Shown here in pieces: positions 1 to 64,000 of a stretch of DNA of 64,000 nucleotides (position 1 is its first letter; every line of letters begins with the position of its first letter). The notes under the pieces were generated by a model. That model did no database searches and was not told the DNA's origin. It saw only the letters and a program-made list of their open reading frames with translations. Origin of the DNA: Lytechinus variegatus (Eukaryota; Echinodermata; Echinoidea; Temnopleuroida; Toxopneustidae); NCBI RefSeq assembly GCF_018143015.1, contig NC_054751.1, forward strand, positions 25,340,783 through 25,404,782, read 5' to 3'. A program made the translations under genes and the position numbers.

Positions 1-250
1 GAGAAAATAAAAATACTTCATATTTCATATAACAAGATACAAAAGAAATAGTGAGTGAGTGATGTCATCAGTTCCCTCATTTGCATACCGACCGAGATGT
101 ACATATAACTGTTTTGTGAAATGAAGCGAAACTTTAAAATGTCACAACTTTCTTATTTTACAACCGATTTTGATGAAATTTTCAGTGTTATGCTTGTTGA
201 ATTTTTCTATTTTTATTGAAATCAAGTTTTTGTTGGGGTGGACTTGTCCT
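1..250. mobile_element. Right arm of TTAA hairpin MITE (family 1)
   Basis: This matches, arm for arm, the right half of the complete copy at 11223-11822, including the 'gtgagtgagtgatgtcatca' block and the 'ggggtggacttgtcct' end. The element ends at a TTAA (251-254). Its left arm lies outside the window. No coding capacity is visible, so it must have depended on a transposase made elsewhere. Confidence 0.85.
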
Positions 251-254
251 TTAA

Positions 255-648
255 GACTGTAAGCAATATGCTTGTGAATTGGCAATAGAGAAGAATGCAG
301 AAATGTTACAAATGCTAAAAATGATCATGATCTTCGTTTTGGAGGCTCTGGGGAACCGAGGGTGCATTACCATGCACATTTTTCAGCAAACGTGTCATAA
401 AAATGGCCTCTGATCGAGATATGGTCAGCCTCCCAAATAAAAAAAAAACGTTCTGTGCTCTTTGCGTTTAATTCACAGATTTATGTAAGGACCGGAAGGT
501 GTCACGTGGGAAGTGACTTTTTTTTTATTATTTAACTACTGCTGCTCGACACCAAAATAATGAACACGTAAAATGAGTATTGTGCGATGGTTTTGAACAG
601 TAAAATGAAAAATATTTATATACATTTTTTTCAATAATGGTAGTTTTA
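255..648. other. No gene or clear repeat seen
   Basis: AT-rich sequence with short homopolymers. I see no exon-like ORF, RNA gene or terminal inverted repeat here. It could be intron of the transporter gene downstream, whose earlier exons are missing from the window. Confidence 0.5.
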
Positions 649-972
649 TGAACCCCAGGGTAGCCACTTCAATTCAATAATTGAACCATCCTCCTAGCGG
701 AACCTGCATAATAATAATAGCAATAATAATATAGGATTTGTGTAGCGCACGTATCCAACCTGCTAGGTGCTCAAGGCGCTCCTTTATTATCATGCCTATG
801 CTAGTCTAGCGATTCTGGTGCGCACAGCTTTTTGAGGAATCACTTCCTGCCGGTACCCATTTGCCTCACCTGGGTTGAGGGCAGCATAATGTGGATAAAT
901 TTCTTGCTGAAGTAAAAAAGGCCATGGATTGAACATACGTCCTTCTAACCACTAGACCACGACGCCCCCCCC
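649..972 (-). mobile_element. tRNA-derived SINE (family A), minus strand
   Basis: Read on the minus strand it starts with a tRNA-like head (gcgtcgtggtctagtggtta, an A-box-like segment) near 970-945. It continues through a core containing the complement of 'cctcacctgggttgag' and ends in a TAA-repeat tail near 708-735, followed by the complement of 'agggtagccacttcaattc'. The same core and head recur at 23520-23755 and 56070-56368, so this is a dispersed family. A C-homopolymer borders the head. Confidence 0.8.
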
Positions 973-1084
973 CCCCACAGAATGCATAACAAAATGCTAT
1001 TATTACCCTTCTCCACTCTACATCTCGAGCGCCTGACATGAAGGCAAAATGTCCCATTTTTAAAGTTTTTGGCATAATTCGGAA

Positions 1085-1430
1085 TGGAATCGAACCCACG
1101 ACTTCTCGTTCATTACACTCTAAAACAAAGCAGTAAAAAATGACTAATTAATAGGGTCAGCTGAGTGCAACTGACATTCTAGTCGTATTTTACTAGAACA
1201 GAATTTCTTGTGGAAAATGGTACATTCGATGGCGATGGTTAAGCGCATAAGAAAGGTTCACCAGTAGTTCTTCAAAGTCGCTCTTAACTTACGAACAGCT
1301 TTATGAAACAGCCCCCAGAATATATGTCAGAAATTTGACTAGCATATCAGTTGCACTCAGCTGATTACATGTCTAGTCAATTTGACTGATTTGTTTCAAG
1401 AGTGTAGGCAGGCGCGCTACCGTCGAGCCA
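1085..1430 (-). repeat. tRNA-like SINE head split by a MITE
   Basis: On the minus strand, 1430-1407 reads 'gtggctcgacggtagcgcgc' (A-box-like) and 1115-1085 reads a B-box-like 'gtgggttcgattcc'. The two promoter halves are separated by 289 bp of an inserted hairpin element (1116-1404). Removing the insertion brings the boxes to roughly tRNA spacing. Too little is left to assign a SINE family or an amino-acid identity. Confidence 0.6.
1116..1404. mobile_element. Tc1/mariner-like MITE with TA target duplication
   Basis: The ends are inverted repeats: CACTCTAAAACAAA on the left and TTTGTTTCAAGAGTG on the right. Similarity continues inward ('cagctgagtgcaactga' appears in both arms), and the element is flanked by TA at 1114-1115 and 1405-1406. 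No transposase ORF is present. The first 50 codons of the long ORF running into the transporter exon come from this element, the SINE and intron sequence, not from the host protein. Confidence 0.8.
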
Positions 1431-1532
1431 CCACACACAACAGTTTTCTTTTTAAGTTACATTGTTACTATCCAAAACCATATGCAAAAGTTAATTTCCC
1501 TTCGTATACTGTTTGTATGTCTCTTACTATAG

Positions 1533-2732
1533 GTATCGGTTTAGCGATGGGCTACATGGCGAGCTATGTGATGTTGGACGAGTACTTTCCAATGAGTTTC
1601 ATCCTGTTGAATACTGTGACGGAGGTTGGTAGTTCCGTAGGAGTTCTCTTTATTCCCTTCCTCTTGGATCAATGCAGACAAGCGTACGGGTACAGTGGGG
1701 CTATGCTAATCTTCAGTGCCATCTTCTCACATCTTTTAGCCGGAAGTGCCACTTTTAGGCAACCTCCATCTAAGGATAAGTGCAAGGTGCCCAATGAGTT
1801 CGAATACCGGAAGGAGTCTGGAAGCCGATGGAATGGCCGTGAAGGTGCAATAATGGTTTCACGATCAAACTCGGTTCAAATGGAAAGGAGTGAGTTCATT
1901 GAAGGACACGGAGACTCCGAAGGAGGTAAAAGAAGTGGAGACCCACAGGAAATCGTTAAATCTAACCCTAATGCAAACGAACCTTGTTGCTCGGACGGTG
2001 GCAAGACCACGCAGTTCAATTTAGAAAAACAGCTATATGAAGCAAGAAACATACCAGAAAAATGCCTTGATGGAAAGGATTTAATGCAGGAGGAACTACT
2101 AGATCACACAAGGTCTTCAGAATCATATGCAGGGTATTCTGCAAATGATGACATGGATGAAAATTTCCAACTTTTTAGTCATCAAACTGAACTGTCTGCC
2201 AGAGACAAAACTGTTTTAGACAAAGGAGAAGGAGAATTTAGCAAATGCACTTCTATCAAAAGATTCTTCGTAAACTCTATATTCGTACAGGAACCATTGT
2301 TTACTCTGCTTTTGCCGCTGCATTGTATCAACCATGTCTGTGCGTATTCCTGGATGCTCTATCTTGTGCCACACGCCGAGTGGCTAGGAATCGGTAGCTC
2401 AGAGGCAGCTCTTCTGTCCTCAGTCGGAGGGGCCGGTGCTTTACTTGGTCGGATGTCCCTGGCGATATTAATTTACTTCGGTCTTGATCTCTTTGTCATC
2501 TGCTTCATCAGTAGCCTTGTGGCTGCGGCAACGTTCTTGATAGATCCCTGGTGCACTTCCTACAGCTTGTTATGTGTAACTGCTTTTGTGCAAGGTTGTA
2601 CCATGTTCATCAACTCCACTGGTCGGGCTTCCATGTGCAAGTTGACGACTTCTTCACACACCTTCGTTCGTGGTTGTGGGTATGCCGCCCTGTCATCTGG
2701 TATAGGAGGCATCGCAGGTTGTTTTTTGGCAG
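1533..2732 (+). CDS. Transporter exon (penultimate)
   Basis: The acceptor is 'ctcttactatag' ending at 1532 and the donor is 'ggcag|gtagga' at 2732/2733. The exon is 1200 nt: two bases complete a glycine codon, 399 codons follow, and one base is left over. It carries spans about 4-11 and the long cytoplasmic-type loop rich in Ser, Glu, Lys and Asp. The frame stays open past the donor to 2800, but the conserved protein stops at the donor and resumes in the next exon. Confidence 0.85.
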
Positions 2733-3729
2733 GTAGGATTACTCAGAAAGGCATTTTGATACCTCATACCTCAGTTCCGATACCTTTTTTCGTGAGATAG
2801 CACAATGCAAATCAGTGGGAGATTAAAGCGGTTAACCCGTTCCTTCCTGTGCAATTGCACTCTAAGAGAAAAAAGATGTGCTGACTATAACCTTTCTTTG
2901 ATTGACCAGGGACCAGTTGCAGAAAGAGTTGCAATCAATCGCAACTTCATATTTAACCAATCAACAGCGCGCATTTGGGACTTGCGATTATTTTTTTTAC
3001 TCTTTCTGCAACGGGCCCCAGTATTTGGAACCTTTTATGATTCTTCAAAGATGTAAACAAAAAAAGGGGTTCGAAACAGTCATTTGCTTCTGCAAGGAAT
3101 CCTGTAAGATTTTTTTTATATACTACCTATGTAGTTATTGATGGTATGAAGAACCCTACCAATTTGTAGTGTTCTTTGTACAACCTATGGAGCTGTTTAC
3201 ACAGTGGAGAACCCCATATAGGTTTTATGAAGAGATTTGAAGGAATCATTGTAGAACGACAACAACAACGGAAAAAACTGTTCTTTTATGACTGTTTTGA
3301 ACGTGTTTTTTTTAATAATCTTTATAACCTTAAAAGGTCCAAATACGGGCTAATAAATGTTTTCAAATTCTTAAGAGTTTTCATTGGTCTAATGTGTGTT
3401 AGATACTGCAATATTTTTGTTTGATAATTTGACTCTTCACTGCTAGATCATGTAGATAACAATTTGCAAATCCACAAAACGACACGCGTGCATGTGGTAC
3501 GATTTTAGTTTTGAAGAATGGCGGTTATTAATAGAAAAAATATCTCTATTGTGTAATTGATACAATTGACTTTTTCCACTACTTAATTGCAGGTGCTATC
3601 TACAATGCAACAGACTCCTTCCATGTAGTTTTTCTGTTTCTGGGATGCGCTCAAGTACTCTTGGTTCTCAACATCGCAATTTATCTCCTTATCATTCATT
3701 TTAAAGGAAATGGACATACCGTAGTTTAA
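1533..3729 (+). CDS. SLC16/monocarboxylate-transporter-like carrier, 3' part
   Basis: Two exons, 1533-2732 and 3593-3729, join in frame (phase 1 at both borders) to give the C-terminal ~444 residues of a 12-span major facilitator protein. The order is a glycine-rich span (GIGLAMGY), two further hydrophobic segments, a very hydrophilic loop of about 175 residues (about 1760-2290), and then six hydrophobic segments including LLSSVGGAGALLGR. In the MCT/SLC16 family the first of these aligns with about the fourth span, so spans 1-3 must be encoded upstream of the window. The family moves monocarboxylates or related small molecules across the plasma membrane, but the substrate cannot be read here. 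The upstream part of the open frame (1382-1532) is transposon and intron sequence. Confidence is good for the family and low for the substrate. Confidence 0.85.
2909..3020. mobile_element. Short fold-back element in transporter intron
   Basis: A 112-bp inverted repeat: 'gggaccagttgcagaaagag' on the left and its near complement 'ctctttctgcaacgggcccc' on the right, separated by an AT-rich centre. A similar 'rttgcaac...ctttgt' fold-back lies at 50982-51136. It is non-coding. Confidence 0.6.
3593..3729 (+). CDS. Transporter terminal exon
   Basis: The acceptor 'ttaattgcag' ends at 3592. Two bases complete the split glycine codon, and the frame then reads AIYNATDSFHVVFLFLGCAQ, a hydrophobic stretch (LVLNIAIYLLIIH) and the tail HFKGNGHTVV, with stop TAA at 3727-3729. 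This supplies the last membrane span and a short hydrophilic C terminus, as expected for the family. The exon is too short to stand out as an ORF, but its splice site, phase and hydrophobicity all fit. Confidence 0.85.
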
Positions 3730-3841
3730 AGATTACGTTTTACAATGAGGCAATTGGTGCTTTATACTTCAATTCTATTCAATTCAATTTTTTCACAACT
3801 CTTAAAACTAACTAACAACATTTCGAAATAATATACAAAAC

Positions 3842-3847
3842 AATAAA
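3842..3847 (+). terminator. Candidate poly(A) signal of the transporter gene
   Basis: AATAAA lies 113 bases after the transporter stop codon in AT-rich sequence. It is the first canonical hexamer downstream. This is position-based only. Confidence 0.45.
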
Positions 3848-3924
3848 CAGAAAATACATGAAAACAAAGCATGGCAAAACTATTATGAGGCGGATGAAAC
3901 GGGCAGACAGGAGGCCAGTCGCAT

Positions 3925-4190
3925 ACATTCATAATTCCGACGCTTCGTTATTCCGAAGGTTCGTAATTTCAAAGATTCGTAAGTCCGAAATCGAAATAAG
4001 GTTCGTTAGTCCAAAAACGAAATAAGGTTCGTAATTCCCAAGGCTCGTTAGTCCAAAAACGAAATGAGGTTCGTTAATCCGAAGGTTCGTGAGTCCGAAA
4101 ACGAAATGGGATTCGTTTATCCAAAGGTTCGTTAGTCCGAAAACGAAATAAGGTTGGTTAATCCGAAAATGAATTAAGGTTCGTGTGAAG
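3925..4190 (+). repeat. 42-bp minisatellite (left, forward array)
   Basis: About six degenerate units of 42 bp built on 'ggttcgttaatccgaa' and 'cgaaataaggttcg'. Each unit contains two short inverted pieces (ttcg...cgaa). The reverse complement of the same unit forms the array at 10612-10800. Confidence 0.85.
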
Positions 4191-4508
4191 TACTTATTCT
4201 ATTCATGGATTCCATGAAGTTTTCAAAATATTCCTTTTCAGGTCTGATCGTCAAAACATATCGGGTGGCGCTGCGTGCTTGAATTTTCATTAGTATGTAT
4301 AAGCCTACTTATAATGAATTCTAACAAACTACTCTTTATGACAATTTATCAAAAAAAATCAGCTTGCACTTCGCGCTCGAAGTAATTAGTTCCATACGCG
4401 TCTTGTTTATGATCACAAACATTGCTCAGAATATTATTTATTTAGTTCAAAATTCCTGATTTTTTAAAAAAAAATTTCGCGTTCGCAATATTCAATCAGG
4501 GATTATGA
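4190..4508 (+). mobile_element. Fragment of the hAT-like element seen at 34836
   Basis: Several stretches match 35550-35680 in order: a 'cttgtttatgatcacaaacattgc' counterpart, 'cttcgcgctcg' and 'ttatgagatt'. The LINE poly(A)-like tail abuts it at about 4509, so the LINE appears to have inserted into this older copy. Its own ends are not visible. Confidence 0.55.
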
Positions 4509-4886
4509 GATTTTATTTTTATTTTATTTATTTTATTTTATTGATATATTCATACTCCACAATCATCAAAGTACATTTCGTAATCATGTTTACAATGAAA
4601 AAACAATGCATAACATATGCAGGATTGAAACGTAGCAATGAAATGAAAAAAGTGGAGGGGCCTACTAAAAAGCAGAGCTTGTAAAATGTAGACCCCCTAT
4701 CAAAACTTTATACAAGGGTAATATGATACAAATAGAGTAAAATAATCAGCAAAATTCTGTAAAATTATATAGATATAAACACTGTAACACAAATGTATTT
4801 ACACTATATACAAAATTAAATATTGACTTAAAAAAATAATCAATACTACCGTGGATAAGTATGAAGTTCACAAATATTAGATTGAA

Positions 4887-6817
4887 TCAATAAGAATTCA
4901 GGAGAAATTTTTTGATGAGTAATTTAAATCGTATAAGATTAGCTGCCTCTTTCATTTCTCTGTCCAGAGAATTCCAGAGTTTTGGTCCTGTGAAAAATAC
5001 AGTTTTGCTAGAAAATACTGTTTTACTTTTAGGTAAGTGATAGTCATTTGATTGTCTCGTATTATATGAATGTAAAGTATTGTTTCTCATAAATTTCTTT
5101 TGTAGGACATTAGGTACACTATTTCTATCTAGCTGATACATGAATTGGAATAGTTGCAAGCGGTACAGGTCATTGATTTTAAGGATACGTTTCTGACGAA
5201 ACAATTCATCCGTATGAGCTCTAAAGGACATATTGCATATTATTCTCAGTACTTTTTTCTGAAGTAGCAAGACTTTATTTAGTCTCGTTTGAGAGGCATT
5301 ACCCCATGCCAGAATTCCATAATTAAGATATGGTAGAATTAATGCACAATACAACATGGATAGCGCCTGTGCTGGTAGAACGTATTTAAGCTTATTGATG
5401 ACTCCAATATTTCTTGACACAGTTTTGCAAGTATTGTTGATATGAGCATTCCACGTAAGCTTGTTATCAATAGTAAGACCTAAAAATTTTGTTGTTTGCA
5501 CTTCTTTGATTTCAGTATTATCTAAAAGTATTTGATGCGGTAGATGTTTCAATGAATGACTAAAAAGCATATAATTAGTTTTTTGCAGATTCAGTGACAA
5601 TTTGTTGGCTTTAATCCAGTTTGTTACTTTTTTAAATTCTGTATTCATAGTGCTCACAAGTACATGTGGATCATGGTGTGTGTAGAAAATATTGGAATCA
5701 TCAGCAAAGAGAATAAATGAGAGAACATGAGATGAATTTTTCATATCATTAACATAAAGTATAAATAACAAGGGGCCAAGAATACTACCTTGTGGAATTC
5801 CACAGGAAACTGGCCTTGTTGGAGATTCTGATTCATTTACTGTAACAAACTGAATTCTATCAGTAAGATAACTCCTAAACCATTGTAAAGCTGTCCCTCT
5901 GATACCGTAATTTGATAGCTTACATAACAGTATTTCATGATCTATTGTGTCAAACGCTTTTGAGAAGTCAAGGAATAATCCTACAGTATGATCAGAATTA
6001 TCAAAAGAAGTAGATATTTTATTTATTAATGTCAATATAGCATGAGTTGTATTATGTTTTTCTCTAAAACCAAATTGGTTATCACATATGATACTATATT
6101 TCTTAAGGAAAGCAACTGTCCTTTTATAAATGATCCTTTCAAGAATTTTTGAGAACGAAGTTAACAAAGATATTGGGCGATAATTACTAGTAATTAATTG
6201 GTCCCCCTTCTTGAAAATGGGTATAACTTTAGCTATTTTCATCTTCTTTGGGACCTGGCCAAGCTGCAATGATAAATTAAATATATGAAGCAGGGATCAG
6301 CAAGAGAATGTATAATGTTTTTCAATACTTTATTTGTAATGCCATCATATCCGGGTGTCTTTCCTGCTTTCAAATTAAATACAATCTCAAGTAATTCTTC
6401 TCTATGAACTGGAGTAAGAAATATTGAATTATCATTTTGTTTGTCCAAAAAGTCCTTAAACGAATTTTCTACAGGGATAATATTTCCAGCTAACTTTGGT
6501 CCAATTTGAGAGAAATATGAATTTAATTCATTTGCTATAGAATGAGTATCTTCAACCATATTTCCATCTACACATAATTTATTAACAGCACTAGATTTGT
6601 TAATTTTGTTTAGAGCCCCATTTATTGTTTTCCATGTATTTTTAAGGTCGTTTTTATATGATTGTAATTTTTCTGAATAAAACCTCTTTTTTGCTATTCG
6701 GAGAGTAGTTGTTAAGGTATTTTTATAAGACGTGTATCTATTCCGTGAAACATCATTTGGATTTGATATATAAGAAACATACAAATTATTTTTCCGATTG
6801 ATAGACCTTAATATCAT
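4887..6817 (-). pseudogene. LINE ORF2, reverse transcriptase part (one frameshift)
   Basis: Two overlapping frames (6817-6239 and 6269-4887) together cover the RT domain. In order they show a typical upstream block (GKTPGYDGI), then KVIPIFKKGD, SNYRPISLL, GFREKHNTTHA, LDFSKAFDTID, GIPQGSILGPLLFILYVND, the catalytic FADD (residues 188-191 of the downstream frame) and the C-terminal thumb-like region. The frames differ by one register near 6285-6300, in an A/T-rich run, where the expected protein passes from ADPC..IYL to LSLQLGQVPKK. This is a single frameshift, otherwise well conserved. Confidence 0.9.
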
Positions 6818-6820
6818 TTT

Positions 6821-7999
6821 TTAAACCCATGGTAGCTTTGGAACACGTTTATAGTCGTAATTTCGATATTTCTTTAAAGGAACACAAGAATCTAAGCAAT
6901 CATTGAAATATTTCAAAAATATGTCAAATGAGTCATCGACATTCTCTTTCGAGTTATAAACGTCAGACCAATCAACAGAGCTTAAATCTTCTTGGAGGCG
7001 TTCAATATTTTTGTCACTAAAGTTGCGACAGATCCTATATTTCTTTTCCATTTTTGCGAGTGATTGCATTGTTTGGATATGGGTAAAAATAAGAAAATGA
7101 TCAGATATGTCTGTCGTTACAATGCCAGCTTTCGGAAGAGGGTGAGAGTTACAGAATATATTATCTATAAGCGTAGCAGAATGATCAGTAATACGGGTTG
7201 GTCTAGAAATAATCGGCAAAAAAGTAGAAGTTAACATTAATTCAAGGAAATCGTTTGTTGCAGAGTGATTACTGGTCAAGAGATTAATATTGAAATCACC
7301 AGTGATGATACAATTGTTATTTATCAATTCTCCGTTTTGCAAAAGTTCATTAGTAGCAAGTAAAAAATCTTCTATACAAGAAGTTTGAGGAGGTCGGTAG
7401 ATGACACCTATTAGAGTTTTCTTATCTTTTTGAAGTTTTACTTCTACAAATAAGGATTCGATGATATCATTCATATATTCAAATTCATGTCTAATTGCAT
7501 AATCAAATGAAGACGGAATATATAATGCTAGTCCACCTCCAATTTTATTTTTCCTATTGTTTATAACAATATCATAATTTGGGATGGTGCATAAGGAATT
7601 CGGTGATTCCGTGAACCAAGTTTCAGTAAGAGCAATGATTGGGGGATTGGCAAATTGTGTATTTTCTAATAATAATCGTAATTTCTCGAAGTTTTGGTTA
7701 GCGCTTCTTATATTCAAATGCAAAATAAAAACATCATCTTCTCCAATCAATTTAGCATAGTCTTTGAATGAATTTTCTGTATAATATGGAGAAGAGGAAA
7801 GATTGTATGCTTTATCATGAATATCGAATTCAACTTGAAGTTCATCAAAATTATTTGTAAGAATATCAGTAGAAAATCTATCAAATGGAGTATGATGATT
7901 TGAGATAATATTGCTTTTATCCTGACTTGGATGATTTAGTAATAAGAAATCATCATTATTCAGATGATAAAATGGGAAATCACGCATATTATCCACCAT
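6821..7999 (-). pseudogene. LINE ORF2, APE-type endonuclease part
   Basis: 392 codons in the same frame as the RT segment that follows. The endonuclease motifs appear in order: HLNIRSANQNF (metal-binding Asn), ALTETW (catalytic Glu), GGGLALYI, GVIYRPP, GDFNINL (Asp/Asn) and SDHFLIF (Asp-His). A single TAA at 6821-6823 ends the frame exactly where family members read on (PWV then K-ILRSI-KN), so this is one nonsense change, not a natural stop. The product would nick target DNA during target-primed reverse transcription. Confidence 0.9.
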
Positions 8000-8368
8000 T
8001 ATGAAATATAATATATTGCCATTTTAAATCAAAATCTTTGTAAGCTGAGCATATAAAGCATCTTTTAGATTTAATACCGTCATGACCCCAAATTCGAGTT
8101 TGAAAAATACTGCAGTTGTAATAGTTAACAAAATAAAGATTATTTGATACAATTATTAACGGTCGATGAAGAATATTTGCACACAAAAATAAGTAAAATG
8201 ACCTCCATGAAATGTCTGGTATTGAAACATTATTGAAAGGGCAGTGAAAGAATGCAAAATATACCACGGAAAATAACACAATTATTGATCGATGCGAAAA
8301 ATTTTGTGACGTGAATTTCATAAGAAATAAAAAGAATACTGGAAAATGGAAAAACATGGATAGTCCTT

Positions 8369-8860
8369 CTACAGCTTAGAAAAGTCCTCTCTGGAATGAA
8401 TGATGATGGGTTGACACTTCTCATCCTTCCTTACATAGATTCGGCCATTCTGGGTCCACAGGAACTTGTATCCGGCATCTCGGCGGGCCTTGTTGACATC
8501 TTTCATTAGCTCCTTAGTGGAAGCGATCAAGTTTTCATTGAGGTAGATCTTGCCATCGCTGTTGTATCCAAGATCCTTTGTGGAGAGAGTCTTCAGCTTC
8601 CTTCTCCCATCGTACATGATGTTCCGAGCTCGTCTTGTGGTGAATCGCACGATGATTGGTCGGGCTTTGTTATCAGCTTGGCGTTTGGAACCCAGCCGAT
8701 GAACCACATCGAAGTCGGATGCTGCAAGCTCAGGGCTGATGTGTTTCGCGATATTAAGTACGATCCTTTCAGGAACCTCGCCCTGTCGTTCTGGTACACC
8801 TGCCACCTCCAAGTTGACTCTTCTGTGGTACTGGTCAAGTTCGTTAAGCTGGAAGGTCAA
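8369..8860 (-). CDS. LINE ORF1 protein (RRM-type), N-terminally incomplete
   Basis: 163 residues with NLEVAGVPE, DFDVVHRLGSK, RPIIVRFTTRRARN and YKFLWTQNGRIYVRKDE. These are the landmarks of the L1/CR1-type ORF1 RNA-binding domain, followed by its C-terminal part. The family normally has a coiled coil ahead of this domain. Here only about ten residues (TFQLNELDQYHRR) precede it before an in-frame stop. It would bind the LINE's own RNA. Confidence 0.8.
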   Translation of the reverse strand: MTFQLNELDQYHRRVNLEVAGVPERQGEVPERIVLNIAKHISPELAASDFDVVHRLGSKRQADNKARPIIVRFTTRRARNIMYDGRRKLKTLSTKDLGYNSDGKIYLNENLIASTKELMKDVNKARRDAGYKFLWTQNGRIYVRKDEKCQPIIIHSREDFSKL

Positions 8861-9280
8861 CTCACTTACAATTATCTAGTTCATAAGAACTAAAAAAAGT
8901 AACTGTTCGGACTACCCATCTAAAGAAAAAAAATCAGCTTGATTTTTTTGACCCACCCCAGCCAAAGAGGTCTTAATCATCCCGATTCTGGTCCAAGCAA
9001 TCACCTCCCCCCCCCGCGCAGAGCGATTTTTTAACGCTTCATAAGTGGTAAACATTTAATCAAGAATTAGTGGACATTTTGAACTTCGACAAACAATTTC
9101 ATAATGCATCACACGCCCCATTTGATATTTGATTTGATAACTTCTATGATAATAATTCTGCTCTTAAAATGTTTTTTTTAATAGTAGTTTGTTTAATGTG
9201 CTCGTTGAATGTATTTATATTTTATTTGTTTGTTGTTCAGTAGTCTTTTGTGTATGTTGTAATAATTGAAGAGCTCACAT

Positions 9281-10007
9281 GCAAAAGGGGTTAGGTCCAT
9301 TTTTTCATCATATTTGATTTTTTGTCTCAATGTATAGACTTTTAGTAGCTCTATAAGATGATGCCAAAGAAAAGTTGACATTCCCATTAAAAAGTGATCG
9401 GAAATGGCAAAGAAAAATTCCTTTTTTTCAAAAGGGGTTAGGTCCATTTCAATTTAGTTACAAAAGGGGTTAGGTCCACATAGGCTTTTTTTTTGGAAAA
9501 GAATATTAAAAAAAATATGAAGACAGGTAGATTTCTTTTATACCCAATGTTTTGTTCTCATGGTAGTGTATCATGAAAAATTACTTTCACATAAGAATAT
9601 TGCAATATTGGAGAATAAAAACTGTTTTTCTTGGAATGGACCTAACTAAATTTTATTGTTTTCTGTCTCAAAACCTCTAAATTTTAAGTCGCTCTGATAA
9701 AAACTATGAAAATTTCAAATTCACATGAAAACGTGAATAAAAGAGGCAAAGAAAAATCACTTATTTAATAAGAATAGATGGGACTCACTCCAGTTTACTT
9801 GCAAAAGGGGTTAGGTCCACAATGATAATTTTTAAAAGAATGTATAGAAAAAAAATGAAGACAAGTAGATTTCTTTTTTTACCCAATTTTATGTTCACAT
9901 GCTAGGGTAGTACATCATGTCAATTTAGTTTCTCATAAGAATATTGCAGTGAGAATAAAAAACATGTTTTTCTCGGAATGGTCCAAAGTGGACCTAACCC
10001 CTTTTGC
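9281..10007. mobile_element. Inverted-repeat element built from 'ggggttaggtcca' boxes
   Basis: It starts with gcaaaaggggttaggtcca and ends with the complement tggacctaaccccttttgc. The same box recurs in direct orientation near 9431, 9459 and 9803, and a degraded inverted piece lies near 9640. A block of about 200 bp (aagacaggtagatttctttt... aataaaaactgtttttct) is repeated at 9515-9640 and 9850-9980. It has no coding capacity that I trust. I do not recognise the family. Confidence 0.65.
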
Positions 10008-10215
10008 AACTAAACTCATCAATTGTAAACATGTTCAATTTGGTCCTTGTACCTTTGTAACATGTTACATTTATTTATTTAAAACTGGATAAATAAAATG
10101 AATAAATAAATTAAATATTTGCAGGGCTAGCAATGAGAGAAAAATATGAACTAGCCTCATAAGCCTATGATCGTCCCTTTGAGAGAATTCTGCGTACGTA
10201 AACGCCCCTGGTAGC

Positions 10216-10345
10216 GATAGATCAGCCCCTCCCACAGGGGCGGTGAAAGCGGGGGGGGGGCAGGAGGCACTTGGACCCCCCCAAAAAAAAAATCCCCGAA
10301 AACTCTGTTTTTTCCAAAATCGGAAATTCCCTTGTTTTTTTTTCA
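10216..10345 (+). mobile_element. One end of a hAT-like MITE
   Basis: 'caggggcggtgaaagc' followed by G- and C-homopolymers resembles the termini of the hAT-like elements at 21532 and 34836. No matching opposite end was found before the minisatellite at 10612. Confidence 0.4.
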
Positions 10346-10611
10346 AAATGAAATTTGCCGTTTTTCGAAATGAAATACACTTTCTTAAGTAAACATTTTA
10401 GATTAGAAAATCCCTTTTTTCGTGTTTTTTGTTATCAGGTATTGTTTAGTAAGGTAAAAGTAAAAATGCTTTGCTCTACTTTACTCTACTTTGCTCTACC
10501 GCTCTTCTTTTTGCCTCCCCATTCTCATAAAAATTGAACATCAGTGGTTTTTCTCTCCCACGTATACCCTCTTACACCACGCTTAATCTTCCGGTTTTCC
10601 GGGCTTCACCC

Positions 10612-10800
10612 ACCGAATATTTCATTTTTCGGATTAACGAACCTTCGGAACAACGAACCTTATTTCGTTTTCGGATTAACGAACCTTCGGAACAACGAAC
10701 CTTATTTCGTTTTCGGATTAACTAACCTTCTGAACAACGAACTTTATTTCGTTTTCGGATTATCGAACCTTCGGAATAACGAACATTTGGAATAACGCCA
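10612..10800 (-). repeat. 42-bp minisatellite (right, inverted array)
   Basis: Four units of 42 bp, the first two almost identical: 'ttcggattaacgaaccttcg' plus 'gaacaacgaaccttatttcgtt'. Because 42 is a multiple of three, the array stays open in two frames (a repeated RINEPSEQRTLF-type peptide), which should not be taken for a gene. It is the reverse complement of the unit at 3925-4190. Confidence 0.9.
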
Positions 10801-10839
10801 CAAATGTTGGGATTAAGTTAAATCTTTACGTTAATATAA

Positions 10840-11165
10840 ATCAGATTTGCCTTTCGTTTGGAAAATAACATTATGTGTTCTTTGCGTTTCTTTGTAGCTA
10901 ACTGCATCCATTCTTCATAAATTTTCATCTCATTTTGTAGTTCTTTTTTCATATACTCAACATTATTCCCAGATAAGGAAATACTAGAATAATCTGCAAA
11001 TTGAATTACTGATGTGTTAGAACTTAGATTTTGAAGGTCATTGATATAGATAAGAAATTGAACAGGCCCAAGTATAAATCCTTGAGGAATACCGATAGAT
11101 GAATTTATGTTTGCAATGGTAACATATTGTTTGTGGTTGCATTGGAATCATTTTTTAAGTTCTTA
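10840..11165 (-). pseudogene. Decayed LINE reverse-transcriptase fragment
   Basis: The minus strand reads SSIGIPQGFILGPVQFLIYINDL and then VIQFADYSSISLSG. These are RT motifs B and C (GIPQGSxLGP and FADD), with the second catalytic Asp changed to Tyr. It belongs to a different, older LINE than the one at 4509-8880. The fragment is cut off on its downstream-coordinate side by the MITE at 11223. Confidence 0.75.
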
Positions 11166-11222
11166 AACCTATTATTATAGTAGGCCCCTACGTCCGTTTT
11201 GCACTTCGAATTTCATTGTTAA

Positions 11223-11822
11223 AGGTCAAGTTCACCTCAGAAAAATATTGATTTGAAGCAATAGAGAAAAATCAGACAAGCACAATGCTGAAAATTTCAT
11301 CAAAATCGGATGTAAATTAAGAAAGTTATGACATTTCAAAGTTTCGCTTATTTTCAACAAAACAGTTAATATATGAACGAGCCAGTAACATCTAAATGAG
11401 AAAGTCGATTATGTCACTCACTCACTATTTCTTTTGTTTTTTATTGTTTGAATTATACAATATTTCTATTTTTACAAATTTGACGATTAGGACCTCCTTG
11501 CCTGAAGCACAAAATGTTAAAATAATGGAATTCCATGGGTTCAGGGAGGAATGAAACTTCATTTCACATGACAATGACGAGAAAATAAAAATATTTCATA
11601 TTTGATATAATAAAATACAAAAGAAATAGTGAGTGAGTGATGTCATCAACTCTCTCCTTTGGATTTAACTGGCTCGCTCATATAAATATTTTGTTGAAAA
11701 TAAGCTAAACTTTAAAATGCCATAACTTTATTATTTTACATCCGATTTTGATTTTCAGTGTTATGCTTGTTGAACTTTTCTCTTTTTATTCAAATCAAGT
11801 TTTGTTGGGGTGGACTTGTCCT
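11223..11822. mobile_element. Complete TTAA hairpin MITE (family 1), 600 bp
   Basis: Flanked by TTAA at 11219-11222 and 11823-11826. The two arms are near complements over about 230 bp each: left 'aaaatcggatgtaaattaag', right its complement, and 'tcactcactcactatttctt' mirrored by 'aagaaatagtgagtgagtga'. About 100 bp of unpaired centre separates them. It is non-coding. Related pieces occur at 1-250, 42960-43158 and 57525-58077. Confidence 0.9.
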
Positions 11823-12039
11823 TTAACACTATTCCTAGATGAGTTAAATTTCTTTGATTAAAGTTTTTTACGTAATTTTATATATAAAATATATTTCATC
11901 TTACACATACCCTCCAATGATTTTGTGAACCTGGTATATTTCTTTTGCAAGGATTTTTTTTTTAGTAATTAAAGGAAAACACCCATCATATACATACAAA
12001 GATAATTGAATCTGCTTGTTTCCTGCAATTTAGCACAAA

Positions 12040-12210
12040 ATAGATTTAGGTTCGGAATGTCATAATTTCGATATTTATGTTGAGGGGAGTTCACAGAATT
12101 AGTTTTAACACGTTTATCAAGAATGGTAAAAGGGGGAAGATTTTCGCTAATATCGACTGTGAGAATGCCTGATTCAATAATTCTTTCAGGAACATTACAG
12201 ATAATTATTT
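12040..12210 (-). pseudogene. LINE endonuclease C-terminal fragment
   Basis: The minus strand from about 12170 reads ESGILTVDISENLPPFTIL, the degraded counterpart of the GI-TTDISDHFLIF motif seen in the intact endonuclease at 6821-7999. It then runs into K-R-containing sequence. It is probably the other side of the LINE remnant at 10840-11165, split by the MITE at 11223. Confidence 0.55.
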
Positions 12211-12655
12211 CTAATACAGTCGCATTTTCCCTTTGACTCCAAGAGCTTGTAGTTTACTAAGAAGTCGGTGATGGGGGACAGTGTCAAAGGCTTTCATAAA
12301 ATCCATGAACACTACATCTGTACTACCACCATCATCCAAAATGCGGGTCCACTCATCCAGGACTTCTAAAAACTGTGTAGTACAAGAACGCCCAGCAATA
12401 AAATCATGCTGATGAACAGAGAGCAGCTCATTCTCCTGGAGATGACGAATAAGTTGTGTCCTTACCAAGCTTTCAAGTAACTTACAAATAACACATGTTA
12501 GACTTACATGCCTGTAGTTGCTACCTTCTGATTTGCTACCCTTTTTGAATACCGGGGTCACATTAGCACTCGTCCAGTCTTCAGGCAAAACACCTTGTTC
12601 TACACTTTTCTGAAACAGAATGGAAATGGGTAAGCAAAGTACATCAGCTAATTGT
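12211..12655 (-). pseudogene. CR1-type LINE reverse-transcriptase fragment
   Basis: The open part (12588-12211) reads LPEDWTSANVTPVFKKGS, SNYRHVSLTCVICKLLE, GRSCTTQFLEVLDEWT and VFMDFMKAFDTVPHHRLL, the fingers and motif A of a CR1 RT. Upstream in the same frame to 12655 is QLADVLCLPISILFQKSVEQG. It breaks off at 12211 at 'KLQALGVKG', before the catalytic motif C, and abuts an unrelated LINE fragment. It is a dead remnant. Confidence 0.85.
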
Positions 12656-12712
12656 TATAGAAATCAAAATTTATAAAACAATGAATGGCGTATTGTAGTA
12701 GATTGATATTAA

Positions 12713-12990
12713 AGGTGTGTTGGCTCAGTTGGTAGAGCGTCCGTCTCACAACCGGGAGGTCGGGAGTTCGAACCCCAGCCGCGTCAGACCATGGACCTAT
12801 TTTATGCCCGGCTGGACAGCATTACTCAGACCTTCCTCCGTCTAAGATACTTCTACTGGTTTCCAAAAATATCTTGGTAGGAGGAAGGTCGGAGTAACTC
12901 TGTCAAGACAGGCACTACCACGACCTTTCCTTCGACCAAAAAAAAGCCAAAGTCTGGGTCGTGATGAAATGAATATCTTTGGAATTTTAC
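12713..12990 (+). mobile_element. tRNA-derived SINE (family B)
   Basis: The head reads like a tRNA: A box 'tggctcagttggtagagcg', an anticodon-loop-like 'ctcacaa' (CAC, Val-like) and B box 'ggagttcgaacccc'. A non-tRNA body follows (pyrimidine-rich 'cagaccttcctccg' and its near inverse 'ggaggaaggtcggag'), and an A-rich run near 12940. The body and lack of a paired acceptor stem mark it as a SINE, not a functional tRNA gene. Confidence 0.8.
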
Positions 12991-13041
12991 TTCATTCATT
13001 ACAGAGTTTTACTCCGACTAGGGTCCCACGTCTGAACGATG

Positions 13042-13384
13042 CTATTATGGCGGGCTGTTCATGACATAAGCCATCATTGTACGAATTTTACTCGAGAGAG
13101 TGAGTGATTGAACAGTTTTATCCAATCAGAGAGCTAGAATCGCTGTTGAGACCCCCCCCCCTCTCGCTGAAGTGCATGTACATCCACTCGAGTAATTGTT
13201 TACCAACTTAAGCGGGAGGGGGGGTCTCGACAACGATTCTATAGCTCTGATTGGAAAAAGCTATTCAATCACTCACCCTCCCGAGTGAGTGAGTGAGTGA
13301 GTGATGGTAAAATACGAACAAATCATTCGTTCACTCGAGTGAGTGCATGAATGACGGCTTATGGCATGAACGGCCCATCATAGG
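13042..13384. mobile_element. Fold-back MITE, about 340 bp
   Basis: The ends pair: 'ggcgggctgttcatgacata' at the left, and at the right the complement of 'atgatgggccgttcatgcca'. Inner arms also pair ('gagagtgagtgattgaacag' with 'ctattcaatcactcaccctc', and 'ccaatcagagagctagaatc' with 'gattctatagctctgattgg'). A C7/G7 pair sits near the centre. It is non-coding. Confidence 0.8.
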
Positions 13385-15014
13385 GTATTACCTCATGCAT
13401 TTCTAAGCATAGTCATTTTCTTTTATTGTTCATTACGGAAGCAGTCCCATGTCCCTCCCTGTATCTGATTCCACTTCTAGAAAAGTATTTTTTTCGCCTT
13501 CTTTTTTTCTTTCTGTATTATTTTACCTTTCTACCCCGCTAATCATTCCCCTCATCCCCTTGCATACCTACACCCCTGGGAGGAATCCCGGTATCATCTT
13601 ACCCAAGGGGGTAAGGAGGGGGATAAATTGCACCTCTAGGTTGCACCTCATTCCATAATCATGATAATGAGTGAATTTGATACAGCTCGACTGATTATGC
13701 TCAGGTGGACTGAAACCTAAGAATATTCCACACAAAAAATGTTTATGCCTAGAGAGATATATTTGGGTGAGTCAAGGTATTGCATCAGTAAAATGAGTGC
13801 AGTTGTTCAGTCATTAACATACACACGATGAAAAGAGTGCAATTTTGCACCAATAAATTGCAACATAAAGAGCTCATTTAGGGTGCAGTTTTGCACCCTT
13901 AAAGGTGTTTTCGTTGCCGATTTAAGGGTGCAGGTAAAGGGTGCGCCATTGTATCCTCCAGGGTAAATAAAACTTTGCAGGTTTAGTGATGCAAACCAAA
14001 AAACGACAACAAAGGTTTGGCTTGGTTCCTTTTTATTTAAGGTGAAAACTGTAATATTTGTCATTCTTGTCTAAATCAAAGAGCATTTAAGATTCTTAGC
14101 CCAGGCTGTTTGAATGAAATAAATGGTAAAAACGATGTTATATCACGAAAACAAAGCTGGTTAAGGTTTATGTCAAGGATCCCACCTTATCAGCCTTCGG
14201 AGCTACCGAAAAAAATGATTTTGAAATATGATCGAAAAAGTCACGTCTTAGTCGTTAATAGTGTAAGAAAGAGTACTGTATATAAGAGTTAATCACCAAG
14301 GCATCGCTCTTATAAGAAAACAATAAATGAACTGGTTGTCTCTAAATTCGAATTCAAAATCAACCATGTAAAAAAAATCACAATTTATATGTATGTATTT
14401 TTTTTTACAAAAAGTGCTTATTAGTATTCATTCTGGTGAAAAAGTTTTTTTGCTTTTTTTTGGCAGATTGTTTCATTCATCAACTCTGTAAAATAAAGAT
14501 TGGCGACCAATCATTTAATATCATTGACGGATTTTTCGTTTTCAAAATTCTGACTAGAAACCAATCGGTATTATGTTTTCACATTTGCTATTCATCGCAA
14601 AGCCTTCAATTACATGGCACTGGCCAGTAAAGGAACAAGGAAACAAAACCTGACAGGAAGAGCAATAAAATGTATGAAATTTTTAACCTGAATCACCATA
14701 GATACCGATCAATTTTAGCGCACTTATCATTGCTTTTATATGATTCAGAACTCGGCGATCGATATCGATTTCACGAGTGAGACGTAATTATGAATATGGA
14801 GATCGACGTGAAAACTTAAAAATCTTGTTAAAGAGAAAAGTGATGGCAGCTTCCCGCATATAAAATAAATATTAATGAAGAATCCGTGCAACCAATATTT
14901 TGATATCAATCAAAATTTTGACATTCTGTCAGCAAAAAATAATAATTTCACACAATATTCTTTGTCGAGTATTAACTGTGATTATTGACCGAGTTAATGA
15001 CACTCATTACGGGG
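13385..15014. other. No gene recognised
   Basis: Short ORFs only, none with family motifs. A 160-bp patch at 13825-13985 repeats 'gtgca(g/a)ttttgcacc' in both orientations and may be an old palindromic element. The rest is AT-rich with poly-T runs. Confidence 0.5.
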
Positions 15015-15411
15015 CAGTGTTTCCAAAATTAAAGGAAATTTCACGAATTCCGGGAAATCCGTATAATTTTAGGTAATTTTCGGGAAATGAAAAACTTCAA
15101 GTCAATTCCGGGATATCAGAAAATTACAATTAAACTACATTAAACGTAGCAACTGTCAATATTCATGTTACATTTTAAGAATTAAATTACTTGCTTGATA
15201 AATAGCTCAAAATTTCTGCTCGTGCTCCGCACTTACATCTTGCAATAAACAAATAGGTTAAATTTCTTGAGTTTGATCACTTGGACCAAGTTTAGGCTCG
15301 CTTTTTTTTTAAATAAAATATAAAATTTGAAAATTAAAGAAAATGTCCGTGAGTTTCAGGAAATTTGATATTCATTTTCGGGATGTTTTTTTTTTATCTG
15401 TGGAAACACTG
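15015..15411. mobile_element. hAT-like MITE with CAGTGTTTCC ends
   Basis: It begins cagtgtttccaaaattaaag and ends with the complement style 'ctgtggaaacactg'. The inner arms repeat 'gaattccgggaaat' and 'tttcaggaaattt'. A 'gctcgtgctccgca' patch resembles the internal motif of the larger hAT-like element at 34836. A clear 8-bp target duplication is not visible. Confidence 0.6.
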
Positions 15412-16495
15412 ATAAGAGGAATGTTTTCAGCTTCGACCATGAATATTAATCAGCGCAACAAGCTTCCGTTGGCTTTCCCCGATTTGTAGATTTACTGCTG
15501 ATAATGCACTTGACTGTAGCCTGGAGAAAAGTAAATGGTACGAGCACTCAACGTGCCCAAGATATAATTACTGAGAAGAAACTAATATACCTTGATGCTT
15601 TTCCGTCTAGACAGTCTGTCTGAAGAGATTAGACGGTTCAATACAAGACATGGGCCAGCGATAAAGAGAGTGAGTGTGTGGGGGTGTGTGTGTGAGAGAG
15701 AGGGGAAGATAGAGAGAGAGGGGAGGGGAGGGGGAGGAAGGGGCGCTTCGTTAGGTAATTAACAGCCCTATGTCAAATAGCAACTGAATCGATGCCTGAC
15801 TGGTAGTTTTCCTGAAGGAGTTAAAATCATACGGGCATATCTTGTTAATCAAAGTCGTTAGATTATCATCATCGGGTGTAGGTCGCATCGTCCCTCATTT
15901 CTTTGAGAGGTATTCTGTTTCAAATTTAGCCCAAAATGAGGGAACAAGAATATTTCAAAGTTTCTACTTCTCCATCTAATACAATATTCGAAATCCCTCC
16001 ACTGTGAGAGAAACCACCTCATTGACAGCTGTCTATTCTTTAGAAGTTACCAACCTCTTGGCTGGGATGCCCAATATGTTAATCGGGAATGAATACGTTC
16101 TTCCTGTGGCTTGTCGAAATACATTTATCCCCTGGGCACACATGTTGAAAAGGAGATAGTTATGTGATAGGCTGGCAGCTGTAAACCCAAGGCGGATAGG
16201 TCCATGTCTCCTGGCTGAAAACATCCCCTTGTAGTTCATCCGCCAGTCAAGTTTGAGACAACAATGTAATGATACGATTCACCAAAATGAACTGTTGGAG
16301 CACCAATCTATCTTTTGAGTAGAGACATAGCAAATATTGTTTTTCTTCTTTTCATTCCATTTTCGTGTCTTTTCCAGTGTATTTTTTTAATTTTTGATAA
16401 GTTGGGCATCACTGAATGTGATATACTTTATTGACACAAGAAATTAAGAACCCTTAATGAAAATGTTACTTGCATCATCTTTGCTGACATAATAC
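15412..16495. other. No gene recognised; GT/GA-rich tract
   Basis: 15665-15745 is a purine-rich and GT-rich simple repeat (gtgtgtg..., gagagag..., ggggagggg...). Elsewhere I see only short ORFs without protein-family motifs. Confidence 0.5.
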
Positions 16496-16753
16496 CAGGG
16501 CCGTCGCCGGGGGGGGGGTGCGGAGGGTGCGAACGCACCCCCCTTCAGAACCAAAAAAAATAATAATAATAAAAAAGAAAAGAAAAAAAAACAACCAGAG
16601 GGGGGGGTGTAGGGATACTTGAGAGCTCTTTTGAAAAAGATCTGGCCGGCGGGCTATATAACTGCATGAAATTGAGTTAATACGTTTTTTTTTTGTGTTT
16701 TTTTTTCATGAAAAGCACCCCCCCCCCCTAGAAAAAAGCTGGTGACGGCCCTG
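16496..16753. mobile_element. hAT-like MITE with CAGGGCCGTCGCC ends
   Basis: Ends: cagggccgtcgccgg on the left and ctggtgacggccctg on the right, with G- and C-runs inside each end and an A-rich centre. A 5-bp direct repeat aatac flanks it (16491-16495, 16754-16758). A full 8-bp duplication is not preserved. Confidence 0.7.
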
Positions 16754-16859
16754 AATACAGTTGCCAGGAAACGACGTCGACGAACTTGCAATTTTGCTTT
16801 TCTACAGTCGTATTTCGGGTATTATTTTACTTTATTGACTAAGATTTTCTTTTGTTTGG

Positions 16860-17070
16860 GTGTGGACTCGGGTGAGAGTGTATGGGTGTGTGTGTGAGAG
16901 AGAGTGTGTGGAGTGAGGGTGTGTCTGTGGGGGTGTGTGATCGGTGTGCGACTTCGGACATGCCGGTTGTGTTGATTATGTGGCGTGATGTGATATAATG
17001 TAATGTGAGTAGTTTTGCAAGTGTGAGTGAGCGTGTGAGTGAGTGAGTGTATGTGTGTGTGTATTTGAGT
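16860..17070 (+). repeat. GT-rich simple repeat region
   Basis: Imperfect (gt)n and (gagt)n runs, including 'gagtgtgtggagtgagggtg' and 'gtgagtgagtgagtgtatgt'. More GT-rich sequence lies at 17225-17290. It is non-coding. Confidence 0.7.
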
Positions 17071-17094
17071 TTTGTCAGACGTGTATCAATCAGA

Positions 17095-17222
17095 TATGAT
17101 TATTTACGTCTGGGACCGACCTTTAACGTCACCATCCGAAAGACGTGACCAGGGCTCGAACCTCTGCATCAATTTGTAACTTCCCCACAGCTTGGATTAC
17201 AGGCGCACGCCACAACGCCCAG
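17095..17222 (-). repeat. SINE-like piece resembling the 7SL RNA Alu domain
   Basis: The minus strand reads ctgggcgttgtggcgtgcgc, then ctgtaatccaagct, and about 35 bases later gaggttcgagccctgg. The first two parts resemble the 5' end of 7SL RNA (gtggcgcgtgcctgtagtcccagct), and the third looks like its 'ttgagcccagg' segment as well as a pol III B box. The remainder differs. It could equally be a tRNA-derived SINE with chance similarity. Confidence 0.4.
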
Positions 17223-17321
17223 TTGAGTGAATGAGTGAGGTGAGAGTTTGTGTGGGGGCGCGGGTGTGCGTGTGTGAAGGAGAGAGACAGAAAGAGCGGG
17301 GAATATAAAGAGCGGGATTTA

Positions 17322-17562
17322 AAATGTTAGAATGTCAATGGTTCCTGTGCTACAAATATTTTAATGACTTAAATTTTGCTTGCCCTCTGTGTTGTAATGT
17401 GTGTGATTTATATAATATTTTTACCTGTTTTACCTTGTATGTTTTTATCACTTGTATACACATAATTTGTTTTTATGCTATTAGGGCCCCTTTTGATACC
17501 AGCTTTTGCTGAAAAGCACCCTATTGAAATATTGTTTAATAAATAAATAAATAAATTATGAG
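17322..17562 (+). mobile_element. 3' end of a LINE with AAAT-repeat tail
   Basis: AT-rich sequence ends with 'gaaaagcaccctattgaaat', 'attgtttaataaataaataa' and a simple AAAT repeat, the form of a CR1/Jockey-type LINE 3' UTR. No RT motifs remain upstream, so the copy is severely 5' truncated. Confidence 0.5.
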
Positions 17563-18269
17563 GGGATGTATATTTGAAGATTTTTGCGATAGAACGCAAC
17601 AAGGAACTGTCCCTTATTTTACGTTGGGTGGTAGTCTGTCCGAATTGTGAGTGTGTGGATGTGTGAATTTAGTTCTGAACGCATATAGATATGTGCTTGA
17701 AGATTATGATATTGATTCGTGTATAGTAAATGAGAATTTTCTATATTCTGTTAGATTATTGCGCTATTGGCAAGGATAAAATCATTTGTTGCTGGTGACC
17801 GATCCTCGAAGATCAATTAAACGACATAGGCAGAGGTCTGATCATCACAGACCAAACTGTCGTTTCGCCATTGTTGCTGTAGAAGAAGAAGCAATCTCAA
17901 ACACAAACATATCACTTACCCGATATTACAGGGTATGCAACCTTTTCTCGCCTAACATTCAACTTGTCTTTAGTGAGGCGCGCGCATCTCCCTGTCAGCC
18001 TCGGTGTGTATTATATTGGCTTGATGGCCTGAGGGCCGATGGCCTCTCGCAAAGGACCTGTGGGGCGGGTGTCCGGTTACTAAATGGCTGGAACCGATCC
18101 GGGGTGAACACCCTCTATCGGCACTACTGGGTCAATATTTTATTCTATTCGCATCAGGACAGGGTGAATGCCTGAAACTGTACACAGAACGTGACAAGAT
18201 GTGTACTCGGAGTTTAGGGGATCCCACCATCACAAGGTGTATAATGTCGAGTCAAGCTGACAATGTGCG
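17563..18269. other. No gene recognised
   Basis: The longest ORF (17786-18175, 129 codons) has no family motif, low hydrophobic content and no splice-site support. I do not call it. Confidence 0.5.
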
Positions 18270-18273
18270 TTAA

Positions 18274-18807
18274 AGGAGAATGAAACCTTTGGAACAAGAT
18301 AGCTTGTGTGAAAACAGAAAATCAAAGAAACAGATCAACGAAGGTTTGAAAGAAATCAGACAATGAGAAAGTTATGAGCATTTGAATATTACGATCACTA
18401 ATGCTATGGAGATCCTCACATTGGCAATGCGACAAAGATGTGTGATGTCACCTGTGAACAACGATCCATCTAGCAGTAGATCATGTGCTCTTTCTATAGG
18501 AGGGCATGTAATACAGATTTTTAAAGAATACATCATGGATAAAGAGTTTGTATCACTCTAAGAAAAAGCAAAAAGAGACATTTGGGGGGAATTTTATAGT
18601 CCATCAAAGGAAAAATTGATCACATGTGACATCACACATCCTTGTTGCGTTGCCAAAGAGAGGATCTCCTTGGCATTAGTGATTGCAATATTAAAATGCT
18701 CATAACTTTCTCATTATTTGTCCGATTTTTCTCAAACTTTCTTTGTTCTTATTATTGATTTTTCCGTTTCGACACAAGCATATCTGTTCCAAAGGTTTTA
18801 TTCCCCT
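18274..18807. mobile_element. Complete TTAA hairpin MITE (family 2)
   Basis: Flanked by TTAA at 18270-18273 and 18808-18811. The arms pair: 'aggagaatgaaacctttgga' against 'ccaaaggttttattcccct', and 'gatcctcacattggcaatgc' against 'gcgttgccaaagagaggatc'. 'gatgtgtgatgtcac' pairs with 'gtgacatcacacatc'. It is non-coding, with a second copy in HPDL intron 3 (40689-41278). Confidence 0.9.
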
Positions 18808-19134
18808 TTAAGTTAGGTACATGAAAGGATCATTCGTATAGTAAGATGAATTGTCTAATCAAACTGACTTTTATAAAAGGATGATATAGTCATATCTGCA
18901 AAATCAATTCCAAGCTTTAGACCCAGTTGCCTATACTTCTGTCTTTGTCTAAAATATTGCCATCTAAAGGTGTCCGACGGCAACGATTCAAATCCATGCT
19001 ACATTCATATCCCAACGAAACCGACTGCAAACGGAGCAATAATCATTCGAAATAACGTAATGTGTATTTTCTTTTTCGATTTCTGGTTGGTCTGGTTGAT
19101 TTGACTGTATACCATAACTTTGAATACGACTTAA

Positions 19135-19639
19135 AGGGGAAGTCCCCCCTGATAAAAACTTTGTTGTAAAAAAAGCAGAAAAAATAGTAAAAATTATGGG
19201 TGAAGGTTTGAGAAAAATCCGTTAAAGAATAAGAAAGTTATTAGAGTTCAAAGTTTTGGATTTGTGACGTCATAAACGAGCAGCTGCCCCATGTGTTATG
19301 TAATATAAAATGCATGAATTTCAAATTTTTTATGGTTCCTGATGACTTGATTATGCTTTCTATTCATGATCGGGTGTGAAATGATCATTTGTCTATTGAT
19401 AAACAAAAGGTACAGTGAAAACCATTTTGAATTTTCTGAGAAAATGAAATTTCATTGATTTTTTTACCATTCGCTATGTGATGTAGGAATGCTGCTCGTA
19501 TATGACGTCACAAATCAAATAATTGAAATTCTAATTACTTTTTAATTATTTGATGAATTTTTCTCAAACCTTCGTCAATATTTTTTATTATTTTTTCTGC
19601 TATTTTTACAATAAACTTTTTGTGAGGGTGAACTTCCCT
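19135..19639. mobile_element. Complete TTAA hairpin MITE (family 3), 505 bp
   Basis: Flanked by TTAA at 19131-19134 and 19640-19643. The arms pair over roughly 180 bp each: 'aggggaagtcccccctgat' and 'gtgagggtgaacttccct'. Each arm carries a perfect palindromic TGACGTCA (19265-19272 and 19503-19510). Other copies are at 36947-37673 (interrupted by a SINE) and 23055-23201 (right arm only). Confidence 0.9.
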
Positions 19640-20099
19640 TTAAGCGATGACGACCTCTGTATTACGTTTTTTTTTTAGGTTATGTTTTGGAAACAACTTG
19701 AAGTACGAAGTTAAAATAGTACAAATGTAGAAAGCATACGGGTTTCAGACGGTAGCCTATACATAATATGCCTATATTTCCCCCTCTACATAGCGTGTAA
19801 GCCTCTGAAGGGCAATACAGTTTCAGGCGTTCACCCTAACATTAGACGGTGCCTAAAAGATTGAGTCTCTTACGTTTCCTTTAACGGTATAGTGTGTGAC
19901 AGAGCCTTCGATTTCCATTAAGTGATGTGCAGTTATTACATATAAAGGTGTGTGTGGTGTCTATTAATACGGGGAGGACTTATTCAAGCGTAGATTGCGT
20001 ATAGTGCATTAAAAAGCCGGTGATGCAGATTCCTCTCCAGGGCGCGGCCCCGGGGGCGCGGCGCCACGGATAGGATAGCACGTCAAGTGTCCGGAGAGG

Positions 20100-20925
20100 G
20101 GGGGGCACACAAGGGGGCACTGCCATTGACGAGTGGATACCATGCGTGACCAAAGAAACATGTAACGAAAATAGGGTATATATTTCGCTAGGAAAACTAC
20201 GCGTTTACGGTCTAAATTTGGAGGGTATAAAAAGACTATAAAATAATAAAGGATGTACTTATTACCTCAACACTACGTGTTTCGGGTCCGATTTGAGCGA
20301 GGTGCGTGGGTACTAGACCCAATAAAAGTAAAGGTAAAGCCGACGTCCGTGACATAATAATTATGATATCGTTGTACTTGTTTAAGGGGTCAATTCAGAG
20401 AATAGTTGTCAAGGGTATACCGTTTTGTTTCCAATCCTTGTTTGGAACAGGGGGTGGCACTTCCATTGATGAGTGGATACCATGCGTGACCAAAAAAAAC
20501 ACCTAAAAAGGATCTCTTTTTTCAAGACAGGGCACGTTACATACGTGACGTAAACATGGTAAGATAATGAAACAAGGGTAAACATTTCGCTAGGAAAACT
20601 ACGTGTTTGCGGTCCAATTTGCGAGAGTATAAAAAAAGACTTAAAGGCATGGTCACACCGCTCGCTACCGTTCACCATTTTCGATTTCGATTGCTTTTTT
20701 TATATTTTCGATTTTTGTTTTCGATTTTATTCCCCAATTTTGAAAGCGAAATTCGACCCTCTTTCCCAACCGCTCCACGACCGCTCCAACAACGCTAGGG
20801 CGGTGTGACCATGCCTTAAGGGATGCATTTTCAGAACATGGAAAATACTTGTTTAGGGTGCTTTTCGAAGCCCCATGGTCACGCATGGTATCCACTCATC
20901 AATGGAAGTGTTCCCCGCCCCCCCC
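20100..20925. mobile_element. Elements with 'gtggataccatgcgtgacc' ends (family 5), tandem or nested
   Basis: The terminal motif 'gagtggataccatgcgtgac' appears at 20130, at 20472, and inverted at 20875-20905 ('gtcacgcatggtatccactc'). Each is next to G- or C-runs. Internal 'cgctaggaaaactacg' repeats at 20187 and 20590. The simplest reading is one truncated copy (20100-20445) beside a full-length copy (about 20448-20925) that itself took an insertion at 20641. A longer relative lies at 60261-62231. Confidence 0.7.
20645..20815. mobile_element. Small hairpin MITE nested in family 5 element
   Basis: Terminal inverted repeats 'ggcatggtcacaccg' and 'cggtgtgaccatgcc' lie beside TTAA-type sequence on both sides. 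The middle pairs imperfectly (tttcgattt repeats). It interrupts the family 5 copy, so it is the younger of the two. Confidence 0.8.
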
Positions 20926-21531
20926 CCCCCTCCGATTGGGGGTGAGTGCTTGCGCCATTTTTGGCCATAGACCCGATAGTCGTTCTTCATTGCGCCTCGT
21001 GCACCGGAATGCGTATCCTCAGTCACTCCCTTTCGTTCAAATTCCACTGCCTCTCAAGTGGAAATTAATCATATCTATGCTCCCTCCCCTATGACATAAC
21101 TAAAAGAACATCTGCTAAATTGCATTCAAGTACACCAAGGCGATCACACCGGTTCATGTATAGATAATGCTGCTCAAACGCCATCCGAAGCCAAAGGCGC
21201 GCCGCTGCCTAACGAACTTATATGAACAAATTACAACACCTGAGATCTTAACTATTATTAGTTTCATCATAAAGTGTGATTTGATTTTATCTTGCTAGAT
21301 AAGAAGTGGGGCGTCGGGAGGGGATATCGGCGGAATGCTGTATTTGTGAACGTGAAGCTATTCATGGTTAAGATAATTATAATGAGATAGTACTTTAGAG
21401 GATATATCTTATTACGGCCCTGAATAATTAAAACGAAATCGGGCTCCAGTGGCTCAGATTCTGCAGTATACGGATCGCTGAAAGTCAGCCCTACAGTCCG
21501 CTATGCAGTCTACCATTGTCTGCATTTCAGG

Positions 21532-21899
21532 CACTGGCGGATCCAGGGGGAGGGGGCACAGCCGACCCATGCCACCCCCTCCCCCTTTGAGAGGCACAAT
21601 TAAAATTTGTAAAGTAAAAATTCCGTTTAATCAAACAGAAGTGTGCCCCTCCCCCTTTGAAAGAGCAGAATTATTTTTGGGGGGCTTGTCAATTTTTTTG
21701 ATGGACGAAACAGCCCTAATTATTGGTAAAAACCTTTTTTCTTCTTTTCTTTTTTGGCTGTCATTTTTTTTTCGTGGACGAAATGCCGTTTTGTTAAAAC
21801 CACTTTTTAAAACCATCCACATTTTTAGTTAAAACCACATTATTGGCTTGTCAAATTTTACCTCGGAAAATGTGCCCCCCCCCCCTGGATCCGCCCCTG
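21532..21899. mobile_element. hAT-like MITE with 8-bp target duplication
   Basis: Ends: cactggcggatccaggggg on the left and its near complement ccccctggatccgcccctg on the right. The flanks are atttcagg (21524-21531) and atttcaag (21900-21907), an 8-bp duplication with one mismatch, as the hAT superfamily makes. It is non-coding. A partial relative is at 31755-32020. Confidence 0.8.
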
Positions 21900-22039
21900 A
21901 TTTCAAGCTTAATTTATTGTTTGAGTGTGTTGCTCCCGTCATCTTTGATTTCATTACAGTATGGGGCCAATACGAGAGAGTATTTTTAAAAACTTTAAGA
22001 ATAGAATTAAGACCATGATCTTCAACGTTGCCCACATTC

Positions 22040-23054
22040 TTCTCTAATGAAATTCCCTTTTTTTGTTTATGTTCTGTGATTCGATGTTTCTTTATTTAGC
22101 ATCGGTAGCTCCCCTTTCCCTCCAAAAAGAAATTCATTAAAAAAATAAGCGAAAATAAAGGGGCGAAGGGTGGCCACAAAATAATATGCATCGCCTTTCA
22201 TACCCCCTCAATTAAGTGTCCTCGTGAATTATTATGAGCACTTACCTTGCCACATATTTCAGCTTTAATAAGTTCTTTATATTTATTATAGTTCGGGCTA
22301 TCTTTTTACAATGCTTTGACTTTTTTATATATATGACTTTTTTTATATATTTATAATTCAGTTTGCTTCATAAATACATGAAACATTTGTTATATATTCT
22401 CATACTTTAATGTAAATTCTACCACTTTTTTTATTCCTAACTCATATCAGTGTTCAACTTCTGAATATGTTTTATTATCCTGAGTTTTACCGATTTTTAT
22501 ATAGTTCTGTAACCATTTATTCATACATTTCATCCATGAATCGTTTACTTCATCGGTTGTTACTTTGTATCACTTTAAACATATTTTTTTAGATATTACT
22601 TTGATTTTTTATCTCATCTACATGTATTTATGTTTTTAATGTCAGGACCATGATGTAAAACAGTTTTTAACTGATCTTGTCATCCTGAATAAATATATTT
22701 GAATAAATAAAGAAATATGTTTATACGCTTGATATGACTATCGTTACGTGATCGTAAATAAATACCACCCCCCCCCGCCCGCCCCCATTGATTTCTTTTT
22801 ATCCCATGCCACGGCTAACCAGTGAACAAACCATTCCCCGAGTGAAATAGTCCGTGACAATGCGTTAATTGCACCGCATACGATTCAATTTCATCTATTA
22901 TACATTCAGTTTAAAACGGTGTATTATCTTCTCTTCGAAGGAAAATCAATGTATTTTTAAAGATGGTAATAGCCAATGTACAAATCTAAGGAAATGTGAT
23001 TGTGTTGTCTAAAATTGGGGAACTTCTACCGAAATTCCACTTATATATTAAAGT
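22040..23054. other. No gene recognised; AT-rich, LINE-tail-like part
   Basis: 22250-22715 is very AT-rich and ends 'cttgtcatcctgaataaata' plus 'aataaataaag', which looks like a LINE 3' UTR on the plus strand with no coding part left. The remainder has only short ORFs and a C-run near 22768. Confidence 0.45.
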
Positions 23055-23201
23055 ACGCCATTTTACAGATTTATAGCTGCTAGCATATGACGTCACAAAT
23101 GAAAAAAAAATCTTATAACTTTTCAATCTTTTATTATAACCAATATTCCCTTTTTCTGCTATTTCTTGCAACAACCTTTTATGTCAGTGTGAACTTAACC
23201 T
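23055..23201. mobile_element. Right arm of TTAA hairpin MITE (family 3)
   Basis: 'gctgctagcatatgacgtca' through 'gtgaacttaacc' matches the right arm of the copy at 19135-19639, and it ends at TTAA (23202-23205). The left arm is missing or too diverged to see. Confidence 0.7.
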
Positions 23202-23519
23202 TTAAGTTCGTTTGCTGGAGATGTCATGGGGATTGTATTTTTGGTGAGATCACCGGGGGAGGGAAAGTATTAGACAGCTGATACGGAAATCAATTTCGTA
23301 TAAAAAAATGCGTTAAGCAAGACAAGCCAACAAAAGAAAATGAGTATCTTTTAAGATATGTTATTCGCAATAATAAGACAATAATGAGAGTTTTCATTCA
23401 AAGCTTTGGGTATGCACTTAGTCTACACAGATTTTCCCTATTTCCCAGATAGTCTATATGAACTATACCTATATACTAACATGCTTATAATATTGCGGAT
23501 TTGACTGCCAATGCGTCCC

Positions 23520-23755
23520 CTATGCGCTCAATTGGATATTATTACCCTGGCTTAAGCTCCGCAGTCTTTTACAGCGCGGTGGCATTTCAATGAATACATT
23601 CCTGTCAGGTACCCATTTACCTCACCTGGGTTGAGTGCAACTCGTTTTTGGATGATTATTTGTCGAAAGAGATCACGCCAAGGTTAGGATTCGAACCCGC
23701 GACCCTCTGTTTCAAAGTCAGAATACTAATCCTTTCCACTGGGCCACAACGCTCC
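23520..23755 (-). mobile_element. tRNA-derived SINE (family A), minus strand
   Basis: The core 'caggtacccatttacctcac' and 'ctgggttgagtgcaac' and the tRNA-like head on the minus strand (B box 'cgcgggttcgaatcc' at 23702-23688, A-box-like part at about 23750) match the copies at 649-972 and 56070-56368. The TAA tail is degraded. Confidence 0.8.
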
Positions 23756-24103
23756 ACAATACAGTGTTTAATACAGTCTAATGTCCAAATTGTCTACTTT
23801 AATCTTCGTCCTTATTATATTACACTTGTAAAAATGGAGAAAAAAAAATCTTGATAAACATTAAACTTTCATCAAAGAATAAAGATTTTAGAAAATGTGA
23901 TTTTGGAAGTGGGTAATACGAAACAGGTGTAACCAAACTGGAAATTGGAAAAAAAATAGATAGAGATACATCAATTATGGAAATAAACTTGCAAGATGTA
24001 TAGATCCATGAAATTCATAGATTTACATATCCTGCAAGAACCCCCCCCCCCCCACTCTCCATCTGTACGTCCATAGTTGCTGGCCAACGTCTTTACATAC
24101 CAT

Positions 24104-24262
24104 TGAATAAATAAATAAATAAATGAATAAATAAATAAATAAATAAATAGATAAATAAATGAATAATAAATAAATAAATAAATAAATTATTTAATTAATT
24201 AATTAATTAATTAATTAATTAATCAATGAATGAATGAATAAATGAACAAATAGATAAATGGA
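24104..24262 (+). repeat. AAAT / TTAA microsatellite
   Basis: (aaat)n with a few interruptions runs directly into (ttaa)n, then into (gaat)n-like units. It is a 160-bp simple repeat. Confidence 0.95.
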
Positions 24263-27200
24263 TTGTATTATGTCGTACTAGTTAGGATGCTGAATATGAT
24301 ACCCTTACTATTCTTTTATTTCTACCTACAATCAAACGTACGAAATTAAATGTGTTCTATCTTACCACAATACATTCCAATGTATTGTGGGCTTTTACAT
24401 CATGTACATTGTGCGTAGGTACTATAAGTCTACCTCGGGTATTAAATAGTACAACTGTGTTATAGGTGAATGGATTATGAAACATTAATGACATCGATAG
24501 TGTGATCTCGAGGGGTTCGTGTCATATTTGCCTCATGCTAAGTTTATTTTATAATACTTTTAACACCAGTATTCGACACGGCTCTTTGTTTCACCGTATT
24601 GACGAACACGATTCTGTAGGGTGTGGGCGAAGAGCTTTCCGATCAATAAAGAGGATAATACTATATTCTTTTAAATCCTAATCAAATTTGGTATGAAGTT
24701 TCAGTCGATCTTCAAGACCTCCGTTTCATCGTGTGAATATGGCGCTCCATGGTCAAGAATGCAGAACACTTCCATATATCATATTTCCAAGATGCACTCA
24801 AGTCGGAGACTTGTCCTTGTAGGATATTCCTCGTCTATAGGGATTCTAAAATACCCTATTCAGGAACTGTCTAAATGAAAAAACGAAATGTTTTTACAGA
24901 TTTTGTCTGTGACTTAAAACTTTTGTAACCATAATTTCAAAATTGTGTTTAGCACTTGCGGCTACAACCACAATCATTGGCAATATTTGGCCTGTGCCCC
25001 CCCCCCCCCTCCATTATGTCATTAACGGCAGTCTGGAGACGGGTAACTTGTCCCCCCTCCCCCCCTCAATTTTCAAGTTTTTTTTCTTTCTTTCAGGAGC
25101 TTATTTGAGAGGCTGCCCCCCCTCCCCTCGATGGACCAAACATCTCATAAAATCACTACCTATATGCCTCTGATTATATTTCATTTTTTTCAGGAAAAAT
25201 GTAGTACGTTGACCAACTTCGGAGTTTTTCATTCTGGGATAGATCGAAAATCGACGACTTAAACCTGTGTATTTCACAATCAATGGTATCTACATATTGA
25301 AATGAATTCCAAATATCAGGAATTCATTAATACAGGCCTTCATGTCATAATGAAAATACATTGTAATGAAGATATGGGGCAAACCATGGCGTATAGGGCA
25401 AACTCTCTTTTTTCTTTTTTTTAATCGCGAGCGAGCGAAGTGAGTAAGCAAAAATTATTATATTTTTCCAATAAAGATCTAATCATTGAATATAATTTGA
25501 CAAAGTATTAAAAATGGTATCGTATTCGATCCGTTTCCTATTCTTTCGTTTCTCCTTTTTTTTGGGGGGGCAGAACCCCACCCTAAGCCTTGTCACCACG
25601 ATACCACTATTGTTTGCTTGTCTGTCTGTTTGTTGGTTGGTGTGTGCGTCTGTGTGTGTGTGTGTTGTTGTTGTTGTTTTGTAACGAAAGTGTACTAGCA
25701 TTACAATTACAGTAGGTGACAAGTTCATATCTCTGTGTATTTTTATTGCATGTAGCTTGGCGGTGATCATAGCCAACCCCCATAAGCTGCTTGGGAATAT
25801 TTTGATAATCCAATTCAAATACAATTACAGCTTCTGCAAATCGTGTCTCCGCACTTTTTATTGCGTCATTTCCCCCCGAGTCGGCTCGGCGAGTCATCCA
25901 GCACTTCCTTGAAACGCCTTTTCGAAATGTTTCCTCGCGGAGCTATTTTAGAATAGAATGTACTCTGTCTCAAGTGACTTTATTCCAGTGTGACGTCGTC
26001 GTCTGTATGTTATCAATAATGATTATCCTAGATATTCATGCGTAGGCATACATTTAATGTTAATGTTTCTTTCTGCAACATTAATTTTTTATAGAATTTC
26101 AATATCATGCAATCCCCATTCCAGTCATGGATATGTTCATTTCTATTACACTGGAGTTGGTTCGATTATTAAGAATGGTTAGTCATACATTACATTACCA
26201 GAAAACAGAATATTGAAACAAAGTTGTTCGGGCACCCTTTTTTATTAATAGTTTTTTTTTTAAAGTACATGGTCATCAAGCAAAAAACAACCCAGTGAGC
26301 GTTGCCTTCTGCCATTCAATCGTTTTTTTTCAAGGTGCACATCATCGAATGTCTTTTTTGATGATTTTCTTTCTCCACTCTTATATCCTCCCATTCAACA
26401 AGTGAAATTGACTTGAAATACCAGAGGTCGAAATAAATCCAGGATTTTAACTTTATTTAATTGGAGTTGCTAATCTTTATCATACTAAGATGATTTTATG
26501 ATGAAATTTCCTGAAAAAAGGTTTACTGTGATTCAATAAAAAAAAAACGTTCTAAATATAATGAAGGGGGAATGTAAATTTTATTTCGGAGCCATAACAG
26601 GCTGGCAAAGGTGATGAATAAACCATATTAGTCATTCAAATTGCCCTCTAAATTGCAACATCACGTAAACTTCCACCCCCCCCCCCCCCCATGAGAACAT
26701 CAATACAACCCCCTCCTCCATTGAAGCATATACTCATTTGCTCGCTCCATTCTTCTCACTATCTCCCGATGGACTGTGGTGGCGCCATAACTTCAAGGAG
26801 TCCAGGGAGTTGCATCGCTTGTTCGCTAAAAAAGATCGATAGGAAATTTCGCAACTGCAACAAGGATGCATTCAAGAACACAGAAAATTTATTAAAATAT
26901 CCGTCGCGGTCGCATTCAAGATATGCTCCATAACTTTTGTAATTTTCAAGCATCTCAGAAACGCCAGATAGACAAAATATTCGGGAGGGTATCGATTATT
27001 CTTAATCTAATTCTGTCGCAAATTGGGTTTCTGTTTCTGTTTGTGGTAACTCCCGTAGGAACTCGGCAGGCAGCATTTTGCTGGTAAACGCCAAGCTGGT
27101 ATATAACCAATTACCTAAAACATTTTACGTCTAGATTAATCAGTCATAGTGGCTGACGTTATGATTGTTAGTTGATAACGTATGATAGATAGAAAAAGTT

Positions 27201-27359
27201 CACATCGTTTTTTTTTTCCACTGCAAATGCTGAATTAAAGTTGGATTGGAAATGAGTAGTGGTCAAATCAGTTCTTAACTGGGTTTACCAAGACCAATTG
27301 CATCACCGTCTTGGAGATATAGCGAAACACAAAAATGTTGGAAATCGTCATCTTTTTTT

Positions 27360-27480
27360 ACTCATCTTCTATTTCTCTCCCTTCCCTTTCTTCCGCCTCT
27401 CTCCCTCTCCTCTCTCCCTCTTTCTCTCTCTCTCTCTCTCCTTCTTTCTCCCTCTCTATTTATTCCACTTCCTCCTAGCC
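27360..27480 (+). repeat. CT-rich simple repeat
   Basis: A pyrimidine-only stretch containing (ct)n and (ccct)n runs, about 120 bp. The ORF across it is composed of Ser, Leu, Phe and Pro only and is not a gene. Confidence 0.85.
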
Positions 27481-28778
27481 CCCAATCTTCCGTTTTCTTC
27501 GAACCTTTGCTTTTTTTTAATCTAACCAAAACCTCTGCGTATATTCAATGCATGTAGAAAGGCGGAATCGTGGTTTATAGCTTCCATGGGGAGGCACTAG
27601 ACATTGTATAAAAATTGGGAAAATGAAAGGATCCTGGGCAGCATTTCATGGAGCCAATAGTCGGCGATTTCACTGGCTGTTGTTATAAGGTACGGAAATC
27701 CTAACATGTGATTGGCTCAGGCCAAAATTTGTCTGCGAAACTCACTAAATGATTGTCTCGGGAAATACTCCCCTGATCCCAGGGTTCCGCTCTGGAAGAA
27801 GGTTTCACCATCGCCTCATGGCCGATTCAACATTTTTTTATAATGTCCATGCCCTTTTTATTCTCTCGAGGTTCCACGAAGCTCAACCTACCACGCGTCG
27901 TCACCACCATCATCCCCGAGGTGGAGCCCCTTGCCATTTCGTGACTCGACCACGTCTCGACTTAAAATGACCTGGTATGATTAATCCCCCTTATGAGATT
28001 ATCTTACACCCAGTGGACATCGTGTTTCCTCTCGACACCTTGCGTCAGTCGAAAGTCTGGTATGGAAGGCCAAATGGGGCAGAATCTATTTTACAATCGT
28101 TGCATGAGATGAAGAGAAATTTAATTAAAAGGGGGAACTGGATCCCAAGGAATGAAATAGATTTTATTAAGTGCTTTCCAGCACAATTTTCCTTCATATC
28201 TCTACTGTAGAAAAATATATTCTTTGATATTCTGAGTTTTGATAAAGGGCTTAGCTATAGTTAGGTTACCACTACATCAATTTGCAAAAAGCAGTTATCG
28301 GTGGAAAAAATTGCACTGCATTGCATTGCATTGCACAATTATTGCAAACTGTCAGTCATACGGGTTTAGATGTTCAGTTTCCATGAGAGAACAAACTTGA
28401 TGGATGTTTAGTTAAAATTTATTTTAAAGACATCGATTAATGGCATAATATGGAATAAGAAAATATGTTTTATTTATTTAGATAAAATGATAGACACTGT
28501 TCAATAACTGGTATATATAGGTATATGAACAGCCGCTTGAGGTCATGTATCAATTTTGAATTTCGCCCTTTATTTCCTACCATAGGTTTTTTTCGGGAAG
28601 GGTGGGTGAATAATTGCACTCCCAGTACATCGCACCCTGATGACAAGAAGCAGAGTACATGAAATTCATTCTGTACCACGTTCGTTTTCTGCTACGGGTC
28701 CTGGTGGGAGTTGAGGGTTAAATAGCAGGGACTCTTGCATCGATTGAGTTCATTCATCTTTACACCGCTTCACCCCTT

Positions 28779-28802
28779 CCCCCCCCCCCCCCCCCCCCCC
28801 CC
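28779..28802 (+). repeat. C homopolymer, 24 bases
   Basis: An uninterrupted run of C. This window has more than a dozen C- or G-runs of 9 or longer, most inside hAT-like MITE ends. This one has no visible inverted partner. Confidence 0.9.
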
Positions 28803-31110
28803 TCTCCATGCTGCACACATGATTATATCGCGCAGCTTTTGCCATATATTGTTTTCAATAAGATATCGGTCAATATTCCGTGTTCATCTCGATAAATTTC
28901 CGATTTCAACATCAATAAATCAGTCACTCTTGTAATAGAAATGTTGACCTATGTGATTTAAATCAACTTGAATGTTCACATGAAGAAAATCAAATCGCTA
29001 TATACGATCGTCATGATAATACGTCTGGTGGAAATAAAATAAAACCAGCCGGTATTTTAAATATCATCATTCCTCCTTTCCAAATGCCTTTCAATTCGGC
29101 ATTTCCAATATGGGGGAATCGCCTCCGCCTTTGAAATCAAGACTTTCGCTTTTCATGCCGACAATAATTATTCGTGCCGACAATATCTTTCCGACATTTT
29201 GACAACTCTTTTCTCATTTATTTCCCCAGATTGAAAGTTGCTCTGTTTTTGTTTTGTATCGTTGACGCTCAAGGCATGATGTGCAAGCCGTCCTTTCCGC
29301 TGCAAAGAGAGCAAACACGAGAAAAAAATGTTCATTACACATTAATGTTCAAACATTAATATGATATGGTTTACCATGGGGATATGATGGTTACTGATTA
29401 AATAGAACATGTGAACTGCATTACATATGTGTGTGTAACTTCATGGATATCAATATCATATGAGCATGACGAGGCGATTAAAATGAAATGAAAGAAGTCA
29501 ATACTTTTCGACATATCAAGTCAATGTGTTTTAATTCGCGTATATCAATTTTCCAATTGGCAATGAAAATGACATTAAAGAAATCAATGTGTTTCATTTT
29601 TATCTCGCTTTGGCGACAACTCAAATATTTGTTCTACTGATAATCATCGCTCATCGCAGGTTTGGCATGCGATTCTTAATGTTATCAGATTCATGATGTT
29701 TACATAGTTCATGACCCAATTCGCTTTTTTGATGATATTTATCGTACCACCGTGCTGCCAAGTCGGGCAAATTCTCGATTCATGTCGAATCAAATCGCGC
29801 GAGCGAGGACACACTCTAACAACTGGATTATAACACTGCCCAGGGCCAAGATAACAAAGTTGTCCCCGCTGATTTGAAGAAATAGTTCAATACATTTGTA
29901 CATGTTTGTAGATCCCACCAAGTGTATTCGATATTTCTTTCAAAAATTGAACTATCGCAGGTTAATGCATTCATATTCCTTATAGCGCATAAAGACATAC
30001 AAGCGTGATGCGCTATTAATGAACCAAGTATTATTATTATTATTAATATAAGCTTTAAACAATTAATATTTCAAGTAAATCAGAGTGGCCGTTGTTATGT
30101 ATGTTTTTCTAAATGATTTCCCCTGACAGTGTGAGACGAACGGTGGACAGATGATTCATTTTTTATCATGTTTGTTGTAATTATTCGTAAAAGATCAATT
30201 TTTCAAATGCGACTTATCGTCTGCAATCACGGTCACCCCATCTTGAGGGCGCCCCATATTGCCTTTGAGCTTCTTGAAGCTGACTGATGTGCATTAAATA
30301 AATACATCGACCTGTCTTTCTTCTGACCTTGTTATAATCCTAAACAAACCTTCGAGCAAAACCTCTCAACCAATCTTGAACTTCCTTCGTCTCTAATCTT
30401 GACAGAACCTTCTTATGCCGGATGCCTAAAACAAACTCTCAATCCATTCCCCTCCGGACTCATTTATTATTCACAAATCGAACAGGTAAAGGCATTCGCA
30501 AGCCTCTCCCTTCGCGCCGGTGTATTCCCTTTTCCTTCCGTGTTGTTCTACCTAGATTTTTTTTGTTATCCTGAAGCTAAATTTGCTTTCCTTTCCTTGT
30601 AAAGAGAAAGGAATAAGATACCATACCCAACGCTCAGGGAAATGGATAAAATCACTCAGGATGACAAACTGGGGGTGTTTCTTTTCACGCGCTAAAAATA
30701 AGTCTTGAATTTTGTTTTCATTATTCATGCGCAACTTCTGTCCGCACAGTAGACCTATGCTATTTCTAAGATTTTTATTCATTTCTCATATGTTTCGGCT
30801 TTTCCCTCTGCTGACTTCAGAAAAAATATATATATCATCGCTTGGGGTAAACTTTGCGACAAACCGGTATCGACGAATTGTAGATTTCCTTGATTTATTG
30901 AATAGATTCTTGAATATATTCATGCTGTTCTTAGAAATTGGTTACCCGGGGTTATTTATCAACTTCTTGTCGTTGCACGGCCGATCTGCCAATGTCACCA
31001 ATAACGCAACTATTCACTCCAGTTTTGATCGAGGTGATAGTAAAAATATGTGAAAATAGAGGTTTCTAGAAGTAAAGTTATATTAGAGGTTGTGCACATT
31101 TTAAAGGGTA

Positions 31111-31347
31111 CACTGTAAAAACTGTGTTGTTAAAACTGACACCAATGGTAATAATAGAGGACCACACCCTGAGGTTTTAAATTACACCCTAAAGATTGAA
31201 CATAACACCAAAGAGTGTAAATGTAACAACCAAAGGTGCTGTAATAATACCTATAGGTGTAAAACTAACACCACCAATTTAACACCGGTGTAAAATAACT
31301 GGTGTGGTCCTCTATGTACACCACTTAACACCACAGTTTTTGCTGTG
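31111..31347. mobile_element. Tc1/mariner-like MITE, CACTGTAAAAACTGTG ends
   Basis: Terminal inverted repeats cactgtaaaaactgtg and cacagtttttgctgtg are flanked by TA (31109-31110, 31348-31349). The inner arms pair too ('gaggaccacacc' with 'ggtgtggtcctc'). The interior repeats a loose 'taacacc' word about eight times. It is non-coding. Confidence 0.85.
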
Positions 31348-31754
31348 TATATTCCTGTGTCAGCAGTCAATGGAAAAATGGAGACGCAGAAGTCAAAATA
31401 GACATGCATGAAATATGATAGTATCAGTAAACGGTAATCAATGTTCCCCAATTTTGATATATCGGCGGGTATTGTATCTTACTGCTAGCTGGAGGGGTGC
31501 TGTGGTATCTTTGTAATTATAATGTCGGCCAGTATTTCTGTTATCTTATGATTACCTCTCTTCATTACTCATATCTATATTTTCATTCCTATCATTTTTT
31601 CAACATATTTCATTTTCATACATATATTCTCATTTTTATTATGTCGTATAGTCGTATAACGCGAATGAGTCCTCCTGAGTCCTGCTTAGTACATTATCAT
31701 TCTGATATAGGGGGTCCACGCTATACAAGCATTGTTTCTTATGGATCCCCTCAT

Positions 31755-32020
31755 TCAGGGGCAGATCCAAGATTTTACAAAAGGGGGCACATTTTCCCGA
31801 GGGAAAATTTGACAGGCCAAAAGGGGGGGGGTAACCAAAGTTTTATGATATTTCATCCACATGAAAACAAAATTGCCAAGCAAAAAAAAAGGTTTTAACT
31901 AAAAATTGAGGATATTTCATCCACGAAAAAAATTGACGAGCAAAAAAAGTCTTAATTTTCGAAAGGGGGGGGGGCACGCTTTAGTTTGAACGGAATCTTT
32001 ACATTACAAATTTTAATTGA
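31755..32020 (+). mobile_element. Partial hAT-like MITE related to 21532-21899
   Basis: It starts caggggcagatccaag and carries the same internal words in inverted order ('gggcacattttcccgagg', 'aaatttgacaggcca', 'gtttgaacggaatctttac'). The right terminal repeat is absent, so the copy is truncated. Confidence 0.7.
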
Positions 32021-32152
32021 ACTTGATTGGGGCATGACAATCCAAGGAGATGTCAGTTTGTTTTCTTAGATTGATTAACAGTATAGAATATCAAATTCCT
32101 CGATTTTCTTCTTTGTTCAATAATTTCTTTGTTTTCCCACATTTTCCCAATA

Positions 32153-33135
32153 TACAGTGCGTATCAAAAACAAATTTACACTTAGAAAAAACCCGGTAAA
32201 ATCATACATATGTCATATCCCGAAGATTTTTCCACATTTTAACATTGGTACAGATCCATTTAAGCAAATGACGATATACCTGTCGAAAATATTTCCGCTT
32301 GAGTGAGCATCACTTACCTTTGAAAAGTTAGTTAAAAATGATTTGCGCAGACCTTTGAAATAGTTATGCAAATAAAAGTAGACAATAATCATGAAGAACA
32401 CATGGAAGTTAGCTATTAAGATTGATTTGAAGATATCTTTACCTATTTTTAACATGTTTCCTTGCCCAACTTCGAAGAGTGCATTGCGCCACACCCCACT
32501 CCCCCACACACCGAGGCCATCTTGACGATATTTGCTTTATACTGACCTGTGATTTACATGAAATGGCTTAGGCTTGATTTTCATTTTGTTAATCATTGTC
32601 AAGATTGGAAAAGTGTGAAGAAACAAGTGTTAAATGAAAAATAAAATGTAAACCCACTTTAAATGATAAAAACGTAGGGAAAAAATGCTGGATATGTCTG
32701 ATATGAACTTTTGTTCAGATTCATTTATGTCCTCAGATCCAGCTGGCACAAACAAAGATGAAGGTTGTGCTTACTAAGTGTTGAAATTTTAATTTGGGTG
32801 GCAAAATTGTTACAAAATGCTTGAATGTATCCGTTTTATGTCAGTTGACTAAACGTGCGAGGGAAATGTATGAGAAAAGTAATGCATGGTAAGTATGATT
32901 TCGCCCTTTCCCCTTGACACAGCGTGAAAACGAGCATTTCTGCGCAAACAGATTTCTGCGAGCTTTTCCAAAATGGACAGTGCTCAATCAAGTGAAACAT
33001 TCTGTCAAAACTTTTACTTTCATTGGATAGATGAGACCCAAACCCAAGATTATATGTGAAAATGACCAACGTGATGTATATTTTTTAATTCCCGGGGCTT
33101 TTTCAAAGTGTAAACTTTTTTTGATACGCACTGTA
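32153..33135. mobile_element. Tc1/mariner-like non-autonomous element, 983 bp
   Basis: Terminal inverted repeats tacagtgcgtatcaaaaa and tttttttgatacgcactgta with TA on both sides (32151-32152, 33136-33137). The interior shows partial arm pairing (e.g. 'ttccttgcccaacttcg'), but no transposase motif is visible in any frame. The element at 62702 has a similar end. Confidence 0.85.
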
Positions 33136-33475
33136 TAGACGGACCCGAAATCCTGTCCCTGATTGGTACAAATGTGCATTGCAATTTCCAAGGTGAGAAA
33201 TATTAAAGTGTGATTATGAATGATCATGAAGAAGCTAGATTCCAATTTACACTAAAATGTTCCTTCATTCAGAAATTTGCCCGCAATGAGTTATAATAGG
33301 ATGTTTCGGGAAAAAAATGGGTTCTTTCAACAATCATATAAGTTTAATCACGAGTAAATCATTTAAAGCACTCAATCACCTAAGCTTTTAAAACGACTTA
33401 TCATTTATAACTGATAACAAAAAAATAATGTCTTTCTATTTCATGAGTATCCCAATCAATCCATAACAAATATTC

Positions 33476-33649
33476 TGGGGGTGTTTCGTGAAAGTTATCA
33501 GCAATGACTAAATTGTCGGTGCTGACATTTTCAGTGAAATCCTACGGTTTTGATTGGCTGTGAGGCACTTGCCTCTGACTGTTACTATGGTAACTGTCGG
33601 AGAAAGCCAACTTGTCAGTGCTGACATCTTTCATAAAACGCTCCCCTGG
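33476..33649. mobile_element. Fold-back MITE
   Basis: 'gggggtgtttcgtgaaag' and 'atcagcaatgactaaattgt' on the left pair with 'acttgtcagtgctgacat' and 'tcataaaacgctcccc' on the right. The centre holds 'gattggctgtgaggcacttg'. It is non-coding. Confidence 0.7.
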
Positions 33650-34835
33650 TTTTCTCTGTTTCACTTTTTGAATGCATCATTGGTCTCTTGTACTGGTCTG
33701 CCATATTTTCACAAAATCTCTTGAACACTATTAGAAATTTCAGTAATTTGTTTCTGGGAGTCGTTTAGACTTTGCTAACCCGGTGGATCTGACTGATGGT
33801 ATAAATGGATGAAAAACACCCGTTCATATTGGACAATGCTCGATCCGTCCCTGAACAGTTGCAGTATACCAAAGACTAATGATACTTTAATCTTCCTGTA
33901 CTGTCTAAGTGCAGTTAGGCAGTTTTCGCAACTACTACACAGACGCCTTCTGGAACGTAAAGAATCTATGGTCAAAAGCCCTTCATGACAAAGCGTCATT
34001 GTCGAAAATCAGTGAATCAGATCAAAACAGCAATGTCGTCCAACTCTGACATTGTCAGTGATTTTCGTCAATCTGCTGTGTCCCGGTTCACCAATTTTTC
34101 GACATTTAAAGTACTCTAAGCTGTCCATTGCGATTTAACGGCAGTTTTCAATAGATTTATACTGTTTTTTGTTGTTGAATCCGTCCCCGTTCAAATTGCC
34201 GAAAACTCGCTAGTTTAGCAAACGGGAATACCTTATACGCATGTCCCAAGGAAGAGGAGGTGCCAGGGGCGATGTAGCCTATAACGTAGGCGGAGGCTGC
34301 AGTTATTGTATTTGCTGTTATGCTGAAAGCCCCCCCCCCCCCTCCTCAAGATTTATCTGGGGGCGCTGCCATTGTTACACACCATAAACAGCACCCACTG
34401 GAAATCAGTTTAGTATGCTGATATAATTGTAGAATTTGACCCAAATCACCTTCTTTTTTTTAGCACAAAAATTGTTTTTCTTCTTGACAATTTTATTTTC
34501 CAATACAGCTTCACTCTTCAAAAATCGTTCCCAGGCACATGACATTTCGTTCGGCGATACTTTATTAATTTATGATTATGTTTTTTATTGTGTAAAAATC
34601 ATGACAATCATATTTACAAGAATTGTTGCACGATTAGAGTACAAAATCAGAAAAACAAGAAATAAAAAAATAAAAGTAATGAAATATTGCAGATGTCTCT
34701 TTGATATTTCAATACGAATTTATGGAGAAAGACGAGTTCAACTTTCTTAAAAATGTTCTTTCTTGGCCCATGACTGACTGAAAACTAAATTTTAATCCAG
34801 TAACTCACAGTATCTCTAGTGTATATAGGTCTGTT
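33650..34835. other. No gene recognised
   Basis: An imperfect palindrome around 33985-34070 ('cattgtcgaaaatcagtga' / 'tcagtgattttcgtcaatc') may be another fold-back element. The other ORFs are short and unremarkable. Confidence 0.45.
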
Positions 34836-35898
34836 CAGTGGCGTAGCTACTGGGGGGCATGTGCCCCCCCCCCCCCTGAGATTTGGTGTGCCCCCCAGGT
34901 GCCCCCCCCCCGAAAAAATTGGCAGAGCAAAAAAAAAGAAAAGAAAAAAGGGAGAGAGAACAAAGAAAAAGGAAAAGAAGAAGAAAGACAGAAGAAAAAA
35001 GAAGAGGAAAATAAGAGGAGGAAGACGAGTGAATGAAATAATGTGAGGGGAAGACTTGCAAAAAAAATATTTCATGTTACTCTGAAATTTTTGCTTGCGC
35101 TTCGCACGAGAATTGCCTGTTTGATGAGAGTCATATCTTGCTCAATAAGCTGATATGGAGCAAGTTTTGAAGTCAATATACAAAACATATTTTAGCTCGG
35201 ATATCGAGCATTTTTCGCATTATTAATGATACCCAACTGACTATATCCTAATTATGACTTACTAAATATGAATAGAGTGTCCCGCTTTTAGGTCTAAAAT
35301 CTCAATTTTCTTCCTCTCGCGCTTCGCGCTCGCATCAATTGTTTAGTTACATACCTATCCCATTAATTAATACAAAAAGTGCTTAAAATGACCCTTTTTT
35401 TAAGTCGGAATGTCAAACAATTTGCTCGCGCTTCACACTCGCATTATTGAAATATATACCGTCTTCGTGGGTAACTGTAAGCAGTCCTTAACAGGTCCCT
35501 TTTCGATAATGCTAGAACAGTTGATAAAAATTTCTGTTCGCGCTTGGGGATACCTACGAATCTTGTTCAGGATCACACGTAACATTGCCCAGAAAATTAA
35601 ATTTTCAGGAAAAAATACATTAAAGTAAACAAAAAAATCGCTCGCGCTTCGCGCTCGCACTTTTTATAAGGCTTATGAGATTATTTTATGTTTATGTTGT
35701 TTTATAAGAATAAAACTAAGAAGTGACTGGTATAGGTGAAGATAATTTCGGGCCCCGTCCCCTATTGGCGAAAGTCGGATCCGCCCTTGTGGACACATAC
35801 ACACACTGAAAAAATGGCCGGTGCCCCCCCCCCCCCTGAAAAAGCAAGGACCCCCCAGTGCCCCCCCCCCCGGGAAAAAATTCCTAGCTACGCCACTG
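34836..35898. mobile_element. hAT-like non-autonomous element, 1063 bp
   Basis: The ends are exact inverted repeats, cagtggcgtagcta and tagctacgccactg, each followed inward by C- and G-runs ('gtgcccccc'). The target duplication is ggtctgtt (34828-34835) and ggtctgtg (35899-35906), 7 of 8 identical. Inside, a word near 'gctcgcgcttcgcgctcgca' occurs five times (about 35090, 35320, 35422, 35538, 35638). No transposase ORF is present. A fragment of the same element precedes the LINE at 4190-4508. Confidence 0.9.
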
Positions 35899-35906
35899 GG
35901 TCTGTG

Positions 35907-36768
35907 TGCCTCGCACACTGGAAGTCTCGTTCGGATCCTGCGTTGATAATGAGGCGCTAAGGCATTATTTTTCGACCGACCTACCCTCGTAATCATCGAG
36001 CACGATGTCCGCTAGCTAGCGATCATATAAGAGCACCGGAGCAAAATTGGATCTGATTGCATTTCGATCGTATTCTGTTCAAAATGGGGTCATCCATTGA
36101 TCCATGTACATAGAACCATTATTTGCTCTTAGACGTGACCACCATTTGGTTTTTCCCTCTCTTACTCTCTCTCTTTAACTTGTATTATTTCAATGTAGGC
36201 CTACGTGAAAATTGTCACTTTCTATAATAAGAAAAACACATTTGATGCAGGCAAATAAAAAATAGGAGGCGAGAATGGGGTTTGAAGTTATTGACATATT
36301 TGTTTTTAATGTTGTAGGTTATTCGTACCAAAACAATGTTTCACTTGTCTTGATTGCCAAGAACCGGATTAATTTTCTTAAAGCTTGTTCGTATAAAATA
36401 CTGGCGTACAGATGGGGTAGCTTGAGGTCATTCCCCTTAAAAAAGTAAAGTTCCACGACAAAGCCCCCCCCCCCCAAAAAAAAATGGTGAAAATGAAAGA
36501 AACGGAAAACAAATGGAGTAATTACGTTATTTTCTGATCAGAATAAGTGCCGAATTTTTCACAAAATTTGATTTTCGTTTTGAAAAGGTCTATTTTTTTT
36601 ATTTTTTTAGGGGGGTTCATATGTCGCAACTGAAAGAAACGATAAATCGTAATTGTAAGGGTTAAAGTTCATTGGCGGTCAGAAATTCAGACTGATGGCT
36701 ATAGGAACGTTATAGAAATAACCGTACGCCATGTAGTCACATTTGTTGATACCAAGCGATTAGGAATT

Positions 36769-36769
<1 letters not shown>
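35907..36769. other. No gene recognised
   Basis: Contains a C-run at 36465-36474 and poly-T/A stretches. No exon-like segment was found. Confidence 0.5.

Positions 36770-36842
<73 letters not shown>
36770..36842 (+). repeat. (AT)n microsatellite, about 72 bp
   Basis: About 36 uninterrupted AT units. The 65-codon minus-strand ORF across it is an artefact of alternating Ile-Tyr codons. Confidence 0.98.
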
Positions 36843-36845
<3 letters not shown>

Positions 36846-36946
36846 GTGTGCATTCATTGTCCAATGTTGATGCGCTTTGTCTATGAGCGAGGAATGAGGT
36901 TGACGAGAATGTCCCCATGCGTGACTGAAACACCCTTTTATATCAT

Positions 36947-37673
36947 AAAAGGGTAAGTTCACCATGAAGAAAAGTTAGTTGCAAAAACAGCCAAAAAATA
37001 ATAATATTGGTGATTTAGTTTGATGAAAATCCATTAAAGATTATGGAAGTTATTAGAATTTTAATTTTTAGATTTGTGACGTCATAAACGAGCAGCTGCC
37101 CCTATTATGTTATGTAATATAAAATGCATAAATTTCCATTTTAATGGTTCGTGATTGCTTATTTTTGTTTTCTTGTAAGGAACGGGTGTGAAATGATATG
37201 TCTCTTGATATACTGAAGTAAAAACCGTTTTCAATTTCCTGAGAAAAGGACATTTTAAAGATTTTGTACCATACGATATAAAGGAAAGCTGCTCGCATAT
37301 AAAATGACGTCATATAGCTCAGTCATATAGCTCAGTCGGCAGAGCGGTGGTTCGGATTCCGGTGACCCGTTTGGGTTCGATTCCCAAGTGGTGCGCTAGT
37401 GCCCTTTGGTAAGGCATTTATCCTCATTACCAGGTCCCTCGGAGAGGACCTTAAGCCGTTGTTCCCCTGGTTGCTTGCTCACAGGCATTCGTTCTTTCTT
37501 AGCAGTCAGGTAAAAGCCTCGGTATAACATGGCAATGGTATATGACTTGAATCAAATTTCAAATAACTTTTTTTTAATTCTTTGTTGGATTTTTTAACAA
37601 AGCTTTGTCAATATTATATTTGTTATTTTTCAGCTATTTCTATATTAAACTAATTGTGAGGGTGTACTTCCCT
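36947..37673. mobile_element. TTAA hairpin MITE (family 3) interrupted by a SINE
   Basis: The left arm (36947-37312) follows the 19135-19639 copy closely, including 'ttgtgacgtcataaacgagc' and 'ctgctcgcatat'. The right arm resumes at about 37546 and ends at TTAA (37674-37677). Between them sits the SINE at 37318-37545. The left TTAA has decayed. Confidence 0.85.
37318..37545 (+). mobile_element. tRNA-derived SINE (family C), plus strand
   Basis: The head 'tagctcagtcggcagagcgg' is an A box and 'tttgggttcgattccc' a B box. A body follows with 'gcgctagtgccctttggtaa' and 'cctcattaccagg'. A minus-strand copy lies at 46690-46870. The first 13 bases of the head (catatagctcagt) are duplicated in tandem at the 5' end. 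It is flanked by atgacgtca / atgacttga, a likely decayed target duplication within the host MITE. Confidence 0.8.
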
Positions 37674-38246
37674 TTAAAGTCATATGCAAGGGAGCTCATT
37701 GCAACTGATCACATTTCAACATTTTCACACGATCTATAGGCTACTCTGCCGATAAACCCATGGAAGCTTTAACATCCATAACAATAAGCGTATGTTTTGT
37801 TGACACCTCCCCTTTTTTTCTTTTTACTTAGAACATGTACGTTACTTTGAAATTAAAAAATATCCATCTCATTAACTTGCCCGCTTCTCTTACTTTCCGG
37901 CCACATCGGATTGTCTGTTAATTTTGGAACATTACATGTAGCACGTCATGTATCATACTTTTTAAATTTGATTTAAAAATAACTTGAAATTTGATAGAGA
38001 ACATCGTTACATTTCCTTTTCAATAGATTATTTTTTCCTTTACATTCCCCTTCTGTTTTTTTTGTTTATTTTGCTTTTGCTTTTCCTATTTATTTATTTA
38101 TTTATTATTTTTTTTTGGGGGGGGAATGGGGGATTTCAAAACATAATTGGATGTTATCTAATTGAGATACTTGAGGGAGTTTGTCGGTGAAGAGGCGTAG
38201 ATGGCGCTAATGATTTACGGTATTACGAAATCTCAGAAATTATTTC

Positions 38247-39073
38247 ATGAAGATGGCAGCCTCCTGTGTCCATCATGTGCAATTAGCTGTGAGAAACGGG
38301 TCCCGATATGTGCATAAATTGATATCAAATGTCAATTTTAAGCTATTTGCAGAGAGGAGAGATGTGGACAGCACTGACTGGGTGCTCAGAAGTGGGTCAT
38401 CTATATTTGTAGTGAGTGAACATCGAGCTGAAGTCTTACGGAACCCGGCATCGCAAGTTCCCCGGAACTCCGGGCGAGATGATTGCTCCGCCAACCCGCT
38501 GACGTCACCCACCATGACACCTGCATTTTCTACACGGCTTTCAGAAGTTCATCATCTAGGATACGTATCACCACCTATTTCAACTCATAATCTGCGTTTA
38601 GAATTGCCATCTAGTGCTCTTGGAAATATAGATACAGTTTGCAATGTCGCTTTTGAAGTGTGTAATGTTTCTGCAACAGTAGAACTTGCGCAGAAAGGAG
38701 GCGCTAAAGTTTTGCTAGAACCAACGTTAATCAAAGACTCAAGTGGATATGTGACTGTTGCTGCAATCAAATCTTGTGTTGGGAATGTGGTACATACAAT
38801 TCTAAATACAGAACATTATGATGGTGTATTTTTACCTGGATTTAGTAAAGTATCGGATTTGGATTTGTGCAATAATTCCATTTCATCACACAACATTTGC
38901 GATGACTCTCCACAAAGTTGTCAGTCAGACATTGATGATCATGTAAAGCCTGAATCAAAGGAAACCGTAACACATTTTGATCATGTTACATTTGCCATTC
39001 CAACGGGATCTTCAAATAAAGTTCTAGATTGGTATGAAAAATGTTTTGGGATGAGGAGATTTTGGTTGGATAG
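38247..39073 (+). CDS. hpdl: HPDL exon 1
   Basis: Starts at the first ATG (38247); a second ATG two codons on (38253) would give MAASC..., closer to the start of vertebrate HPDL. The exon encodes the whole N-terminal domain ([27 protein letters not shown]) and the beginning of the catalytic domain with His246. The donor is 'GATAG|gtaaga'; the frame closes four bases later in the intron, which confirms the border. The region after about residue 70 ([11 protein letters not shown]...) is a family-atypical Ser/Pro/Thr-rich insert. Confidence 0.93.
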
Positions 39074-42000
39074 GTAAGATCAAGATTTAATGAAAGTTTT
39101 GTACAATGTTAGTTTAGCAATCCTTATAAAAGTCAAATGAAGATGACAACAGAGTTTGTTATGAATCGCGATATCATGATTTCAATTGAATTTGTTTTAT
39201 ACTTCACTGATCTGCAAAACATGGCCATCAGCATAGCTAGATGAATGAATAACCGAGAATGTATTTTGAGGAGTAATATATAGGCCTATGAAGTAGAACA
39301 GAATTACTAAAAATTTTCAGAGTATTCTCATATGTCCCGAATATTCATCCACAAAAGAAAAATGACTAAGGTACATGTAGAGCTAATGCTGAATTAAAAA
39401 TGCCGAGCCAATTTTAACTCAAAAATTGAAATTTCCTGCATAAAGTATAGTAAATCAAGGTATCGTAGGGCCCTGTGTAATGTATCAAGGCTGTTTTGTT
39501 TACTGTTTTTGTTTACACTTTAATATTTTTAATGTAGTGACATAATAGAGCTACTAGTACTTAGAGATCAAAGTTACAGATGAGTCATTTCAGAGGAACA
39601 ACTAACATTTTCTTTTCTTCTGTAGAAACGAAGACAAGTTAGAAGGATTCCTGGTTCGAGGGAGCAATGTAGGTCTGCGGATGAAGGCCATGGAATACTG
39701 GAGGTGTGCAGAAACTGGTTTGGTTTTCTCTGAGAAGTCTAGCAATGAGAGAAGGAATCACAGACAAGGAACAAACATGATGTTTGTTGTAGCTGAGGCT
39801 CTACCAGAACAAGGTATTGCTATGTTATGATTAACAGACAGGATGGTGCTAGATGGGGCATGGCATCAATCCCTCTGATATTTTGAATGAAAGGGAGAGG
39901 GAAAATATGAAAAGGGAAGAATGAAAGAATAATGATAATATGGGCATATTTAACCAGGGTAGCCACTTCATTTTGGAAAACTGTTCTACCAGTGGGCCCT
40001 TGCTATTATTAGAAGAAAGAAAGAGTTTGGATATTGAATCCATTCCCCATTCTACAACAGACCCATCTAATCCAGACGGAAAGTTGTTTCCAATCAAGAA
40101 AAATAATCCAGTTTATGTTACTGTGGAAACTCTAATTATGTAACTTTTATTTGACATTTAGGAATCAAGTGAACTGAATTAAAGTTCAAATATCAGAGTG
40201 TTTGGATATTAGAACTATGAAAAAAAGCAATGTCAGTACTTACAGTCTTACTTTCATTGTATAGCTTGGGAATTCTGCTAGTCGAGAGGTTATGCAATAT
40301 TTGACAATGAAATCAGCAAGTCTTTAAATATTCTTTCCTTGCTTCTAGGACCTAATCAAGTTGAGACGTTCATACAGCAGCATGGTGGGCCTGGCGTTCA
40401 ACACATTGGTCTCTATGCACCTGATATCGAGTACACAGTGGCCTTACTGAAGGAGCGAGGTTTGGACTTCATGGTTCCTCCAAGCACTTACTACACTGAG
40501 GTTAGTATATGACACTGGGGAATGTTTAAGTTAGGTGTTCAAATCTGTTGTTGATTTTTTTTTTTTTTGGGGGGGGGGATATCTACACCAGCCATAGCAC
40601 CAGACTTGAAATGAGGTGTTGATTTCAGGGTGCCTCCAAGCACTTGCATCACTGAGATGAGCAAATGACACTTCAATTTTGATGTTAAAGGAGAATGAAA
40701 CCTTTGGAACAATTAGGCTTGTGTCAAAACAGAAAAATCTAAGAATAAGAACAAAGAAAGTTTGAGAAAAATCGGACAAATAATGATAAAGTTATAAGCA
40801 TTTGAATACGGTATTGCAATCACTAATGCTAAGGAGATCCTCCTATTGGCAATGCGACAAGGATGTTTGATGTCACATGTGAACAACTTTCTGGTGATGG
40901 ACTATAAAATGCCCCCAAAATGATTCTTTTTGCTTTTTCTTATGGTGATACAAACTCTTCATCCATGATGTATTCTTTAAAAATCTGTATTACATGCCCT
41001 CCTATAGAAAGAAAACATGATCTACTGATGGATGTGATAAGAGAGGCAGTTTAAGTGAAAAATATGCTAAAGTAATGGGGAGAGTTGTTCACAAGTGACA
41101 TCACACATCTTTGTCGCATTGCCAATGTGAGGATCTCCATAGCTTTAGTGATCGCAATATTCAAATGCTGATCACTTTTTCATTATTTGTCTGATTTTTC
41201 TCAAACTTTCATTGATCTGTTTCTTTGATTTTTCTGTTTTCAAACAAGCTATCTTGTTCAAAAGGTTTCATTCTCCTTTAACATCTGGTGTTGAGTGATA
41301 CTTACACCAGTCATAACACCAAACTTGAAAGTAGGCTGGTGTTTAGATTGATGTCACTAGGTGCTGAACAACTGCCAGAAGAGGCATCCATATGAAATAC
41401 TTCAAGAATAAGAAGGTATCATTAAGCCAATAGATTTAACTAATTTTTTCTATTCCAAATAATTTTGTTATCCTGGAACCTGGCCTTGGCCTTGATGATA
41501 ATGTGGCCTTGTCCTTGGCCTCGGTTGTCTAGGCCTTTTTCTTATAGTTCCAAAGTCCTTTGGATTGGCCTCAAACAGTCTTTCCTTGGTGTTGGCCTGA
41601 ACTTTCAGGCCTGGTGCACAACACTGACCATAGCAGGAATAGTAGTAGGCTTAGCCTACTGAATCACGCTCTCAGCATCAACACAATCTTTGCCCAGTTT
41701 TAAAGTCAACTCTTTGAACTTCCAAGGACTTGCACATTTTTGTCTCACCTGCATAGCAGAGTGAGACTATAGGCGCCGCTTTCAACATTCAACGGCGGCG
41801 GCGGCGGCGTCAACATCAAATCTTAACCTGAGGTTAAGTTTTTGAAATGACACCATAACTTTGAAAGTATATAGACCTAATTCATGAAACTTGGCCATAA
41901 GGTTAATCAAGTATTACTGAACATCCTATTAGAGTTTCATGTCACATGACCAAGGTCAAAGGTCATTTAGGGTCAATGAACTTAGACCATGTTGGAGGAA

Positions 42001-44056
42001 TCAACATCAAAATCTTAACCTGAGGTTAAGTTTTTGAAATGACGTCATAACTTATAAAGTATATGGACCTAGTTCATGAAACTTAGACAGACATAAGGTT
42101 AATCAAGTATCACTGAATATCCTGCATGAGTTTTATGTCACATGACCAAGGTCAAAGGTCATTTAGGGTCAATGAACTTTGGCCAAATTGGGGGTATCTG
42201 TTGAATTCCCATCATAACTTTGAAAGTTTATGGATCTGATTCATGAAACTTGGACATGATAGTAATCAAGCATCACTGAACATTTTGTGCAAGTTTCAGG
42301 TCTCATGATTAAGGTCAAAGGTCATTTAGGGTCAATGAACTTTGGCCATGTTGGGTTTTTTTGTTGGATACCATATCTCTGTAAGTTTATTGGTCTAGTT
42401 CATAAAAAGTGGACATACAAGAGTAACCATGTATCACTGAACATCTTGTGTGAGTTAGAGTAGTTATCAAAGTCAGCACAGCTGCTATATTGAACTGCAT
42501 GATGCAGGTGAGACGGCCAGAGGCATTCCACTTGTTCTATAAACATACTTGTATGTATTTCTATTCTTTATGACAAACTGAATTTGTATGAATTAATGTT
42601 TACAAAAATGACTAAATCGCTGAAATGGAAGAAAATAAATGTATATAGAGAAGAGGTACATGTATTATTCCAAATGATGAGAGGGTGATTCAATCTACAC
42701 AGGACATTAAAAGTTTAAACAACACCTTTGAATGAAAATGTGTCTATAGGTTGGAAAGCTGGAGGAGATGAAAGTGGTAGGGAAGGATCCATCCGCCCTC
42801 AAGGAACTTGGCATCTTACTTGATGCAGAAGATTTCCAAGACTACATAGATGATGATGCCCAGGATAGATTGGATTTGGAGGACCCTAAAATCAGGTAAA
42901 CACAGAATTTTTTCGAAAACAATGTAAAGCTGAAGTTCCTCTTGGGATGGATGGAAACTCCAAGGTTCAGTCCACCCCAACAACAATCTAATTTGAATAA
43001 AAAGAGCAAACTTTCCATTACTCTGACAATGTTACCAAAATCGGATGTTAAACAGGAAACAATGTCAATTTTAGAGTTTTACCTGTTCACCCCCCCCCCT
43101 AAAAAAAACCTGCAGCAAAGTTGAGAGATGATGTTGTCTCACACTCACTATTTTGTAAGTACATGTATTGTATAATATTTATATTTGTGTAGATTTGACA
43201 AGGAGGAAGAAGCACAACAAAATGAATCCAACAATGATTCACATACAAGTAATGAGTGAAGAACTTAATATTTCATATATAATGCAAGTATTCACACAAC
43301 TTTTCTTGTATATCACTTTCAAACATAACCCTTTACAATAAATTCTTCTGAACAATGCATGCAAGTGCTCACACAGCACTTTATTGACATCATTTTCAAG
43401 TGTAAATATGTAATCTACTTATCTGAACAATCCCACAGGCATCTTGTGCAAGTGTTCACACAGCTGTTCTTCATTGATATCAATTTCAAGATTAAACCTA
43501 TGCTAATTTTCTAATCTGAACAACCGAATAGGTATCTTATGGAAGTGTTCACACAGCCCTTCTTCATCAATGTCACTTTAAACTTTGAAACATAAACCTC
43601 TATTATTCGTCTAATCTGAACAACCCCACAGGTGTCTTAGGCAAGTGTTCACACAGCCCTTCTATATTGATATAAATTTCAACTTTCAAGCAGAAACCTT
43701 TAATAATCTAATATGAACAACCCCACAGGCATCCTATGCAAGTGTTCACACAGCCCTTCTTCATTGATATAAATTTTAACTTTTATTTGAATCACAAATG
43801 TTTAATAATCTTCTATTCTGAACAACCCCACAGGTATCTAATGCAAGTGTTCACACGGCCCTTCTTTGATCGAGATACATTCTTCCTGGAGGTGATCCAG
43901 AGGCAGGGAGCTTGTGGGTTCGGCGCAGGCAATATAAAAGCTCTCTGGAGATCCGTTGAGGCTTACATGGTGCAGAAAGAGGCTTCGGAGAAGGAGGCCC
44001 AGGAGGAGCCTTCCGAGAAGGAGCCAGAAAAATCAAACGAGTACTTACATTACTAG
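38247..44056 (+). CDS. hpdl: HPDL: 4-hydroxyphenylpyruvate dioxygenase-like protein
   Basis: Five exons (38247-39073, 39626-39813, 40349-40500, 42750-42895, 43834-44056) splice in phase to 511 residues. The fold is the two-domain vicinal-oxygen-chelate dioxygenase. Iron ligands expected from HPD-family enzymes are His246 (FDHVTFAIP), His357 ([12 protein letters not shown]) and Glu457 ([22 protein letters not shown]). Motifs shared specifically with vertebrate HPDL include FLPGF-KVS, GILLD, LMQVFTR-FF-DTFFLE and RQGA-GFG-GNI-ALW-SV. Human HPDL is mitochondrial and makes 4-hydroxymandelate for the coenzyme Q head group, so the same role is inferred here. The protein is longer than human HPDL (371 residues): about 50 extra residues in the first domain, an acidic insert at the end of exon 4 and an acidic Glu/Lys/Ser tail. 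Classical HPD of tyrosine breakdown is the main alternative but fits the motifs less well. Confidence 0.93.
39626..39813 (+). CDS. hpdl: HPDL exon 2
   Basis: The acceptor 'ttcttctgtag' ends at 39625 and the donor is 'CAAG|gtattg'. The frame reads [25 protein letters not shown] and ends [14 protein letters not shown]. It begins with the last base of a split Arg codon and ends with the first base of a Gly codon. It corresponds to the beta strands between the first and second iron ligands. Confidence 0.92.
39953..40016 (-). repeat. SINE family A tail fragment in HPDL intron 2
   Basis: 'ccagggtagccacttcattt' and 'tctaccagtgggcccttgct' followed by attatta match the tail region at 649-715 of the SINE copy near the window start. 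Only the tail is present. Confidence 0.5.
40349..40500 (+). CDS. hpdl: HPDL exon 3
   Basis: The acceptor 'ccttgcttctag' ends at 40348 and the donor is 'ACTGAG|gttagt'. It encodes [22 protein letters not shown] and ends in the [10 protein letters not shown] substrate-pocket region. His357 in VQHIGLY is the second iron ligand. It ends in phase 0. Confidence 0.93.
40689..41278. mobile_element. TTAA hairpin MITE (family 2) in HPDL intron 3
   Basis: Flanked by TTAA at 40685-40688 and 41279-41282, with arms matching the copy at 18274-18807 ('aggagaatgaaacctttgga', 'ggtttcattctcct'). The interior word 'gatgtttgatgtcacatgtg' is mirrored in the right arm. It is non-coding. Confidence 0.9.
41742..42514. 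repeat. Inverted-end element with four ~165-195 bp tandem units, HPDL intron 3
   Basis: Ends: gtctcacctgcat on the left and atgcaggtgagac on the right. Between them, a (ggc)n patch leads into four degenerate direct units, each of the form 'aactttgaaagt-ta-ggacct', 'ttcatgaaactt', 'tcactgaacat', 'aaggtcaaaggtcatttagg'. Three units contain the exact word AGGTCAAAGGTCA (41953, 42149, 42312). No ORF of interest. I do not know the transposon class; related units lie at 63505-63850. Confidence 0.8.
42750..42895 (+). CDS. hpdl: HPDL exon 4
   Basis: The acceptor 'gtgtctatag' ends at 42749 and the donor is 'ATCAG|gtaaac'. It reads [30 protein letters not shown], followed by an acidic segment ([18 protein letters not shown]) that lengthens the loop before the last conserved block compared with vertebrate HPDL. 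It ends with two bases of an Arg codon. Confidence 0.92.
42960..43158. mobile_element. Decayed MITE family 1 fragment in HPDL intron 4
   Basis: 'agtccaccccaacaa', 'tttgaataaaaagagcaaac', 'ccaaaatcggatgtta' and 'ctcacactcactattttgt' follow the arm of the 11223-11822 copy in order. The remainder is scrambled, with a C-run at 43091. Confidence 0.65.
43193..43259 (+). other. hpdl: Possible alternative last exon of HPDL
   Basis: After 'atatttgtgtag' the sequence splices in phase to exon 4. It adds an acidic tail of 21 residues ([20 protein letters not shown] and E) and then stops (TGA 43257-43259). Such a product would lack the third iron ligand Glu457. The tail's Glu/Lys/Ser make-up resembles that of the normal C terminus. 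Splice signal and phase support it; nothing else does. Confidence 0.3.
43281..43820 (+). repeat. Tandem array of exon-5 acceptor copies in HPDL intron 4
   Basis: Six degraded units start at about 43281, 43351, 43426, 43519, 43619 and 43716, with the seventh being the true exon 5 border (43821). The later units are 93-105 bp. Each holds 'ctgaacaaccccacaggtat'-like acceptor sequence followed by 'atgcaagtgttcacacagcc' and 'cttcttcattgatat', i.e. copies of the polypyrimidine/AG and first ~17 codons of exon 5. Similarity to the real exon is highest in the last two units. Confidence 0.9.
43834..44056 (+). CDS. hpdl: HPDL exon 5 (terminal)
   Basis: The acceptor 'caaccccacag' ends at 43833. The exon reads [20 protein letters not shown], with Glu457 as the third iron ligand, then [20 protein letters not shown], and ends in a charged tail ([20 protein letters not shown]) with stop TAG at 44054-44056. 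The frame is also open upstream through 43736 because the last array unit is in frame with the exon. Confidence 0.93.
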
Positions 44057-44131
44057 GCTTCAAGGCTCTTTGATCAGATATTATTTTTGGATGATAATAT
44101 ACAATGCATGTGCGAATGAGGATTGATTGGA

Positions 44132-44137
44132 AATAAA
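44132..44137 (+). terminator. Candidate poly(A) signal of HPDL
   Basis: The first AATAAA after the stop codon, 76 bases downstream. Further hexamers follow (e.g. near 44378 and 45000), so a longer 3' UTR is possible. Confidence 0.4.
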
Positions 44138-46689
44138 TTCCATTTTGATTTTCGGTACTGTTGTTGTGTTTGATCAACAACCTTGCCACTAATGTTAACC
44201 GAGACTAGAGCTTGCAATTTTCAAGATTTTATGATGTAGAATTCCTTCAGAGTTTGCTTTACTAAATTATGTAGGTGGTCAAAAATCAATGTGAATTACT
44301 GAGCTCATGCTTGTTTGTCATATGATAATTTTCTATGTGATTATTTATTTCCCTTCTGATTGATATGACTGATCAATAATTAATAAAAAAAATTCTTTGG
44401 CAGTTGCCTTCATTCGCAATTTTTTAAACCTCTTCCCCATATAAAGGGTATTTGCAATTTTCTCTAATGTTTGCAAGATTTTATGATCACTCATTTTTCA
44501 AATACAATTTACTGGAATGAATTAGATGTCATTGATGCAGCTCAGTGTCATATGTATGAAATTGTTTTATTCATAATAAAAAAGTATTTAGTTTAACTCT
44601 TTTTACTTAGATCACATCATTAGTTTCAACTCTGATAAAAAAATAATTTATTTGTTGTATATTTCCTGGCTCTTTGGTAGGTTCAGATTTGTCTTCCCAC
44701 TAAATATGCAAGGTTTATGTAATCTAAATTAAATGAAATGTAATGATTTTTTATTTCACTTGGTCATATTTCCTGAAGATGTTTTTACTATTGATGGATT
44801 GAGATTACATTTCATTATGTTGCAAATGGTGCTGTTATGTCTTCACATTTGAAGGAAAAATTCTATCTCCAGTGTTTGCTACGTATTCGATTTTCCCATG
44901 AAAATTTGGCATGGTGAAAATTCAACTGAATCAGCTGTGCTCTGAATATGTCCATGTCTAATCTTGGACTTGTATCAAAAGTTTTGATATGGAAACAGAA
45001 ATAAAATATTTTCTTCTCTCCCTATTTTGAGCCAAGCAAAAGTGGTATTTTTCTGAAATGTCTCTTTCTTGAAAGTTTTGCTGCATCCATAGTCTATATT
45101 TATTTCATCATTCATGAATATCCAGTTTCATTTTGCAATATTCAGTCCTCATATGTTACTCTGTAAACTTTACCTTGAATTATTTAACTTATGAAACATA
45201 TTATGGTAATATTGTAGAAGTGCAATCCGGATGATGGGTGGACAACTTCTCTTAACATATCTTGAGGGTGGCAGTGCCCCACGAGGATTCCACCCTGCTA
45301 GCTGCCACTCAGAGGTTTTTTCTCACAACATAGTATTAATCATACTTTCGCTAACCCCGTACTATCCTAACCCCTGTCCCCTTGCTATAATTTTTCCTTA
45401 TCTCGCAAGCCAAGTTTTCTGCCTAACCCCAGCTATAAAGGAAATGCTTGCTTTTCCCACCAAAAAATCAGTAATCCCTGAACTTTTATGACTTCTGAGT
45501 GCAAGGTTCTTTTTTAATCCGATCTTGGATTTCTTAGGAAAAATTGAATAATGCCTTTCCGATCTGTCACAGTGGCACTTCTATGGACAAAGATTCTTAA
45601 TATTGAAATAGAAATTGAATTGCATCTTCCCATGTTCATATTTTGTACATGTAAATGTAGACCTAGGGCATTTCATAGATTTATATGGTTGAGTTCATTG
45701 TCATTCTTTTGTTCCCCACGAGAAATGTTGTGTGTGAATATTGACCAAAGGGGCGTAAAAAACAAAACTTATAAACTGTACAAGTATGTGATTTGTCTTA
45801 CGAACTGTTCCCCATCTATCAGGTGAGGAGAGAAAAAATGTTATGCAATGTACTTTGAAATATTATGCAGAAATAGCCTGTTTCTTGGAAAACATGGGAG
45901 GGCTATCACATTTTGCTTGATACTTCATGAAAGAATATAGTTATTTATGCAGAATATGTTATTTTGCCAACCTTAGTAAGGATGGCCTGAAACAAATTAA
46001 AAAAGAAATTGAACTAAAAAAAAAAATTGAATTTTATTGTATATTCAGTTGGTGCAGATGTGTTTGTATGATATTTAAGTAGTTGTGAAGTCCTGATGAA
46101 GTTATGGTAGAGATATTTGAATGAGTTGATATGTAAGGAAAGCTAGGAGGAACGAGAGATGGGTTAATGCCACCGCGCACCTTACGATAGGTCTGCGACC
46201 CAATTTTAGAATACAATGCCTTAACATATGATGGGAATATCAAGACATGGAATGTCGTGCTGTGCAAGTTCTAAACCCATGTTCTAACCTTTGTTTGAAT
46301 CCGTTGTGATGTTACCTTCCGTATTAGAATAAAAGCAAATTCAATATCTAATCATGACTATGCCAAAGCATGCACAATCGGCTAGTATTTGAAACCAATT
46401 TGGCCTTTACTTCAAAATAAAGGCTTGCAGGTCACCAAAGTCATTATGTTGATGTTCTTACAGTTATTTTTAACCATGAATAAAAAGATTATATTCATTA
46501 TTTTTTTCTTAGACAAGCAAAATGTGATTTGTTCCAATATCCGATTGTAAACCAGGCGTATGGTGAGTGGAGAAAGAAAAAGAAGGGGTGGAAAAGCAAG
46601 TGAGAGGCAGCTACTGTCAACTTTGCATATAATATACAAGTTGACTGCATTGACTTCATAATTGTTAATGGTAGTGATTTTTTTTTATC

Positions 46690-46870
46690 TTATTGTTAAG
46701 AAAGCATGAATGCTTGTAAGCAAGCAGCCAGAGGACTGACGGCTTCAGGTCCTCTCTGTTGGACATTGTAATGAGGATAAATGCCTTGCCAAAAGGGCAC
46801 TAGCGCACCAAGTGGGAATCGAACCCGGGTCACCGGAATCCAAACCCTCCGCTCTACCGATTGAGCTATA
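46690..46870 (-). mobile_element. tRNA-derived SINE (family C), minus strand
   Basis: The minus strand begins 'tatagctcaatcggtagagc', then has a B box 'cccgggttcgattccc' and the body 'gcgctagtgcccttttggca', matching the plus-strand copy at 37318-37545. The tRNA fold is imperfect and the body continues past the head, so it is not a tRNA gene. Confidence 0.85.
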
Positions 46871-47029
46871 GAACTTGAAATCAGGCATACAATTATTCAT
46901 TAACTTTTGCGTTAGGGGACCCTGTGCTCGCTGTTGAATATTATTTGATTTCAGCAAAATACACATCTTCCTTCCATGCTTACACAAGTACATTAATAAC
47001 AGCCTAGTTATTGGAGTGTTCTAGCATTC

Positions 47030-47229
47030 TTAATGGGGGGGGGGGCATGGGAACAGATTTATTGCCCCCCCCCCCCATATAATTTTGCTTACCTTTTTTG
47101 GTTACCATTTTTTATAGTGACAGCTTTTTTAGAAAATGGTGCTGACCTTTCAATTCTTTGTTCCCCTTTTTTAATTTGTCCGATAAACTGTGCCCTCTTC
47201 ACAAAGTTTTACTCGAGTATGCCACTGAT
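47030..47229. mobile_element. Partial hAT-like MITE
   Basis: Long G- and C-runs at 47035-47083 lead, via a T-rich centre, to 'ctcgagtatgccactg', the complement of a CAGTGGC-type hAT end. The left terminal repeat is not clear. Confidence 0.5.
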
Positions 47230-49530
47230 TGAGCGGAATGGGTTAAAAGGTGAGGAAATTAAAAAAAGAAGAAAAAAATCTGTCATGTTCCGTCATCAAC
47301 AAAGATAAATCAAATACATTTCCATGACTTTACATTGCAGAGCCATAGATAAAAGTGAAAGGAAGAGGTACAGTGGCTTGTTATTAAAGAAACATGTAAA
47401 TTCCAGTGGATGTTTAATTAAAGGAACAAGAATGGTGACAACAAACTGCTTTGCAGTTGATATTGTTTTGAGGGAAAATGGTCTGAATTTGCAGCTTAAA
47501 GGCTGTGACTGAGTCTTAAATTGTGCAGCATTCTATTACCAGCTCATACAACAAGTTGTAAATGTGCTAGACTTCTCTCAAGACCCATTTGTTGATTTGA
47601 GTTTCAACCGGGTCTGTACCTGGAGACTATCAAAAAAACTTACAGGGACTTAGGATAATTTGTCTCTTCAATGCAGAAAATGTCTTGATTTATATTTTGA
47701 TTAATAAAGACTGAAAGAAAAATAAAGTGCAATGGGTGATGTGACTTTGCCATCACATTCATATCATTCTAAATATTAGAATACCACCTTTAAACCATAA
47801 CAATCACATAAACAACCAACAAACACACTCATTGAAAAGGTATTATTATGTGAGTTGTGCAGCTGCTTTTAATATATTTAAAAAATTGACAATGTCAAAG
47901 AAGAAAAATAAAATCAGTTATAAAAATCACATTATATCGTATCCAGAGGCTACATGTATATAAAGGTATACAGATACATGTATTGTATGCCAAATTATGA
48001 CCGATACAATTAATGTTACACTCAAAGGAGGGAATAGTCACATGAATTGGTCATGACATCAGTTAATCATATACAATTTCTACGATTGATCGAAGAGTGC
48101 ATAGTTTGCAATTGTTTAGCAAATGGTGCATCATTTATGATCACTTTGACAATAAAAATAAAGATACTTTTTGTAAGATTAAGCAATGTTTAAAATACTG
48201 GACTAAATAAATGTTTGGACCAACCAAATATATACAATGTTTACTTACATGTACACTAGATGAATTTCAGCATAGAATTCTATGATTATCTGGCAATCAG
48301 ACCAAAAAAGGCTCTAAACATTATCTTTCTTCTTTTTCAAGAAAAACAAAATTCCCCCCTCCCCCCCAAAAAGAGAACAATTTGCATTGACGTATTGCAT
48401 TTTGTTCAGTCACTGCACAATTTGGTACTTAAATGTACTAAATGTAACAATTTATGATGTGTTACATGTTTCTTTATTACATTTCAATTCTTATAACTGT
48501 ATTTTTTTCATGGATTTTGTCTACTGTTTTGTTGGAAATGAGAAAAAAATAAAACTGAAATGATTTCTGATGCATTTGTATACATGCACGCTTTGAATCA
48601 CAATTTTGTTTTATATTATCAAGAAACTTGTTACTGTTCCTTTTCTCTCAAGTATAAACAAACAAAGAGCCATGCTTCTGGGAAAAAACAATTTTTTGAG
48701 AGAAACTTAAAAAGACAGAAGGGTGAAAATTTCAATTATTTTCCAAAGGTTTTTTTTTAAAGAGTAAATAAAGATCAACATCCATGCGATACTTGATATA
48801 CATGTAATATGGGTGATCATCAAAGATATACAAATTTTTGTCCAAATCATATACAATACATGCAAATACAACATTTTACTGGTTCGTCGTGCCATGTAAT
48901 ATGCCAAAATAAAAAATCTTTGATAAATTTCGGGTGGAGCTAGTTTAATGTACTATATAATCATCATGCATGAGGAATCAATCCTGTGCCCTAGTCTCAT
49001 AAGAGTTGTGATTGACCCAATCAATTTTCAACAACGAAAATCAATCATCCAGCATGCAAAGATGCCATTTCATAGGCCCAGATTCTGAAGTCACGGTTTA
49101 GTTTAGACCAGGGTCTCATTCTGTGCTAAAAGCCCAAAAATCCAAAATTTTGTTCATGTTGTATAAATCTCTTATGCTTACTATAATTCTGTTTCCTGTT
49201 GCTTTCATAATGAAGAAAAATACTTCAGTTATCATTCCCAGACAATTATGAACAATTTTAGAGTGTCAGATGAGTTAAAAAATTGGACTGTTAGGGATCT
49301 GTACCCTAATTGGCTCTCCATAGTTAAACTGCAACTTTAAACCAGGGTTTAATTTAAACTTGAGTTCAGTTTTAAATGCTCCTCTTTTTTAAATACAAAG
49401 GGACCATGTACAGATGGCTTTCTAATTGAGAGCTTTTGAGGACCGATTGGATCAATCGCAGTTCTTTGACCGATCAGGATGGACTTTTCTGTTAAATACG
49501 AAGAGTGCAAACACCTCCAAAATCAAGACC

Positions 49531-49668
49531 TGGGGCCCATAACACAAAGCTTAGCAATGATCATAGAACATTTTTCTACGATTGATTGCATTGACTACAT
49601 TGTACAATCAATCGTAAAAATCATCAAGCATACGATCGATTGCTAGCCTTTGTGTTACGGGACCCTGG
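49531..49668. mobile_element. Fold-back MITE, about 140 bp
   Basis: 'tggggcccataacacaaagc' and 'ttagcaatgatc' pair with 'gatcgattgctagcctttgt' and 'gttacgggaccctgggg'. 'tacgattgattg' is mirrored by 'caatcaatcgta' at the centre. It is non-coding. Confidence 0.75.
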
Positions 49669-50981
49669 GGCCCATATTTGTGAATGAGCGATCAATCAGA
49701 ACTATAAAAGCCAGCAACACAAAACAGCTAGAATTCATAATGGCCGGATAAGTGTTTGTAGATAATGTATCATCATGCATGCATCGCATCACTTTTACTC
49801 TTCTTTGTTTCAAAAGAGAAATTAAAGGCACTTAATATAAAGAATTATGACATGGATGGCCTTCCACTAATGAGATTGATAGGAACGATCACCTCTTTGT
49901 AAGATATACAAGTCATGTACTTCGAATAACATGCATAAAGCAAGTCCTAGAGTAATAACTACACAGAAAATGTTTTATCAAAGAAAAGTGTACACATTAA
50001 TACCATGTATACATGTAGACATTCAAATAACCATTTTTCACCCTAAAATCGATGAAACAAGCAAACAATAAGTTTCCTTCTGTGTAACATTCAGATATTA
50101 AAGAATACAAGTGGATAGGAGTAACATGTTTGACCAAGAAGTTATATCAATATGGTTCTCTGAAAGAGAATCATTGTTTCAAAACAGTTTCAGTAACACA
50201 TATGAAAAGTCAGTGTAGGAGAAATAACTGAACAGAAAATGTTTACCTAGACTTGTGAATAAATATAGTTAATTGCTCTTAATTCCAATGAAGCACAAAG
50301 CAAAAGTGGCTGCATAATATCCTTAACTACTCTCTGCATTAAAATAAATAAAATGAGAAAAAATATCAGCTATCAGCCATTGAATATAGAAGGTTGATTT
50401 AATATAGGGAGAATATTTATGATTGCATTACATAGCAGTGATAGCACAAAGAAATGAGTTGCTTTTTACATTTTGCAGTATACAAAATCTGCTATTTTAT
50501 TTTGCCATGTGAGGACGGATAAAAAAATGAAACAAGTCTTATCAGAAAAAATTACCTGAGCTACTACAAAGCAATTTACAAAAAAAAATCCCCTCCCTTT
50601 TTCAATTTCATTGGGCCTTATTACTATGAAAAAGAAGTTCTTGATAAAGGTTAGTAATAATCCCTGTGTGACCTAAACTGAAAAAGGGTGGGATGAAAAT
50701 CACATTCAGCTATTTATGTACAGGAAACTATTAAATCAAACATGAACATCTGTCATGTGAAAGTTTTACAGGGGGATCTCAACGAGTGTCGATTGCTTCC
50801 AAAATTGCTGCTGTGACCAATGCTGACCTAACACTATCAAATCAAGTTTGTCAAATACTAATATAGACCAATATTAACCCCATAAAAAGTGAAAGCCGTC
50901 ATCAGAAAACTAGAAGTACATGTATCTCCGAATGTCTTCACTAACAAACACTCTCCAATGAGAGATATCCCTTGATCTGGA

Positions 50982-51136
50982 ATCCGTTTCACAAAGAGTT
51001 GCAACTGTTGTAACTTCGCCACTATGGCAACTACCATGGCAACCTTGATTATGATTGGCTGCTGAGCCCTGTTGCCATGGTAGTTGCCATAATGGCAAAG
51101 ATACAACAGTTGCAACTCTTTGTAAAACAGGGCCCT
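50982..51136. mobile_element. Fold-back MITE, about 155 bp
   Basis: The left arm 'gtttcacaaagagttgcaac' and 'ggcaactaccatggcaac' pairs with the right arm 'gttgccatggtagttgcc' and 'gttgcaactctttgtaaaac' almost perfectly. The loop is 'cttgattatgattggctgct'. The high arm identity suggests a recent insertion. Confidence 0.8.
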
Positions 51137-53904
51137 GGTTTACTAACACTCTCTTCTGTGAATAATTGTGCCACTTGGAAATATATATTTGATAATGCAT
51201 TGTCAAAATATGAAACGGACATGCAACATACTAAAAACTAGAACTCTTCAAGTATACAGACAGAAACAGAAAAACACATTAAAAGGAACAAGAAGAAAAC
51301 AATATGACACACTAATTGATTAATATGGCATAAACAAGGATTGATAAAGATTAAATCTTGTCTTTATAAAAAAGCTTTTTTAAGAAGAAAATCTACATAT
51401 ATATTGTATCAGTATATCTAAAACAAAATAAACATTGAACATAGCGAAAGTAAAACAAAATGCAACAAGTGATCAATGAAAATATACATGAATTCGTAAC
51501 CATTTCCACAATAGAAAACTGTTCCCAGTAAATAATAAATGAAAGACACTAATATTCTATACTTTGCAAGTACAGAAAAAAGGGTGTATAATTATTACCG
51601 TTACGTGAAAACAAGACAAATCTAAAAAATAGTACTGCATGTATATACTACAAAAGTGAAAGACTATATGTTGTGAATAGTTTTATACTACTGATTATAG
51701 GTTATTTATCCAAAAACATTAAAGCACAGTTAGTGACTATTTTCAAAGGCCATAGATACATGTATTTTGCACACATGGATAAAACTGTTTCACAGATTTT
51801 TCATTGATTATTTGCACAAGAAAATGGCACTACCATTAATAACTCACACTTTAACAAAAGTTATTGGAAAGCCCCTAATATTAGGCATTTCATCTCCAAA
51901 ACTAGAAAGGAACAAAATGAAGCAAACCCCATATTTAAGGGCCTTTTTAAATATATGACATACTCCTCTGCTATTAAATAATGCAATCTTTCTTGCATTC
52001 TTAATTTCTGCTTTCTGAACATGTGACCAATATCAGAGGAAAGCTATTTTGTAGCAAATTACGCACAAATTTACAAACAACCTAAAATACAGCAGTGAAA
52101 ATAAGCTTCTTAAATCATCATTATCTTAACTGCAATGGTCAATAGCTTAACAATACAATTGAGCAGATTATTAACTTTTAACTAGTAACTTTTCAACTAG
52201 AACCCTAAAAGTCATCCAAAATACATCAGCAGAAACACAAAAATATTCAGCCCATTTTTTTTTATAAATTTTATTGCATCATTCATTTAATGGCTAAAAT
52301 AAATGAATGAAAATGGTAACTAATTTCCTCAAATTGGCAACATAATTGACACCTCAGAATTCACAAACTTTAACTTGTCAATTATACACACCAACTGGCA
52401 AAAACTACAACAAACTGACAAAAGCTAATCGTTATTACCAATGACGGACCATCTTTCGAATTGGAGTCTGTTTCATTGGTCAGTTTCCTCAAATTGGCAA
52501 TGCGATTGTCAACTCGGAATTGTGTGCTTCACATACCAAGTCACAAGCCGTAATTTGTCCATGATACAGACACACTAGCAAAAACTACTACAAACTGACA
52601 AAAGCTATAATGATGAACCCTCTGTCAGTTTGAATCCAATTTTGAAGGGGTGACTGAAGCATTAGGCATCAATCATTCCAAATTTACTTTGAATAATACA
52701 CCAAATCTAAAAAAAAATATGAATATTACCGATTAAAGGGGAAAAAAGCTGATAAAATAAGGCTACAAATAATTCACTCTGAGAAAGTGGATATCCCACA
52801 CTACACCTATGGCCACTTAAAACTTGCATTTAAAATGAAGCACATTAGTATGTTTTACAGTGTAGCCAATGCATCCAGCCTTTGAAGACAGCACACAAAA
52901 TATATTGGCATCCTCCTTACATAAAAATACACCTAAATCTCATTCACATAAAGGAATGATAAAGAATTAATGTAAAATTTACATTATCAGAAAAAGGAAA
53001 AACAGGGAAATTATTGTAATTATTCATTTGTTACAAAAAGAAAAGATTTCTCTTCATTTAGGCAGACCAACATTACATGATTTATAGTTTTTAAAGCCTG
53101 ACAAAATTCTAGGGTATATCCTGATACTTTTGAGTCATTTGTCATGGTCAAAAGTCTTAATTTCTAAGAAAATCTTCCTGTCGGTGTCTACAAGAAAAAT
53201 TGACATTTCTTAAGTGCTCACAGAGATGCCAAGTTCAAAGACCAGCTATGCGTGAGATTTTCTGTGAATCTGAGTGAGATCACAGACATTGTGTACAATG
53301 TATATGGGGACAGGCTGTGATAGTTGCGTGAGACAGAGATTTGAGGGGATGAACAAGAGTCCAAAATGCTTGAGTTTCACGCATAATGCGTGAGACTTGG
53401 TAGCTATGTGCTCATACCTGTAGTTTCTTAACACCTTCCAGCAATTTTGTCACTTCTTACTTACATGAGGACACATAAAGATAAATGATTGGCAGCACAG
53501 CCTTTCTGAATGTTGTTGGGTTTGTTACCATGACAACAGATCCCTATCAACAGTTTTTGTACTCAAGAAGTGAATAAGTATACACATCTTATACCATTAC
53601 CAGTATTGATTTTAAAGTGATTGTTTAACATTGGTTTGACTTTTAAGAAATCTGAGCTAGGAGGTCACACTTGTCACCTGTGTCTGTGATATGTTACAAA
53701 AATGAAGCCCAGAAAAAATTTTGTGTTCGAAAATCATTATTTAGTGCTTCAAAAATTGAAATATAAAGTGACCGGAAACACCATCTTAATTTCATCCCAT
53801 ACACTTATGTGTACTATTTAGGTGTCTATAAGACACCTATTTACAAAATCGTTGTTTTCCTTGTAGTTTTAGCTTTTTATTCTCAATAATGGTTGTTTGC
53901 AGGG

Positions 53905-53910
53905 TTTATT
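53905..53910 (-). terminator. Candidate poly(A) signal of the mucin/Ly6-like gene
   Basis: AATAAA on the minus strand (tttatt on plus), about 437 bases past the stop codon at 54347. A second lies at 53876-53881. Position-based only. Confidence 0.4.
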
Positions 53911-54346
53911 AGTTCTAATACATGCACTTGTACACATGTTTCATCTTGGTTTGAGAATTTTTTAAATCGGCTGCTCACAAAGTTAAACAATACCTTTAAA
54001 TCTCTTTGTGCTGGGCTTTAGGGACTTTTCACTAGGGATGATTGTTACCGGTAAAAATTGATTTTAGAGAGATGAAACCAATTATGCATGTTCTGATTGG
54101 TCTAAAGCTTTCAAATTGAAATATCAATTTCAGATTTTTTTTAAAAGCCACCTCTTTGTGAGGAAACAGAAGAAACCTTGTTTCTGGAATTTCCTGAACA
54201 GAGGAAATATAAAGCTATGGATAACTCCCCCCCTCCGATAACTCCCCCCCTCCCCCCCCCCCCACCTGCAGCATGGAATTCTACAGTTATCACCCCCCTA
54301 CCTCCCACAAGTTATTTGCACAAATTCCAACTGGTCGAGTCCTGTC

Positions 54347-54544
54347 CTATGTCATGAACACTTCTTCGTTACTGACCTCGTCAGCTCCCATGCGTTTGTA
54401 ATGGAAGCTGTCAAAGGCCAGAAGCTCTCCAGGTCGGGCTGCGGCACTACTTCTCCGTCTGCAAATGATGACCGTGACGATAATACCCCCGATGAGACCG
54501 ACTGCGAAGGCTGATACGATGCCTATGATGAGTATCTTGTTACT
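54347..54544 (-). CDS. Mucin-like gene exon 6 (membrane span and tail)
   Basis: The acceptor is 'cgtcccatgcag' on the minus strand. It encodes SNKILIIG, a 21-24 residue hydrophobic Gly/Ile/Val-rich helix, CRRRSSAAARPGELLAFDSF, HYKRMGADEVSNEEVFMT and a TAG stop. The span-then-Arg order puts the C terminus in the cytoplasm. Confidence 0.9.
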   Translation of the reverse strand, partial: SNKILIIGIVSAFAVGLIGGIIVTVIICRRRSSAAARPGELLAFDSFHYKRMGADEVSNEEVFMT

Positions 54545-57500
54545 CTGCATGGGACGAAGGGGAAATCATCAAAATGTTCAACCATTACTAAATTTCTATT
54601 CAATGAAATTATGGCTGCTATGTAAATTGACATGTTCACACTCTATCGCCGTGTTCACAATATCCCTCGAGTTCCATGTGTGGTCATTACCAAGATCCCA
54701 TCCTTTTGTACAATTGAGGATCCAAGCTTGTATCAATTGTTCCCTTTCCGGAGGCCAACTGAATCTCAGAGAGGAGATGCATACATGTAGAATGTGCTGA
54801 TCACCGGTCACTGTTCATGTATGCATACATTCTATGAAAATATCTGGGCCAAGGCAATGGCACCCATGATTGCCATTCCTCCAATTTTGTCAAGCAACCC
54901 TTCAACCGATAACCCTTTCAACACATACTTCGCACCAATGAACGCTCCGTGCCACACGAACTTCGCATTTCACATTCCAGCAAACAATTACTTAGTAGTT
55001 GTTTCCCTCCCTGGAAATAATCAAGCACAGAGGGGTTCATGGCCCAGTGCACAAAGAGTTAAGAGGACAGATGGAAATCTCTATGTCAACATTTCTATTT
55101 GATGATTGAAGGGGAATGCAATTTGCAGGATTGAGACCGGTGGAATATATTTATTCATTTCATTTATCCCTTCATGTGTAAAAATAATAAAACTGTAATG
55201 TGTATAATAAAATTAGGCATTATAACATAAGGTGTGGTCCCCTAAGGGATCCAAGTGGATATGAAATGTATGTGATCACAATAATATGGAAGAAAACCCA
55301 CCTTGAAAATACAAACTGTAATTACAGAAGTTATTACTGCCAAAGAACTGCAACTTACATGTTTGGCTGGTTGGGAAGTGTCACCAGTAGTTCTTAAAGC
55401 ACCAGTGGAAGGGGAACCGGTACTTCCTGACGTTCCAGAAGAGGATGCTGGGATACTCGAAGTCGGTGTTGATGAAGCTGTGTTTGGACTGGTTGCTACA
55501 GACGAAGATGAACCGGTAGCCACTGATGGATTCAAAGTCGTGGATGTCGGAGCAGCTGTGGATGAACTGGTATAAACCTGGGAGGAAATTGGAGTGATTG
55601 TTGAAGGGGCTGGCGTTGTGGTCGATGGGGTCGGAGTGTTGCAGTTTGTGGAAGCACAACATAGCACAGTTAAATTTGTATCCTGAGTGAGCAAACAACA
55701 CGAACAAGTTTAAAATCCTAACAAATTTATCATACGAGTTGATACAACAAAATGAACAGAGATACTTGAGACAATTAAAACAGATTAAATTGGCATAATT
55801 GCATCTAATATAATCCTTTTTTCATGCCTTGAAGTTTTTGTTGGCAAAGTGCCAAAAGGATTGAGCATAGATTTATTGTAAAGTAATTCATACATTAAAG
55901 TCCTGACTTCTAATCATGGGCTTTCGAGTGGGGAGATGGAACAATAAATTATCCCCCCCCCCCGAACAATAAGTGTGACACAAGAATTTACACCACTGGT
56001 ACTAATGGAATTCTTTTCTGAATAATAACAGTAGTGCACCTCGGACAAGATTATTTCAAGATAGATGGTGCTACACAGATGCCTATAATAATAATGATAA
56101 CAATAAAAATAACAGGCATTTATAGTGTCATCTATCTAGAAATAATCTATTCCAAGGCGCATTGTTACCCCAGCTTTAGCTCGAGCTGCCTCTCTGCACT
56201 CAGCGCATTAAAGGAATTAATCCTGCCAGATAACCATTCACCTCACCTGGGTTGAGTGCAGCACAATGAGGGTAAACTTCTTGCTGAAGGAAAACACGCC
56301 ACGGCTGGGATTCGAACCCACGTCCCTTTATAAAGACGAGAGTTGCAACCACTAGACTACAGCGCCCCCACAAATACTATTATTGTCATCATTAAATGGT
56401 GTTCTGATTTCTTTTTTCCTCACTCATGAGTTCTTTTTTTTCTTGAGATGCAGTGAACTAAAGATTAGCTCTTTGGACTAATGATATTGGCAATCATCCA
56501 CAATTCAATATAAACAAATATAACATATACAAAATAATAATAAAAAGGCCTTTGTTAACTACCTATCTACATCATGTTATGGAGAAGAAGCCTTTTCACC
56601 TCTAATAAAAGTCTGAAAATTGTACGAAGTTTGTAATCTTCAAAAACTTCATTTAACCCGAGACCTTGATCTGTCTTTATTCCCTTCCTCTTCTTTATTT
56701 CTATTTCACATACCTTTTGCAGGAAAGAACCCTCTCGCAATGCACCATCCTTTTCACAGTATTTCTGAAGAGTCTCATTGCCACAGTAGTACGCTGTGAC
56801 ATTATCACCTTGCAGGGCATCCTTAATGGTCAAACACACGTTGGATGATTCTCCACACTGTGTCTCATTAACTGCATCTGTAATGGTATTGTAAGAGCAA
56901 TTTTGTGAATGTCTTTGGACTCCTAAAACTGAGGAGCGAAACAAACACAGGATGAAAAGTGAAGAAGGAAGAATAAGGACTATCGACAAGAGAGGTAGGG
57001 GATGCGACCAACTCTTCAATACCCCTTCAATCAATTCAGAGAGGAAAAAATAGCACCTTTGGGAAATCCCAGCATTGTGATTGATTTGGGGACCTAGACT
57101 TGACTTGCAATTGAATGCAAGTTACTGGCAATGCTCTAATGGTCTTTGTGAAACCACCCCGAGGATTTTTCTGACATGAAGGGTGCTGATCATCCATACC
57201 TGCAGTGCCAACAAAACAACTGTCCACTGTCGAGTAACCCACATTCTCTCTGTTGATAAATGCATCTATGGTGTTGGAAGAAGAACCCACGAAGCAGTGT
57301 GTCTGCAAAAGTAAAATCAGAAAGGAAAAACATAAACATAATCAGTTGTTTGCTCTCAACTCTAAAGGATGTTACAAGGTTATGTTTGAAGGATTAAATT
57401 TTTTATGATCAAATTAGCAGCCAAACAGCCAAATCTTGCTCAGACATGGAATTGGAGGGGCATGCCATTTTTACAAGAGAATTCTGACCCAGCAAGAATT

Positions 57501-60500
57501 TAATCTGAATTTTAAAAAAACCCATAAAACTACCATAAATCTGGAAATTTCATCAAAATAGGATGTAAAATTTTAAGTTCTGATTCTGTTAGCTTACATG
57601 TAGTGCTTAATTTCACTAAACATTTACAAGCACATCCTAGTCAGTATGCAATTGAGGGAACCAATTACTGTAGCCCCACTCATATTTCATTACATGAACT
57701 GAAACTGAAATATAATATATCTTGTATTTTTCTCATTAAACAGTTTGAAACAAGGTTTGATTACTCTCAGAACATGTAAAGTTGCCATTGTTGATGCTTC
57801 ATAAATATGCTTCCTTAATGTCAAATCTGGAAAATGAAATATCCTTTATTTTATAAAATGAAATAAAAAAAGGAATAGTGAGTGACATCATCAAATCTCT
57901 CAGTTGCAAGTCACTTGCAAATCACTATGTTGTGCATAAAACTGTTTGGTGATTTTTTTAATTTAAATCAAATCTTATCTTGATGAAATTATGAGCATTA
58001 TGCCTGTAACGTTCTCCTATTTTCTCCTATTTTTTTTTATTCAAATCCACTTTCAGTTGGGGGGCGAGACTTGACCCTTAACACAAAATTACTTGCCTAT
58101 ACAATACTTTGTGTTATCGGACCATTTCCCAAACCATTACATGACATACCTGATTGTCTGATCCAGCACTGCCATTGAAACCAATATCTTTACAAGCTGA
58201 ATCGGGGGTGGGGCACAAGAAGGAAGCAGTTTCTATGGAACCATTGGTCTTTGTTACAACAACACAACCCATTAGGCTGTCATTTCCATTGGAATTTGTG
58301 GTTACTGGAAGTGTAGCTGCTGGATGCACAGTTGTTGATTCGTTTGTCACCCCATCTGTTGCAACAGGACTTCCTCCAGGATTTGCCGAGGCTGTTGTTT
58401 GATTCGGGTTTGCTGATCCTGGAGATGCGCCTGTTGCTGGTTGAGTAGGACTTGGCTCAGTTACTGATGGTGGAACAGAACTTGTCAAGTTTGATCCCTT
58501 AGATGGTGAAGTTGTGGTCACGTTGTTGGATGTTTGGTTACCAGAAGAAGTTGTTTGGCCACCAGGCACAGAGGGAGCATTACCATTGGTAGTTGTGTTC
58601 AGTGGTGGCGATGTTACTTGCTTCATAGTTGAAGGTGTTGCTGTGCTATTTGTTGTTGGTGGTGGTTGAGGTGTTAGAGATGAACATTGCTGTAAGGTCA
58701 CATACTTGGTACTAGCCACACTCAGTTCTCCATTCACTATATCTAAGCTACCCGCATAGCAAGAGTATTCACCTTCCACTAACCTGTTTAAATTTCACCA
58801 AGAAAAATGAATATACATAAATAAAAAACATGAAATTAAATTGTTGGTCCAACAGATTAGGACAATTACAGGTTGCTTTATTTACACCCCCCCCCCCACT
58901 CTCCATTACTGATCTTCAAAATTAAGAGTAATGAAGATGTAACAATAGAATATTGAATGAAAGTACATGTAGAAATATTGATACCGGTACATGTATACAT
59001 TATGTGGAATGAAAATATCAGGCGCCCAACACAGTCTACAGTTTAAATATGATTGTAACTTGTTTTCATTTTTGTATTGTTTCTTGATCTCAAGCGTGTC
59101 TTCATAAATGTAGAAATCAAATAAAATCAATTATAGAATCATAAAAAACTGTTGATGCACTGTCACTGACTACCTGTAATTTCATTGCGCAGATTTAAGG
59201 ACTAAAAAATATAATGGCCCTGATTATAATACGCAATCACAACTCAAAATAATTGTCTTTTCCTAAATACTATACAAGTACAAGTGTGTGAGAGGTAAAC
59301 AATAGAAAGACATTGTATATTTAAAGTATATCCAATTTCAAAAATAAATACTAACAATGATAATAATACCAGTAATACAAAATAATTCATTTCTTTTACA
59401 TTATCAATGTCTTGAACTTGAATACAGCCATGATGAAACAACAATACAAATGAAAATAAAAAAAGAAATAAGCAACCAAATCATGCAACATTATTATTGT
59501 AAATGACAAAGATTTACTTTGCTGTGAAAAAAATTGAACACTTGGCCTGCTCAAATGACACGTACAGAGAGAGCGAAACCAGAGAAGTGCCCTTGTTTTG
59601 AAAGTTTTCAAATGCTGTGATAATTAATCCACCACTTAAAGGAAACCAAAACCCAAGAAGAGAAGTAATCTTATTGGAAAGAGTAAAATGAGAGGAACAA
59701 TTAAAAAAAAAGTTCATCAAAATCAGTTAAGAAATAAGCAAGTTATGGGAATTTGAAAACTCTTGTTGTACTTTCTATGGGCATCCTCAAATTGGCAAAC
59801 GTGCTTCAAAAAGGCTGATTTTGTGGACAAATCTCCATTTGTTATGTACACAAATTTTCAGATTTTCCTCATTATCTTTCAAATTGCATCTTGCCTCCTG
59901 AGCACAACATATGTCATGGGAAAATATAATCCACACCATATATGTCAAGGTCAGGAGGAGATAATGTGAAATATGTAAAATAAAGGGGGAAATCTGAAAA
60001 TATGTGTACAAAACAAATGGAGAGTTGTCCACAAAATCAGCCATTTTGAAGCACGTTTGCCAATTTCAGGATCCACATAGTAAGTACAACATGACTTTTT
60101 AATCGTCCATAATTTGCTTATTTCATAACCGATTTTGATGAAACTTTTTTTTAATTGTTCCTCTCATTTACTCTTTCCAATAAGATTGCTTCTCTTCTTG
60201 GGTTTTGGTTTCCTTTAACATACTGCATAGTCCATCACTCCATTTTCCAAGCACGTTTTACCCCCGGGGGGGCCACTTCCATTCACGAGTGGATACCATG
60301 CGCGACCATGGGGTCTCGAAAAGCACCCTTAACACGTAATATCCATATTCTGAAAATGCACCCCTTAACAAGTATTGGCGTGTGAAACCCTACCCTTAAA
60401 GTAGACAACCGAAGAATCAAAAGTATTTTATAATGACTTTTTTGGTCATCATTGTAAAGGGGAAGTATTACTAATCAGATATATAACTTCACCTTTTAAA

Positions 60501-62445
60501 ATAGTGATTAGAGTTTGCAGAAATCAGCTCTCAAAAATTACTTATTTTCATGGCATATTTCTGCCTTCGTCCGTCCTCTGGCGAGCTCCAGCTGAGTGAC
60601 GTCACACCACGAGCAGTGAGCAGCTGAGCTGACAGCAGCCCATTGAAGACGATCTTTCCAATCAGCGTTTTTTGCTCTTAGAATAGTTTATTCCTCTCAA
60701 GATTGGTCTTATTACATAGATAAAAGTTTGAATTTTCTGAACAGTAAAATGAAATGCACATTTAACATATTTTGGTAACCGATATTTAGCTTAGAAAAAA
60801 TTATTTGTTTTCAAGAAATATACGTGAATAAACAAAGCATATTTTCACTTAGAAATCATGCTTGCACCACATTGATATTATTATCAATATAAAGCATAGA
60901 CATTCGTCTTCACAACTGAATAAAAATTATGAAATTTAATTACTTAGCAAGTTCAGGAACCACAAAAAAACACGGCAATATATGATCGCGAAATGATTGG
61001 AATTGCACTTGGATTGCCGAAGCATTGCGAGGCAACTGCAGCGAACGCACTTTGTTCATATATCGTTATGAACACAGTCCATATAATAGCATGGTCTGTG
61101 GACAAATCTGTACGCACGCGGTTTTTTTTATGAGTGCGGGGATCCTGGTTCGAAACTCTTTGATTTTTTTTGGTTCTGGATTTTTTTTTTTTAATTATGT
61201 TCCTTCCCCATTCCTATCAGCTCTTTTTTCTCTTTTTATTTTCATGTGAGATTCTATTCAGTCCTGTATTTATTAAATCTTACTTCTTAATTGCTGCTTT
61301 TGATTTTCAAGTTCTTGATTAGATTCTCTACTTATATTATTTGGGCAGCGACTCACTCACTCACTGACTGGAGTGGAGCAACACAATGACGACTGCAGTG
61401 GACAAAATTGGTCTTTACAGTCCACAATTCAATAAAAACGGGCAAAGGAACACAGTTCTGAATCACGTTTGGTCTGAAGTTGTCTAAAACAGAAATTGAA
61501 TATCACATTACATGAAGAAAACGGTAAATTCGGAAGATATTGAACAGGTCAGTAAGGTGATTCAGTGCATGATGCACAGAGAGATGATGAGCACGTCGAT
61601 TGTGTGACGTCATAATTCTCGACCGTTTTCGGCTGCGTGATTGTCGGTCTGGGGGGCTGAGAAGGGTGTCTAATAATTTCATTTCTTGCATTTCCACGAC
61701 ATCTATAAGACTTTTTAGTGACATATTTGTGTATAAAAAGACAATACCTTTCCATCCATATATAATTTGTCTATAATCATCACTTTCGTGAAATTTTCTT
61801 CGTGTGTCTCCTTTAACAAGTTTTGGAAACAAGACGATACTCTTGGCAAATATTCCCTGAAATGAACCCCTAAACAAGTACAAGAATGTTTTATTGTTAC
61901 GGGTCCTTCGGTCGTCGGCTTTACCTTATTTGGTTTAGTACGACCCCACCTTCTACACCTCCCGCAAATCGGACTCTAAACACGAAGTGTTGGGGCAAAA
62001 AGGACATCCTTTATAAAACATTTTAATTTTGTTTTATCATCCCCGCAAATTCGACCCTAAACACGTAATTTTCCTAGCGAAAAGGATACCCTTTTTTCAT
62101 TATTTTTGTGTTTTTGACACCCTTATCACGTTACGTACGTAACGTGCCCTATCGTGAAAAAGACATCCTTTTTACATGTTTTTTTGGTCGCGCATGGTAT
62201 CCACTCGTCAATGTAAGTGGCCCCCCCCGGGTTTCACCAATACATGGTGGTGTAACAGCTAGAGCAGGGTAATACATTGGATGGGTGCCTAGTTTATGCA
62301 TACTCACCAAGGCCCATTCATTATACAGCAAACATGGAGAACAATGGAACACAGAGTCATCGTGACTCGGCATTGTTGAGCTGACATCATCAACAGCATG
62401 TTGAAATATTTGTCTATCACCTCTGAATGCAGCTCAGTACTACTT
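54347..62445 (-). CDS. Mucin-like single-pass membrane protein with Ly6/uPAR-like Cys motif
   Basis: Six coding exons (62399-62308, 58783-58150, 57302-57200, 56922-56714, 55682-55359, 54544-54347) join in phase to 519 residues. In order: a signal-peptide-like start (TLCSIVLHVCCIMNG); a short Cys pair (YSCYAGS...QQCSS); a first Thr/Ser/Pro/Asn-rich region with many N-glycosylation sites; a Cys-rich part across exons 2-5 (CVVV, LCPTPDSAC, HCFVG, SCFVG, NCSYN, QCGESSNVC, YYCGNETLQKYC, CCASTNCN); a second Ser/Thr mucin stalk; a membrane span (IGIVSAFAVGLIGGIIVTVII); CRRR stop-transfer; and a 40-residue tail with YKRM, a YxxPhi-type sorting motif. The CCxxxxCN ending is the hallmark of Ly6/uPAR three-finger domains. 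I do not recognise an orthologue. Function is unknown; cell-surface recognition or a protective coat are guesses. 5' UTR is included to an acceptor-like site at 62445. Confidence 0.8.
55359..55682 (-). CDS. Mucin-like gene exon 5 (CCxxxxCN end and mucin stalk)
   Basis: The acceptor is 'gtttgctcactcag' and the donor 'CCAAACAT|gtaagt'; 108 codons, phase 0 at both ends. It opens DTNLTVLCCASTNCNTPTPS, closing the Cys-rich domain, then about 80 residues that are mostly Ser, Thr, Pro, Ala and Gly (e.g. SSSGTSGSTGSPSTGAL), typical of an O-glycosylated stalk. Other frames over this stretch are open only because of the repetitive codons. Confidence 0.88.
56070..56368 (-). mobile_element. tRNA-derived SINE (family A) in mucin-gene intron 4
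   Basis: The minus strand shows 'gcgctgtagtctagtggttg' as A-box head, a B box 'cgtgggttcgaatccc', the conserved core (complement of 'acctcacctgggttgagtgc') and a TTATTATTATAG-like tail at about 56083-56110. This is the best-preserved of the three copies in the window. It lies in the same orientation as the host gene. Confidence 0.85.
56714..56922 (-). CDS. Mucin-like gene exon 4 (Cys-rich)
   Basis: The acceptor is 'ctcctcagttttag' and the donor 'CAAAAG|gtatgt'. It reads VQRHSQNCSYNTITDAVNET, QCGESSNVCLTIKDALQGDN, VTAYYCGNETLQKYCEKDGA and LREGSFLQK. The Cys spacing (C-x5-C, then YYC-x7-C) together with CC..CN in the next exon is what suggests a Ly6/uPAR-type fold. There are three or four potential N-glycosylation sites. 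Confidence 0.85.
57200..57302 (-). CDS. Mucin-like gene exon 3 (small Cys module)
   Basis: The acceptor is 'attttacttttgcag' and the donor 'CTGCAG|gtatgg'; 34 codons plus one base. It reads THCFVGSSSNTIDAFINREN and VGYSTVDSCFVGTAG. The two CFVG-x-(S/A)-type motifs resemble SCYAGS in exon 2, hinting at a repeated small unit. Phase 0 on entry and 1 on exit match its neighbours. Confidence 0.8.
57525..58077. mobile_element. Decayed TTAA hairpin MITE (family 1) in mucin-gene intron 2
   Basis: The right arm is clear: 'ggaatagtgagtgacatcat', 'gagcattatgcctgtaac' and 'ggggggcgagacttgaccc', ending at TTAA (58078-58081). The left arm is recognisable only around 'atttcatcaaaataggatgt', so the left border is approximate. 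Confidence 0.6.
58150..58783 (-). CDS. Mucin-like gene exon 2 (first mucin region)
   Basis: The acceptor is 'gaaatttaaacag' and the donor 'GACAATCAG|gtatgt'; one base plus 211 codons. It opens LVEGEYSCYAGSLDIVNGEL and TLQQCSS, continues with about 120 residues dominated by Thr, Ser, Pro, Asn and Gly (PPPTTNSTATPSTMK, SGNQTSNNVTTTSPS) and closes with a Cys-rich segment (GCVVVTKTNGS, FLCPTPDSACKDIGFNGSAG). The phase fits the signal-peptide exon at 62308-62399 directly. Confidence 0.88.
59640..60214. mobile_element. Complete TTAA hairpin MITE (family 4) in mucin-gene intron 1
   Basis: Flanked by TTAA at 59636-59639 and 60215-60218. Long arms pair: 'aggaaaccaaaacccaagaa' with 'ttcttgggttttggtttcct', and 'ggctgattttgtggacaaat' with 'gttgtccacaaaatcagcca'. 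Pairing runs nearly to the centre, giving a 575-bp near-perfect hairpin. It is non-coding. Confidence 0.92.
60261..62231. mobile_element. Long family 5 element (about 2 kb) in mucin-gene intron 1
   Basis: The left end 'gggggccacttccattcacg' and 'agtggataccatgcgcgacc' is mirrored at the right by 'ggtcgcgcatggtatccact' and 'gtaagtggccccc'. Sub-terminal pieces ('aaaaggatacccttttttc', 'cgtaattttcctagcgaaaa') match the copy at 20100-20925. The central 60440-61780 does not match that copy and is probably a later insertion or a longer internal region. No transposase motif is recognised. Confidence 0.7.
62308..62399 (-). CDS. Mucin-like gene exon 1 (signal peptide)
   Basis: ATG at 62399 with an in-frame stop (TAA) upstream. 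It reads MLLMMSAQQCRVTMTLCSIV and LHVCCIMNGP, with a hydrophobic core suited to a signal peptide and small residues (NG) near the likely cleavage point. The donor 'CCTTG|gtgagt' leaves two bases, matching the one-base start of exon 2. A second Met (T-M-TLCS) could be the true start. Confidence 0.65.
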
Positions 62446-62701
62446 CTGAAAAGTTATAAACATAAAGAATTAATAACAGATCTAGATTTCAGAGTTTGAA
62501 GTCCTAGTAGTAACAGCACTATACCAGAACACACTTGAAAAAAAAATCTACTTGGCTTTAGACCAAGTTCCATGATACCCATCCCAGAGATCTAGGTCTA
62601 GTCCATACTCATCAATCACTCAATTGTTAATACAATTTGAGAAAGAGAGAGAAAAAGAAAAGGAAAAACAATCTTATTGAACCACATGTAAATACATTAT
62701 A

Positions 62702-64000
62702 TACAGTGCATATTAAAAAAAACGGGACAGTTTTGAAGTCTTATCAAAATTTTGTTTCAAATTATGATATCTATATTTTTTTGTTAATAGATGCTCTGAA
62801 ATCTTATCTTTCAAATACCATTAAAATGGATAAGTTTTGTTCATGCTTGAGCAAACACAGATAATTTTTTTCAGTGGTTCAAAGAAAGGCTTGCACCAGA
62901 GAATGAGAAACATCATCAGATTTCTTGCTACATGTAATCAGCACACTTTCTTTTGACCTTTTCAGTATCTATGCCATAATTTTCTAATTATGCTGTCAAA
63001 AGCCATGTACAAAGCTATTCATTCACTTGAATTGTTTTGATGTTATTTTATTAATACGTTATTTTTCGCATTTAAAATTTCTTTGTAAGTAAAAACTAAA
63101 AAAATGTCAACTCAAAAAAGGGGATTCACATTATCAATGGTAATGGGACAGTTTGTAATTTACATGTAATCAAATCCTATTATTGCATACTGCAAAGTCT
63201 ATGATGCCTTTGAAAGACATTAATCCTTCCGTTAGAATTAATATTGTCCTGTCAAGCACACAATTTAACTTGTTCAAGGAATCAATGTCCCTTTTACAGT
63301 AAAATTCATGTCATTCAAAGGCACCATAACCGCCGTTGCACATAATAAAAGGATATGACTTAATAATACAAGCTTTCCCGATTTATTATCGAAATCTCCT
63401 TGCTTGAGTAGACAATTTTTTCTTACCTCCTTATATCAAATGGTAATTAAAGAAAACATATTAAATTAAAAAACTTGTGAGTCTTGCCTGATTTCACGGT
63501 CAATAAAATGTGCAATATAATCTTTTGACCCCTAGATGACCTTTGACCCTCATCATTCACAGAGATACACATGCAATATTACCCAAGTATCATATGTACC
63601 AAATATGAATACAATTGGTGCAAAAGTAAAGAAATGAGAGCAAGTTGAAAAAAAACTTCAAAAAAGAATAGACATGACCATATATCATTTGACCTTTTGA
63701 CCCCTAGATGAACATTGGCCTAATCATCCTCATGGACCAATATGTGGTATCACCCAAGAATCACATTTACCAAGTATAAAACATAATTGATACAAAAATA
63801 ACAAAATGTGAGCAAGTTGAACAAAAACTAGCTTCAAGCCTGATGATCAATATTTTCTTATTTTCTGCCACTTGGCGCAAGCCTTTTTTTTAACCTGTGA
63901 CAAAAAACGTTCCAAGTTCGCTCAAGCATGAACAAAACTCATTTTATATGGCATTTGAAAGAAAGACCTCAGAGAATCTATTAACATCAAAATATATATT
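62702..64000. mobile_element. Large hairpin element, Tc1-like end, right end outside window
   Basis: It starts tacagtgcatattaaaaaaa after TA, like the element at 32153. Its left arm (62780-62900: 'gttttgttcatgcttgagc', 'aaaggcttgcaccagagaa') is matched by the complement at about 63870-63990. Extrapolating, the right terminus should lie about 80 bases past the window. No transposase was recognised. Confidence 0.75.
63505..63850 (-). repeat. Two direct ~170-bp units inside the large hairpin element
   Basis: Two copies of 'ttttgacccctagatga', 'tatcacccaag(a/t)atcac(a)t', 'taccaa(a/g)tat' and 'gagcaagttgaa(c/a)aaaaact' start near 63520 and 63690. On the minus strand the first contains 'gggtcaaaggtcatctaggg', close to the repeated core of the HPDL intron element (41742-42514), so the two elements appear to share a module. 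Confidence 0.75.

Follow-up and report, generated by a model that had tools for sequence, protein, structure and literature searches.

The host gene and its surroundings

The window, by which we mean the whole analysed stretch of 64,000 nucleotides, carries on its plus strand a gene of five exons that, when joined, give an open frame of 509 residues counted from an assumed start ATG:

38253..39073, plus strand: HPDL exon 1, from the assumed start ATG
39626..39813, plus strand: HPDL exon 2, from the joined reading frame
40349..40500, plus strand: HPDL exon 3, from the joined reading frame
42750..42895, plus strand: HPDL exon 4, from the joined reading frame
43834..44056, plus strand: HPDL exon 5, the last coding exon, from the frame and the alignment with HPD chains

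In the PDB, the product matches chains of 4-hydroxyphenylpyruvate dioxygenase (HPD), with 34 sequences and a best E of 3.9e-33, which bears out the preliminary description of the gene as an HPD relative. Pfam identifies Glyoxalase in the whole protein and found nothing in two fragments of it. Exon 5 aligns with ..TLFLEVIQR.., the corresponding strand of human HPD, and the Glu of this strand we take to be the third iron ligand. A separate, more HPD-like gene (L004) lies at C2:68.37 Mb; it is a weak match (E 0.028), its exon reads near the human HPD chain, and it reads through the exon 4/5 position, where no intron is present. Because this second gene exists, the name HPDL given in the preliminary description is provisionally kept for the gene in the window, which is present once in the assembly.

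Several other repeats accompany the gene. Intron 3 contains a tandem repeat at 41810–42456, with units of about 160–196 bp and a ccaaggtcaaaggtcattt motif, and an inverted pair is found at 40681–40891/41080–41285 (86%). On the minus strand, 4890–8023 and 12214–12654 contain frames for reverse transcriptase and endonuclease like those of a non-LTR-type element, and 42-bp tandem repeats lie in opposite orientation at 3998–4164 and 10618–10784.

A tandem array across the intron 4/exon 5 boundary

Immediately upstream of exon 5, a repeat search found five in-register copies of 96 nt starting at 43394, 43487, 43587, 43684 and 43789, spaced by 93, 100, 97 and 105 nt; the last copy is the true junction between intron 4 and exon 5. 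The array has a 29-nt core that occurs seven times, with the two extra, degraded occurrences at 43282 and 43359. TRF reports a period of 100 with 4.6 copies, 76% matches and a score of 464, and the sequence within 60 nt on either side of the exon 5 acceptor, compared with the 2 kb upstream, reaches a score of 102, the highest score among 100 dinucleotide-shuffled sequences being 30. The repeat search, TRF and the shuffle test thus agree that the array proposed at 43281–43833 is real, and the AG positions 43438, 43531, 43631, 43728 and 43833 are exactly those first given. The units are as follows (the slash marks the junction):

43276..43310, plus strand: unit -1, degraded, without acceptor
43359..43387, plus strand: unit 0, degraded, acceptor gone
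43394..43489, plus strand: unit 1, decoy acceptor with AG ending at 43438
43487..43582, plus strand: unit 2, decoy acceptor with AG ending at 43531 (AG/GT)
43587..43682, plus strand: unit 3, decoy acceptor with AG ending at 43631 (AG/GT)
43684..43779, plus strand: unit 4, decoy acceptor with AG ending at 43728; exon 5 frame kept (35 additional amino acids)
43789..43884, plus strand: authentic boundary, acceptor AG ending at 43833

The units are arranged head-to-tail and span an intron–exon boundary of their own host gene. It had been proposed that every unit repeats the exon 5 acceptor together with the start of the exon; this is so for the four full units of about 100 bp, each of which consists of the exon 5 3′ splice site and about 45–50 nt of exon, but not for the two outermost. 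Units 0 and -1 are older remnants that lack the AG kept in units 1–4.

Tandem units of about 100 bp that decay outwards are also found in ordinary intronic minisatellites, from which the HPDL unit differs in holding a functional exon boundary and coding sequence. Insertion of a satellite or of a repeat of transposon origin into the intron, the alternative against which the preliminary description had asked its reading to be checked, might be suggested by the tandem repeat nearby in intron 3, but the unit includes the exon's own coding start and whole-genome searches return only the HPDL array. In these searches of 869,567,369 bases in 33 contigs, which skip very common words, the 580-bp array matched only itself at E ≤ 1e-3 and a single unit at E ≤ 10 gave five matches, all within the array. 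At the sensitivity these searches reach, we give such an insertion almost no weight.

Growth of the array

Identity to exon 5 is 0.76 for unit 3, 0.73 for unit 4, 0.70 for unit 2, 0.67 for unit 1, 0.49 for unit 0 and 0.45 for unit -1. The suggestion that the nearest copies are the most exon-like therefore holds as a rough fall with distance, but unit 4 is closer to unit 3 (0.81) than to exon 5. At eight exon-side positions the four full units are alike and all differ from exon 5. The exon 5 state looks ancestral at five of these (positions 35, 45, 49, 51 and 52), since the HPD-like gene, read by eye, agrees there with exon 5; the final three may fall outside the duplicated segment. Because the units share states that are missing in exon 5, most of them seem to descend from one already diverged copy, not each from the exon, and the array would have grown largely unit from unit. 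The eight shared states speak against the earlier proposal of repeated duplication of the exon's own start. A tree of the units has low support (18–74), and identity among units 1–4 is not significantly different on the exon side and the intron side (0.824 versus 0.728; 1282 of 20000 permutations).

The sequence at the two ends of intron 4 also bears on where the intron itself came from. Exon 4 ends in AG and exon 5 starts with GT, the HPD-like paralogue in the same genome has no intron at this position, and human HPDL is presumably intronless. These points would accord with the Rogers model, in which intron 4 was gained by tandem duplication of an AG/GT exon stretch and the array is the remnant of that event. 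The model predicts, however, that the start of the intron resembles the start of exon 5, and the exon 4/intron 4 boundary shows no such match: donor 4 compared with the 2 kb starting 60 nt to its right, which contain the array and exon 5, scores 21 against a shuffle mean of 21.4. Intron gain by tandem duplication has been described in Drosophila and, in excerpts of that paper, shares with HPDL a local AG/GT duplication and repeated splice signals (PMC2891723); the piece duplicated in HPDL differs in containing the end of an existing intron. Gain of intron 4 in this manner is accordingly judged unlikely.

Boundary copies at other exons

A second HPDL boundary has also been copied:

40613..40672, plus strand: copy of the exon 3 donor boundary in intron 3; original at 40457–40516; GT changed to AT

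This copy lies 156 bp downstream of the original, with 80% identity over 60 nt and a score of 60 against a shuffle maximum of 30. Its decoy donor reads GAG/ATGAGC, and splicing there would lead to a stop. The remaining six of the eight HPDL junctions gave nothing above the best shuffle.

Exons of two other families were surveyed in the same genome. The myosin-head sample comprises 69 of 72 matches (30, and 39 of the remaining 42), each with flanks of 1500 bases. The kinesin sample, with flanks of 450 bases, comprises 32 of 124 matches, namely 31 of the first 37 listed and one from lower in the list, with six members of look-alike pairs passed over. The survey is non-random. With 65 of 209 and 122 of 251 candidates scored, both lists of matches give minimum numbers; look-alike pairs among the myosins mean that not every edge is independent, and exon edges are known only to about 15 nt. 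Many kinesin and myosin exons occur twice per contig with equal or near-equal scores (C2, C5, C6, C9, C12, C13 and C16), which points either to segmental duplication or to haplotypes that the assembly did not collapse.

After inspection, boundary-spanning copies were found at seven of 202 edges of 101 loci, a count that includes L108 although its copy extends only 7 nt past the junction and fails the spanning rule. The edges are the acceptors of L032 and L036 (myosin) and of L081, L109 and L112 (kinesin) and the donors of L108 and L109 (kinesin). Two of the acceptors have arrays like that of HPDL: L036 has three spanning copies with AG and a fourth in which the AG is displaced by one base, and L081 has two spanning copies with AG. 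The second acceptor copy of L109 is weak (score 32 against a threshold of 29), and this locus has a pair at C6:46053410 (96% over query positions 1–320 of 471). Three candidates were set aside: L096, where a repeat of dispersed appearance overlaps the profile match; L041, where the copy abuts the AG without including it; and L101, an exon-internal piece.

The automatic test, which still counts L096 and L041, flagged nine of 202 edges and 69 of 2020 random flank points (40 of 1380 myosin, 29 of 640 kinesin), a background of about 3.4%; the excess at exon edges is not significant (Fisher p 0.42). Kinesin alone leans above background, with six of 64 edges flagged against 29 of 640 random points (p 0.12). 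Exon edges are thus neither clearly enriched nor clearly depleted in boundary copies.

Of 14 spanning acceptor copies, 13 retain AG, and none of the three donor copies retains GT (Fisher p 0.006). The contrast involves small numbers, drawn from nine copied boundaries of which two belong to HPDL; it was spotted post hoc, counts non-independent copies within one array and includes one donor copy that fails the spanning rule. Identity at the other bases of the spanning acceptor copies is 83% (708 of 854), and AG retention is somewhat above the expectation for plain decay, though the local alignments are anchored near the junction.

Splice signals and the decoy acceptors

A rough acceptor model was built on 47 myosin sites picked by rule; in at least one case, L032, the picked site is not the true acceptor. 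With this model the exon 5 acceptor is the best of the five (8.4), and the decoys of units 3, 1, 4 and 2 (7.5, 6.5, 5.4 and 4.5) fall within the range of the 47 picked sites (-4.8 to 13.7); the acceptors of HPDL exons 2, 3 and 4 score 10.5, 10.2 and 0.0. Judged by the branch-point consensus, units 2–4 carry a branch-point-like word, CTAAT, at the place where exon 5 has CTATT, and local signals alone would for this reason leave use of the decoys possible. Each full unit also contains a second AG within CACACAG (43463, 43556, 43656 and 43753), where exon 5 has CACACGG; these score low as acceptors (-0.6 to 1.8). A further acceptor-like AG, ending at 43192 (score 8.2), lies a short way upstream of the array and is followed by an in-frame stretch, 43193–43260, and then a stop, which is possibly an alternative last exon or may be due to chance.

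Splicing at the exon 5 boundary yields the complete HPDL frame with nothing inserted, which none of the other acceptors tried does. From 43728, the frame is open through to exon 5 with 35 extra residues, while 43438, 43531 and 43631 shift the frame and meet a stop within about 30 codons. Stops in the last exon do not ordinarily expose transcripts to exon-junction-dependent decay; decoy transcripts would have their stops there, so their removal by decay would not be expected. It is most likely that 43833 is still the site normally used and that the decoys are tolerated.

The decoys could instead be functional, the array tuning HPDL output through the 35-residue insertion from 43728 and through early stops at the other three sites that remove the last iron ligand. 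The open frame from 43728, the prompt stops past the other junctions, decoy scores inside the acceptor range of the rough model and the retention of AG in acceptor copies would all be in keeping with such a role. Against it, the unit spacings share no frame, three of the four decoys truncate the protein, and the insertion would land just before the conserved VFT..F..E strand. The same kind of structure also occurs in unrelated genes, where its frequency does not clearly exceed background, and in lancelets, where such structures are known, the cases in the available excerpts are reported without aberrant mRNA (PMC3087553, PMC3902484), with data suggesting that regular splicing is undisturbed (PMC3087553). 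We therefore consider a tuning function quite improbable.

Tolerance might also be secured by recursive splicing, in which the AG/GT units (43531 and 43631) would regenerate a donor and the remainder would be removed in a second, self-correcting step. GT does follow AG in units 2 and 3 and in exon 5, but units 1 and 4 read AG/GC, and GTATCT and GTGTCT rate as weak donors by the donor consensus. The arrays of the myosin locus L036 and the kinesin locus L081 read AG/GG and AG/GC, so tolerance in general would need no recursive splicing, and we regard this mechanism as very improbable at HPDL.

Relation to lancelet mirages

Comparable structures are on record, the original report, on Adh3, reportedly being that of Canestro in 2002. 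They have been named 'mirages' in lancelet globin genes and Adh3 (PMC3087553), with troponin C and PGBD5 added later (PMC3902484), so the preliminary view that no standard feature type describes the array cannot be upheld. As excerpts of these two papers describe them, the lancelet mirages (Adh3, BflGb6, BflGb9, troponin C and PGBD5) share with the HPDL array tandem copies spanning an intron–exon boundary. They occur at 5′ or 3′ boundaries, with AG or GT in many, not all, copies, as in HPDL, and in both groups the edge units stand outside the homogenisation of the inner units (PMC3087553, PMC3902484). The HPDL unit length fits the span of known mirages (Adh3 10–72 bp, PGBD5 60 and 108 bp, globins 150–160 bp; PMC3087553, PMC3902484). 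In the same excerpts, a lancelet cluster has six and three units in two haplotypes, and mirages are proposed as raw material for new introns (PMC3087553).

The four full HPDL units and exon 5 are 67–81% identical and so more diverged than lancelet BflGb6 (81–100% in the excerpted data), and the array is unlike the lancelet cases excerpted in belonging to another phylum, the echinoderms, and in its position in front of the last coding exon. The phylum shows in the mitochondrial contig of the assembly, C33, where a COX1 that is open in genetic code 9 precedes tRNA-Arg and, as identified by eye, nad4L, cox2 and atp8; this gene order is that of echinoderms, and the animal is probably a sea urchin. 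Titles and abstract openings of open-licence papers yielded no mirages outside lancelets, which is weak evidence of absence; PMC3188502, considered as a further report, only cites an unrelated title containing the word. As far as this literature search goes, the HPDL array is a mirage in a new phylum.

Discussion

With a probability of about 0.85, we interpret the HPDL array as a mirage, in which an intron–exon boundary has been tandemly duplicated in the manner of a minisatellite, with a history of duplication and decay and with 43833 normally used. A local tandem duplication would once have copied about 100 bp across the intron 4/exon 5 junction. The copy still joined to the full exon would have kept the coding and splicing job, and the upstream copy would have become intron and multiplied, mostly by one unit giving rise to another through what we infer was slippage or unequal exchange, while the outermost units decayed and lost their acceptors. 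Neutral tandem duplication that included the splice junction by chance is the simplest account, and the array is probably near-neutral and mostly harmless.

The presence of mirages in echinoderm HPDL, myosin and kinesin loci suggests that they are not a lancelet oddity. A series of near-identical acceptors ahead of a single exon also offers a direct way of asking how the right AG is selected. It is conceivable, and we put it forward tentatively as somewhat doubtful, that boundary mirages occur genome-wide in this echinoderm at a few percent of exon edges, with acceptor copies multiplying and keeping AG and donor copies losing GT. If so, decoy donors would be purged and decoy acceptors tolerated, and the arrays would both provide a natural test of spliceosome choice among near-identical neighbouring acceptors and keep supplying alternative starts for exons.
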